A model generated the notes under the pieces. That model was not told the origin of the DNA. It saw only the letters and a program-made list of their open reading frames with translations, and made no database searches. A program made the position numbers and the translations under genes. DNA of 64,000 nucleotides from Sistotremastrum niveocremeum HHB9708 (Eukaryota > Basidiomycota > Agaricomycetes > Sistotremastrales > Sistotremastraceae). The DNA is taken from positions 1 to 64,000 of the forward strand of contig KV419440.1 in assembly GCA_001630475.1 (NCBI GenBank). Direction: 5' to 3'. Every line of letters starts with the position of its first letter. Within the stretch, counting starts at the first letter, position 1. This document shows positions 1 through 64,000 of the stretch, piece by piece.

Positions 1-320
1 AAGAGGAACATGGTAGAACCATATGGAAGGCAGTAGAAGGTCATAGAAAGACAGAGAATGTTATAGAAGGTGGTGGAATCACATGGAAGATTCTAGAAGT
101 ATGAGTCACTGTGCTATATTTAGATCATCCTAGTAGTATATAAGAACACCCATGTACAGTAGACACCCCAGCTTCAATCTCTTAGGATTTCCACTCTCAC
201 TGTTGGTTGTGCCTAGTCCATTAAAGCCATCCCTCTAACATCTTTCCCTTTATTGCTTCATACTTGTGGTGGTGGCCTTGTCCTTGTGATAGTGTGCCCT
301 AACACCCGTGACATTACACA
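1..320 (+). mobile_element. Probable LTR fossil fragment (retrotransposon-like)
   Basis: This is an AT-rich non-coding stretch with a TATATAAG promoter-like box near 138, a pyrimidine-rich run after it, and a sharp change of texture near 310 (after CACCCGTGACA). That layout resembles the promoter-to-end part of a long terminal repeat. The left boundary lies outside the window, and no gag or pol coding is visible downstream within the window. It appears to be a broken, isolated piece. Family and age cannot be told from one copy; a solo LTR of a Ty3- or Ty1-type element is the best guess, and a plain unrelated promoter region is the alternative. Confidence 0.3.
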
Positions 321-448
321 TGTCACATGTGCAGGGGTAACAATGATGGATGGCATGCTTTGAAGATTGAGTCACAGGGTGCCACAAAGACAAATTCAAG
401 AATCACTTGTCCACTGGCACATTGGCATCACAATGGTCAACATGGTAT

Positions 449-597
449 GTCACATCAAAAAACATTAAGGACCTATTTCAACTATACTCCTTTTCTAGCA
501 CTATTTTGTCCTCTGGAGACCACGGCACATCAGACAAAATTAGGGGTCCTTTTTTGACTTTGAAGTAGTAGTGGGCCCTTAATTTTTTTGATGTGAT
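449..597. repeat. Imperfect foldback repeat of about 148 bp
   Basis: The left arm (about 449-475, TCACATCAAAAAACATTAAG) and the right arm (about 574-597, reverse complement TCACATCAAAAAAATTAAGG) pair almost perfectly. An inner ATTTTGTC...GACAAAAT pairing also occurs. The structure resembles a very short MITE or hairpin element. No clean target-site duplication was recognised. Confidence 0.45.
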
Positions 598-859
598 TAG
601 ATTTGCTATGATTCTAATACTTCTGTGTCATTGATCTAAACTGAATACATCCCATTTTTCTTGATTTTCAGTCCCAACTTTGCTAAAAAGTCCCAAAAAG
701 TGAAATAAGGAGTGTAAATTTTCCAACAAGTATCGTCAATTTAAGGGCACCGCAGGTATCTGCCAAAATTACTGTGCATAGGTATGAGGTTGGCCCTTGG
801 CCATTTTGGCAGTTACCTGCCTTCAACAAAGTGTTCTAATTTCACCATTTAACCACAAA

Positions 860-1005
860 ACAAGACAGTTTTGGTGGGTATACCTGCATGGGTACCTGTA
901 CTTGGCAAGTACGAGTATGGGATTTTGCCCCCCAAAAAACAGGCAGGTACCCAGAGACAGGTACCTGAGTACCACAGGTACATATTTGTTGGAAGCCTTA
1001 TGAAG
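860..1005. repeat. Degenerate relative of the GGTACCTG-rich MITE
   Basis: Several GGTACCTG / CAGGTACC words and the shared phrase AAACAGGCAGGTACCC occur here, as they do inside the intact element at 1649-1948. Terminal repeats are not recognisable, so this is likely an eroded copy. Short apparent ORFs across it are not credible genes. Confidence 0.4.
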
Positions 1006-1257
1006 TGCAGAGTCTTCCAGGTCCTTTGTCTTCTTTGTCCTTATCACCTACTGTAATCCCACATCCAGTCCTGAGCCAGCTTGCAGAAGGCATCTTTGAT
1101 GTCCTGGAGGTGACATTATGGTGTTGCTTGATGCCATGGGTTGGAGAGGGAAGAAAGGCTTTGATACTCATATACATCCACTAGGTACGTGGCTTGCTGG
1201 GGATGCCACTTGCAATTTCTCCAAGTCTGAAAATGGATGTGCATAAGCTAGAGTTGG

Positions 1258-1535
1258 AAGATATGATATGACATGATATTTTCCCCAAAATTTGGAATAT
1301 CAATATCATGTTTCATGATCAATATAACAATCTCCAAAATCTCGGAAATATCATATCAATATCACAATATTGATATTTTGTTTTCAAGACTGAAATATCA
1401 TATCAATTATTATCACCTTGCAATTTAAATCAGTTTGAGAACAGTTTTTAGCTGTTTAAATTGTGTTTTTTTTTTTTCTCAAAACTTTCTGTAATCTACA
1501 ATGTAACAATATGACATATCATATCATATCTATCC
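1258..1535. repeat. ATATC-rich inverted-repeat element
   Basis: The left end GATATGATATGACATGATAT and the right end (near 1508-1534, ...GACATATCATATCATATC) are imperfect inverted complements. They enclose a stretch crowded with ATATCAATATC words. The layout suggests a small non-autonomous element or foldback. No target duplication is clear. Confidence 0.35.
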
Positions 1536-1648
1536 CTTTGGACTTTTCCATTTTTGCCTGTGACTGGCAACTGCTGGTCTGGAACCATTGCCTGCCAAAT
1601 TTTTGGGCAACTGCGCAGTGGCAACAGGACTGCAGTTGTAGTCCAGCA

Positions 1649-1948
1649 TAAGGTTTAACACGAGTCCATACTTGCCATACCTGGGTACCTGTAGGAGGTA
1701 CCTCCCTGCTTTTTTCAGGGCCAAAGTTCATACTTGCCTCTGAAAAAACCCCAAAATCAGGTACTCATACCTGGGTACCTGCCTGTTTTCCCTACTAAAA
1801 ACAGCAGGTACCTGGTCCAAGTACGTGCTTGGTCAGTGTTTTTTCCAAAAAGTTGATACTTGGTACTTGCCCCTTGCTTAGTAAGCAGGTACCTTGCCAG
1901 GTATACCTGCGGGTACCTGTTTTTTTCCTGGACTCGTGTTAAACCTTA
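1649..1948. mobile_element. hAT-like MITE, 300 bp, intact ends
   Basis: The left terminus TAAGGTTTAACACGAGTCCA (1649-1668) is the exact reverse complement of the right terminus (1929-1948), giving 20-bp perfect terminal inverted repeats. Both sides are flanked by the identical 8-mer GTCCAGCA (1641-1648 and 1949-1956). An 8-bp target duplication and a terminus of the form YARNG are hallmarks of the hAT superfamily. The interior has no coding capacity and is filled with GGTACCTG-type palindromic words, like the subterminal repeats that hAT transposases bind. The element is therefore non-autonomous and would depend on a transposase encoded elsewhere. The perfect ends and duplication suggest a fairly recent insertion. 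Confidence 0.85.
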
Positions 1949-2224
1949 GTCCAGCAACCAGTTGCCAAACCAGTCATGGCCACAGCCTGAGGTCACAACT
2001 GGTCTAAACCATTAATCAATTCTCTATTACTTTTTAGCCTGAATAACAGTATATAATACAATATACAATGAATATATGGTCATAAATGTTCACTTGGCAC
2101 CCATAATACCTTGGCTATACCCTGTCCGAGGTCCTTGTGTGCAAATTGCAACCACAGTTGCGATTGTGTCAGAAAAGGCTGCAATGATGGTTGGGGCTGT
2201 CCAACTCAGTCAGACCATACCCAC

Positions 2225-2400
2225 TCACCAGCTCAATGGGTAGGTACTCAACTAGCCTGAGGGTATACCTGGGTAAGATCACCTTTGGCACTGTACCTAG
2301 GTAGCCTAAGGATATCCATTTTTTTTGGAAAGCCAATACTTGGTGCCTGTTAAAATAAAACAGGCAGGTAGTTGCCAGGTACCTACCCAGGTTTCAAGTT
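2225..2400. repeat. Second degenerate relative of the MITE
   Basis: The stretch TTTTTTGGAAAGCCAATACTTGGTGCCTG..., followed by AAACAGGCAGGTAGTTGCCAGGTACC, parallels the right half of the element at 1649-1948 (CCAAAAAGTTGATACTTGGT..., then GCCAGGTATACCTGCGGGTACC). The ends are not preserved. Confidence 0.4.
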
Positions 2401-3570
2401 TTTCATGAGTATATTTTTAGGTGTATTCATGTTCATCCTACTGATGTACATTCTGGTGATTACATTTCCAAAAAAACCTTGTTTCTGGCAGTGCAAACTG
2501 TAGCAAACAAACACAACATGTCAGATATTTCCATAATACTCAAGATATCATATTTCACCATCAATGCATCATGCCATGATATTCAGTTCTATTTGTGCAA
2601 CCAAACAACCCCTTGAGACTTGAGACCTCCAGGAAGTTGCTAGGAAAGGTACCATTTTGGGCAATAGTTTGCAAAGTTTGCATCAAAGTTCAGTGGGCAG
2701 TTACATCATGAAGAAGGGGCCTGATGGGCCAGAGGCTCCCACAAACACTCTGACCCTAGGTATGAATTCAAGGTCCCAAAGCTCCCTTTTGAAAAGCAAA
2801 CACCAGTATCCAGATTTCAGACTCCAAGCTCAGAGATCCCCATTGAGTCAGATAGTATACTTGGCTGGGGTTGATCATGAACCAAGAAAAAGTCCTGAAG
2901 AGGAGTTAGAGGAGAGTGTCATATAACAGTATCAACAAAGTAGTCACATATCGCACCATCTTAACCTACAGTGCAAACTCTTGTTTATACTGTATCTATT
3001 TGAATAAGTATCAAATAAAGAAGACGATATTTTGTGCCACCAACCTTGGAAGAAAGTTGAAAGGCAAAAAAAGAAGATCGGTCAGAATTATTAGCCAGCC
3101 ATGTACCGAGAAATCGAACTCTGATGCGGGCGTGTTGTTGCCAGTGACGTTGGATTTTACACAGCAGTCATCCCGCACTGTCGCAAAGCTTGTGCAGTTT
3201 GGAAATAAAATGGAGAGAACAAGGGTGGCCTGAACGTAAGATCACAGCGTTGATGATTGCCAAGTAGGTAGGACTCGACGAGAGTAGAATTGTGCAGCGA
3301 GCCTGCTGCCCAGGAGTGTCGCCAGAGAGTGGATGTGGATTCTGCGACAATGGCAGTGCGCCGGATAGCACCGAGAAGGTCGAGCCCACAACCGTTCCGT
3401 TGGGAAGCGTCGCAACGACAACTTGCTCTGCACGCTCTGCATCGCCCTAAACGCTTGGTGTCGACTGTTTCAAGTGCTAGATATTTTTCAAAGAGAGGAC
3501 CGAGAAGCAATCCTTCACTTGCGTGTATCTAAGACGGCTTCAACGGCTTCAACGGCTTGCTGAAAGTTCG
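2401..3570. other. Intergenic; no supported gene
   Basis: Between the repeat island and the first gene I see no convincing coding exon. An 89-codon open stretch at 2657-2926 begins at a non-ATG codon and matches no family I know. Base texture changes from AT-rich to balanced near 3,060-3,110, which marks the edge of the repeat island. The final few hundred bases presumably hold the promoter and 5' UTR of the ataxin-2 homologue. Confidence 0.5.
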
Positions 3571-3571
3571 A

Positions 3572-6500
3572 ATGTCTTCTTCCGTTCGTCAACTCAACAA
3601 GGCTTCCAAAAAGTCTAACCTGGAGTCCAACTCTGCATCAAATACGCCACCAGCAAATGCAACTCATGGAAGTCCTGGTGTAGCTCGGTACGCTGTTCTA
3701 TACCTGTCGTTCCGACTACATGTAGTGCTAACAAATGCATCCGCGTCTGAAGGAAAGCCAATGCGTGGAACCGTGCCCCGCAGACATTTCCCAACAATCC
3801 TCCCCCATCCGCTTCACCACGATTGTCTCCACCCGTCCCACAGGGAGTTCCAGGTGCCTTTCCACCATTGGCTCAACCTGGGTTCAACGGAAGCAAAGCA
3901 AGTTCGCAGGATGAAATGCTACGCGATGTAGCCCCTCTCATGGTACGAGCCAATTATCGTATTGGAAGTTCCCTCCGTGATACTATCTCAGGGGAGCGTC
4001 ATCATGTTCACTACTCGTACCGGGCAGCGCCATCAAGGAACGCTAGTCTCGACAACCCAAGATGCCGACAATTCGGGCGTCCAACTCAAAGATGTCAAGG
4101 ATCTACTGAATCCAACTGCGCCTCTTAAGGACAATGTTTTCATACGCACAAAAGACGTTGAGGGTTGGAGCCCGGTATCTAAACCAAACGGCTCCTCTAC
4201 TTGTTTGTGGTTTTGACGTATTCCTGCTAATAAGTTGTTGCTCACTTGTCTGTCCCAAAAGCTTTCCGTATCGACAATGATATCTCCAGCAACGCACCAC
4301 GCCGTGAACGCGATCTGGAGGTCTGGGAGCCACCTGCTTCTTCATCAGCTACACAAAATCTGCAAGGCGACGACGCCACCTTTGGTGCTCCAGCAACTAC
4401 CGGCGGTGCAAAGAATTGGGATCAGTTTGCGGCGAACGAGCAGATGTTTGGTGTTACGACAAGCTTCGATGAAGAACTGTATACTACCAAACTTGATCGG
4501 TCTGGCCCGGATTTCAAAGAGCGAGAGAGAAAGGCCCAGCAACTTGCTAATGAGATTATGTCGGTGCGTCATTTCCCTTTTGATCTGTCAATTATTTTAA
4601 TGAACGACCAGTCTACCACTTCTAACCCTCACATCGCCGAAGAGAGAAATTTAGTTGACGACAGCGGAATGAACGAGGAAGACAAGTCAGTCAAGAATTG
4701 CATTCATGAACTCTTGCTTTACCTTCATCTAGGTATGGGGCTGTTGTACGAAGTGCAAATGCCTATGTGCCTCCAGGCGCAAGAAAAGGAAATGTCGTTG
4801 GCCCAACTTCCAATCATTCACAGGCGACACCACCGATACCTGAAGTCCCGAAGGTCTCCATCAACGGCGTAGAGAGCTCTGACACCACGCCTTTGCCCAA
4901 AAATGCATCCCGTGCATCCACCAATCCTTCTCAGGTGCGATGAAACTGTCCACATCTTCCTCAGTCGTTAATTCGATATAGGGCCCGAATGGTTTGGTTG
5001 ATAACTTCCGCGAATTCGTTTCCAACGAGAAGGAGCGATTGACTCAAAAGCGACATGCATTGCGCAAAACTGAGATGGACAAAGTGACTTCTGAGCTTGT
5101 CAAATTTAGTCAAGTGTTCAAAGTGCGTCGTTTCGTATTTTAATCCGATGCACTAGGCTTAGCATATCCTCCTTTTCTCTTATCATTAGCTCAATCGTCC
5201 CATCCCAGAAGATCTCGTCACAATCTTAGCTAAGGATGAGGATAAGCAGAAAGCCATCCGGGAAAAGGCAAGCGCGGATGCGGGAGCCTCTAGTGCGCGA
5301 ACAATTGGAAGCACTGTCACCACCACGTCTCCGAACGCGCAGAAAACGAAAGCCTCGATTTCTCCTTCGTCGACCGTACTGTCATCAAAAGCCGTCTCTC
5401 CGACTTCATCGAAACCTTCCGAAGAGGCTGCTACCAAGAAGGAAGGGACTTCAAAAAGCCCTGCCAAACCAACCATCAAAATGGAAATTCAGCCGATTCC
5501 ACCATTCAACCCTAGCAAAGCTCGAGGCTCTTCGGTCGCAAGCACTAGTGTTTCTCCTCCTAATCAGACCGGCACCCCCGCCTCTCCGACTGTCAGCACT
5601 GCTGCTGCTGCCACGAAGTTGAATATCAATGCGTCGTCTTTCAAACCCAATCCAAACGCAAACAGCTTCAAACCCAGTGTGGGTCTCCACTTCGCGATGT
5701 GACGTTCCTATCATTCATGTCCTTTTAGCAACCTATCTCTACCCCGGGCTCAAGCTCTTCTCAATCACCTAAGACAAAGACGACCGAACCCGTAAGTTCT
5801 TACTGGTGCATCTAGCCCGACAATCATTAATTTGAGCAGCCTGCACCACCAAACCCCTTCTTCGGAACTAAGCCTGTGAAGAAGTCCAGTTCGGTGCACG
5901 TGAAGGACGACTTCAATCCGTTCAAGTTTGGCAAAGTGGCTGAGGCGTCAAGTATCAGTGAGGGTCAATCGATGTATATTCTTGCTTCCACTCATATTTG
6001 ACTCAGTCTCTACGTGGCCGTTCAGCGGTAAACGATACATGAGTCTGTTTCCTCCCGTAACACATCAACCACCTCCTGGGCACATGACGCCACCGGGTCC
6101 GCCGCCTCTCCCAACTTTTGAGGAAGATCCATCTCAGGGTCCGAACTCACGACAATATCTCTATACATATGCTCCCTACCCATATCCCGGCCAGGTACGA
6201 GATTTGAGTAATCGCTGCATATATCACACTCTCAGCCCCTGCTCAGCCCCAACAAATGATGCAGGGCGTACCACCACCGCCAGGTGGATACATGCATGGT
6301 CCCTACATGCAGGCTGTCCCATACCCGCCAAATATGCCACCGCCTAACCCACCTGGTGCGTCTTTCGATTTCCCTGTCCTGTAAGCTGGAGTCTTGAAAA
6401 GTGTTGTATTCTCCGACGACAGGAGGCATGCCCCGTAAGTCCTCTCATTGATTCGATCTGAATCATCGTCTAAAATTTGCCGCCTAGCACCTCATTTCTT

Positions 6501-6797
6501 GGGTCCGCCGCCGCCGACCGCGTATCCACCGCCGCCTAATGGAAATGCTCATCGTCCATCTATGCCGCCCACCCCAGTACCATCACATGCTCATCCGTAT
6601 CCCTATCATCAGAGTCCTCAGCGTTCGTCCATTTTGACCCACGTTAACTTTCTACTCTAATACCGCCTTGAGCAGTACCACACGCAGTTCCATTTGGCAT
6701 GATGATGCAACCTCATCCGGGGACTGCACCGAACGGACCTCCCCACAATTTCGAAGGGGGTCAGCCTCCACCGGTGACCATGGGAAACCATACATAG
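3572..6797 (+). CDS. PBP1: Ataxin-2 / Pbp1 homologue (LsmAD protein)
   Basis: This is a multi-exon gene for a poly(A)-binding-protein partner of stress granules and mRNA metabolism. The start is ATG at 3572 (MSSSVRQLNK). A Lsm-like fold is read at about 3990-4190 (GSVIMFTTRTGQRHQGTLVS), followed by an LsmAD domain at about 4265-4560 with the family signature NEQMFGVTTSFDEELYTTKL and LANEI. Near 5,620-5,690 there is a PAM2-like motif (LNINASSFKPNPNANSFKP), the known docking site for the MLLE domain of poly(A)-binding protein. A Pro-rich tail runs to the stop at 6795-6797 (final residues VTMGNHT). Known Pbp1/ataxin-2 proteins share the order Lsm, LsmAD, PAM2, P/Q-rich tail. Internal exon edges in the C-terminal half are approximate. 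It converges with the gene on the minus strand, about 220 bp away. Confidence 0.88.
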
Positions 6798-7014
6798 GTG
6801 GTTGTCGTGCGGGTGTTTTGCTGCTGTCTGTTTTCATCTCTGTTATCACGGGCTAGTCAGAATGTCTCGGTATCACATCCACATGTTCTTTGTGCGGCTT
6901 GATCAGTCACAATACATTCTGATAACTGAGTACTGTACAATCGGCGGGATTCGAGAAGGCATTACAAGGTGCTATGCGGAAGATTATGATGAATTATGAT
7001 GAGGACTACTGACG

Positions 7015-8820
7015 CTATGATGCTGAAGTTGCAGGACGTATACTTTGTAAGTTCTTGAGAACACCCGCCTCGATAGTGCAACCCCAAAGCTCCAGTTTGG
7101 CTTTCTCGATCTCCCGCACTAAAGTTTGCCTGCGAAGCTTTGCCTTCGCCAAAACGTCGCTCTTCGTAGAGTTACGCTTCGTGATATTTGCAGATGATGA
7201 TGCAAACTGACGTGCTGAGTGATCATCGCGCTCAATTGAGGGAAGTGTGATCTTCATAATTGGAGGTGAATCTGTGTAGGAAACCGCATCGGGTGTAACA
7301 CCAGAAGACGTTGAGGTCGAAGGGAATGAGGTTATAGGGGATGCTATTCCATCTGAGAGGAGACAGGGAGATGAGCGTTGGATACACGTGTGCGGGGACT
7401 CATGCAACATACCCTGGGGCGGCTGCAGAGCCTGAGTTCCGAACAACCAATCGTTGTTGGACGAAGAGGTCGGGACAGGACATAGCATGGGATCGATGGC
7501 GCATTGGGAGATTGGTGAATCGGGAAAGGTTTGCGTATCAAATAGAGGGAAAGCTTGTATATCGGGGTATTGATAAAACGAAGGGTATTGATCATTGTAG
7601 GAGAAATCCGTGTCCCAATGAGGACTGAAGTTCTCAATCGAAGGGCTCGTGCCTGCGGCGCTCTGAATAAGAGCCATGATGTCTTCCAAAACAGCGTCGG
7701 AACACTCGACATTAGAGTGCGATGGTTGCGCGGAGAGCCAGCTGTCGATGCTACCTCCGACGAATGGTTCTGGCGTCTCGGGGGCAGGTACTGATTCAGG
7801 GGAATACGATTTCGAACGGGCTGGGGTAGGTATATGTGGTGGACCGTTGGACGGTTGCAAGGGTTTGGCTTGGCGGGTTGATGCGTGCTCAGTCTTCTCC
7901 TTGACATACGCATAGGCATCTCGGAGAAGATGGCTAAGCTCAAGAAGTAACTGCTTTCTCCGTTGCGCGGCCCAACTCTCTTGATATTTCTCCGGGCCTT
8001 CACCACGAAGAAATGGATATGGAACGTCCCAATGATCAGCCCCGGCAGGAACGTGACGCAACTTGACGCGCTTCGAAGGAGGTGGGGTAGAAGGTGATGT
8101 CGAGGTCTGGCTACACTTTGGAGTGGCGATGAAACCAATCAAGCCTTTAAGTATGGAAGGAAATCGAGGGTCACGACGCAAAAAGGCGGCCATGGCGATA
8201 TGCGTCGGAGAAAGTTCAGATTGTGATGATAGAGAGGTCTTATCGAGTTGGCTCATGACGGCTTGGGACAAAATGTCACGAGAGGAAGTGCAAGCGTTCT
8301 GGATGCGAGAGGGAGGGAAAGGCAAACGGAGTGGACGCTGATTTCTTGCGGTAGGGGTAGGGGTATCGGCATCCAGGTCGATCGGATTGCTAGACGATCC
8401 CGTTCCATGAGGGTAATGCACACGAAGTCGGGAGGTGTCAACCTGCGCGACCGTGCCGGCGACACCAAGGAGAGAAGGATGAGATCTGAGTAATTGGCGT
8501 GGCGGTGCGGAACCGCTCTCAGGAAAATCAAGGACGGGAGCTAAAGGTCTGGCTGGTGGAGGTCCTGACGGAGGAGTCAAACTGTTCTGAGACGATGTGC
8601 GACTATTTTGCGGACGCGCACGGGCGGGGGAGGGACGAATTTCTGCCGACGCTAGGTGGGCTGCTGATGATTCAGAAAAAGAGTTATGAAGACCGAAAAG
8701 TGCAATGGTCCCCACATTTTGATTCACTGATCCTGGCAAAGCCAATGGAGGCGACCTACCTCTGCCTGTCGGCGACGGCGGTGGAGAGCCAAACAGGGAG
8801 TCATGGTCATCATCGCTCAT
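7015..8820 (-). CDS. Unknown Ser/Pro-rich protein, 601 aa
   Basis: This is a single long open frame. The start was set at the first ATG (8818-8820; MSDDDHDSLFGSPPPSPTGR), because the frame upstream begins only with non-ATG codons. The first half is Ser/Pro-rich and looks disordered. The middle contains a more ordered stretch around YPFLRGEGPEKYQESWAAQR followed by helix-forming KQLLLELSHLLRDAYAYV. The C-terminus is a basic helical segment (KAKLRRQTLVREIEKAKLEL) that may be a coiled coil. No catalytic motif or known domain is recognised. It is divergently arranged with the 9172 gene, leaving about 350 bp for a shared promoter region. A role in transcription or chromatin is possible from composition only. 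Confidence 0.75.
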   Translation of the reverse strand: MSDDDHDSLFGSPPPSPTGRGRSPPLALPGSVNQNVGTIALFGLHNSFSESSAAHLASAEIRPSPARARPQNSRTSSQNSLTPPSGPPPARPLAPVLDFPESGSAPPRQLLRSHPSLLGVAGTVAQVDTSRLRVHYPHGTGSSSNPIDLDADTPTPTARNQRPLRLPFPPSRIQNACTSSRDILSQAVMSQLDKTSLSSQSELSPTHIAMAAFLRRDPRFPSILKGLIGFIATPKCSQTSTSPSTPPPSKRVKLRHVPAGADHWDVPYPFLRGEGPEKYQESWAAQRRKQLLLELSHLLRDAYAYVKEKTEHASTRQAKPLQPSNGPPHIPTPARSKSYSPESVPAPETPEPFVGGSIDSWLSAQPSHSNVECSDAVLEDIMALIQSAAGTSPSIENFSPHWDTDFSYNDQYPSFYQYPDIQAFPLFDTQTFPDSPISQCAIDPMLCPVPTSSSNNDWLFGTQALQPPQGMLHESPHTCIQRSSPCLLSDGIASPITSFPSTSTSSGVTPDAVSYTDSPPIMKITLPSIERDDHSARQFASSSANITKRNSTKSDVLAKAKLRRQTLVREIEKAKLELWGCTIEAGVLKNLQSIRPATSAS

Positions 8821-9171
8821 GAGTGCGCATGAAGAAAAGTTGTAAACAAAGCCAAACAAGTACCGACGATCATGAACGCGGGGCAGGACGCGCTGAACGT
8901 CGTGAAGCCATCTCAGTCCTTGTAGTATTAAGTAATAAATTCACCCCATGTCTTGGATCGCATATATACACGTCTCGGAGGAGAGCACTATGAGGTGGAC
9001 GCCACTGACGGCCGAGACACCGCAGACAGTCTCAGGCGGTGTTTAGGGCCGGGCAAAGCGCGTCGTGAGTCTGAAGAAGTGCGGGCGCGAGTCGCCGCCA
9101 TCGCCCTCTTCGCTCTCCACGGACATTTTTTCTCGGTTTTCTTTGGTTTTTCTGGTTCATCGTTCACGACA

Positions 9172-10775
9172 ATGCAAACTCGTCGCTCGGCGACTTCTGC
9201 TCTTTCACTCGTACTCCCACATCCGCCTCTCCCTCGTACCTCCTCCAACTCTTCTATCTCTCCCCGCACTCCCCGCTCCTCCTGCGGTCCCCAGACCCCC
9301 ATCCTATTCAGACTCGAGTCAAGCACTCCCAGAAAGAGTAGTGACTCGTGGACTAGCTCTACCTACGACGCTGATGCTGTAGAATGGGAATGGACGGCAG
9401 ACCAAGTTTCTCTCCTTGCTAACGTCAGTCATCTCCTTTGTTGATCTGCTTACATCGGCCTGAACTGGTCCATAGGCCCTTGATGTTCTTCCTCAACAAG
9501 TTTTAACCCCCTTTGTGGGCCCCATCCCTCCGTCGAACCTTTTGGATAAGGTGGCTAAAGGCATCTGTGCGTCCAAAGGGCCTCTTGAATGGCCTCACTC
9601 TATTGCGGCGACTCGTCTCAAGCTAGTCGAGCTTTCTCGCGAAGCCGCTCGTAGACGAAGCTGTGAAGATACTCACAGCATCCCCGAGGAGGAGAGCGAG
9701 AATGCCGACCCCAATCAAGATGATGTCGATATAACTATTGGCAAAGCTGCAGGCAGAAAGAAGGTCAATAATGACCCCAAACGAAAGCCTCTCTACAGAC
9801 AAAATAGCATGGACTTTTTAAGGGGCAGTATGGAAAACGAGTCCTCGATTCCTCGGTAAGAGACTTTCAAGTCGTCATTAGTTTGGTCTCTCATTCTAGG
9901 TCACCAGTCTTTCAACTCGCCTCCAGCGCACTTCCCGCCTGTTACCTTCAAACTCTTATCATCCGTATGCTCGTCCCTCTGGAGCTCGATCTCCTTCTCC
10001 TGTGAGATCCACCTCGCTTCTCACTCCTCCCGGCCCCGCTACGCCCGTGCGCAATCGGTCGCAGCTGCCAGGTCTCCGACGGGCATCTAGCTCATTCACG
10101 ATCTCTTCTACATCTTCGATTTCTTTCACTATGCCTGCGCCGCCAGACCCCCCTGCCAACACACGTACTCTCCGAACCCGTACTCCTCAGAACACCCGCA
10201 CGACCAGGGTGAAACGAGCTCCCAGCTTCAGTGCAGTATCTGTACAGGAGAAAGTTGATCGCCTTAAACTCAGCAACAGCAGTGAAGCCGTGAGTAGTGA
10301 CGAGGAGGAAAAGGCTCGCTCCGCCTCTGCGAAAAAACCGCGGACCAGGAAAAACAGTCAAGAAACCGATCGAGCCACCGCTCGCGAAGAGAAGGCACCC
10401 GCTTCCAAGAAGCCAGCTGCCGGCCTGAAGCCGAAAGTTGGCGCATCTCCTACAAAGCTGACAGTCAAGACCCGAGTCAAGCGGTCGGACAGCATGTTTG
10501 GAGCCCCGCTCCCAACGCCACCCGTTGTGTCTCCCTCTTTGACGATTCCTCCTCCACCTCTGCCTGCTATTCTGCAGGAAAAGCCGGAAACGGAAGCAAT
10601 CGCCCCACGCCCAGTTTCACCTCCCAAGTCGCTTCGTCGCGTTAAGACGGCCAATTTTCCAGCTCGTCCTGGAAGAAGGATAAGCTTCGGAAGCATTGTC
10701 CCCCATGACAACAGTTCATCTGTCTCTGGAAGTAGTGAAGGGACTGGGCTTCAATCAGCCTTCTCTCTTTCCTGA
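9172..10775 (+). CDS. Unknown basic Ser/Pro-rich protein, 499 aa, three exons
   Basis: The exons are 9172-9423, 9476-9855 and 9908-10775, separated by two 52-nt introns that keep the frame and give 499 codons plus stop. The N-terminal part holds the only ordered-looking module: EWEWTADQVSLLANALDVLP, then TPFVGPIPPSNLLDKVAKGI and WPHSIAATRLKLVELSREA. The rest is disordered, rich in Arg, Ser, Thr and Pro, with many SP/TP pairs and KR clusters (for example SAKKPRTRKNS), suggesting a phosphorylated, possibly nuclear or cytoskeletal protein. The start at 9172 fits the first Met of the frame. No family could be named. Confidence 0.75.
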
Positions 10776-11819
10776 TGCCTCCAGTGATCGCCTATCACTG
10801 TTGACATCGTGTATATACGGCCTCATTTTCTACTCCTTCCTTCAGCCTCAATCCCTTTTCACTTTCTCGAAACGATCCTCCATTCTTTCGATCGTATACT
10901 TGTGTTTCCTCCCAAATTCACGCCTGACTTTTCTATTCCTTCTCACCAAAATTCTCATTCTCAATTTTGGCCATTCCTTTCCACTGTACACTTACGATAT
11001 GTGAGCGGGACAGGCTTCCTAGCTCCAATCATCTCCCCGGAGCTTGCGACATTCTCATGACCTCATTCACTCTGCATTCTCCACGAATGTTTGCAAACCC
11101 CCATTACTCACTTCCCATCCATCCAATGAAGCGACCCCTTCTTTCACCCTGCACATAACGTCTTTCTATCGCATCCCAGCATCGTTCGTCATAAGTATTT
11201 GCTCGACCTACCCTGTCCACTCTTTCAGTCATTCTTTGATCATTCGCGCATTCTATCCCATAAATCACACCACTCTCCTCACGACGGACCTGTTTATCAT
11301 CGTCCCTTTTCACTCATTACTTGCATTTAGTTCTCGTATCATCTGTTTGCCTACAATCTCCACGCTCATTTCTGTCACTGGCCGGGTCCTGTTGTTCCAA
11401 AACCATGTCTTAACAACTCGAAAGCACTTTTTGGATCGTCATTTCCTTCTGATTCCAAATTGTTGTCTATCGCTCTTAAAATAAATTGTCGGATCAATCC
11501 ATACTTATTCTGCCTTCGTGCGCCCCGATATCCTGATATCAAGTACGATGTGACTAACATTGTGACGATCTTTGTGCTCAAACTTCACATGTCAAATCTG
11601 CGTAGAAGAAGCGTACCAACATATATACAGGATACAGCACAGAGTGTGTTATCCGTCGATGACATCAACGAGACAAACCAAAACGAGGGTCCAGGTTACA
11701 ATGAAGCACTTTTTTCTGCAGTTCTTTGGACTGGCAACTGATGAGCTCTCATGAGTCATGACAGGACTAGTACGCGATATGTGCTGCTAACCTTCTCGAA
11801 CCACATGACCATGAACCTA
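10776..11819. other. Convergent intergenic region, pyrimidine-rich
   Basis: About 1 kb lies between two converging genes. The plus strand is strikingly C/T-rich from about 10,830 to 11,480. Only short, low-complexity open stretches occur, and none looks coding. It presumably contains both 3' UTRs. Confidence 0.5.
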
Positions 11820-12779
11820 TCACGTTAAGTGAATGTTGCCTATGATGCCTGATCTACTTTTCGCAACCCGGACCCCTTCCATTGGCGTTTCGGACGGTCC
11901 CAGACGTTTTCGCAGGACAATCAGAGACTTGGACGTCAGAGTCTCGTTACCCCGACTTACGGGCTCCTGGACAACCACCCTGGATGTACGCTCATCCTGG
12001 TTGGGTGAGATCACTGCGTCGTCAGCGGGAACATCTTTCACATCGACGCCCAACAGCACGCCATAGAAGGAATGATCGTTGCTAAGTTCACTTAGAAGGA
12101 ACTTGGTTTGATCATCCCGCGCCCCCCCTCCATTCTTGAAGGATTCCAATTGGACGTTGATAATTCTGACGTTCCTCAGCCGACTCGACATTTGTTTCTG
12201 CTGGTTTTTCGGGCTTTGCTGGTCCGCTGGAGCGTAGAACTTTAGGTCCACCACGACGGCATGACGGGCCATCTGTGAATTGAAAAAGGACACGTGCAAA
12301 GCCTGCGATACGGGTATGGTCCTCGAAACGAGTGTGACGTTCTGAACAGTGGCACCCAGCGATCCGCTGGAGTCAGATATAGATGGCGGGACGGGAACAG
12401 CGATCATGGTTTGCCGAATCCAGTCGTCGCTGTATAGTGCGTGAAGGGCGTCCCTTTGGACCTCCTGCAGAAGAACGACACAACATGGCGCCGTCTTTGC
12501 CCCCTCGGCTGAAGCAGAACTCGATGGACCCAATCTCCGCTTCAGCTCCTTGACGAAACTCTTCGCCCAGTGGTGCTCGTATGGCTCTTCGTATCGGTAA
12601 CCGACATTCCAGCACAAAACTTTGAACGAGGTCACCAGTGGTTCTGAAAATGAGGACGCATGGGAAGTGCTCGTCCACTTTCCATGGCGATAACGGTGTG
12701 CTGCCAGCTTTCGGATTGCGACACCTCCGCACTTCAGACTGGTGGTTGTCTGTCCGATGTTGTCTGGTAAGATTGCCAT
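11820..12779 (-). CDS. Endonuclease/exonuclease/phosphatase-fold protein (TDP2-like), 319 aa
   Basis: This is an intronless frame. The start was set at ATG 12777-12779 (MAILPDNIGQ), since the upstream extension lacks ATG. The order of motifs follows the EEP superfamily: a strand with FKVLCWNVGY (normally WN), then CVVLLQEVQRDAL (the metal-binding Glu of the LQE motif), VTLVSR, RHAVVVDL, VRIINVQLES (the usual NxHL position, here NVQL) and LGVDVKDVPADD (the usual GDFN position, here GVDVKD). The His of NxHL and the GDFN-type pair are therefore not canonical, which questions full catalytic activity. Family members cut nucleic acids, phosphoinositides or phosphotyrosyl-DNA; the substrate here cannot be told. 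It is followed upstream on the same strand by YIP4, about 300 bp away. Confidence 0.65.
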   Translation of the reverse strand: MAILPDNIGQTTTSLKCGGVAIRKLAAHRYRHGKWTSTSHASSFSEPLVTSFKVLCWNVGYRYEEPYEHHWAKSFVKELKRRLGPSSSASAEGAKTAPCCVVLLQEVQRDALHALYSDDWIRQTMIAVPVPPSISDSSGSLGATVQNVTLVSRTIPVSQALHVSFFNSQMARHAVVVDLKFYAPADQQSPKNQQKQMSSRLRNVRIINVQLESFKNGGGARDDQTKFLLSELSNDHSFYGVLLGVDVKDVPADDAVISPNQDERTSRVVVQEPVSRGNETLTSKSLIVLRKRLGPSETPMEGVRVAKSRSGIIGNIHLT

Positions 12780-13081
12780 AGCACAGGCGTTGTAGGCACG
12801 TGTTGTCAATGAGGGGCCACATTATTTGCAGTCAACTGAAAACATGGCTCTTAACTTGGTTCTCAACTGTCATCGCGGCCTCCGGCTATGAGATAATCCC
12901 CCATGGACAGCTCAGCAGGCACGAAACTGAACAGAGACTCCACAAGGGTGAGGAAATATTAGTCTAGCATTCATGGGACACGCAGAAGGTAGTAGTATAA
13001 GACACAACATTTGTATGCCGATACTTCCAAGTCCGGTCGTTGCCGGCTTTTTCAAAGGGCGAAAGAGGTTTATCCCAATAT

Positions 13082-14318
13082 TTATAGGATCAGAATCATC
13101 CATGCCAAAATGAAGTAAAACAGTCTGCATATAATTAGACACGCTCTGGGGGACATCAGGACAGAAGACTCACAAGAGTGGATACACGGCAAGTAAAATT
13201 CTCTGTTGTTCGATCTTGGTACCATCCAAGAAATTGACAGAAGCTGTTGGGCGACATCAAGATCCTATCACGTGGATGAGTGAAGAAAAAATGACTGACC
13301 CCATATACACCAGGCCCATGCCAACAATGCGATCGGCGCACGAACCCACACCAAGCGGACAAAGCATGCAATAAGGGCCGCTATATCCAGGGGTGCAACA
13401 CAGTAACCCAGGACACATAGGGCTTGAAAGAATGAACTAACACCGATGAGCGAGGGATAGCAAATAAGTATGCAAACACATACACTCTACCACCGAGCAA
13501 CTGTGGAAGGGATGAATATGAAAGATTGACGGTTGTAGAGTGGAAATGTACCTTTGCTTGCACAGTCACGACTAGAGAACCCACGGACACAATTCCAACC
13601 ACAGTCGTGAATATACTGAGAGATTGCGAATGAGGCGCCTAAGAGTAGAGGTGAGAATAGGTTTTCTTGGCGAGAGAGGAAAAGACGAACGTTGATACTC
13701 AACATGATACCCAATAACAAACATAGGATCAGAGGTCCCCATAAGTCCCAATCACTGAAACATTAATTAAAATGATGTGACACGCTTGCGGACACGAGTG
13801 CCTTACCGTAGCACTTCCCGGCCACTACCAGTCCGTCGAGGGTATAGAACTTGCAGTAATTTGTGATAGATGCTGAGAAGGTCTCGAGTCTAGAAATAGA
13901 TGACCGAGGGTGTTACACAAGGGAAAATATGCGCCTACTATAGTTGCAGTCACGGGTTCGTCGAGAGTCTCCTCGCCAGTGTACCTAGAAATGCAAGGTA
14001 GGGTGATGGGCTTTCGAGGCTCAAGGCAACACGCACCGTGTTTCCACCCTCACACCAGCAACTGTAGATTTTGTAGCAGCCCTATACCCACTTCCAATAT
14101 TTCCAGATAAAGGCGAAGGAGGGGCTAGTTGGTCGGGTACGGCGCGTGATTTGCCTTTGGATTGCGCTTCCGCGGGAGAGAGAGATGGATGGGTGTAACC
14201 TGGAATGGAAAGGTCGTCGAGGTCATCGTCATCGTCTACAATATCACCTCATGAGTATATAGTTGCTCGAGCAATGTCAAAGAAATTACCTGGCTGGATG
14301 TAGTGCTGCGAGGCCATG
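13082..14318 (-). CDS. YIP4: Yip1-family Golgi membrane protein (Yip4/YIPF6-like)
   Basis: This is a multi-exon minus-strand gene starting at ATG 14316-14318 (MASQHYIQP) and ending at TAA 13082-13084. The soluble N-terminus is acidic (DDDDLDDLSIPGYTHPSLS), followed by LLQVLYPRR and the family hallmark DWDLWGPLILCLLLGIMLS that opens the Yip1 domain. Further exons give hydrophobic segments GSLVVTVQAKLLGG, GLCVLGYCVAP-type and APIALLAWAW, with a last segment ending FYFILAWMILIL; about five membrane spans are expected. Yip4 partners bind prenylated Rab GTPases in ER-Golgi transport. The gene is head-to-head with RPT2, 98 bp between start codons. Exon edges in the middle are approximate. Confidence 0.85.
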
Positions 14319-14416
14319 GTGACGGTTCTGTTTGGTCGCTTGTTTGAGCCTTCGGAAGCACAAGACTGACGCGTCGCGCTCACTAAGAACTACTCTCTTT
14401 CTTGCCACATACAACC
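14319..14416. promoter_or_regulatory. 98-bp bidirectional promoter between YIP4 and RPT2
   Basis: Start codons of the two divergent genes lie only 98 bp apart, so their promoters must overlap. The interval contains the palindrome ACGCGT near 14,369 and a CTTGCCACA word near 14,402. The latter is close to the reverse complement of the proteasome control element GGTGGCAAA but not exact. Whether either word is functional is inference. Confidence 0.5.
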
Positions 14417-15968
<1,552 letters not shown>

Positions 15969-16171
15969 TCTCTGGCATCTTCTCGCTGTATCGTCTCTTA
16001 CCCATTTTCCTTTGTAATGAATAAATATTGAAGGCCCAAACATTGTGATCTGAGTTGCCTTCTGAAGCGTCGCAAGTTTGAAGATACCGGCCGGCCGAGG
16101 CCGAGATGTAATCTGCTCTGGGACGAATGAAATGACCTCAGCTCTGGTGCAACAACTCCTCACTGGCATCG

Positions 16172-19100
16172 ATGGCTTTGAACGCTGGTCATCGTGTCTC
16201 CGGTCGCCCAAATGTCTCAATTCCACCTGGTGCTCGTCCCCCCGAAATGCATTCCCCTGCCTCGGCCTGGGCATCGTATGGCCTTCACCCCGACCGAACG
16301 TCATATGTAGCACCAGTTCCATTCTCTCCCCAACGTCCATCTTTCATAAATCCTACTTCGCCTAGACGATCTTCATTTCATGACTCTCCTTCGGAATGGT
16401 CATTCCAAGACCCACAAGGATCTCGTCAATCATACCAAAGGAACGAGACTCTACAACCTGGACCCAGTTTCAATCAACATAGACACTCCCGGAGTGATCT
16501 AGGACCACAGCTACATCTGGGCCGTCAGGAAAGCTTTAGTTCTTTAGCCGGAGGACAGGATTGGGAGGTTGTTATACTTTGGTCTATCGTTTGAATATAC
16601 CTCACGTGAGCCTTTTAGGTGACTTCTCCGACCCCTGCATCGCTATCCAATGAGTTATCACACTCTAGGTGAATAAACTGTGTCACTGTAGTGGAATTAT
16701 ATCTGATGCGCATGAAGCCTCTCCGCAGAGGAATCACTATATAGATTCCAAGAGGGTACTCTCCCCGAACCTGACAACCAATGGCATCGTTTGGTCCCTC
16801 AAGAAGCCAGAGATAGCCTACCTGGGAAGGAGGTTCAACGCCAATCTGTTATATTTGAACTCATCAACTCGGAGAAAGAGTATGTATCTGATTTAGAGAT
16901 CTTGCAAGACGTGCGTATCACATAGAATCTAAGCGCGACATCCACCCTTACAAATGCATAGGTTTATATCAATCCCTTAGTTAACGCTAATCCTCCAATT
17001 ATGCCTCAAGACTATCTTCTTGCTTTCACGAAAGAAGTATTCTGGAATCTCAATGAAATCTTGCACGTTCATCAAAGGTTGCTTGCAGCTCTCTTTGCGC
17101 GGCAACGCGACCAACATCCGCTAGTCCAGAGCATCGCCGATATCGTCCTTGACAGTATGTCATTTATCCGTATATCAATCAGGCGTTCACCTGGATTATA
17201 GCTGCTCTAAAATTCCAACCCCCTTACGAATCATACATCAAACACTATCCTCTCGCCGAAGCTCGACATCGTCGCGAGCTCAAACGAAATCCACGCTATC
17301 AACATTACATACAAGAATGTTCTCAAAATCCCCGGACGCGCAAGCGCGATCTCATCACATTTATATCTCGTCCCGTCACACGCCTACCCAGATTGCGGCT
17401 CATTTTAGAGCAAATCCAGAAATTGACGGAACCAGATCATCCCGATCTCGAAACAATGCCCATTATCTTGGATCTCCTCGGTGACTTTATACGAAGCACC
17501 CAACCCGGCATCGAAGCTGCTGAGAGCAAAGTTAAATTCTGGAGTCTGAGCGAAAGTTTAGTCTTCAGGCCGGGCGAGATTATAGTGAGGAATACATTTA
17601 CTGTATCTTTGCGCCTGCTCATCTTTGGTAGGATATGGATCTCTATAGTGATAATCGAACGCTCGTGTATCAGGGCCCTCTTGCCAGGCGTCAGCGCTCT
17701 GAAACAGATTGGCATGGATGGCATGACATGGAGGTAGCCCTCCTTGATAACTACTGTAAGCGTAGAGCTTCTGCATAGCCGTGAATTATTCCCTGATATC
17801 CGTTTCAGTACTCATCACCAGGAAAGAGAAACGCGAATCAGGTTTCAAATACATAGTCGCTTCTCGGGTTCGTGCAATGCTCCCCATCAACCATTGTAAG
17901 GCTCAAAAGTTTGTCTAGCCTATCCCGCTCGAATATCTTCGTCTGGGTGCGTTCGACGCCCCACAAGAAAGCCGTAAGGAAAAGTCTTCGGAAGGAGGCG
18001 GCATCCTAGATGCTGTCAAGTTTCACTATATACCTGTATACCCCTTTACTGTATACCATGCATCAGCGAAATCTAGCCGCAGATACACCCTATATGCGGC
18101 CAGTGAACGTCTGCGAGAAAAATGGAGGAATTGCTTGGTTGACGCGATAGGCGTCAGACAAGCGTACAATGACGCTAACAAGGTATGTTGCGCACTCCAG
18201 GTGTTTGTCTCCTCTAATAGCCATGCCACGCATAGCATTTTGCCGCGAACCCGCTTAACGACGGGCATTTTAGGACTCGAACTGTCCAGGTTCCTCCTGA
18301 TGCGCCGGGACCATTCCTGGGCAAAGTCAATTCTGCCGCCTCCTTTAGTAAGTGGTGTGTGGTCATATAATTCATTACCCCTCATCAAAGCTTTGACAGT
18401 GAGCGGCGGCCGAAGTTTCATTGCTATCGGAACATCAGGTGGCGTTCACGTCCACGCACGCGGGACCAACGGCAAGTATATGCTTATCAATGTACCAGTA
18501 CATCTACTGAAGCTTTGGCTCAGAGATCCGCGGCGCGTTGCGTTTACCGTTCACTTCGTCGATATCAGCCTTGCAAGGTTTCAATAAACTCATCCTGCAA
18601 TGCGAACAAGGCGTGCTGTCATATTCTCTGGATCTTCTGGCTCGCGTCGCATTACAAAACGCCTCTCCTTCTTTGCTCGAAGCGTCAATGGAGAATATCT
18701 CGCAACGAGATGAAAGCGTTCAGTTTTTCAGGACCGGGATCGTTGCCAATCGAACTATCGGTATGATGCTTCCCTAACCATCGAACGTCATCTCACCCAG
18801 CTCTAGTGGTGTATGCTTCCCGAACTTTCAGGCAGTCGAATATCAACGCTCTCGAGGTCGTGCATCCCCAGAACGTCATGAATGCACAGCGACAATACAC
18901 GATGGCGCCCTCTTTTCGATCGTTCGGTTCGGTATATAAACTTCCTCAATGTGATCGAGACCCGGCCACTGATAGCTTGATTCAGCCTTTCTATGTTCCC
19001 AAGGATGCCTACGACGTTACAATGCTCCGCAAGACCATCGCGATTGCAACTGAGAAAGGACTAAGTATTGTCGACCCTACTCAGTAAGAAATATTTTCTA

Positions 19101-19686
19101 TGCAAACGATGACCTCCTGATCAGTTCCCAGTCTTGCAAATGGACAAGTGACAACCGTACCTGACTTCTCGAAATCCAATGGCGATCGAGCTGTTGCACA
19201 TCTCAAAGCACGTTGTGAGGATGGCAAAGTTCTCGGGATGCTGCAATCCGGGGATCGAGAATTGTTAGTGATATACGACGGTATGTACTAAACTCGGGCA
19301 ACTAGTTTCGGATCTGAACTGAACACACTCCAGATTTTGGATGCTACATCACTAAACATGGCCAGCCTACTCGGACCGCGGGATTGATACGATGGGAAAC
19401 ACCTGCAGTTGCTTATGCATTCCGGAAACCCTATGTGATCCTATTCAGCCCAGACTTTGTCGAAGTGCGGGATGTCAGTACTGGTCGGCTCGTGCAAGTG
19501 ATTGAAGGCCGAGATTTTCGACTCATTGAATCAGGACCTCAGAGCGGACCTATTTTGATCGCTATGAGAGGGTCTATCGATGATCGCCAGGGTTTGAGCG
19601 ACGCTCTCCTGGAAATGGTTGAAACTGCGCCTCTGTATGTAGGATCCGGGAATGGCGACGACGTGCTATGGGAAGACTGGGTGTAA
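16172..19686 (+). CDS. ROM2: Rho1 guanine nucleotide exchange factor (Rom1/Rom2 type)
   Basis: This many-exon gene activates Rho1 in cell-wall integrity signalling. The start at 16172 (MALNAGHRVSGRP) is the first in-frame ATG of a Ser/Pro/His-rich leader and is uncertain. The DH (RhoGEF) domain starts near 16,830 with VIFELINSEKEYVSDLEILQ and continues through LAFTKEVFWNLNEILHVH and the conserved helix FISRPVTRLPRLRLILEQI near 17,370-17,410. A PH domain follows (about 17,580-18,180; ALLDNYFLITRKEKRESG, ending near YTLYAASERLREKWRNCLVDA). The C-terminal CNH (citron homology) domain begins near 18,395 (LTVSGGRSFIAIGTSGGVHV) and runs to the stop at 19684-19686 (VLWEDWV). The DH-PH-CNH order is diagnostic of fungal Rom proteins; I saw no DEP domain in the short leader. 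Confidence 0.88.
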
Positions 19687-19894
19687 TAATGTATACTGAT
19701 ATCTCTAATATAATGGTAACCTATTTTGTAAACTGTAATATTATCGTTGTTTGTAGCTGTATGGCGAACGTAGCGAAGGTGAAGAGATGGTTGCCAGGCA
19801 TTTCCCGAAAAAGTACGCGCACAAGTTTGTTGGCCTCGTTGCAATTTTTTATTAGCTTCGCTTTCTGAACGACCCCTCACGACTTTTACGAACA

Positions 19895-21582
19895 ATGGCA
19901 TCCACTACATCCACTACACCTTCAGCTCGCTCTCGAAGCAATAGCACACATGCTTATGCTATCGTCACCACCTCCACCGCTCTCCTTACCCGATCCAATA
20001 GCACAAATGTAAAACTACCCCAACATCATTATACCCCTATCTCCCCAGGAAAAGAACGGCACCCACCAATTCCTAGACGCACTGACTATTATCGGCGTAG
20101 TGCTCATAGACACACGAAAAGCCTTAGCTCGGTCTATCGTGCACCTCCCTCTCTTCCTCCGCCCCCTCCTTCGCCTCTGACCGAGTCGATCTCCAAAAGC
20201 TCGCAGTTGTCGACGGGTACGAGCGAAGACGACATCAATCTCGCGCTCGGAAAAAACGTTATTCGCTCTCGACCCGGTTTTCGCAGAGCAGAAACCCTAC
20301 CTTCTTTTTCTTCGACTGCTAGTGGCCTGAAGCCGGTCATTAAACTTCCCGTATGTGCCGTTTTTTCCTCTCAATAGAAAAATCGCTGAAAAAAACGCAG
20401 GACAATCCATATTCTTGGACTCACCTGGATCTTTCTTCATACCTGACCTCTCAGGGACATCCCGTTCTATCCCGCCATATAGTGACCCATGAAATTTCCG
20501 GGCGAGCGCTATTGGCCCTGTCTCCTTCATCTCTTCCTTCCAATCTCACAGATGTCCTGTCATCTGATGTCATTGAGGGTCTACTCGAAGAGGCTCGCAA
20601 GCTTCGCCTCAGTGCCTTAAAAAGTCGCATTTGGGGCCTCGAGGTCACGCAGACGAAGCGAGAGGAAGCTGATGAGAACAGCGGCATTGCATACGATCCT
20701 GAAAGTCCCACCAAACGCGGGAGAGTGAGAGATGTCGTTGATTCTATCGAGAAGAAAACGTTCGAGACACCTCGCTCGAACCGTTCATCGATTTCGAGCA
20801 TCACTGACGTCGATGAAAATACTGTGACCGTGAAGCGCAAGCCTTTGCAGCCGGTCAACGCTGCCATCGCTCCTCCCGTTTTCATCTCGTCAGAACGCCG
20901 CGCGAGCCTTCCCGGATCTGACGATGGCTCGCAGTCCTCTTCGTTTTCTGATTCGGAAGGCGAGACCACCGATGTCGAAAGTCCGGACCTTTTCGGCACT
21001 CCTTTCTTTGCCTTCGACGACGCTAAAGTGCATCCGCCGCTCCTGGATGATATCCTGGGCGATGAAAGCGAGGAGCCTGTCAAGTCCCATTCTGTGGGAG
21101 TTAAAACTTGGCAGGACGACGCTCTTCTCTTGACTGCCCATCGCATACCCTTCACACCTGCCAAGGACAAAGACGACGATCATCCCACACGAGATGCATC
21201 TGCTGGCCTTCGTCAACCGTCTAAGCAGATGCAGGATACGGCTATCCAGTTCGACGGAATGGATTGTGGACTGAAATCTCAGACCCAGACGCCTCTCCTG
21301 TACAAGAGAGACTTCTCATGCCAAACCGACGATGTCCCAGTTTTCTCTCCCAGCCCCTCTATAGAGATCAGATCCCTGAAACAACGGATCCTCGAACTAG
21401 AAAGAAAACTCGATGAAGTTGAGGCTGCTCCGATTCGGTCATCTTCCCAGCCGGCAGATCCTGTGCGAGCCTTGTCAGACCTGACGAGCCTTGGTATCTC
21501 GAGATACCTCATGCTCGCAGGACTTGGTATATGCGCCATTGTCACTCAAGCAGCTATCAAGAAGATCGCACGAAGAACCTAA
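19895..21582 (+). CDS. Tail-anchored protein with SAM-like module, 545 aa
   Basis: Two exons (19895-20350, 20401-21582) join in frame across a 50-nt intron. The N-terminal 150 residues are Ser/Pro-rich. Exon 2 begins with NPYSWTHLDLSSYLTSQGHP, then HIVTHEISGRALLALSPSSL, which matches the spacing of a sterile-alpha-motif domain (W near the start, G-x-A-L-L-x-L near the end). A long acidic, Ser-rich linker follows, with a CC segment (IEIRSLKQRILELERKLDEV) and finally a hydrophobic stretch ISRYLMLAGLGICAIVTQAA followed by KKIARRT. With no signal peptide, that C-terminal helix plus basic tail suggests a tail-anchored membrane protein (ER or mitochondrial outer membrane). The SAM assignment is by pattern only. 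Function is unknown. Confidence 0.75.
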
Positions 21583-21974
21583 ATTCGTTTCATACTGCAT
21601 ATACGGAATTCCCTTTCGCATTCACACCCGTTCTTATGTCTTTTCTTGTCTTTCCTTTGTTGTACGGTTCACCCTGTTGTGCTGTCTATGTCTCCATCTC
21701 CTCCCTTCGCCATTCACGACCCATTCATGACCGACGATATACCAAGAACAAATCCAGGACCACCTCTTCATCCTCGCATATAATCGGATTACCTAGTTTC
21801 ATGTACAGGATCATGTACCTAATTTGCATGTTGTGGATCTAAATGCAATGTTGTTTGTTGTACCAAATCGATGAATTCATCGCTGACCCGAATGTATGCC
21901 GATGATCATGAGCCCCCGTTATAGAGCGCGGCTGCGCACCCTGTAACCAGTGCTACTACCTGTCTCTATCTGTC

Positions 21975-22920
21975 ATGTACTCGTACAATTCACCTTATTC
22001 TTCGCCGCCGTCGTCCTCCCAGATCTCCAACAACCCCTTCCTCCAACCTGACCCCGGAAGCGATCCCGATCCTCGAACGAAGTGGCCCGATATCTCATCT
22101 CCTCCCATTAACCATCAGCCTGACCCACAGCCTTATTTCCAACAACAATCAAGTTTCCAGCAGCCACAGCCGTCGTGGAACTTCCAACCCCCGTCATCTC
22201 CCACATGGAACACACCTCAGTCGAATCCTTACGTGAATCCACAACCCACAGGATTCCAACCGACCAGTTCATTCGGACAACAGTTGCAGAATCAATTTAC
22301 AGGATATCCCTCATCTTTCCCATCTCCTCACTCAGCATATCCATCTCAACCCCAGCAGTCGGGTTATCAGCCTGATCTATCCCAATTCGACCCATTATTG
22401 GGCCCATCTTCGCAGTCGCAGCACTCGCAGCCTCAGAATACATATTCATCTTCGCCTTCATACACAGGATCAAGCAATACGGGGATTGCATCATCCGGAG
22501 GTGGCGGTGGAGGCAGGGGCCCACATCCGCGCGAGTACGTCAGAGCTCACAAGAAGGAGCTTGAACAATGGGACCCTTATACATGGAAACAATCCCTGAA
22601 CTGTTTTGAATCGCTCAAGTCTGCTTGGGAAGATCGTGCAAGGGTACTGAGATCGAGCATCAGCCCATATATGCAGCCTCAGCAGACATATCAGACTACC
22701 CAGGTAAGCCCATGTCTCAAATGATCAACCTGGGATCCTGTTCTAATCTCCCTAGATGATCCGTGATGCGGAGGCCTATATCGATTCGATCTTGGCTTCA
22801 AAAGCGCAGATGCAGGAAGTTTATGATGGATATAAGCTGAGCACCGATCTTGCTAGCAAGAATCGTGTGCGGGAAGGCATGAATGCGGGTTTGATGGAAT
22901 TACCGGACTGGCCACAGTAA
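21975..22920 (+). CDS. Q/P-rich low-complexity protein with conserved C-terminus, 297 aa
   Basis: The exons are 21975-22703 and 22756-22920, joined across a 52-nt intron. The first 180 residues are rich in Gln, Pro, Ser and Tyr, include an NPF tripeptide (NNPFLQPDP) and look prion-like or disordered. A Gly run then introduces an ordered C-terminal part: HPREYVRAHKKELEQWDPYT, WKQSLNCFESLKSAWEDRA, and MIRDAEAYIDSILASKAQMQ to the end ELPDWPQ. This reads as a helical domain. NPF motifs can bind EH domains of endocytic proteins, which is a hint only. I do not recognise a named family. Confidence 0.7.
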
Positions 22921-23111
22921 CGCTCACGAGTGGTGCAACTTGAATGCGATTTCTCACATGTATTCGTGATCAGTAACTGTATTGGAATGACCTTGATTAG
23001 AAACGTAAGCGTGTGGTGCGAGTATTTGGTGAACAAAGCAAAAGAAGAGAAGACCAAGAAAAAGTAAGATGCTAAGATGGCGAGATGGACGAAAAATGAC
23101 ACAGTGTTCGA

Positions 23112-24130
23112 CTATGGATCGTCTGCTGGGACTTCTTCGATGCCAGAAGGTAGCAAAGGAGCCGGCTTGACCTCAGCTTCGTCATTCTCGTGCTTTTGAG
23201 AGCCGTTTGTGGCTGGTTTGGTTTCATCTTCTGGCGCAAGACGCTTAGGATCACGGGAGAGGAATCCTGAAACCGGGTGTCAACTCGATCGAGAACAGCA
23301 GTGATGGGAAAGCCATACCTTTCATTTTCTGATTATGTTTCTTCTCCCGTTCAGCATCGATAGCACGGATACGCTTCAACTCAGCGTTGCAAGCAGGTGC
23401 ATCTGAAGGATAATGTCAGTGGTACTTGAGAGAGTCCTCAGCAAACCGCCAACCAGCCGGACTCTTTCTTGCAAGAGTTTCCAGAATTTTCTCAGCTTTC
23501 TCAGTGTATCCCAGTTCAGCCTGCGCTTTGGCCTTGCGGAAGAGCGCCTTGGAGTTGTTCTCATTCTTCTTCAGCGCCTAGGAAAACGACGTCACGTATT
23601 CGGTTCCGTTGAATGAATCGATAGGATTGTCATGAATCACCTTGTCCGCACTTTCAACCGCGCGTTTCCAGTTACCCGACTTGATATGGCACGCTGCCAT
23701 GTTCGAGTAGACCTTTTCCAGGATCTCGTCTGCCTCCGTTTTCGGCGCAGTGGCAGGGTCTTCAGGTGGTGGTCCCATTCCAGGGATATTCGATCTGGCC
23801 AGACCTGAGTCACATTAAGGGACACGCGGAGGAGCGGTGGCTTCACTTGTCAAGTCCTTGGAGATAAAGTAATGACTGTTCAGAGGACCATGGTCGACAG
23901 AGTTCCATAACATAGATAACACAATCTCATACTTCATGATAAGATCTCAAAGCTATCGTTTAGATCAACGACGAAGGGGTTAGAACGCGTACAGGGCTGA
24001 GACAAGACAAGCAATGCCACTGACCAGCTTTGACGTCTCCAGATTTGAAAGCTGCATCACCCGCGTCTTTCTTTGTCTTTGCAATTTCCAATTTTTCTAA
24101 GACACCATTGGAGAAGGAACTGGAGCTCAT
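23112..24130 (-). CDS. TTC9-like tetratricopeptide repeat protein
   Basis: This seven-exon minus-strand gene runs from ATG 24128-24130 (MSSSSFSNGVLEKLEIAK) to a stop at 23112-23114 (EEVPADDP). Spliced reading gives KDAGDAAFKSGDVKA-ALRSYHE-SLLYLQGLDK-SNIPGMGPP, then KVYSNMAACHIKSGNWKRAV, ESADK-ALKKNENNSKALFRKAKA and QAELGYTEKAEKILETLARK. That is three TPR units with the small/large residue pattern of the family. A basic helix (ELKRIRAIDAEREKKHNQKM) and a charged tail follow. The architecture resembles TTC9 and immunophilin TPR domains, which often bind the EEVD tail of Hsp90/Hsp70; the client here is unknown. It is head-to-head with the small mitochondrial-type gene at 24238, 107 bp apart. Confidence 0.78.
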
Positions 24131-24237
24131 GGTGGTCAGAGGGAAGAAATAGAGGCGAAAGGGTAAACAGACAACCAGGAATTTATGCCTTGTTTGGCTT
24201 GAGCGCTCGTTTTGTCCTTTCCAGTCTCGTCCCTTCA
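24131..24237. promoter_or_regulatory. 107-bp bidirectional promoter region
   Basis: The divergent start codons at 24130 and 24238 leave only 107 bp, so both genes must share this promoter DNA. No specific factor site was recognised. Confidence 0.45.
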
Positions 24238-24607
24238 ATGTCGTCAGACAGTCCTGCTAGCCATGGTTGGTCAATATTACTATTGCATACGGGTGTATTA
24301 ATCATGCTGAATGATATAGTGGTCGGCGGTGCAGCATTCGGGCTCGGTATTCGTTTCTGGCAGCTCGGAATCATGAAAAAGAACCTCTTCACAAGTCGGC
24401 TTTCTGGTGTCCTTCTCAAATTACCCATCTAATATGATCATGTTGCGAATAGATCCAGCAGCCCATGGTCTCTCTATGGCCGTCTTTGGTGTTCTGGGAT
24501 ATTATTCGTGGAAATTTGAAGGACACGCACAGCAGGTTTTCGCGAAGCGGAGAGACGAATTGTTGGAGAGGAAAGGGAAGATTGGGGGGCTAGCGGGATC
24601 AGAATAG
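24238..24607 (+). CDS. Small mitochondrial inner-membrane protein, complex I NUXM-like, 107 aa
   Basis: Two exons (24238-24406, 24453-24607) join across a 46-nt intron to give 107 residues. The protein has two hydrophobic helices. The first is GVLIMLNDIVVGGAAFGLGI followed by RFWQLGIMKKNLF; the second is AAHGLSMAVFGVLGYYSWKF followed by a charged helix QQVFAKRRDELLERKGKIGG. Two short spans with a basic link and a charged C-terminal helix are typical of fungal complex I accessory subunits of the NUXM / 14-kDa type. I assign it there by overall pattern, not by a diagnostic residue; another small mitochondrial membrane protein is possible. The gene is divergent from the TPR gene. Confidence 0.6.
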
Positions 24608-24993
24608 GTTAGTCTCGAGTATATTGTGATGTCTTCACGCCTAATCCGCTCAAGATTTGATCTAGATTATTTGATCAAAACCTGTGATAGCACAAGCACG
24701 CTGTTTGAATGTAAATATACAGTACCTCTCAAGAGAGGACTTCCAACTCTACCCCTGGTGCAAGTTCGATTTGCTTCAATGTTTTGAAAGCCCAAGCATA
24801 TCTCCCGGGTCCTCACATCTCACCGCAAACGTAAAATGTCCCAACGCCATATCACAGAAACTGTACCGTTTCCGCTGGTTTGGGATGAAGGTTACTATCA
24901 AAAGGCTTGCATGTGTACACAGCATCGTGCTATGGAGGAGAGTCAATGAAAGGCCCCAGTCCTCGGTCATTGCTACCTGGACCGCCCTCTCTC
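24608..24993. other. Convergent intergenic region
   Basis: About 390 bp lie between two converging genes. Only short open stretches, mostly antisense to 3' flanks, are seen. It probably holds both 3' UTRs. Confidence 0.4.
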
Positions 24994-25934
24994 TCAATCT
25001 CTCCGTTGAACTCGCCAAATATCCTCATGGCCCCTCACATGCGCTTCCCAAAGCTCTACCGGAGTCTTCTTCGTCCGAAAGATATAGATTCTGGGATCCA
25101 AGCGCAGGATATTCGAGAGTTGGCTCGCAGTAACGGGAGATTTATCGCCATGCAGGAAGATGACGATCATCTGCAAGCTCTTCATGATCGTCGACTGGGT
25201 CAATTTCTGAAGACCAAGATATAACTTTGGTCCAAATCCTGAGCCTCTGCGTCCGCTCTCTTCGACTTCCGCCGTGGTGCTTTCTAGGACTGTGAGACCC
25301 AGATGTGTGATATTTGGTGACGTGCGAGGGTGTCCAAAGGCGATGTCAGGTCCTGGGTTTGATATGGTAAACAGGGTGGGGATGATGAGATGAGTACAAT
25401 CTCTGAAAATTTCGCGGCCTGTTATAGTAGGCATCAGAGGGAATGCGTCCCTGGAGCCGTCCCGCTCCCTGGATGACTGTCGAGGCGAGACAATGGTGAC
25501 ATGAGTTGGTGCACATGTAACGCCGGCGAAGAGATAAATCTCCGGCCATCCCTCGAATTTGGGTCCAGGATTATGGATGCAGAGATGTTTCAAATTGGTA
25601 CATCTGTCAAGAAGGGATGTTTGCACTCTGGCAGGGAAATCAAGGCAGAGATGCTCGATTTTGTGCCCATGTTCTGGGACACACTTTACATAAGACCGGA
25701 TTTGAGTGGTCCTGGAAAGGATAATGGTTCTGTACAAGTATGGGCGTATCCTGGAAATTTCAGCTCGTCGTTGTCGGAAGCAAAATGGCGAAACTCTCAC
25801 CAGTCGGCGACCCAAGTCGAGACGCGCACCAGGCGGAAGGCTGTTTTCTGATCTATATTCGCAGCATGCTCGAAGATAATCCTGACAATGTCAGTCGGAA
25901 AATGGGAGAAGATATGCTGGTCAGTGATCTCCAT
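24994..25934 (-). CDS. F-box-like protein, 296 aa
   Basis: Exon 1 (25801-25934) starts at ATG 25932-25934 and reads MEITDQHIFSHFPTDIVRII, then FEHAANIDQKTAFRLVRVST, a compact F-box pattern with the FPxDIxxxIF core. A 50-nt intron (25751-25800) leads in frame to exon 2 (24994-25750), beginning W-IRPYLYRTIILSRTTQI. The remainder shows repeated leucine-rich-like strands (HKIEHLCLDFP, NLKHLCIHNPG, NITHLGLTVLES). Agaricomycetes carry large families of such F-box proteins, which recruit substrates to SCF ubiquitin ligases through Skp1. The substrate is unknown. Without exon 1 the frame has no ATG start, which supports the splice model. Confidence 0.75.
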
Positions 25935-25989
25935 CAGACGGCAAGATTGGTCGCTCAGTTCTCAGCTGCAGGCCCGGGGTACGTTACTT

Positions 25990-27430
25990 AAAGCAGCGAT
26001 TGAGGTCTAGACCATGGCCACAATGATATCATGCAGAATCGCTTTCAGACCGCTCTCTTGTCTCTTCCGTGTTGTGGATGCCTTTCTCGCCAGGATGACC
26101 CAACTTCATAGAGCACCTTCGATGATGACGCTGCATCTTGGACCTCGACCTGGCCTCGTACATTTTGGGCAGATGGATGACGGGTTCTGTGCCGATATTC
26201 TGCACGCAGCCACAGCCCAGACTGAGCGTAGCACGGCTGTGCTGTCATCACCAGGACCAGAAGTTTCATTGCTGCTGAAGGGTCTAGTTGGAAGAATCCA
26301 GAACAGTAGACTGCAGCTACAATATCGCGCGCTGGGCGATACGGACTCAGGGAAATGCTGACAAGGTAAGCAACGGACCACTTTTCGCTTTGAAAGCTCT
26401 GTGGCGCGGAATATTGATTTTGGCCCACAGAGGATCACTACATGGCACGCTTTGGACTGGCTCGTAGAATCCGGCTTACTAGCAAGGAAAATGGCTCTGA
26501 CTCTCCCCGCTACAGAAGCCGGTCTTGATACACACCTCGGATCACCTCTCTGAGACCGTTTGGACGCATGTATGACCGCCCCTTCTTCTCAGACGATCTC
26601 TGTCATTTTCTCGAACTGTTTGTCCTCTGAAGCATTGCAGGTACGTCATGGAATGGATGAAGCACATGCCATATCGAGTCTTTCCAGCTCTTTTTCTCCA
26701 AGAAATAGATTTTGAGACGCTCAATCTATCAGGATATCTGGACCGACCATATAGCATGTTTTGCTTTCAGCCCTTCCAGCGCATGACACCTTTGCAGATT
26801 TATGCCAAGATCAATTCTGAGATCGACACAGTCACTGGACGGAATTGACTCTACCAATGACTTGTAGATCCTCCATCTGGTATTGAGCCTATCCGGCGCC
26901 TACATAGCTATGCTACAATGCGATCTATTGCTAAGAAAACCGGAGGTCTTGGCTCACGGACTGCGATAATTTACACGCAGGGATTTTTTGGGCCGTATCT
27001 CGTCACTACCGGGCGATGTCTAGGTCTAACTCGCCCCAAAGTTAGCTCAGCTATGTTCGTGCCGCCGAGGCGATCTTTGCAACCCTCAAATTTCTCTGGG
27101 AATACATGTACTCGATGAAACACTAAGCTTCGCACGCTTTGGATCCGGGTTTGGCTAGCGTATTCTATAGAAATTGGAAGAGTCGACGTCATAGTGGAGT
27201 GAACACTCCAGAATGCATAGTGGAGCTTCCGGGAATACCGAGATCGTCGATCAGGGAAGAGCATTCGGAACCTCCTTCCATTGGAAAATCAGCTCGATAG
27301 ACGAGACTCGTGCCTGGCTCCGTCACACCGTGACTGGTGCTTTCTCCCAACTTCCAGCATCAGTCGCAAAAAATTTCCGGAAATACATCTCTCGCGGCTC
27401 TTTTGCTTTGTTCTGCATCTAATAATACAC
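25990..27430 (+). pseudogene. Possible decayed or heavily spliced coding region
   Basis: Several open stretches on the plus strand have coding-like residue texture: near 26,190-26,340 (TERSTAVLSSPGPEVSLLLK), 26,450-26,550 (ALDWLVESGLLARKMALTLP), 26,645-26,846 (VFPALFLQEIDFETLNLSGY), 26,870-26,975 (LSGAYIAMLQCDLLLRKPEV) and 27,230-27,420 (TRAWLRHTVTGAFSQLPASV). They sit in different frames, and I could not connect them all with GT-AG introns. Either a host gene with many introns has eroded, or I mis-see its structure. No domain could be named. Confidence 0.3.
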
Positions 27431-27604
27431 GATCTCACTCCTTTGTTTCATCCCTTTGCCTAGTCACATTCTCAGGCTTTCTTCTTGAGCAGATCGCTCA
27501 CAATCTCTCTCCTTTGTTTCAGTAGCATTTCTCCACTTCAAGGTCTCACCTCTTCACCTTCGCATCGTCTTCGCTAGCCGTTCTACTTTAACGCTACTCC
27601 TTCG

Positions 27605-28296
27605 ATGCCCCAGCCCCAACCTACATCTACACCATCCCTCCCGCCTGCAGAGTCTGCACCTCCTGGAGACCCGCCTCCGTACTCTCATCCCCCGGCATCG
27701 GGCTATCGCATTGCCCTCACCACCACCTCACCCTTCCCACCACTTCAATCGACATTATCACCCTGTTCCTGGGACGCCGATCGTGAATCACCGATCTTCT
27801 TCGGAAGTGCAATATTCGCCAGATCAGTCCATCCCTGCAAGATCGCACCAAGACTCCAGCCTAGCTGCCGTGTCCCATATGCAGGTCGAGAATATGAACA
27901 TCACGGCAGATATGATCTATTGCCTTTCATACCTGCAATGATGGAATTGGTACCCACTTCCCGCGGATTGATCCCTGAAGATCGGCACCCCATTGAAGGC
28001 GGTTATGAAGAGACCGGCGAGAAGTTGTACCACGCTATGGGCTCAGTCAATGGGATCATGGTACCTGGTAAAACTGCCGAGCATCTCGTAGGTGTTTCAC
28101 CGGCGAGTCTTGTTAAGAGTCTCACTTATATTATTTGTTGATCGCGCAGGGCGGGTGTAATCTTCCTTTTGGTGGTGGGGAGCACGTCCTTCGGGAAAAC
28201 TACAGTATACTGTATTTCTTTCTCAATTATAACGGAGCATCAACTTCGGAGGCTGATTACCAATGTAGATGCTGGAAGCAAGACGTGATCTCATAG
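27605..28296 (+). CDS. DM9/DUF3421 repeat protein with PPxY leader, 190 aa
   Basis: Three exons (27605-28087, 28150-28211, 28269-28296) keep frame and encode 190 residues. The Pro-rich leader includes PPPYSHPP, a PPxY-type WW-domain ligand. Two DM9-like units follow. The first has SPIFFGSAIFARSVHPCKIA and CRVPYAGREYEHHGRYDLLP. The second has GLIPEDRHPIEGGYEETGEK, LYHAMGSVNGIMVPGKTAEH and GGCNLPFGGGEHVLRENYSI. Together they match the DM9 consensus (PxGAxxGG...LYxxRAxxxGxxxPGK...GGxEH). The tiny last exon supplies the closing LCWK. DM9 domains are mannose-binding in some animals; fungal roles are not established. There is no signal peptide, so the protein is likely cytosolic. Confidence 0.82.
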
Positions 28297-29409
28297 CGTC
28301 TATCACCGACATTTCATTTCTCTTCTCAACATCTCGTTATCATTATTCAACATACACGGAACATTGACAATGAACACTCTTTGGGCAAGTCTGACACACG
28401 ACAGACTATTAAATACACGCGATCATAATCCATCATTTTCTGGGCGATTGGACAATTCACCCACCACACACGTATAATTCATTTCTTGCGCTGAGAATCA
28501 CCTACAGCGCCCGTACACTTCTGCCTTTCCTGGGGTCAACAATCACGAATTGATCCCGGCGGATATCCCTGGTCTTCTTGCAGATAGTAATTTTTGACAT
28601 GCTTTGTTGACTCGGTGTACCATTTTGACCGGAGTTGCTGTGGATGACGACAGAACAATCCGACGCTCAGCGTACTTGCATCACAGCTCATGTACTTTGG
28701 TAATAGTCTGTTCAATCTAAAAAGGCGTACTTTTGTCGGAAGCGGTGTGATGGGATGCGGATGCGAGACGGTTTGATGCACCGCCTCAGCTTCACGCGGT
28801 GTTGCTCCGACGCGCCTCTTGCTTTCAAAAAATACGCCCAAACGCTGTCTTGTCTGGAACAATCGCGGTCTTGAAGAAATCAGCGCAGAGCGATATATCC
28901 CGTCTCGTCATATTTTCAGTGGTCTCACTGTCGAAGCATCTTGGGTGGATTATGAGTGCACCATGATCTCGGTCGCGTTATCCTTTCTCAGCCGGCCTCC
29001 GTGTCTTCTCAAGCAGGGCACTGCCCATCGCTGATGGGCGCGGTCATAGCTAGGTCCATCAGCCCATCATAATCACAGTCAGGCTATCCCACATCATCCT
29101 GGTTTCTATTAGAACACTCTCAGACGACGATCCTCTCTCCTTAGCTGCTTGTCTCTATCGCAACAGCTCCCATCGCATTTCGTTGCTCTCTGTTGCGCAC
29201 GATCTTGCACTTGGTCCCTTGTTGACGAGTAGTTGGACTTGCTGACTACCAGCACAGGCAGACCAGCGGACAGCGGGGCCTAACCCACACGTCTGTTCGT
29301 TCCAGTATCCTTTTCTCCCCGGGCCCATTTGGTTGGAAAACCGGCGCCTTGGAACGCTGAGGAAGAGGTTCGGGACAGTTTTTTGGTATTTGGAGCAGGA
29401 GAAAAGCAT
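28297..29409. other. Intergenic; no supported gene
   Basis: An open stretch of about 109 codons on the minus strand (28536-28862) and short plus-strand stretches are present, but their composition is irregular and no family is recognisable. The right end presumably holds the promoter of the 29410 gene. Confidence 0.35.
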
Positions 29410-30632
29410 ATGGCCTATTCCTCACTTTTCAACGAGGGCTTACGGAACGCCTATCCAGAAGAAAAGGCGGCATTGAGATTGCCCGTTCGACTCGAAAACG
29501 AACGTCAGGTTACCCCCCATCAACACGTCGGCGGTCATCGTCGGGCCTCATCTCACAATCAGACCACCCGTGCCCGCCCGAGCATCGATGATCTACCCGT
29601 TCCTCGCAGCTCTCGGGAATCCCGACGCGAGTATGAGCAGCTTCGCTCACGGCAGTACGTCCTCGACGGTGTACCATTCACTTTCCCTCTACCTCCGCCC
29701 ATCCCCGCCCAGTCTATTCGACCGCGTCACGACGCAGACAAGTTAAGATCCCTCAGACAAAGTTCAGCGTCTGACCGCCGATCTGCAAAGTCGGCTCCGG
29801 GATCTCGAACTCAATCGCCCTCTCGAAGTTCATGGACAGCTCAAACTTGGAAAAAGTTGACGAGCAAAACTTCATCGCATCCGACTTTGGATACTGCGTC
29901 ATGGACAGGGACGATTGATAATATGTTTGATTCGCCGACTGATGAGAAGATCACTTTCGCTCTCCCAAGTGACGCTTCGTCAACGCGGTCCGCAGATGAG
30001 ATCAAGCCGAGGTTTTCGAGGCCTGTCAACACGACTTTCTCTTCAAACACTTCTACCCTCTCTGTTACAACCAGGTATGTACCGTTTTCTCCTCTTGAAA
30101 ACCGCATGTATTGATTGGGAGCAGTATCAAACCCGCGGATAGTCTTGCTTCAGCGGAAGAACTACCAGACCGCGGCTCAATTCCTCCTCAAAGGACTCAC
30201 ACCGCCAATTTGACCTCCCCTATATCAAGTTTCCTCTCCATCTCAAACACATCACCCCTCTCCGCTCATGCGCCCAAATCAACAGACAAATCCTCGCGCC
30301 GCTGTACACTATCCTACCTCCCTTCCCACACCGACGAAAAGTCCTATTTCCCTATCGAGCTAGATGAGAAAAAGAGACGTCTAGCTATATCATTAGGCTG
30401 GGATCTCTTCCTTGACTCGTCGAATTCTGTTGAGTCAGATGACTCGGACGTCGTCGATATCCAAGTTCCCCTTACGAGCGAAGCCGCAAGCTTTCCCTCA
30501 TACCGACCGTCATTCACATCGCTCGATTCACCGTCTCCTCCGAGAGCATCTCCCCCACCGATGAGTGCGAAATCCGCACCATCAAAGGGTCGCCGATTTT
30601 CTTCGTTTCTGCCATTTGTCAGAAGAACTTGA
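29410..30632 (+). CDS. Unknown Ser/Arg-rich protein, 390 aa
   Basis: Two exons (29410-30074, 30125-30632) join in frame across a 50-nt intron. The start is the first ATG (MAYSSLFNEGLRNAYPEEKA). The protein is mostly disordered and basic-Ser rich (RRASSHNQTTRARPSIDDLP, SRTQSPSRSSWTAQTWKKLT). Short ordered islands occur: RREYEQLRSRQYVLDGVPFT and FPIELDEKKRRLAISLGWDL, followed by an acidic SVESDDSDVVDI. The tail is basic (KGRRFSSFLPFVRRT). No domain is recognised. It converges with the TPR gene at 30991. Confidence 0.7.
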
Positions 30633-30990
30633 TCTTTATCATTCTTATCTCCTTCTTCATCTGATCCGGTTTGTAAAGGGACGTGAAACTCATCTGTTAT
30701 TGCAATGCATTCAATTGTACAAGTCGTGTATTACATATTTCGTCTCACCCCTTCATCTGCATTATTCTTTAGAACTTTTTATGAACTTCCTCTTCTATTG
30801 CTCGTTACTTAGTCGCTTTCATATTGCTATCCACATCATTTCCCAGGCTCATAGTTGGATTCGTGATCAAAATAATTCATCATGTGTGATTGAAAAATAA
30901 CGAAGAAAAATACAGCGGCTACGCAATACACAGGTCAGATCAGTGTCATAAAAACAGCAGGCAGAGCCAATATAATAAATATGAGGCGAG

Positions 30991-32811
30991 TTAAACAGCC
31001 TTGACGGTATACCTATCCCAACTCGGATATGCGAAAGTCTCATTAGAATTCATGCTTTTGGCTCCCTTTGTGAGGGGCCCAATGTCGCTGATCTCCACCA
31101 TTAGAGGTGACAGGATTATCCTCAATTTCCTTTTATCCCTCTCCGTCAATTCAAAAGGTAAATCCAACTTGGGGGGCGGAGGAGCAATCGTAGGCGGAGC
31201 GTGAGGAGAGGATGATGTAGAAGCCATCGAGGACGAGGGCGCGGGGTGCAATGTCGAAGATGTACTCGAGAACGAGTCGTCGCCCGGATCGTAACTCATA
31301 TTCCGGCAATGATTCCCTCGATGCTTGGGACTGGCTCGTCCGCATGTACTTCGTGAGGCCAGAAGAGCGTTGAGTTCGGCATGTGCTTCCAAGTTCTGAG
31401 GTTGAATTTTGAGCATGTGCCTCAGATCTGCAACGGATGAGTGAACGTCTCAGACAAATGACAGCAGCCTTACCTCGGATCGCTTCTTCTGTCTTTCCCA
31501 TCATCTTCCGTGCTTTCGCACGCCTCCAATACCCTTTACTGCTCTTGTGCTGACCTAGGGCCCTCGTACACGCCTTTTCCGCCTCAATCCAGCTATTCGA
31601 AGGCGGAGATAAGGAAATGAGTCAAGAACAAGGAGTACAACCTCACTTGTTGAGTTTCAGGTATGCAGCGGCAAGGTTAAGTTGATAATGAGGGAGTTCG
31701 GGCTCAATCTTGTGCGCAGCCTTGTAGCGTTTCACAGCAATCTCATACGATTCTTGCTTGAAAGCAATATTTCCCTAACAGAGATGAATAAGACTTCTCG
31801 TCACAATCAACGGTAACGTACCTGTTGCTTTTCCCTCTCGGCACGGAAATATCTCCATTCCATCAACTCAGATATTGTCATATCAGACGTCGCCCCTTCA
31901 TATTCATCAGGATCTAACCCTCCAAAGTCCAAGTCGATTTCCCAAAGATCTTCTTCATCCAGCGTATTCCAACCGTAGACGCCGCTGCCTCTCCCATCCC
32001 ACTCCCGTTCCTTCCCCGGTCTCTTCCCGCACTCTTCTTCATCTTCTCGAACGGTTGTCTCACACACCTCTCCTAAGTGATCGGTCGAGCAGCCACATTC
32101 GCACCATTTATCGGTAAGCTTGTCACGGAGGACAAGACCATACCCTCGGACGTCGTATTCTCTGGCGACTTGCCAGAGCGTATCGACGAGCCTGGTATAC
32201 CCCACTCGGATTTTAGCACTCCAATCTGGATCATTCCCTCGATAGCAATGTTCCACCGCCTCCAATCCATATGTGATGGGACCTAATTGAGGTGGTTTCG
32301 AGAATTTGGGTGCGGGGAGGGATTCGAGGCAGTCGAGATGCGCTCTGAGATAGGGATAGTAAGGGAGAAGATGTAAGGAGTGTAGTCCTCGTTTCTTGCA
32401 GATATGGACATCGTGTGACATGGCGAAATGTCGGAGGGCAGTGTATGACCATAAGATCGATTTGGTGGCTGTTCTCTCACCGGCTTGACGGAGGTCCATA
32501 GCTATTGCGCCTCTGAAGAAATCCTTGATTTCATCATCGGCGGCATGTAAAGCCATCCATCCAGGACCTGCTTCTTGGATAGTAGACTGCATAAGTTGGG
32601 GAAGATACATCTGCGTGACGTTGTATAGTCTGGCAGAATAAAGCCTGGCTATGTCCTGTTGGAAACGCAGCAATAGGAGGCGAGATATAGCGCGTTCCAG
32701 GGTTGCGATGGATGACATCGTCTGCTGAAGACCGCGATCGAGGTGGGGGTCGGGTTGGCCAACGAGATGATTACGAGCTGGCCTCTTCTTCTTGACTGGC
32801 TTGATTGCCAT
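30991..32811 (-). CDS. TPR protein with unknown N-terminal helical domain
   Basis: The minus-strand gene starts at ATG 32809-32811 (MAIKPVKKKRPARNHLVGQP). The first exon (31822-32811, 330 codons) encodes an unrecognised mostly helical region with LERAISRLLLLRFQQDIARL and a Cys cluster (KWCECGCSTDHLGEVC), then an acidic segment. Smaller exons give three TPR units: GNIAFKQESYEIAVKRYKAA, LPHYQLNLAAAYLKLNK-WIEAEKACTRAL, and GYWRRAKARKMMGKTEEAIR-DLRHMLKIQP. The C-terminus is Ser/Pro-rich then ordered (LPFELTERDKRKLRIILSPL) and ends at 30991. A co-chaperone-like scaffold is plausible from the TPR array; that is inference. The Cys cluster might bind a metal but matches no named finger. Confidence 0.75.
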
Positions 32812-34116
32812 TATGAAAGCTGGATGAGAGCTGCGGGACTGATCTTATGAAATGGGACACGTTGAGCGCGTGAGAAATACGGGCTCGTGCTAAAGCAGAT
32901 AAATCGATTCTCGTGATTTAATTCGGTATTGATTCGAGCAGCGACGATGAGTGGTTGTAACGCGTGCCAGACGACGACAATGAGAGCAGCAAGTAAGGAG
33001 GTGTGAGGCTGTGGAACAAGGCTGCCCGGTATGGTGGCACTCTGTAGCACAAACAAGTACAAAGCATGCTTCTAACAACCGCAAATACTATCCCCATTCA
33101 GTCCGAGCCTTTGAAAGTAACCACTCGTTCGCGCTAACGACCGTTCCGAGCCATCCGTCGTAAATCTAGCTCTCGTCTTTAAGCCGGGTCTTCACGTGCC
33201 AGATCGTCACTCGGCACGGTTCAGTCTCCAAGCTTCGAGCCCAGGTCTTGCGAGACATCAATGCTAATGTCAATGGCGCCATGGCGTTCGTGCTCCAGAT
33301 GAGACATTTGATCAAGTTCCCGTCCTTGACCGGTGTCCTAGCTCAATTAACTCAGAATGCAGCGTCATCCCAACAGTGTTGACAACGCACTGGTAAATAC
33401 TAAAGCAGTGACGGGCAGCCACTTCCAGTTCACCGCCGCGCGATGAGAACTCACTTTTACTAAGATGATTCTTTCACACTGGCATGTCAGAAAGGATGCA
33501 GCCTTCCGGTCGTCGTTGTGCCCACTTGAAAAAGGAACCCGTTCAGTAGTCCTACTGCGCCGCAAGAGATACGATGACGACGAGAGGGACACGAAGCACA
33601 CCGGTCCGTATAGCTCTAAAGAAGGCCAATCCGACCCAATGAATGCAGCGTTGGTATATTGTTCAGTCTTAGGTCATGGCGTTCGAGAACGATCAGGTGC
33701 CTCGAGACCCGAACTTCGCCACAGTATTGATTTCGGGCTAAGGAGTTATCAGTATTGATAGTATAGCAGATAGAGTCAACGATCTCCTGGACGAGCTCAT
33801 GTGTCGTCACGAGCAATTTCAAAACGATCGTGGCCTGCACAGTGCCTAGGACTGATCAGAAAATTAGGATATCAGAAGGAAGGCCACAATCATCCATGCC
33901 GTTTGGGATGCCGTTTCACGACCCACCCGCCGCCACTAGAGATAGATATGCTGTCGATGACGATTGAAAAATTGGATGGTTCGACCTGAAAAGACTGAGT
34001 CAATAGCTTGAGCAATTGCAAGACTTTGTCGACGTCGGCAGAGAAAAATATGGGCGCTAAAGCCGCACTCCGACCTTTTCGTAGACGCCCAAATTGCTCC
34101 GGTCAGAGTCGAACGG
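32812..34116. other. Intergenic; weak minus-strand open stretches only
   Basis: About 1.3 kb. Minus-strand stretches at 33365-33601 (with a hydrophobic tail WKWLPVTALVFTSALSTL) and 33616-33840 look mildly coding-like but have no credible ATG or splice model. A small unresolved membrane protein gene on the minus strand cannot be excluded. Confidence 0.3.
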
Positions 34117-34490
34117 ATGGGCTGGTTCTCATTGTCCTCCTCTGCGCCAACCCCAGGAGCAGCTCCAGACAGATCATCTCGTCAAAGATGTTGGGATACT
34201 AGAGACGCATATTACGCCTGTCTGGATCTGCATGAAATTCTTGAACCGGGAGGAGATGCGGAGAAAACAAAGGGTGTATGTGGTAAAGAGAGAACAGCTT
34301 ATGAGGGTAGTTGTGCCAAGAGCTGGGTGAGTCCTTAACCATATTCCGACGAGATCTAATCATTGCTGAATGGGTATAGGTTGAGTATTTCAATAGGAGA
34401 CGAGTACTGGCTGAGGAGCAGAAGAGCCAAATAGCCATGGCTAATCGGCAGGCGGAGGAAGCAAAATCCAAGCGTGGTGGATCACGTTAG
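34117..34490 (+). CDS. COA6: Cytochrome c oxidase assembly factor 6 (Coa6), 106 aa
   Basis: Two exons (34117-34326, 34380-34490) join across a 53-nt intron to give 106 residues. The leader MGWFSLSSSAPTPGAAPD is followed by the twin-cysteine CHCH fold: CWDTRDAYYAC (Cx9C) and CGKERTAYEGSC (Cx10C), then SW-VEYFNRRRVLAEEQKSQI. Cx9C-Cx10C spacing and the closing SWVxYFxxRR are hallmarks of Coa6. In yeast and human it acts in the intermembrane space, helping copper delivery to Cox2 (CuA site). Import would be through the Mia40 relay. All four cysteines are present. Confidence 0.93.
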
Positions 34491-36952
34491 AGAAGTAACT
34501 TGATCTGTTGACATTGCCTCTCTTCGAGCTAACCTCATTATGGAACTCTAGCGTATATATTTATTATTAGCAATCGGTGTGCTCGCTTCGATGCCTGCAA
34601 ACAACAACCCCTCGTCACTTTCAAGCATATCTTATTCTCCATACTACAAATATGATCTACCAGGTCACTGGCCCATGCTAAGACTAATTAAGATTGTGTG
34701 ATCCATCAATTTTCTGCAATGATGTCATGTTCTGTGGGGGAAACTCCGCTAAAATGTCCAGCAAACGGGATGTGATTGCAATTACGAGGGCTGACATGGC
34801 CTAGTCTCTTGCTCGTTCTTTGCTTGGAGGCTGCTAGTATGAGCAAGCACGAATTTATTGATCTATGAATTTTTTGTCAGCACTATCAATGAGTATGGAC
34901 AAAAGTTGAAAGTTTCTTCACTCTTCGAGCGTCAACACAGCCTCCAACACATCCATGTCGTAATTTTTTAGTGTCAGACAAGAATAATGCCATACGAGTT
35001 CCGAGCCCATGGGAGATGTTCCGTCATCATCTCAGGATTATCAAGGTTCAGGAAAACGATAGACCAGACCAGACATGCATCCAATCGCGACGATGCCATA
35101 TCATTGAATCCAAGAGATCTGAACTTAGGATGCACGCCTGTTCGGCGTGGTTTGTTAATCCATACACAAAGTAGACTCCAATGTATCGTCGATGGCTGGG
35201 TCATATAATCCATAGGCAAATTGCATGGCAGGAGAAATGAGGGAGTCCCTGAACGAACGGCGAATCGGAGACAATGTGAAAATCAAATGCTGATCTGGCA
35301 GTACCTGAGAGGAACATATCAGCGTAGACTATCAAGTGAGCCTCGAAAAATCATGGATCAAAGGATACACGTTGAGGAGGGGCGTCTCCTCTTACCCTCA
35401 CACATTTTTGTACCTGATTGGGCTGCCCAATGGTCCGAAAAATTGGAAATTGTTCAATTGCTCGAGCTCGATCAACTGACACCAACAAAGATAAGAGGGG
35501 CATGAGAGTTCGCTCACCGCTAACTTTGGCTTCAAGTTACCCACCATCACCCCTGACGAATCCTCTATGACGTTCAAGAAGATCTAGGGCGTGAACCTCA
35601 TAACAATCCAGATGATAATGATGTGGAGTCGTATTCTGGGTGCTTGTTGATTTTGGTGCGGTGTCATGTGAAAGCTCAAGGGATGGGTAAAGGCGCTTAG
35701 TAAGAACTCCTGAAGAACCATTAACACTAGGGTGTCTCGATAGACATAACACTAGGTGAGATTTGAAATACTATCATTCAGAACATAACATGGTATGCTT
35801 GTTGGAGGTAGCATTGAATCGGGACCGCGGCCGCGATTTTGTTGCTGTCTCTACTTAATTTGGAAAACCCCAAGCAAACTCGCTCACATTCTCGTCCACT
35901 GTCAGCCATGTCCTCCCTTGGGATTACCGAAGACCACTTGTGTCCCTCAAGATTTGCAGCAGAGCAAAAAACTGATTGGATGGCGTGCGATCGATCTAAC
36001 AACGAACTAGGCCCGGTGCCTTTGCTTACCCCAGGAGCCAACAGCTAGCCACGTCGCAATAGATCGTCTCCCAGAGGGTCAAGATGGTAGCCCAGCTCTG
36101 AGGCTGTCTATTATCTTCACTCTTAGTCCGCCCGGGAATCGCAGCTTGGAGCAGATCAAGCATCCCATGACGCCAGCGAGCACAGCGTCGGTGTTGGCAA
36201 AAGATCACCTCGTGACAGGTACACGTTGTGAGTGCTTCCACTTATATCAGTGAATTGAGTATTCAGGACGCCGGTTGTCGCAATACCACATTCCAGAGGC
36301 AAGAAAAGAGTAACATAAAGCAGATATTATCGAGTCTGACGTCTGGCATCAGAGGCTCACTAGTGAACTTGAACTTCTACTCTCCGTTTCGAAAGAGGTT
36401 TGGTCCTTGTAGTCCCGGGTCCCAAGCCTGGGTCTGGAGGCATTTCATTTCGTGGTCCCCGCGAGTCCATTTGGAAAACGAGATGAATGAGGACCGTGGC
36501 AACAAAACAGGAGAATGGCTTTCAGATTGTTGGCTTCTGCCATGACCGTCACAGTTGCCATACTGCTTGTGAGTGAGTTGTGGCTTGACCATCGCTATAT
36601 TTCCTAATCATCGCTTAGACGACGTCCACGAGTGTTAGGAGTCCAATCATGCGGCAGTAAATTCATAGGCTCACAAATGTCAATTTATAAAGATAGAGTT
36701 TCCGGTGCTCTATAACTTGATTTTTCGATTCCTGAAAACAGAGTATCATGCCCCTAGGTGAGGATAAGATCTTTAATCCGGCGTGCCGGTGTCTTTTGAT
36801 TTCTCCCTGATTAAACCAATGAATCTTCAGAACTTTCACCTTTGCTCCGAGCAGCCAACGACGCAATCCTCTACCATCGCGCGGACTTTCAAGTCGCTAA
36901 TCTGCTGGCAAATCGTTTTTCATGCTCCGCTGCTGCTATCTTCAACTTGCAA
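34491..36952. other. Gene-poor region
   Basis: About 2.5 kb with no supported gene. Scattered stretches of 60-105 codons on both strands (for example 35221-35505 and 36228-36545) lack domain signatures and codon regularity. A conserved block just before 36953 (CATGCTCCGCTG at 36921-36932) also recurs ahead of the two downstream paralogues and is probably 5' UTR or promoter. Confidence 0.4.
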
Positions 36953-37892
36953 ATGAGTCAGGCAGAATCGTTGACCTCAGATAACTCCAGCGACCATCCT
37001 GGCAAAGATGGACATGGGCCTCCTGACAAGAGTGCCCAGCCCCGCTCACGATATCGAGCGACCACAGGTCAGGATCAGCGCGCTGAATGGAATCACTTCA
37101 ATGCGATTGACGTTTCTGTCAGCCTGCGACCAATGTCGCGACAGCAGAAGTAGATGTGAGCCCAGCGGTCAAGAGGACTCTTGTTTCATGTGCTTCAGGC
37201 TAGGCATTGGTGAGATTTCCCTCCAGCAGTCGACAATTTACTGGACGCAAACAACCCCTATGTTAACAGACTGCGTGTTCTCTGGTACGCTTGATCGTTC
37301 ATATCGAGACGACGACCACACTAACACCTCATAGCTCCTAATCGCAGGCGTGGCCCTCACAAAGGGTAAGTGATTGTATTGCTCATCTCCACCAGGCTTC
37401 ATTCCATTGGAAGGCATGTGAGGGCAGTCGAAACCCGTCTTCATGAAGCGGAAGCGATCATGGGCATACTCCAATCTTTGCCACATGCCCAAATCCGCAC
37501 AGTGCTAGAAGGCCTTCATCAAGATCCCCTCGCCGGAAGAGTTCTTGAGCGCGTCGCGCATGGTGCTTACGGCCCCCTTGGACGGGATCAATATCATCCG
37601 AACAGTGAACTCGGCAATCTCGATCAGGAAGTGGGAGGTACGGTGGGTCTACTTCAACATTCTCTAACTTCAACCTCCTTTTCGTTCATGATTAGGTTCC
37701 AACCTAAGATACCCGAGCAATGATTGGCAAGATCAAATCATTGCACGTCTTATTCATTTTGTTGACGATCCTGCCAACGAAACGAATAACAATGACGACG
37801 ACGAAGGCCGTCAAGTCGGCCCGCTCAATCCAGGTGCAGTTTCTCATTCTCCGGACTCCTCTTCCCCTCAAACACCTCCCGACACAACTTGA
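36953..37892 (+). CDS. Mini Zn(II)2Cys6 protein, paralogue 1, 222 aa
   Basis: Six exons: 36953-37067, 37123-37209, 37270-37284, 37335-37365, 37414-37637, 37696-37892. Spliced, the zinc cluster reads ACDQCRDSRSRC, EPSGQEDSCFMC, FRLGI-DC, that is Cx2Cx6Cx8Cx2Cx6C, the fungal binuclear zinc-cluster fold that binds CGG-type DNA sites. The last Cys comes from the 15-nt exon 3. A basic linker APNRRRGPHKG follows, then a helix (HVRAVETRLHEAEAIMGILQ), the block GLHQDPLAGRVLERVAHGAY-GPLGRD and a C-terminal YPSNDWQDQIIARLIHFVDD. The usual large fungal transcription-factor domain is absent. It is first in a tandem array with the same splice positions. Confidence 0.85.
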
Positions 37893-38926
37893 AATTTGTG
37901 TCGGAGTATTTTTCGATCGAGAAAGGCGGGCTCAGGTCATGTCACTCTTCATTATCTTTTTGGATCTACTGGCTTTAAAGCGGCCTATATCTTCTTATTA
38001 GACATATCCGTGATTGAGCAGCACCAGCGCAGTATTGATTCTTCAACTTTCTTCGCTTTGTTTCTTTTCTCATTTGTTCCGGCCTTCTTCCTTGTAATAT
38101 AGAGCCGTGTACGGCATGTTGTGATTAAGCGCATAACTCTGATTTGTTTTACCAGTCGATCGGCGTGCCCTCACCATGCATCTACGGTAAACTTGGGGCA
38201 CGATGTGCTCCGTGATTGTCAATGTTGCTGAAACCAGACGCTCACGAGGTATGCCCACATGGAAGGATTGGATGCAAGGGGTGAGTATCGTCTTTGATGA
38301 TCCATGGAATGTTTTGATCGAACTTGTTGCAGGAGCAATGCAGAGTCCACAATCTTCTAACTTTGACGGCCCCCCGAGGTCGTTGGAGGGCAGCCTTTTT
38401 CGCCGGGACACTCCTGTTACGTTGGAGAAGCATGAAGCCAACTAGTTCGGACTTGAATGCATCCCTTACAAACTGCCCCTCATGACTTAGATTCGGTCTT
38501 CGCGTTCCTCGAAACTACTGAGAAGTGGGCTTCAGTGCTTTCGGCTTTCGTTTTCCTTGATCTTCCTGCACTCTGGTCTAGGAGAGAAGAACGTCAGTAC
38601 CGGATGCTGGAATTCCGGCAATGAGACCATCTTTATAAGTTTGAAACCAATACTGTTATCTTTAAATTTTCGATGACGTATATAGCGAGACGGCCGAAGG
38701 TTTTGCCGTTCGCAACTCTGGGCTCGCTACCAAGCCCGCCATCACCTGCGCACTTTCCACCATGTTATGGCCATGCCCGACGATTCTTCAGGATATTTGC
38801 GGGATCATGCGAGTCCTTCTATCATACACTGCTGACTTCATACGCAGCGGACTATCATACACCGCTGACCTTCTTATCTATCGCTGTCATTTCATGCTCC
38901 GCTGGCACGTCTTTCGAAATTTCGCC
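37893..38926. other. Spacer between zinc-cluster paralogues 1 and 2
   Basis: About 1 kb. One 80-codon open stretch (38203-38445) has no recognisable family. Just upstream of paralogue 2, TATCATACACTGCTGAC and TATCATACACCGCTGAC (38820-38873) form a short direct repeat, and CATGCTCCGCTG recurs at 38892-38903. Confidence 0.4.
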
Positions 38927-39809
38927 ATGTCGCTCCCAGGTCTCTCTCCACCAACCAACGCCACTCCAAGAGTCAACGACGAGCGCACAGCGACAGGGAA
39001 AGGCTCTCGGACCTCGAGAAGTCGTGTCACACAAGGTCAGTATCCTGCATGATCACGTATATCTCTATGCTCTTGAAATTAATGCTCCGAATAGCGTGTG
39101 ACGGATGTCGACAGGCACGTAGTAAATGTGAGCCCAGCGGCCAAGATGAATCATGCCTGATGTGTTTCAGATTAGGAATTGGTAAGCGTCGCAAGCAATG
39201 CAGAACCGATGGGCTAATAGACCCACATCCTTGCAGATTGTTTGTTTAATGGTATAGCGTATAGAGAATGACAATCATGGAGAGAAACTAAGCTCATTTT
39301 AGTGCCCACGCATAAGAGAGGACCCCTCAAAGGGTGATTTTTCTTCTTCATTTTCCATCTCTTATGAATATCGACTGTAATAACTCACACTCTCCGAAGC
39401 CACACCAAAAAGCTTGAAGGTCGCCTCTCCGAAGCGGAATCCATCCTTGGTATATTCCAAACCTTTCCTAACGCAACAGTCCAAAATGTTTTGGACGAAC
39501 TAAACAAAGATCCACTGGCCGGGAGGCTGCTAGAGCGAGTCGCCCACAGTCCATTCGGTCCTTTTGGAAGAATGCGCAATAGTGAAGACACTGACCTCAG
39601 AGATGTTAGTGATCAGACCGAAGGTGTGTTCCGGTCTCTCAACGTCCGCAGTGATCCTGAATCCTCTGACGAATTCGTCCAAACCCACAGAACGTGCTAC
39701 TGAAGGTCTATGCTTGGCTTGGCAGAGCCGGCTGATTGCTAACGTTCATGAATCCACAAGCGGCGTCATCGATGACATGCCAAGTGTCCAAGGAAGCCAC
39801 GCACCGTAG
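38927..39809 (+). CDS. Mini Zn(II)2Cys6 protein, paralogue 2, 194 aa
   Basis: Six exons: 38927-39035, 39095-39181, 39237-39251, 39303-39333, 39400-39623, 39691-39809. The exon 2 to 5 lengths (87, 15, 31, 224) equal those of paralogue 1 exactly. The cluster reads ACDGCRQARSKC, EPSGQDESCLMC, FRLGI-DCLFNG, again Cx2Cx6Cx8Cx2Cx6C with the last Cys in the 15-nt exon. The linker is VPTHKRGPLKG, then HTKKLEGRLSEAESILGIFQ and ELNKDPLAGRLLERVAHSPF-GPFGRM. The C-terminus has AWQSRLIANVHE, matching AWQDRVIARLRD of paralogue 3, but is shorter than in its siblings. A DNA-binding regulator is likely from the family; targets are unknown. Confidence 0.85.
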
Positions 39810-41643
39810 GTCTCAACCTTACAGCCGCAACTCGAATCATGGCGGATGAATCCTCTTCCCATCCCATCTCCTCCTGTTTCCGTAAAGCCTGCGCTTAGAA
39901 ACTAGTTTTTTAACGTTCACATGCGCCCATACTCTCCAGCCTTAATGAAACTTCCACCTTTATTTCATTAAGGGTCTCGTTTTGATTTCTTTAATAGGTC
40001 AACTTGATGGTAGACTCAGTAGTGGCTAGATCCAGCACATTCGCATGTACCATAGGGGCTCATCTCAGTGTACGTGGTATTCTAGACACGCACTATCAGG
40101 CGCTATCTCAAACAACATTGTATGCGAAGGAAATCAAGCAGTACTCAAACCTTTGTCGACTCGCCGGACGTATTCTCTACAAGGCTGATATACGTATGAG
40201 GCGGTGCATAAAGATATCCAAAGAAGTCGGATTTACAGTGTAAATCGCAATTTGACTACCGGTCTCCTGACCCAAGAAACGTGGCAGCGGAGACATTCCC
40301 ATTGGTCCTACGTATCCCTCATCTCGGAGACGCTGTAACCAACATTGATGCTTAGTAAGCAATCCTGATCACACCTACATGAATCCTCCTGAATTATGCG
40401 ACTCGGACGCTCAACGCATACTCGCAATGCATGAGATTTTGAGACAATGCATGACCACGCCAGACTTGAGAATTAGCGAGATCAGTCAAATTTCCTAATC
40501 ACCAGCGAGGCCGCAAGAGCCCTGGAAGCCCATATAGTTTACTAATAATATTAATAGTAGCACAAATGCGGAAGAACTTTAATCGCAATCGGCATCGCGT
40601 CCACCATTACGCCCCTTGCCTTCACCCAAGCTCCGACCAAGAATGCAGACTTAGGAACATGCTCAAGGGTACATCGAGTCGCCTGTATAAATTCAGATGC
40701 GAGACTGGTCCACGATGGACCGCTCAGCCTGAGTCCGCAACTGCTCGAGCTCTTTCCACGGATCCCCGATGGCTGCGCCACAAAATGCTGCTGTACTGAT
40801 ACCTCTATCCTGGACAATAGGCCATCATCACTGCAGCCTTCGCAGCAACTTTTTACGTGATCCAGATGCCCCGTCTACGCCGCCGAGCAGGACTTTGTTG
40901 CGACCAACAACTTATTCAACGGGTCCGCGGAACTCTAATGCGAGCCCTTCGTGCTGACCGAATCCCTGGTACCATTTTGTGAGAGCTGAATTGTCAATCA
41001 TGAAAATTCTGTTGTTATTAAGCGTCGCACAAGAGCCTCCTGAACAAAACTCACCGGTGACAGCAGAAACCTCAAAAAGTGATGCATCGCTCTAGAGTCG
41101 TGATTTAAATTCGAGGCCACGGGGGTTGGTCTTCCGGTGATACTGGGCAGGAAATTGATCCCGCCCGGGACCTGCAGATGACCAGATAGTCTAACGAATA
41201 TTCTCTAGGCCTCAGGCATCGAAACAGTGATGGTGAGCACGATTTAGTTACCTATTGGAAGTGCTTCCTATCATTTTATTTTGCTACCGGCGCACCCCTA
41301 GGAAAAATTGTTCGGGTGCTTTTCCATAAAAGGCGGAAAAATTTGATAAGCGCTCCCGGACGACGGAACACCCGATTTATGTCGTAACGGCATCAAAAGT
41401 GTAGGAACGTAGGGTTCTCTATACGTTTCATAGAGGATATTTGGTAGGTGGATACCGGAACGTCCTGGTGGGTCCTCATCCTCGCCTTTTCGCCGTTTTC
41501 GGTACAAAGTGTCTAAAAGATGGATCCCACCCGTAGGTTTCCTTGGCCTTTGAGCAGATCCGTTGAGCGGATTTTGCCCGCATTCACTTTCGATCTTTTC
41601 GTGCTCCGCTATCTGTCCGACAAGTCTCGGGAGACGACACGCA
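39810..41643. other. Spacer between zinc-cluster paralogues 2 and 3
   Basis: About 1.8 kb without a supported gene. Open stretches at 40004-40243, 40566-40799 and 41298-41666 (minus) have no signature; the last overlaps the start of paralogue 3 and is probably chance. A diverged copy of the shared 5' block (CGTGCTCCGCTA, 41600-41611) lies 44 nt before the next ATG. Confidence 0.4.
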
Positions 41644-42569
41644 ATGAGCAAGTCGAGTTCACTCATCTTTGAGCAGCGTCACAACAACGGCGGAAACGAT
41701 GGGCGTCAAGGTCCCAACAAGAAGGAACAGCCTCGCTCCAGAGAACGGGCGACACAAGGTCAGGAATGTCATTCAAAGAGTGATTATGCGGAGACTGACG
41801 TACTGTCAGCTTGTAATCAATGCCGCCTAACACGAAGTCGATGCTTGCCTAGCGGGCATTCGGGTGCTTGTCAGATGTGTTTCAGACTAGGCATTGGTAA
41901 GAGCAAAGCGTTCATGATTATCAGTGAATTACAACAATAAAAATACCTCCTAATCTATCAGACTGTCAATTTAACGGTATAAATGGTTGGCTACATCGTG
42001 GATATCATGAGCTCACGATGTATAGGTCCTAACCGAAAGCGAGGACCCACGAAGGGGTAGGTAATCTGTATCAATTATGCCCCCTTGACGATACTACAAA
42101 TAAATTCCAGACACCTTAACGATCTAGAAAACCGACTTGCTGAAATGGAATCCATCATTGGCTTACTACAAATGATGCCTTGCACTCAGATCCAAGGAAT
42201 TTTCCAAGAGCTAGGCAGAGACCCAGGCGCTGCTAGGACTCTCGAGCGTATTGCCCATGGTCCCTATGGTCCTTTCGGCCGGGACCTAGGCAACGAGGAC
42301 ATGGAATTTCGTGATCGTCTTGAAAGGAAGGGTATCACATTTATTCACTCATTTTTCTCGATCCATTGATCTCTGTTACGCACGTAGGAGAGTCTCATAC
42401 CAGTGATGTATATCCCAGCAGCGCATGGCAAGATCGGGTCATTGCACGGCTTAGGGATATCATAGATGACCCCGAGGTGGATGAGGGTGATGAAAGTCGT
42501 GAGGGCAAAGCTCACGAAACACCAGCGCACATCGTTCGTTTTTCGAGCCCGGATTCGAGCAACGTTTGA
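41644..42569 (+). CDS. Mini Zn(II)2Cys6 protein, paralogue 3, 216 aa
   Basis: Six exons: 41644-41758, 41810-41896, 41962-41976, 42026-42056, 42111-42331, 42388-42569. The cluster reads ACNQCRLTRSRC, LPSGHSGACQMC, FRLGI-DCQFNG with Cx2Cx6Cx8Cx2Cx6C spacing. The basic linker is GPNRKRGPTKG, followed by HLNDLENRLAEMESIIGLLQ, then QELGRDPGAARTLERIAHGP-YGPFGRD and a C-terminal AWQDRVIARLRDIIDDPEVD with an acidic end. As in its siblings, the middle-homology/fungal_trans region of standard Gal4-like factors is missing. The coiled-coil-like helix after the linker suggests dimers, as in Gal4-type proteins. Intron phases match paralogues 1 and 2 throughout. Confidence 0.85.
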
Positions 42570-42797
42570 ATCTCACTTTGGAACATTGTTTTTCCCCATC
42601 ACGCAGTGGACTGCTTCTCAATTCAGGGAATGACCCTTGGTATACGTACGATGACAGCATTGGCTTGTCCACTTCGTCCGTAAATTCTGTCGATAACTAG
42701 GAATCTATCTCTTTTCTTGATCTTGGAATTCTCTGCCTCGGAATTTTTGCTGGCTCAGTCCTTCTCTTCGTCTGAGATGCACAACCTTTGGAGACAA

Positions 42798-42813
42798 GGG
42801 GGGGGGGGGGGGG
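42798..42813 (+). repeat. G16 homopolymer
   Basis: There are sixteen consecutive G residues on the plus strand, followed by ACCGTGGACG. Such a run can fold into a G-quadruplex and is a likely site of length variation or sequencing error. Confidence 0.9.
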
Positions 42814-44771
42814 ACCGTGGACGTCTTCTTCTCGCTAGCGCTAGCGCTGGGCATATGCTAGACGTGGCATGCACGGACAGGCCTGCAGGGGCGTGGTTAG
42901 CTTACCACTTTTACTTCCGGTTCCTGAATATCCTGTCCTGTTGTGGATTGCCTTTTGATCACCCGGTCGGAACGAAGCGGAAAGAGCCGCGCAGAACGAG
43001 GTCACAGCCGCTTTGGAACAACGAATTCTCTTCCATGGCCTAAAAACGCATACAGTGTACTGATTTCGACGACGACGTCGACCGGAAAGTTCCAATGCCA
43101 GGGCTTAGCGCCAGGATCAGCGCTCAGGGAATGTACTAGTACTTTGCGTTTGAGCTCTTTTTCGGATTCTGTTTGGTGCATTTGCCCGGCGTGGTGTCAA
43201 TGTTCGTTCGAATTTCGAATTTCGAATTGCGAGTGAGGCCGGATCGTGCCAAATTGAGACGACTGGACTGATGGTCCCGTCCGGAGGGACTTTCAAGGAG
43301 TCTGGGCGCTCGACCTCCCGCTCGACCCCTCGCGGTTGCTCATCGTTCCCCCAGTGGCAACAGTCTAACCTCTACCAAGAGTCAATAACAATAACTAAGG
43401 GCCCGATGTTCTCGGCTTTTAATCCGCTGACATATAGGTCTCTACCGAATCTTCCAATCACAACTCTCCCTATATCTAATGAATATGACTCCGACCCGCT
43501 TCGATGAGGGTACTATGGGAGACGATTTCTACGAAGGGTACTGGTACTGCTAGTTCTGCAAAAATCCTATAGGGGCATCAATACTCGATCGTTTGTATAT
43601 GAAGTTGGCCTAGGCTTGGTATACATTCATTTCTGCATGTTTACGACATTTGGGAGCAATTTCACCAGATTTGATGTCTGCAACCATAAGACGAGACTCA
43701 CAAGCGTAGCATGGACCGGAGTGCCGAGAAGCGTGTGACGGCAATCTGATTTTGGACTCAGCCGACGCCCCTCGTCTGCCAGTGTTGCAGATTCTTTTTC
43801 CGGTCGACGTCATGCTCAGATACATATTTTTCATGGATTGGATGGAGGACTCAGCCTGGGAGGAGGCAAAAAAATTGACGGATCCCTAAGGAGGCCGACT
43901 TGCGACTGGGGGCTCATTTAAAATAGGGTCAGGATTCAAGTTCACACCTCCGAAATTGTTTACTGTAACCTCTGTACAGAGTCTATAGTACATCCGGCAT
44001 CAGTGGAATTCTTTCGGTGCACGCATCAAGAAACACAATTAGAGACCACATTCAGTCTTTAACCAAATGGGATGTCCGAGTCGATTCTGTCAGGCCTGGT
44101 ATCGTCGGCTCACTGGGTGGGTCGGGCACGTCTCTCGCTGACTCGTACAGTATCTACTACTCGTAGCGAGTTGGCTGAACAACTCAGGGCAGGCAAGCGC
44201 GGGATTTAAAATTCTGACGAAGAGAAAGAGCCATGGCCGTGGCGACAAGCAGTCATTGTAGGCGGATGGACTTAGCAGAGTCCTCAGGCGGCCAGGCTTA
44301 GGAATAGCCTATTACCTAACTTGAATACACTGCCCTGTGCCTAACAGAATACGGAATCGCGTAAGCAAGCCCTCCACTTTCGTACTCATTCCGAATAATA
44401 GCAAGTTATTAGTAGTTGCTTCATAGCCATATCGGCATATGTATATCACGCTCGCATGAGTTATCACGCAGATACCCTGACCAGACCATCATGTCACGGT
44501 TGGCGAGCTAGTATGATAGTAGTCCTCTTTGGGCGTGGGGTATATAAATGCGCACAAATCGCTCAAAGTAAAAATAGCGATAGCGTGTGCCAGTGCGAGA
44601 GACAGACAGACCCGGAGACTCGGAGAGAGCAAGAGCTGTGGAAGAGGTGGAACGATGGAATAGCCAGAAGTCTTAGCTTTCCGTCACTCCACCTCAGAGC
44701 CGGCTATGTGCTAAGACCTGATATGATGTGGTATCTGGCGAGGAGATCTAGAGCTCAAGTATAGGCACAAG

Positions 44772-44790
44772 CCCGAGCCTCGGGCTCGGG
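44772..44790. repeat. GC-rich hairpin
   Basis: CCCGAGCC and GGCTCGGG form an 8-bp perfect stem around a TCG loop, followed by one more CTCGG. No gene ends nearby, so a terminator role is not supported. Confidence 0.7.
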
Positions 44791-46389
44791 CTCGGATCGC
44801 TGACTCATCGTTCGAGCCGACTAGGTGGCGAGTCTGCCATGGACAGGCTTATCCTAATCTCTCCCGGTCGTATCTGAAGCACAGAAAGCTTTCGATGACA
44901 GAAAGGAAACATTATCAATGCGAAAACAAACACAACAACAATTATAAACACCGTCACGGTATTCATATCAAAGGTTGGCAGCGTCACTACAGTACTGTAC
45001 TGTCAGACACAGGTATAATCCCACAAAGATAAATCGAAAAGGCTAGCATCAACGTCAAACGCCGAGAGGAAGAGAAAAGAAGAGAGAAGCCAATCCAAAC
45101 AATCCAAACAATCCACATCCTCATCGTTCCGGCTCCGGGCCGTCGTCCCGAAGACCGAAGACCGAAGACCACTCGTCATGATGCATGATTTTCTAGCGCG
45201 GGCTCAATTGATCAAGTTGGGCCTTAAAAATCACTCTATTATCAAAACATATTATATCGGGCCAGCAAGAATTTAAAGAGCGATGAGAGGTTATCGAGGA
45301 CCGGATGTCACGATTGGAAAATGCCACTGGCAGTGAATCAGTACCAGTGCCAGTGCGACGACTTAAGCTTTGAAAATTGGAGGTCTATACAATACGGTAC
45401 AGTACATGTATATGCGCTGAATTTGCTTTTGAGAAGTGAAATGTGACCCTGGGTCCCTGACGTCGATACATAAGTCTTTGAAAATATTGCGGCTGAGCGC
45501 TGAGGCCAATTGGCTAAGGCACAGCCCTGGACCTCTTTTGGGGAGCTGTCATCGTCTTGTCTCGGCGGTTCTGCCGGTTCGGCACACAGTAATAGTGTAA
45601 TACACTTTAAATTGCAGACGTATACCCTGCGATGCCACGCACAAATATATTTCGCAGATAGAATTCATACCGGTAGCACAACTCAGACTCAGACTAAGTC
45701 ACAAGATCTCATTTTTTATTAATATAAATATTGTTTTCTCAGATTTTCGCAAGCTGTCCACCCGGACTCCACCGTGACATTTTACAGAGGTTGCACAGGG
45801 ACAACAACACGAGGAAAGATTACTTATGAAAGCCTGTGATCCTGTGAGAACGTCTCGAAGGCTTGATAGTAGTAATCGGTTTGATATCTATTGATTGACC
45901 GGGGGCTGTGGTTCTGGATATTTGGATTGGTAGGTTGTGGTCATTGTGGTTTTGGGATATGGATGGAATGTGTGGTAAGTGCCAGGATTATCGACCGGAG
46001 GATATTCGTTGGGTTATTGAGCAGGCATATGTCCATTGGGAGTTTTATTCTCATATCGCTTGCATGGCCGAATGATATCTCGAGTGAATCGTTGGCTGTT
46101 ACGGAAGAAGGTGTAACCGTGCAAAGAGCCATTTATCGAGCAGCAAGAGCCTCTAAAAGGCATCCCGGAGTCGGATATCGCCGCAAAAGGAAAGCCGATC
46201 CGGAGCCGGACTTCGCACGCGAGTCGGATCTGTCGGATCGCGGATTCCTAAAAGAGGAAATCGCCCGAGTCAGGATGATGACGAGTAGCATGAGGATGGT
46301 GAGGCCCTGTTCGTGCTGTGGTTGTGACCAAGCTCGATCTCGGTGTTCCCGAGGGATGGAGGGAGATCCCCCTTTCAAATTGCCGAAAT

Positions 46390-47604
46390 TTCAGATGTGA
46401 TTTCGTGAATTCGGGATCGGGGTGGATAGGTGATTCTGTTGAGTTCTGTGAGGGCGTGGATGCGGAGAAGAATGAAAGGAGAGGGAAGAATATTAATATG
46501 AGAGATAGGTTCTGAGGGTGTTACGCTGAGAACGAGGGGGGAAGAGTGGGATTCGCAATATGCATGGGAGACTTGGACGTCGGGGGTGATGACGCGTTCG
46601 CTATTCTTGCAGGGAGTACAGAGTAGTCGTACCGTGCTCGTGGCATCGTGGCATCAAGAGCACGAGGCTAGGCTGGTCTTCTCGTTGACAGTTGTGTAGC
46701 TATAGCGTTATCTGAACTTGAATGTTATTGACATGGAAGACGAAGATGAGGCAGTGCGGATATTCGGGGCTGTATGTCCGATCAGCTGTGGGTTTTGTTC
46801 GCTGATTGCTATTTCGAATAAGGTCGATACAGATAAGGATCGCATCAAGTCTTCAACACTGCACTATGCCATCCAGATCCCATCGTTGTTCGCATAAACA
46901 CTCTCCGAAACGTTTCTATTGCTGTCAATTGAGCTGTCGATGTCATGAAGTCTAGTACTGCAGGACCCCTGGTAGTACATATATATCCCAGATCCGGCCT
47001 GTCGGGTAAAACAGGCTCGAAAAAAAGGGCAAAATTCCCTTAATACGGGGTTTTGGGCGAAGCTGAATGGTCCACCCGATGCGCATGGATGAGTGCGTTC
47101 GATTGCCGGTATGTTCGAGAGCATACCTATATTAGGGAATTTTCAAATCCAGAATTACCGTTTTTTTGTTAGGGTAAAATAGGTCAAAATCTGGATTTTT
47201 CGGATCAGGGATTGACCACGACTGTCAGGGGTCCTAGTACTGCTACTGCTACAGTTGCTTCCGCTCCTATACGTCTTCCCTGCTTCTGTACCCCACTTGT
47301 GCACGCTGTCGCTGTCGGAGTCAGATGGGGTGAAACAGCTTCGTTAGGGATGCAACACCCGTTGATCGCTGATCGAGTTTCCCCAAGCAGCAAACAGGTT
47401 TGATCCGCTACTGCCATTCGACGATCCTCACATCAGATCCATATGGCACATCATTCTCGTGATCTTTTGATAAAGAGCCTTGGGGCTGCGAATGATGCGA
47501 TCCTGGATCCTTGACTTTTATCTCCCTCTCCCTAGACTTGCTGCTTATCCACTGTCTTTTGTGCTTCTGGTCTTGATTGACTTTAGTCTTGAGTCTGTTG
47601 CACG
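46390..47604. repeat. Duplicated upstream region, copy A
   Basis: This non-coding stretch aligns by eye with 61,950-62,825, in the same order and orientation. Shared landmarks include TGGATAGGTGATTCT, GTTACGCTG, AGTTGTGTAGCT, CAGCTGTGGG...TTGTTCGCT, ATACCATCCAGAT-type words and CCATTCGACGATCCTCA. It directly precedes the mucin-like gene A and presumably contains its promoter. The copies are clearly diverged, with many indels. Confidence 0.65.
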
Positions 47605-49052
47605 ATGAAGTTGTCTGCTGCTATGGAACGATTGGATATTCTACGAGACGATAATACACCCGAGAACGTCCTAGGTACCCTTCCACCCTTCTCACCATCA
47701 TCGTCGCATCTAACCTCAACATCCAGCACTTCCCTCGTTACCCTGCCATTCTCTCCCCCTCTCCCTTGTCATATCCACCTCCACCCCCGCACCGACGCCG
47801 ACTCCCGCCATCCAATTCGATAAACGCGCAACAACACCCCCAGACTCAATCCCTCCATGGGTCTCATCTTGGGCAAGCTTCGCATCGGAATATCCAAATC
47901 TCGGACCAGGCGGTCATCCTCCCGGTGCTCCTCCCAATCTCGGCGCATCCAACACTGCTAGTACTTCCACTACTTCTAGCAGCAGCTCAGCGACGTCCTC
48001 GAGCGATGCCAAGTCGAGTGCCAGTGCGATGACGACGGAGACTTCTACGAGTACTGTGATTGTAGAGAGCGTCTCCACGATCAACCCCGTACGTCCCCTT
48101 CCCCCATCAATATTACACCAATCCTCACCCTCTCGAACAGCCTCAATCAACGGCCCAAAATTCGACACTGGGGGCTACATCCCACCCTATTGAGGCATTC
48201 TCAAAAGGAGCCCTAGCAGGAATAATAATAGGCTCCCTCATAGCCTTAGCCCTGATTTCCCTCGTCCTCTTTCTCCTCTTTTATATCCGCCGGAGACGAG
48301 CGAGGAATGGAAGAGGACCTGTGGAAGGTGAAGTCGTTGCTCAGATTCGCGTTCGACCTCCTCCTCCCTCCCAGGGTCGATCGGGTACGTCTTTTTTTGT
48401 TCTTTTTTTGGGATGAGGCTAAGAAGGGGGTATAGCAGGAGGGAGAGGTGTTATTTCGGAAGATCCACCAGACGATGAGGAATACACAGAGGATAAAACG
48501 ATCCTCGCAGCTCGAGACCGTGCCTTATCCCGCACTATCCAACTTCAACGTGATCAAACGCATTTAACACATGCAACGGCCGATACACGACCTACATTCA
48601 GCTCATATCCTTATTCAATCGAACCGCCTCCTACACCTACGTCCACCGGAGCCGGTGGAGGCGTAGGGAGAGATTTTGGATCGTATGGACCTGCTACACC
48701 TTCCTCTCGAGCTCTACCCTCAAGCGAGAGATCCCGATCCCCATTCTCGCCGACTTCTGATTCTAATTCATTAAGTCTTCCTGGAGCTCCGTATCCTACT
48801 CGTTCCGATCCTAGTCCAACTCAGAGATCGGGGACGGGGACTAGAGAGAGAGGGAAACCTACTAGGACGGGGCTGAGAGTTAGTACTGGGCCTTTGGGAC
48901 AAAATGGTGGGCAAGGCGCGGAGGGGGAAGGAGGGGAGGGGGAAAGACATCGGGATGGGGGATCTTTGAGTGATAGGGAGAGGGAGGAGTATGATGGACC
49001 TGCGTTGGTGAGATCGCCTTCGGGACGATTACCGCCAGCTTATCAACTATAA
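47605..49052 (+). CDS. Mucin-like single-pass membrane protein A, 429 aa
   Basis: Four exons: 47605-47674, 47727-48088, 48141-48384, 48439-49052. The outer part is Ser/Thr/Pro-rich (LGASNTASTSTTSSSSSATS), suited to O-glycosylation. It contains a dibasic IQFDKR site, then a transmembrane helix with a basic stop-transfer (KGALAGIIIGSLIALALISL, then LFLLFYIRRRRARNGRG). The 250-residue cytosolic tail is Ser/Pro-rich and ends GRLPPAYQL (PPAY is a PPxY-type motif). This order resembles wall-stress sensors (Wsc/Mid2-like) and agaricomycete proteins with SKG6-type membrane segments. The N-terminus MKLSAAMERLDILRDD is not a classical signal peptide; the first hydrophobic piece is SLPLSLVIST. It has a paralogue at 62,826. 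Confidence 0.78.
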
Positions 49053-49123
49053 TTTTTCCTCACTACAACACATCAATCAGAGTCAGTCGACGATTGAATA
49101 GTAGTATTCTCTAGACGGGACAA

Positions 49124-49147
49124 ATATATATATATATATATATATAT
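49124..49147. repeat. (AT)n microsatellite
   Basis: Twelve uninterrupted AT dinucleotides lie just beyond the 3' end of mucin-like gene A. Confidence 0.95.
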
Positions 49148-49482
49148 GATATCGTATGTCTGTGTAATACTCTTGTTTTTATTCATCGTAGACTCGGATA
49201 GTATAGCACATAATATACGGAATTTCATCATCTGTTCTTCTAGATCTCTTAGTGTTAACGTTGAGATCTCGAGACTAATTCTGACTCGTGCATGTCCGTA
49301 CTCGATGGCTATCAACACTCGCTCGGAAATTCAGCCTCAGGCTGTGTGCTGTTGACTATCTCTTGGTACTTGAAGTAGTCCTAATCGACACAATGGTTCA
49401 GACGACTTGATAGATTACAATGATATCTTGGTATGATGGATCACGAGAAATGAATATGAAAATGTTCAGCAACAGGCTGCCT

Positions 49483-49518
49483 CTCCTCCTCCTCCTCCTC
49501 CTCCTCCTCCTCCTCCTC
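49483..49518. repeat. (CTC)n / (GAG)n microsatellite
   Basis: A run of about twelve CTC triplets continues into a CGTATTCATATTCGTATTCGC imperfect repeat. It keeps all frames open on both strands, producing spurious poly-Leu and poly-Glu/Arg open stretches. Confidence 0.95.
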
Positions 49519-49686
49519 GCACTCGTATTCATATTCGTATTCGCACTCGCTTCGTTCTTCCTCGTCCTCATCTTCCGCTTCTCCACTCTCCCAGTGACTT
49601 TTAACCACTGTTTTTATCTCCACCCCCATCACCCTAGTCCGAGTCCTCCCTGAATCCGCATCATACCCTCGTCCAACAGCTACTAG

Positions 49687-50281
49687 TCAGGAACTCTCCT
49701 CACTCTCAACCACCTGTCCCTCATTTCCGGGCCCAGTCTCGCTACTAGTACTAGAATCAACTCGAACATCGACACCGACAGCTTCCAAGATCTCCAACGA
49801 CCGTTCTTTCGCTTCTGCGCTCACGTACGGATTCATCAACGATGCCTATCGACCGCCAATCAATCAATCAAATGCATCAATATTAATGAGAAGGGAGAGT
49901 AGTGTACCTTATATCCCCCAATGACCTGATTCACACTCTTTCCATCGACAGTTGGGACGCCGTTTTCGGTGGAAGTACTAGTAGCGTTGTTAATCGTCTC
50001 GGCGATGGATGGTTTGGACGAGGATGGGTTGGGGGGAGTGTATGATATGCCGTGTTCGGCGAGGATGGCGGTGGAGTGGGCTTTTGCTTCGTCTGAGGTA
50101 TTTGGATCTGGTCGAGGTATGTTAGTTACTTAGTATGCGTATGAAGACGATGGTGAGAAGATTAAGATGGGCACTGGCAAGACGTACTGGAAATCGTGGC
50201 TTTATGACCTCGTAGGACATGTGTGGTATGTGCGTCGAGCTCCATGTTTGATTCTGAAGCTACTGCTGCGTCGGAAGACAT
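49687..50281 (-). CDS. CON6: CON-6 family protein, copy 1, 150 aa
   Basis: Three exons on the minus strand (50188-50281, 49908-50107, 49687-49845) join in frame. Two CON-6 repeat units are visible. The first is THVLRGHKATIS-NPNTSDEAKAHS. The second is SVNQVIGGYK-ASLMNPYVSAEAKERS followed by LEILEAV, where the usual RGHK reads GGYK. The family was described as conidiation-specific protein 6 of Neurospora, small, hydrophilic, stress- and development-induced; its biochemical role is not known. The C-terminus is extended and acidic (ETGPGNEGQVVESEESS). It is divergent from a second CON-6 gene 1.4 kb away. Confidence 0.88.
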
Positions 50282-51716
50282 TTGGAGGATGAGTGTTGAA
50301 GAAATTGTTGAGTGAGTGGGATGATGTAGATGAGTTTGGAGATTGGTTAGGATGCAGAGATAAGTGCTTAGAAGCTCTGCGATGAGTGTTGGATTGTGAT
50401 GAGGTAGGTGAGAGACGCATGATGGGTTTATATACTCTGACGACCCCCAAGTCCCGAGTCGAGAATCGAGGTTCATCTTTTGCTTAACGAGTGTCTTGCG
50501 TCCAAGTTGCCAGAGCAGGCATGACGATGACGTAGATGCGTCATCGGGATTCTAGACGAGCGAAGCGAATATTCTGGAAACAGTTGACAGTCCTAGGAAT
50601 GGAACGGAAACGAGTCGAGCCACGCAATTGCAAGTTACAAGATCTAAGATCCAGTACCAGTGGAGCCGCCAGTAAAAGTTCAAAACAGACGTTTCCATCC
50701 CAACCACTCCACTAGTACTAGCAAATGACGCACACAATTAGAAAGCCTAGTTCCAGAGCCGTCTTCCAATGATCGCCAAATATTCTTATTCTAGCTTGTT
50801 AGCTCGTCGAGGGCGTCCACTGGCAATTCAGAAAAAGTTCGAAACTCCGCAAAGGGATGATCGGGCGTCTAACGGCGGGAGCGGGATCAAATTGAGTTTT
50901 AAACTTTCGCGTTTTTGCTCCCGTCCTCCGTGACGCGTGACCCACGCGAGCGATCTGCCTTTGAATTTGGTTCTTGATATTTTTTGCCTGTTTTGCCTGA
51001 GTGTCTGTTGTCTGACGAACGAACGATGTTCGTGCCACTGCCACTTCTGCGCGACAGTGTCCTTTTTCTTGCAGCCTGAGGCCCTGAGATGCGTCCTGGA
51101 AGAATTCGATTGGGTGGAGCCACCACATCCTCCGAATTCTAAAGACATTTACGGACTCTTTGTCAATATTAGTCAAATTCATTCATTCAACGAATTCGTC
51201 ATCGTCGTCATACTAGCAAACGTCAACCCCATCTCGGGCCCTGTCCTAGAGTCGCCTCGAACCGCGAAGTCCAAATTTTACGAAACCAACACTCCACTCT
51301 ACTCAGGGTCACTACCCGAACGGGTGGGGCCTTTTCCAATTTAGGTATTTCATCTCCAAGGAATAAAATATTCCATTATTCGCAGCGCCCGCGAATTTCG
51401 AGCTCCACGTCTGGATCCACCGCAATATCAATCAACAATGACTCAACACGAATTGATCGACTCCACACCGCCACTCTGTTCTTCTCCTCTCCACTTGGGC
51501 TCTTGGCTCTTCCGATTGGGAAAATGGCCACGCCAACGCTGCCGATACCAGACTTCCTCCGTCCCCGAGTAAAATGAGTTGGAATATTCGTCGTCATCAT
51601 TGTCATGTCACGTTACTGGTGGTGCATTGTGGTGCCTTGACTGGGAGTATATAAGGACTGTCAATCAACTCCTCCTACCGCCCAATCTTTCATCTCAACT
51701 ACAATCACAACCAGAT
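50282..51716. promoter_or_regulatory. 1.4-kb intergenic region between divergent CON-6 genes
   Basis: Both flanking start codons face away from this region, so it holds two promoters. Minus-strand open stretches near 50799-51182 and 51376-51606 show no domain and are likely chance. A TATATAAG box at 51647-51654 lies about 65 bp before the copy 2 ATG, and a TATATAC-like word near 50,430 precedes copy 1. Confidence 0.5.
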
Positions 51717-52209
51717 ATGTCCTCAGTAACTGACGCACACGCCGCCAACGTCCTCCGCGGCCACAAAGCCACTCTCACAAGTACGTCTTTTCCATCACCT
51801 CATCTCATCATCCATACAGTAACTAATTGTTACCGAACAACCAGACCCCAACACTTCTACCGAAGCAAAAGAACACTCCGCTCAAATCCTCACCCAAGCC
51901 GACGAGCCCTACGACCATTCATTCGACTCTGGCGCCGGTATGAGAGGAAGGACGAGTATGGACTCAAACGATTCGGAGGATATGCATGATCGTGTTGTGG
52001 TCGGAGAGGACGGTATGATGGTGGATGGGAAGAATATTAATAATGTCGTTAGGGGACATAAGGTTCGTACCCTTCCTTCCTTCCGTTCCTTTCTTTGGGA
52101 TGTGGTATTGATGGGGATGTGTTTGTAGGCTGCGCTGAATAATCCGAATGTTAGTGAGGAAGCTAAAGATCGCTCGAGGGCCGTTTTGGAGGAGTTAGGT
52201 GCTTATTAA
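51717..52209 (+). CDS. CON6: CON-6 family protein, copy 2, 120 aa
   Basis: Three exons (51717-51780, 51845-52062, 52129-52209) give 120 residues. The start MSSVTDAHAANVLRGHKATL leads into the first repeat (NPNTSTEAKEHSAQIL). The second repeat reads NNVVRGHK-AALNNPNVSEEAKDRS and RAVLEELGAY at the very end, which is the canonical CON-6 signature. The linker is acidic (SNDSEDMHDRVVVGEDGMMV). Intron positions correspond to those of copy 1, including the splits after RGHKAT and after the second RGHK, so the two genes are duplicates in opposite orientation. Confidence 0.92.
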
Positions 52210-53304
52210 GTGGTTGTGACGACGGATTACCGTAAGGTCGCCGAGTGAAATTGTGAAGAGAAGTAAACGAGAAGTGTATAAATTGTATTTCTAGTCCCTG
52301 AAATTCATCCAACGTCATGCTTCGTATGAGAAGTTGACTCACTGGATTATACAGCTTGGTCTTTGACGTTTGATCGATGAGTGCAATTATTGGAGTGTCA
52401 CTTTTCACATCGGGTTGTTCGAGTCTTGTGGATAGCAATGACTCGGAGGGCGATTATCACAGCGATGAACAGCATTCTCGCGAAGACTCGAAGTCTGCCA
52501 GTAGCCAATATCTCCTTCCGATCAAATCAACAGAACGAGCCAGAGGGACGGAAAGGAAGGGAAGACGTCTATGAATAAGTGCGGAAGATTCGATGACAGT
52601 GGGGTCTTGATGCCACAAACTGCATCGCCTCGTGGATCATGCATCGATCATGTCGCCCACGGGTACCCGTCCGTGATTAGAAGCGGGCGATGGCGTAGCG
52701 AGGTATCAGGTGTAGGCGGGGGCTCCTAGCGTTTCTTTTGTCGTTCGATTTCTGCCCGACTTCTACATCTATCTACCCCGTACGTAGGTGAGTCCCCTCT
52801 TGTGGCAGCGAAGGGCTAACGCCACCCAAGTCACCTCCACGTTACTAATATTGCGAGCATCGGAAAAGTCCTAAAGTCCCTAAACTTGAAAGTGTTCTCG
52901 GTTCTCAGTTCTATAACAATCCCCGAGTTTCAAAAATTGTCCCTCTTTGGATTCAGAAACGGTGATTTGGTGCATCGGCTTCTATCTGAGGACTACCGTA
53001 TGTTGTCAACTACGATAAATTTTCAGCAATGGGGAGGATGTCCCACTGACGCAGATACCGCCACTCAAAGTTGAAGTGGCTGCAGAAAAAGCATTTCATC
53101 CGGATCCAGATCCTGCTGACGGCACTGTTGCGCAGCGAAGATTTTCGAAATCTCACAGTTATGTCAGCTTGTAATAACCCAGACAGCATATGGGATGAAT
53201 TGGGCGAAGCAACAGAGTTCGCCGATTAATGTACAACACGTTCTACAGGGAAATGTTTGTCAACAATAAATCCGAGAACCGAATATTGGTACGGGTTGCC
53301 GTGT
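52210..53304. other. Intergenic; no supported gene
   Basis: About 1.1 kb. Open stretches of 60-90 codons (for example 52163-52438 minus, overlapping the CON-6 3' end) have no recognisable features. Confidence 0.4.
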
Positions 53305-55277
53305 CTAGAAAGAACTGTTCTGACCGAATGTACTCCATTCAATGGTCTGGAAGTCAACATTGGGCACGTGTTGCCTGATATCATCCAAAGAAATTTCGAG
53401 CCAGCTGCCAGGCGTCAACGTTAGACACTTCAGTCCTCGCCCCGATGATTGTCGTGCATCGACAAAGTTGAGGAGTTGAGTTCCTGCGGCTTCTGCATCT
53501 CCGACGACTTCCTGGTTTTCTTCGGCCATCCAGATTTGATTGACGCCGATATGAAGATGATCCAGGTTCGGACAGAGAGGGGGGTCTGCTGTTTCTAGAG
53601 AAAGAAACAATGGCTGAAGAGCCGCAGGGATACCGGCGACCGAAAGGCATGTTAAACAAGCCAATTTTTCCAAGATCTCCACCCACTCGGCGTGTTCGTT
53701 GACTGTATAAGAAGAGATTGCGAGTCTTTCGATCCGTGGGAAGAGGGACACAAGTGGTCGAAACTGGAGAAATCCCGGATTTGGATCGGTTTCCCAAGGA
53801 GCCGAAGAGCAGTAAAGGTAGAACGCGTGTCGGAATTTGCCATTCGTATAAGTGATCAAGTTCGATTGAATCTCGACGTCGATCGCTTGTGCAACGAATG
53901 CATCCAACGCACGGGGCATGGCAGCTTGGACTTCAGATCCTGGGGTAAGAAACAAAGCTACCTCAAGCATCTTCAGAGACGGGAGAAGAACTTGGTCGAG
54001 AATCCAGCCCAGTTCATTCATTGTGTATGGTTTGAGGTGAAGATGAGACAGGGATTGTAGGAGTATGGGGCTTTGAGTCGGGAATGACATGGATTGATCT
54101 TGACTTTCGGCTCCTCTGGTTGACTCGAGGAAACAAGAAGTCAACAGCGGACATTCCGAAAGGACTCTCAATGTCTGGGCAAGATTCGGTTCACGGGAGA
54201 GAATGTAGACCGTGCGAAGAGTGGACGGCAATGAAACGAGATAATCACAATGTGATAGGCGAAGATGCCGAAGACGTGGAGTGTTTAATTGATGCATTGC
54301 CGCACGCGACTCCATTGAGCCTCGGAAATCCAAGGCTAGAGATTCCAGCTGCAGAGCGGGCTCCTGAGAGCATTCGTCCCAAAACTCCTTGAATCGAACC
54401 GGAGCATCACTATCCACGATAGGTGGCATGCGATGACCGGACCAGACGATGTTGAGTGCACGAATCTCAGGCATTCGCTTGACCAAGATGTCTTTCTTCG
54501 AGACTTCGTATGCGGTGGCGTTCTTCCAAGTAATATGGAGCGGAACGCTCTTGCGTAGGACAATATGGCGGTCGATTATCTCGGAGTTCCAATGCATAGA
54601 TATAGTGTTCCATAGCCGGGGTGTGCTGACTGCAATAGATGTCCAATTCCTACAACTGAAGTGCATATCAGTAATCAAGACGCACAACCTGTAATGAGAA
54701 GACATACACGAGTAGAATCTTCGTGATTCCGAGCGGTCTCTTTTTCTTCCGTGATGGGCCCTTAGGTGGGATCTGTATGAATCTCCAGAACATATTGGAG
54801 ATTATCTCCTGTGGTAAACACGCAAATCTGGTGTACGTATTTGACCGCTCGGAAAGATCTGCGATGGTCTTGGATAACGTGTTGCGGACATTCTGCTGGA
54901 CGATCTCAACTTTGGAGACCACTTGGCGAAGATACGTGATGGATTCCGCACTGTCTGATAAAATAGGTGTCTGGCATGCGTTGATTATAGCAAGTCACTC
55001 ACCACTGCGTATCGGGTGTTCGTCATCCGCAGGGCTCGAAGTAGGACCAGAAAGACACTCGGCGTAAATCGCGCGACTTCAGAACATCAATGACAGTGAG
55101 ACGCTTGAATGACATGATGATCTGCTTAGCTCACGTATTTTCCAGAGCGTGCTCAAGATCCCTTATCAAGAGACTGAGCGCAGACTTGACTGAGGCACGA
55201 TCCATGGGCGTTGATTTTGCCAGCTCATTCGCCACACCGAGTGTCACGCCAGAGAAGGTTTCGGCGAGAGAGTCCAT
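53305..55277 (-). CDS. F-box protein, 604 aa, four exons
   Basis: Exons on the minus strand: 55135-55277, 55003-55076, 54708-54954, 53305-54655. The joined length is a multiple of three. Exon 1 starts MDSLAETFSGVTLGVANELA. A heptad-like helix (SITYLRQVVSKVEIVQQNVR) precedes the F-box core FACLPQEIISNMFWRFIQIP. This continues over the last intron into ITKILLV-CRNWTSIAVSTPRLW, the standard agaricomycete F-box ending (VCxxWxxIAxxTPxLW). Exon 4 supplies leucine-rich-like strands (LRHLRLSHCDYLVSLPSTLR, LLQSLSHLHLKPYTM, LDHLHIGVNQIW). A substrate receptor for an SCF ubiquitin ligase is expected; its target is unknown. Confidence 0.85.
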
Positions 55278-55959
55278 CTTTGCCTGTGACTGCACGCTCG
55301 CAGAGAACCAGGGCAGATATATAGGGGGGCAGCCTAGAATTACATACACCAGTGCACCAGCTCCGCGAGAGTCGTGTGCTAGATTCGCTTACATAAGCAT
55401 GCCGATCATCTGATTCCGGTTTTGGAAGGAAGCAGATTCGGCTGTCGATGCCGGCGTTGCGGCTTGAACCGAACGCAAAGCGAGACTTTCAGCTTTCAGT
55501 TAAACTTTCACCAGAAACCATGGTCATACTGATAAAATTACATCATACAATCCTTGAGATACCGAATGTAGAAAGGATATCCTAGATGCGTTCTATAGAG
55601 AAATTGAGAAACAAAAATACGAGGATAGGTCCCGCTCTGTATACAAGGATCATGCACACAGCATCACTGTAGGATTATGTGCTGTCTATTCTCGAACTAC
55701 CGTGAGTTGCGATTCCCTTTTCAATTTAAATCGCGACGAATACCGACTCCATCATGCCCTCAGCTTGATATACTAATGTTTTGTGCAGTCCACCGGACCC
55801 CATTTTGTATGAAAGATGTCAACGGGGAAATGAATGGATGGGGAGGTCTTGGAGGCGTCTAGAACATCTGAATGTTGGAAGATCGTGGAGCTAAAGCCTA
55901 TCCGCATGGGAAGGGCAGAGATGGACTCCACTGATACCAAGACCCGGCCTCTCGTTGGG
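55278..55959. other. Intergenic; nothing supported
   Basis: About 680 bp upstream of the F-box gene and beyond the stop of the small minus-strand gene. Only short open stretches occur. It presumably contains the F-box promoter. Confidence 0.35.
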
Positions 55960-56519
55960 CTAGAATGGATCGACTTCTGTCAGAGGGGGTAAACGCCGTC
56001 CGCTGGCTATCAGAGTCAATCGACACCGCAAAGGACGTCCAGTCCGTTTATTTTTCTTTTCCGAAAATCGTTTCACCATGTACTATCTCTCGGTCAATGC
56101 ATGTCTATGCGCATTGGAGACTGGTACGCACCTGTTTTATTGCATCGACGAAATGCGCTTTCCAACAGGCTTTGACTCTCAATCGATATTCTGAGATATT
56201 ATAGGATGGTGACTGGGCTATATATTTTCGAAGACTCGATTCGGCTTTCTTGTTGATAAGATATTTGTGCCCTTTGGGGATCAAATTCCATGTGTCGATG
56301 ATAGTCTTCCCAAATACTCTATTAATATCTTCAGTTGATTAAACTGGGCTGTGAAAGGCAAGCTTACCCTTGCTCTAAGAGTCTCGCAAAATCAATCCCG
56401 GCGTCTTTCAGAATACTGGCCGTCGTCTCCTCTGACAGCTCCTCTGGGCCTGTAGGAACATGGGGACATTTGTCAGAGGATCTAGAGGTCTCTGAACATT
56501 CTTCTGCACTGGAAAGCAT
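55960..56519 (-). CDS. Small unknown protein, three exons, about 153 aa
   Basis: This gene has no long open frame and emerges only on splicing. Exons 56368-56519, 56132-56318 and 55960-56082 join with two 49-nt GT-AG introns to a continuous 153-codon reading. The start MLSSAEECSETSRSSDKCPH leads into EELSEETTASILKDAGIDFA, RLLEQG-VFGKTIIDTWNLIP, KGHKYLINKKAESSLRKYIA, QSPSYNISEYRLRVKACWKA and HFVDAIKQ. The last exon is basic (VKRFSEKKNKRTGRPLRCRL). Amphipathic helical texture and intron sizes like its neighbours support a real gene. The 5' end could extend further upstream. No family is recognised. Confidence 0.5.
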
Positions 56520-56838
56520 CGAAAATGCAGCATGGCTTACACGTGAAGGTCATGTGCATTGTAGACAAACAAAGTCACGTCTTAGTTCGCGGAGAGGAAC
56601 GGGCGTCTATTTACGTCAGCTAGCCTACACGCGATGGTCGCGTGTCTCGTATTTCAAAGTCGCTCCCAATCATGTAGGTCGTGTCCCAAGTCTAGAAATG
56701 AACCAGAGACTGATCATTCATTAATTTGAAGAGCTGAACAAGATCCGTGCAACTCCGTAGTCTCAGAGCAAGCCTGTCGAATTGGCGACCAAGAAGCTTC
56801 CGTTACATCATCCTGAAGAAACTTGCTCATGCTCGTCA

Positions 56839-59800
56839 ATGGACTCTCCGCTTCAGACACCCACTCTCTTCTCGACGCCTGTTCATCTACATCCACTATC
56901 TCCGAATGATACACCGAACTCTGGTTCGCGGCGAAGACGGCAGCGCGCATCCGTCGAGGAAACGTCTGACCGAGTGCACAGTAGTGCAAGCTACTTCGCT
57001 CCTAAGCCTGAAGATGTAGTATCCCCAAGCAATACTATTCGCTGGAACGAAAGTAGTCGAGGCTACGACCAGGGCCAACCAGCTCAGTCAGACTCAATGA
57101 GTGCCACGCTGTCTTCGCCGAAACCCTTTGATCGCACCCTGCCCCCACCAGTGTTCGTAGTTGACTCCAGTCAGGCTCCGTCGACAGCCCTAAGCACTCC
57201 ATGGCATACTCTGCCTGATACAGAGATCACGCAAGCAATCTCTGCGATTGCCCTTCCACTCGATGCAGAGAACGATCCTGCAGCCGAACTTAACCCATAT
57301 CATATGGTTTTACGCTCTCTATCATCGGCCTTGCATGCCGCTAATACTGCGAGGGAAGAGTGGGAATCTGCGAGGAAACGTCTAGAAGAAAAACGAAAGC
57401 AAGCTGAGCTGGAGATTCAAGATATGCAAAATGAATCAGAGAAGGCGGGGGCGAAGAAAATCATCAGTCTGTTGTTTGAGGCAGAGAATGGTGCTCATAT
57501 GGACTATTTGGTGCGTCCCCTTTTCCCGTCAATGAGATGTGAATACTGATCCTGCTGTGGCAGTCTATTCATGAATCTCTGGAAGAGGCGATGGGGAATG
57601 TGATGACGCCGCTCGTCAGTCGTTCACCCCGTCCTCCGTCCTCTGCTTCGTCAAGTATGCGATCCCCCAGCCCTGAGCCGTCCAGCTTCCGAAGTCAAAG
57701 CCCCTTTCAGAGCCAAAATGGTTTGCAAAGCCTCGGTGTCTTTGACTCTCGTACTTCAGACATCTCTCGCAGTTCATCGGTCTCAGATGCCAACGAACTT
57801 CTTGGCGACACTCTAGATACTTCTTCTCCCGCGTTGGTTGTTCCACGACCCCGCACTCCTTCCCGTATCTCTTCTAGAAACATTAGGAACCGATCCTCCA
57901 ACTGGGTAGAATCCTGGTTTCCGAAAACGCCAACGAAGACAAAAGAGCGATCTGGTAACGACTCTGACGACGGGTCAAAGAAAGAGGGATCAAAGAGGAA
58001 AGGCATGTTGGGAGTTCTAGGCCTCACTCTTCCTTCCCATACCGCCACGGCGATCATCGGAACTGGATACGCCAAGGCCAAAATCCGTAGAAAGAAAGAA
58101 AAGGACACCGATAGTGTATCCGTGAGCACAGATGCACGCTCCAGCATAGACGCCTCTTCGATCGGTCCTACATCTCCGTCTGTCCCCACACCATCGGTCA
58201 ACTCCCCTGTGCAGAATCTATTTATTCCGCCTGCTATTGCACCTCCGCAATTGACAACTGCGGCGGAGCCTTTGGCACCCTCTGCCTCTTTCCAGTCGAG
58301 TGCTGCATCCACCGGATCGAAAGATCACCAAACCCCACCGCATACACAAGGCGCGGCGGTTCAAGCCATCGTCAATGCCACCCGAATCATGTCTTCGGAC
58401 CCATCATCTATCCTTTCCGATCCTTCCTCAACATCAGATTTAGTGAAAGCTTCCGCTTGGGAACTTGTCACATATGCGCGCTCGATCGGACTAGTATATA
58501 CCAAATCTACTACACAAAATTCGAGAACCAAATCGAAACCTGCACCACCGCCTGCACCTGCCGAGGAGCCAAAAGAGGTGGCAAAAGACAAACCAGATTG
58601 GAACCCATCTGCCCCGTCTGGTGAACTCTCACTTCCGAGTACCAGTGTCAGTGTGAGATCTCACCTGAACAAAACCCTCAATGCAACGCGCAAAGGTTCC
58701 TTATCGCTAGGCTATGGCAATCCTCTCTTCAGCACCCTCGCATCGCAACAACAAGCTCTATTTAGAAGAGTCTCGTCCGTAGATGTCACTATTCCGACTG
58801 CAGCTTCGCCTCAACTGGGACAAGAGATGAACAGCGGCCCTTCCACCGTGCGCAGCGTTGCGATGGAAAGCATCGTCCCCGTGCATTTCAAACCTCCTAC
58901 CCTGTCGCACGCTTCATCAATCGCATCTCCGACATGGGCTCATTCCTCCAATGCCCTGTCACGATTCGTCTCTTCCGTGGACGTTCCAGTATTACCACAT
59001 GCCACTGCCCTGACAGACAAGTACGGTTTCACATACACGCCATCGAAATACGATGCCCTCCTTCTAGTGCGAGCGAAAGACGTGAAATGTACCGCACCCG
59101 CGTGTCTCACCGGAATACGTATCGCCGATCGTTGTGAAGACGACGTAGAGCCAGGCCCGGAGGACGAGTTGAGAGATATGGATATCGTGAATGGAGACTG
59201 CGACTGCGATGGGAGTGGATTCAGGAAAGTCATCATCCCCGAGGACGGGGGATCGTTGACTTCAGCACTATCAAGTGCCCCGACGACATTCTCTCAAGAT
59301 TCCCAACCCTCTTCAAAGGGGAGCAGTTCGATACTTGTCATCGGGGGCGATTCGCCGACACATGCCTGTCAAAAGACTATTCGGAAGCTTCTCGATGAGC
59401 TCAAAGATATCCACGATTCACAGCAGAGACAACATAAATCTGCCTGGGTCACATTTCTTAAAACACGAGAGACAGCGCTGAAGAAGGGATCCGGAAAATC
59501 GAATAATCCACTCACTTCTTTCGCTGCGTCATCTGGAGCAGCTGCGATGCTCGGTATAAAAGGCGCAGACGTCGAAGACGAATTAGCGCATCATCAAGGT
59601 CTCATCGGGTTCGCCCAAATGGGTCTTTCGTCAAATCGGGTCGATGAACGGAAAGAGCTCGATAAACTCGTTCGGGCGGGTATACCTCTACAGTACCGCG
59701 CAAAAGTATGGAGCGAGTGCAGCGGTGCGATGGAGATGATGGAGCCCGGGACGTTTCATGATCTTGCTGGCAAAGATGGAAGTGTGGCTTGTGAAGAAAT

Positions 59801-60633
59801 CGCGAAGGATATTTCGAGAACTATGCCTGCCAATATATTCTTTGGAGGTGCTGGACCGGGAGTCGAGAAACTCAAGAGAGTCTTGGTTGCGTATAGCTGG
59901 TAAGCCTGCCCTTCTGCGACTGATTTTGATGATGTTGACGATGTTTAAGGCGTAATCCTGCGGTTGGGTATTGTCAAGGGATGAACCTTGTCGCTTCAAC
60001 CTTGCTCCTCGTCCATGCAGATGAAGAAGACGCATTCTGGATGCTAGCAGCTATCGTGGAGAAACTCCTTCCAGAAGAGTTCTTCTCTCCGACACTCCTC
60101 GTCTCCCGTGCATGTCCTCTGGTCTTATTAGACTATGTCCAAGAACTCTTACCGAAATTATATTCCCATCTCGTGAAACTTCAAGTCGATCTCCCCGCTA
60201 TATGCTTCTCTTGGTTCCTGTCCCTCTTTACGGACTGTCTCCCGGCCGAGGTGAGTTCTCTCTCGCTTTGATATAGCCGGGCGCTACTGACGGTGGTGCG
60301 TCGAAGACGTTATTCCGCGTATGGGACGTCATGTTCATCGATGGCCTCGACGTCCTCTTCCGAGTCGCCGTAGCAATTCTCAAGATAAACGAATCCGAAC
60401 TCATATCATGCGACTCTGTCGCCGCTCTCTACAGCGCATTAGAAAGTCTGCCGACGAGGATGTGGCAGCCTGATCGACTTTTACAAGTTCGTCCTCTGTG
60501 GTTTCTGATTCTGAAATGTAACACTGATGGTGTTCGTTAGATGGAGGTCGATTTACGATCGACATTGGGTCATTCTGATATACTCAAGACACGCAATCAT
60601 CACGTCGCGGAGCTTCGAAGTCAACTTGCATGA
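56839..60633 (+). CDS. TBC-domain Rab GTPase-activating protein, 1,193 aa
   Basis: Five exons (56839-57510, 57564-59899, 59950-60250, 60307-60486, 60541-60633) give 1,193 residues. The start is the first ATG, MDSPLQTPTLFSTPVHLHPL. A coiled coil lies near residues 170-215 (EWESARKRLEEKRKQAELEI). Then comes a long Ser/Pro-rich region, and the DKYGFTYTPSKYDALLL motif that precedes TBC in several fungal GAPs. The TBC domain spans about residues 915-1165: KLVRAGIPLQYRAKVWSECS, the arginine-finger motif IAKDISRT (IxxDxxRT) and the glutamine-finger motif YCQGM, followed by LFRVWDVMFIDGLDVLFRVA. Both catalytic fingers are present, so GTP hydrolysis on a Rab is expected. The Rab target is unknown. Confidence 0.9.
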
Positions 60634-60914
60634 ACTCACGTAGCAATTCATATCCGGACTCCATTCATTCTCCATTCATTCGAACCATTATATCGCATGC
60701 ATCATTGCATATATATCGTGTAATTATTTCTCTCATCGCCCTGGTTATTCCTGATTATCCGCGAGGTACGCGGTTCTGGGTTTGGATGTAAATCGTAATA
60801 GGGTAGGTAGCGAGCCCCGGGGTCGGGTTGGTAGTATTCAAAAGAACAGAATAGAAAGATGATAATACAGTGTATTCTTGACTTGCTCAAGTTGGATCAT
60901 TCGGATTCTCGAGA

Positions 60915-61577
60915 TTAGACAGTCCGTCGATCAGTCATCACGCGAACGATACAGCCGGTCCCAGCCACCTCAGTCAACTGCCTTTCATCAGTCTCCAACA
61001 AATCTCCAGTGAGCGACGATACGTACCTTCTCATGCCACCCCAGAAGCACACTCCCACTGACCTCACCCCATCCCGGCATACCCATACCTTTGTAGAGGT
61101 ATTTCATGAGAGTATCTTGAGCTGTGCTATCGAGGGATTTGATCAATGGCTGGACGTCAGTTGATTTTGTGGAGTTGAGGATTAAGACGACGGTTTGGAG
61201 AGTCAAATTCTGGATTTCATTAGTAACTCGCAGGAATTACAAGGCAGGCGCAGCAAGAGTGAGAGAAGGAGGAAGAAATACCTTGGCTTCATCCACACCC
61301 GGTCCATACGGTGGTTGATCCAAAATCGTCAACAACGCCCCGTGATTATCACCCCTAAATACCCCAGACATTAACACCTCGAATCGCAAAGTCACCGACC
61401 GAGATAATTGAACAAAGTGACGCACTTCGCCAATGCACTGCGCACAGCAGCAGCCTTCTGCTTCGCATCGCTCAATACCGTCGAGGGGTCTCGCGGATCA
61501 GGATCGTATAGATCGGTTTCTAGGAGGAGGTCTTCGTCGTATTGGTCTATGTCGATTTTTCGGAATGCAGTGTCCAT
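60915..61577 (-). CDS. ARC15: Arp2/3 complex subunit ARPC5 (p16-Arc)
   Basis: This minus-strand gene of several exons starts at ATG 61575-61577 and ends at TAA 60915-60917. It reads MDTAFRKIDIDQYDEDLLLE, TDLYDPDPRDPSTVLSDAKQ, then GDNHGALLTILDQPPYGPGV, DEAK-NLTLQTVVLILNSTKS, TDVQPLIKSLDSTAQDTLMK, YLYKGMGMPGWGEVSGSVLL, GWHEK and LTEVAGTGCIVRVMTDRRTV. The motifs LMKYLYKGM and GWHEKLTEVAGTGCIVRV are family hallmarks. ARPC5 bridges the Arp2/3 complex that nucleates branched actin for endocytic patches. It converges with the TBC GAP, whose stop is about 280 bp away. Confidence 0.95.
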
Positions 61578-61949
61578 TGGGTATGAGGGCAAGTGGGTTA
61601 AGGTCTAGGAGCGAGCTTGGGATTGAGGCAAGGATTGAGGGCAACGGCGTGAATTCGGAATCGGAATTAGGAAGTGGGTGGTCGTCCGCGACCGCTACCT
61701 AACAAATCCCATAGGCTAGGTTCGTCATTGTGCCTCTGTCTCTCTTCTAATCTAATCGACTTGAAATGCTACAGAAGATATATTGTATTGATCAATGAGG
61801 GAAAGGTGTCCACAGGTCGCGTCAGGGTTGCACGTCTAAACGAGGACATCGGCCGAGTTAAATGATGGGTCAATGATGACATTCTGTTATCCTTCTTGAT
61901 CCTAAGATAGGACCTCACGCCTCACTCGATCTTTCTGATGAAGCAAGGT

Positions 61950-62825
61950 CAGATGCGAAATTCCGGGCTGGATAGGTGATTCTAATGCTGGATTACGCGT
62001 TCATCGAGGACGTGGAGAAGAGAGAAGAACTTGGACTGATATGTGGACATCCTCTGGGGACGTTACGCTGTGAGATTACGAGAGTACGAGTGGAAGGAAT
62101 GGCCAGAGGAGGGCGCTGGCGTTGACGGTGAGCAAGTCGTCCTTGCAGTGAAGTGAGTAGTACTATTAGTAGTATTACGCTCGTGGTATCACGGGCTCTA
62201 ACGTTAGACTTCTCTTCTCTGATTTGACAATATTGTAACAGTCGTGTAGCAGTTGTGTAGCTGTAAAAATAAATATCATTCACCTGGAATATCGGAGGCA
62301 GTGTGTGGCATAATGTCCGACCATCAGCTGTGGGCTTGTTCGCTACTTTGTTCACTAACTGCTATTCGCTCGTACTCTAGCAGACGAGGCTCCCATCAGG
62401 CTTCGACAATGCGATATACCATCCAGATACCGTGATTTGATCTCATGATGACTTATCTCAGGCGTCTCATGACCACTGGTACCGTCAATATGGCACGAAT
62501 TCGAATTGTAAGTAATGCTACAGTCCAAGTATTGATGCTTCTGGTACTAAAACGTCCCTGGCTCCGCTGTAACCCACTCGGACCATACGGATGGTGAAAG
62601 ACAAACCCGTTGATGCTATTTTTCCAAGCAAATTTTGACCGGCTAAAGTCATTCGACGGTCCTCAGGCTCCTATCAAGTCAGACGCATATGGCTCGTCTT
62701 TCGCTCACTGACTGCGTAATAAAGAGTCTTTGAGGCTGGAGCATGATGAAATCCTGGCCCTTCGAGGTCTTTCTCCCTGTTAGCCTTGACGTGCAGCTAT
62801 CGTCGCAACCAAGTCGTCCGCTGCC
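61950..62825. repeat. Duplicated upstream region, copy B
   Basis: This is the counterpart of 46,390-47,604 (see copy A for shared landmarks), again lying directly before a mucin-like membrane protein gene in the same orientation. It is about 340 bp shorter than copy A, so indels are extensive. Confidence 0.65.
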
Positions 62826-64000
62826 ATGCCAAGATTGGACGAGGTCCTGAAAAGCCGAAACACGAAAGGCCCTCTAGGTATTCTTCCTTCTCCTCCTTAT
62901 CCGCCCCGTCTAATAATCACAATATAACATATAGGACCCCCCTCTGGATCAACCACGCTCGACCGCTCTTCGGCACCTTGCCACTTCCCCTCCGCGACGG
63001 TTTTCATGGTCTACACAACAACTTTTGTCCGCACGAACCCCGCCTCCCAATTTGAAAAACGGACAATAACCACACCCACGGTTCCATCCCCCTGGCCTTC
63101 GTGGTGGGGTTTGGGACCCGTAATTCCACCTCTCTCTACCAACTCGGATCCTCCTCCTGATCCTTCTTCTGCCCTATCCACGACTTCCTCTTCATCGATT
63201 CAGGAATTGTCGAGTGCAAGTGATGGTGCTGAATCGACTTCCACGATGACGACGACGACTTTCCTGAGTACGAGCATGACTACTTCTATTTCTACGAGCA
63301 CGGACACGATGAATCCTACGAGTACGGGTACAGCGACTTCTGCGAACACGGGCACAATGATCTCTATGAGCTCGAGCACAATGACCTCTACCAGTACGGA
63401 GGCGAAGACTCCTACGAGGACGAACACGAGTACAGTGACTTCTACGAATATGAACACAATGACTTCTACGAATACGAACACAATGACTTCTATGAGCACA
63501 AGCACGATGAGTTCTACGGGGACGAGCACAATTCCTTCTATGAGCACAAGCACAATAACCTCTACGAGCACTGGCACAACGATCTCTGCCAGTACTACCA
63601 TTAGTACGATACTCGCGGACAGCGTCTCAACGATCAGTCCCGTAGGTCTTTCTCTGGTATAAGCCTCTGATCTTGATTTTAACCGCCTCACTATACAGCC
63701 CCAATCAACTTCACAAAACTCAACTATACTAATAGCACCCTCATCCCACCCTACCGAAGCACTCTCCAAAGGTGCCCTATCAGGCATAGTAATAGGCTCC
63801 CTAGTCGCCCTATCGCTTGTATCCGCCTTCCTCTTCTGCTACATCCGCAGACGACGAAATAGAAATCGAAGAGGGCAGGTGCAGGTCGTTAGTCAGTTTA
63901 TAATCCAAACTCCTGCTGGTGAACCGGCCGGGATCAGTAAGTGTCTTTTGCGTCTATGATTTCGAACTTGAGGTCGAGAATGCTGTAGGAGAACGCGGTA
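62826..64000 (+). CDS. Mucin-like single-pass membrane protein B, partial at window end
   Basis: Exons 62826-62877, 62935-63641, 63699-63936 and 63989-onward, with the 3' end outside the window. Splice phases match paralogue A. The reading runs MPRLDEVLKSRNTKGPL, HFPSATVFMVYTTTFVRT, the conserved dibasic site SQFEKR, then a Trp-rich patch PWPSWWGLGP. A long Thr/Ser/Met-rich tract of about 8-residue repeats follows, then QNSTILIAPSSHPTEALSKG and the membrane helix ALSGIVIGSLVALSLVSAFL with FCYIRRRRNRNRRG. The last bases read R-ERG, aligned with the start of A's cytosolic tail. The ATG aligns with the second Met of A. A wall-associated or sensor-like role is inferred. Confidence 0.75.
63270..63600 (+). 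repeat. 24-bp minisatellite coding for Thr-rich octapeptides
   Basis: Within protein B, units close to ACAATGACTTCTACGAATAC + GAAC recur with a 24-bp period (best at about 63,430-63,530) and encode TMTSTNTN-like octapeptides. Outer units are more diverged but keep the period. The frame is preserved throughout. Confidence 0.8.

What the first reader, a model, noticed from the sequence alone, without database searches (positions are those of the whole stretch)
36953..42569. Tandem array of three mini Zn(II)2Cys6 proteins with identical six-exon structure
Three intact paralogues of 194-222 aa lie in direct orientation. Exons 2, 3 and 4 are 87, 15 and 31 nt in all three, and exon 5 is 224, 224 and 221 nt. 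Each has a complete zinc cluster (Cx2Cx6Cx8Cx2Cx6C), an RRGPxKG-type basic linker, a dimerisation-like helix, a shared (G/S)P(Y/F)GP(F/L)GR block and a C-terminal AWQDRVIARL-like helix. None has the large fungal_trans domain. They may be short DNA-binding regulators or competitors of full-length factors, perhaps lineage-specific. The local duplication is seen directly; the function is inference.
Basis: partly seen in the sequence, partly recalled or inferred. Interest (0 to 1): 0.75.

Follow-up and report, generated by a model that had tools for sequence, protein, structure and literature searches.

The report
Three short fungal zinc-cluster regulator genes
A stretch of what looks like a fungal genome carries three neighbouring, long-ago duplicated genes for unusually short Gal4-like DNA-binding proteins with one shared exon layout and a shared upstream DNA element; they are probably working gene regulators of a known kind.

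Summary
Three direct-orientation six-exon gene models lie at 36953-37892, 38927-39809 and 41644-42569. All 15 introns are GT-AG and phases agree; exons 2, 3, 4 are 87, 15, 31 nt in all three, exon 5 is 224, 224, 221 nt. Products: 222, 194 (189 with another acceptor) and 216 aa. Each passes Pfam's Zn_clus cut-off; nothing else does. A six-frame profile scan of the window found no convincing fourth copy.

They are old duplicates under protein-level constraint: gapless 102-codon core, 59-63 identical residues, dN 0.27-0.34, dS undefined or above 1.4. Their profile matches solved Gal4 and Lac9 from zinc cluster into the dimerisation helix. No fungal_trans match appeared in the proteins or in 30 frames from the gaps and flanks.

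New here: a 14-nt element, TTTCRTGCTCCGCT, starts 35-47 nt before all three start codons and nowhere else in the window within two mismatches; 0 of 1500 random triples shared such a word.

Best reading: short dimeric CGG-binding regulators acting by site occupancy or heterodimerisation; activator versus competitor is open. No fungal database was available, so lineage-specificity is untested.

The parts
36918..36931 (+). shared 14-nt upstream element, copy A, TTTCATGCTCCGCT, starting 35 nt before the ATG
36953..37892 (+). gene A, six exons (36953-37067, 37123-37209, 37270-37284, 37335-37365, 37414-37637, 37696-37892), 222 aa, Zn_clus at residues 38-77
38890..38903 (+). shared 14-nt upstream element, copy B, TTTCATGCTCCGCT, starting 37 nt before the ATG
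38927..39809 (+). gene B, six exons (38927-39035, 39095-39181, 39237-39251, 39303-39333, 39400-39623, 39691-39809 or 39706-39809), 194 or 189 aa, Zn_clus at residues 36-75, short diverged C-terminus
   Evidence: (189-aa form)
41597..41610 (+). shared 14-nt upstream element, copy C, TTTCGTGCTCCGCT, starting 47 nt before the ATG
41644..42569 (+). gene C, six exons (41644-41758, 41810-41896, 41962-41976, 42026-42056, 42111-42331, 42388-42569), 216 aa, Zn_clus at residues 38-77
36881..36930 (.). convergent GCGGA / TCCGC pair upstream of A (36881 and 36926); possible CGG-type half sites, inferred
38847..38902 (.). convergent GCGGA / TCCGC pair upstream of B (38847 and 38898), with a CGG-N11-CCG at 38848-38864; possible binding sites, inferred
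41567..41609 (.). convergent GCGGA / TCCGC pair upstream of C (41567 and 41605); possible CGG-type half sites, inferred

Best explanation
The locus is an old tandem triplication of a complete, short Zn(II)2Cys6 regulator gene. Shown from sequence: three coherent six-exon models, an intact zinc cluster, a basic RGPxKG linker and a Gal4-like start of a dimerisation helix, protein-level constraint on the core, and no fungal_trans domain in the models. Inferred: each protein dimerises through the helix after the linker (with itself or a sister) and binds CGG-type sites; lacking the large middle domain, it acts mainly by occupying sites or by pairing with other factors, so it tunes or competes with full-length relatives. 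Also inferred: the shared element just upstream of all three starts is a common control element (core promoter or 5' leader), and may be a site through which the proteins regulate their own and one another's genes.
For: Zn_clus above the curated cut-off in 3 of 3 (24.8, 22.9, 22.6 bits against 21). The profile of the three matches 9 distinct PDB sequences at E up to 1, all listed as zinc-cluster regulators, best GAL4 at 7.8e-07 over profile positions 36-113 and LAC9 at 3.6e-06. Core of 102 codons without a gap; changes at codon positions 1/2/3 are 29/19/64, 32/26/61 and 33/25/57; 30-39 of 59-63 identical residues use different synonymous codons. Exon 5 of A is modelled as a 20-residue helix followed by two more (mean pLDDT 70.9, pTM 0.37, 3-row alignment). 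Shared 14-mer upstream. Precedent: passages of PMC4559421 report that N-terminal pieces Yna1p(1-185) and Yna2p(1-180), about this size, bind CGGAGA-containing DNA in vitro, and propose positive autoregulation of YNA1.
Against: No transcript, binding or genetic data. The acidic tails of A and C fit an activator as well as a competitor. No full-length relative is in the window, so a competed-with partner is only supposed. B's C-terminus is diverged and short. Two of 15 intron comparisons score above z = 2 (intron 1 A-B 2.54, intron 2 A-B 2.08), so neutral similarity between A and B may not be fully erased, which weakens the inference of selection on the upstream element for that pair.
Confidence: 0.5

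Rival explanations
1. They are small self-sufficient activators: DNA-binding and dimerising front half plus a short acidic tail that recruits the transcription machinery, without need of the large middle domain.
For: A and C share a tail motif SPDSS.
Against: B has almost no tail; acidity alone is a poor predictor of activation; nothing was tested.
Confidence: 0.25
2. They are the front parts of ordinary full-length Zn(II)2Cys6-fungal_trans factors: either missed downstream exons exist, or the genes were cut down from such a factor.
For: From memory only (a lead, not a test): full-length basidiomycete factors with a KRGPPKGY-type linker followed by PFGPSGR-like and WQDxL-like blocks. Annotation errors that separate the two domains are common in databases according to passages of PMC10141177, which deals with the reverse case, middle domain without zinc cluster.
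Against: Each model ends in a stop after the shared C-terminal segment. 30 plus-strand frames picked in the gaps and flanks gave no fungal_trans match; hits there were all below cut-off. The picked frames are not all frames, and short exons could be missed. Only about 1 kb separates A's stop from B's ATG. This speaks against missed exons, not against descent from a longer factor. A text search for the recalled motifs found no paper.
Confidence: 0.15
3. They are decaying duplicates with little or no present function.
For: B's C-terminus is short and diverged; a 16-nt stretch downstream of B's stop resembles the end of A's last exon (family D18), which could be a remnant.
Against: No stop or frameshift in the three models; all six cysteines kept in 3 of 3 while synonymous sites are saturated or nearly so.
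Confidence: 0.1

Closest known systems
Gal4 / Lac9 DNA-binding and dimerisation region (PDB 3coq, 7uik, 1d66, 1cld)
   Same: zinc cluster, basic linker and beginning of the dimerisation helix align with E 7.8e-07 (7uik) and 3.6e-06 (1cld) to the three-protein profile
   Different: the match ends at profile position 114; the GPxGR block and the WQ helix have no PDB match at E up to 1; the x8 spacing in the cluster and the RGPxKG linker differ from Gal4 (alignment); no long activation region
Full-length basidiomycete Zn(II)2Cys6 factors such as DsAce3 and ScRoc1 (PMC12997857, passages seen)
   Same: PF00172 zinc cluster in a fungal regulator
   Different: those have PF04082; these three do not.
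Yna1/Yna2 of Hansenula polymorpha (PMC4559421, passages seen)
   Same: two neighbouring-family zinc-cluster proteins that pair, with a CGGAGA motif also in the YNA1 promoter and a proposed autoregulatory loop; fragments of about 180 aa bind DNA
   Different: Yna1 and Yna2 are pathway-specific activators and the 180-aa pieces were made by truncation; no sequence comparison was made here

Membership tests
Fungal Zn(II)2Cys6 binuclear-cluster proteins (Pfam PF00172) | six-cysteine cluster scoring above Pfam's curated cut-off | tested here: met
   24.8, 22.9 and 22.6 bits against 21 in 3 of 3; cysteine pattern exact in 3 of 3
Fungal Zn(II)2Cys6 binuclear-cluster proteins (Pfam PF00172) | binds zinc and CGG-type DNA | not testable with these tools
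   needs purified protein
Gal4-type dimerising zinc-cluster regulators | linker plus coiled-coil dimerisation element after the cluster | tested here: inconclusive
   profile match to GAL4 runs from cluster into the helix and a 20-residue helix is modelled, but Pfam Gal4_dimer is below cut-off in C (14.9 against 22) and not listed for A or B
Zn2C6-MHD (fungal_trans, PF04082) transcription factors | middle homology domain PF04082 in the same protein | tested here: not met
   no match in 3 of 3 at E up to 1; none in 30 chosen frames of the gaps and flanks
Competitor or microprotein-like regulators | shares binding or dimerisation domain with a full-length factor and inhibits it | not tested
   no full-length partner in the window; function not measurable here

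The most novel reading that the evidence does not exclude
A self-contained family of miniature Zn(II)2Cys6 regulators, defined by zinc cluster + RGPxKG linker + helix + GPxGR block + WQ helix and never carrying the middle domain, that has been kept as a tandem set and regulates itself and its sisters through a conserved CGG-containing element just upstream of each start codon.
Probability: 0.15. Interest if true: 0.55.

Novelty: new member of a known kind. Interest (0 to 1): 0.35.

Why it matters
Most attention to fungal zinc-cluster regulators goes to the large proteins with a middle domain. A kept set of short ones would be a natural test of what the zinc cluster and dimerisation helix do alone, and of whether fungi use small DNA-binding proteins to tune larger ones. 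The shared upstream element offers a concrete, small test of self-regulation.

Tried and rejected
Rfam at gathering scores and tRNA search: 0 matches in the window; the tRNA scan used a bacterial setting.

Relatives elsewhere: viral contigs with a 103-aa stretch of A (31 pattern stretches, none confirmed) and with the alignment (26, none); genome contigs with the alignment (24, none) and with exon 5 (130, none). These collections hold prokaryotes and viruses, so the misses say nothing about fungi. NCBIfam: 0 families for A; one member of three with one hit at E 0.2.

Papers: nine text searches; two searches returned 0 papers. Among the rows listed I recognised none about short zinc-cluster proteins without a middle domain; only listed rows were looked at, and titles and abstract starts are what I saw except for the passages read (49 gave only a reference-list hit).

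Upstream element as coding sequence: rejected, because its offset to the main ATG is 31, 33 and 43 nt (frames 1, 0, 1) and its start is ATG, ATG, GTG. Number of its matches alone is not decisive: with up to two mismatches 1.01 are expected and 8 of 100 shuffles reach three; the case rests on 3 of 3 being exact to the pattern, which was itself derived from the three copies, on position, and on the triple control (0 of 1500). In one search the 14-mer control was not run; exact 8-mers were shared in 5 of 400 and exact 10-mers in 1 of 400 random triples (a few overlapping draws may have been included or skipped).

CGG-type sites: GCGGA/TCCGC are not enriched in the window (125 against 117-119 expected) and convergent pairs within 60 nt number 4 against a simulated mean of 3.1; three of the 4 lie just upstream of the three genes, the fourth in A's exon 5. 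Spacings differ (45, 51, 38), and the three are not independent because the genes are duplicates; I looked at this after seeing it. CGG-N11-CCG: 12 matches against 11.4 expected; 4 of the 12 (38601, 38848, 39632, 41120) lie inside 36953-42569, none within 300 nt upstream of A. Weak.

Order of duplication: A-B closest in 677 of 1000 bootstraps of the core, so unresolved. Fold search was not run because the exon-5 model has pTM 0.37.

Full report
What is there. Three genes in direct orientation were rebuilt from the DNA: A 36953-37892, B 38927-39809, C 41644-42569. Exons 2, 3 and 4 are 87, 15 and 31 nt in 3 of 3, exon 5 is 224, 224 and 221 nt, and the phase after each exon is the same in all three. 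All 15 introns are GT-AG, 48-67 nt with B's exon 6 at 39691. For B a second acceptor at 39706 gives 189 instead of 194 aa; I prefer 39691 because its intron is 67 rather than 82 nt, but cannot decide. No transcript data were available.

More than chance. The looser five-cysteine pattern occurs 3 times in the six-frame window and 0 times in each of 20 mononucleotide shuffles. A profile of the three finds their own exons at E from 3.7e-39; the smallest exons score poorly (E 0.05 and 0.14 for exon 4 in C and B), as short exons must. The best match outside the array has E 0.52 (18507-18719, minus strand), so there is no convincing fourth copy, though pieces under 15 residues were not scanned.

How old and how constrained. 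Over the 102-codon gapless core 63 (A-B), 60 (A-C) and 59 (B-C) residues are identical. NG86 dN is 0.27, 0.33 and 0.34; dS is undefined for A-B and A-C and 2.5 (NG86) or 1.4 (YN00) for B-C. Introns are close to unalignable: 13 of 15 comparisons have z below 2, the exceptions being intron 1 A-B (2.54) and intron 2 A-B (2.08). So the duplications are old and the core has been kept at the protein level. Branching order is unresolved (A-B closest in 677 of 1000 bootstraps).

What the proteins look like. Each has Pfam Zn_clus above cut-off and nothing else above cut-off. Against the PDB, A alone matches GAL4 at E 0.00031; the three-protein profile matches 9 distinct sequences at E up to 1, all zinc-cluster regulators by name (GAL4, LAC9, PPR1, LEU3, ethanol regulon factor), best 7.8e-07 over positions 36-113. 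Nothing matches the GPxGR block or the WQ segment. Exon 5 of A is modelled as helices 2-21, 24-36 and 38-49 at modest confidence (pLDDT 70.9, pTM 0.37). A and C end in acidic tails.

Missing middle domain. None of the three models has PF04082, and 30 plus-strand frames that I picked in the gaps and flanks have no match to it; the few hits (EST1, DUF1368, HTH_11, MSL3_chromo-like, Dimer_Tnp_hAT) are below cut-off. Not every frame was tested. According to passages of PMC10141177, apparent loss of one of the two domains in databases is mostly an annotation error, but that paper deals with middle domains that seem to lack the zinc cluster.

A shared upstream element. Within 300 nt upstream, the longest word common to the three genes is TTTCRTGCTCCGCT, starting at -35, -37 and -47 from the ATG. 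It has no other match in the window, both strands, with up to two mismatches. None of 1500 random non-overlapping triples of 300-nt stretches from the window shared a 14-mer with at most one mismatch. No comparable word (12 or 10 nt with one mismatch, 9 exact) is shared in the 400 nt after the stops. The element's frame relative to the main ATG differs (1, 0, 1) and it begins ATG, ATG, GTG, so it is unlikely to be conserved for a peptide; in A it opens a 20-codon frame that overlaps the main start, in B an in-frame 11-residue extension. It contains CCG, and a GCGGA lies 38-51 nt before its TCCGC in 3 of 3, which would suit a zinc-cluster protein; this was noticed after the fact and the counts over the window are at chance level.

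How it most likely works. Shown: intact genes, intact clusters, Gal4-like front half, constraint, shared upstream element. Inferred: dimers that bind CGG-type DNA, alone or as mixed pairs, and act by occupancy; the upstream element is a common control element and perhaps their own target. PMC4559421 (passages) offers a precedent for DNA binding by 180-aa N-terminal pieces and for autoregulation in a zinc-cluster pair. Rivals: small activators with acidic tails; front halves of, or cut-down descendants of, ordinary full-length factors; decaying copies.

Compared with the known. By Pfam they are members of the Zn(II)2Cys6 class and fail the Zn2C6-MHD architecture. Passages of PMC12997857 show full-length basidiomycete members with both domains. 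My memory of full-length basidiomycete proteins with a similar linker and similar GPxGR-like and WQDxL-like blocks is only a lead; a text search for such motifs found no paper, and no fungal sequence collection was available. Whether this is an Agaricomycete was not tested; the eukaryotic identity rests on no prokaryote-like genome being held, the spliced genes, and Pfam hits such as the proteasomal ATPase, LsmAD and RhoGEF domains elsewhere in the window.

Verdict. It is a new example of a known class with an unusually compact form and an added upstream element; interesting, not startling.

Noticed in passing
window 46300-46397, + strand (frame 45885-46397): An open frame ends in CCGCDQARSRC, which matches the first half of a zinc cluster (C-x2-C-x6-C) but has no second half before its stop; 4.4 bits, E 3.8 in the profile scan and no Pfam match. 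Chance or a broken relative.
   Followed up: partly
window 39848-39863, + strand: A 16-nt stretch after B's stop codon is 88% like the end of A's last exon (D18); possibly a remnant of a longer C-terminus in B, possibly chance.
   Followed up: no
window 36922-36981, + strand: The shared upstream element gives A a 20-codon upstream frame that overlaps the main start, and B an in-frame ATG 33 nt upstream of the chosen one; translational control or a longer B is possible.
   Followed up: partly
window 27578-28138, + strand: Open frame with a DM9 repeat (E 3.9e-22).
   Followed up: no
window 4234-4869, 14387-15106 and 17153-17734, + strand: Open frames with LsmAD (E 2.5e-21), proteasomal ATPase OB (E 2.1e-10) and RhoGEF (E 7.5e-19) domains: ordinary eukaryotic neighbours.
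   Followed up: no
window 7018-8940, - strand: A 641-aa open frame without a Pfam match at E up to 0.1.
   Followed up: no
window 63290-63579: Tandem array of 24/48-nt units, 67-76% alike.
   Followed up: no
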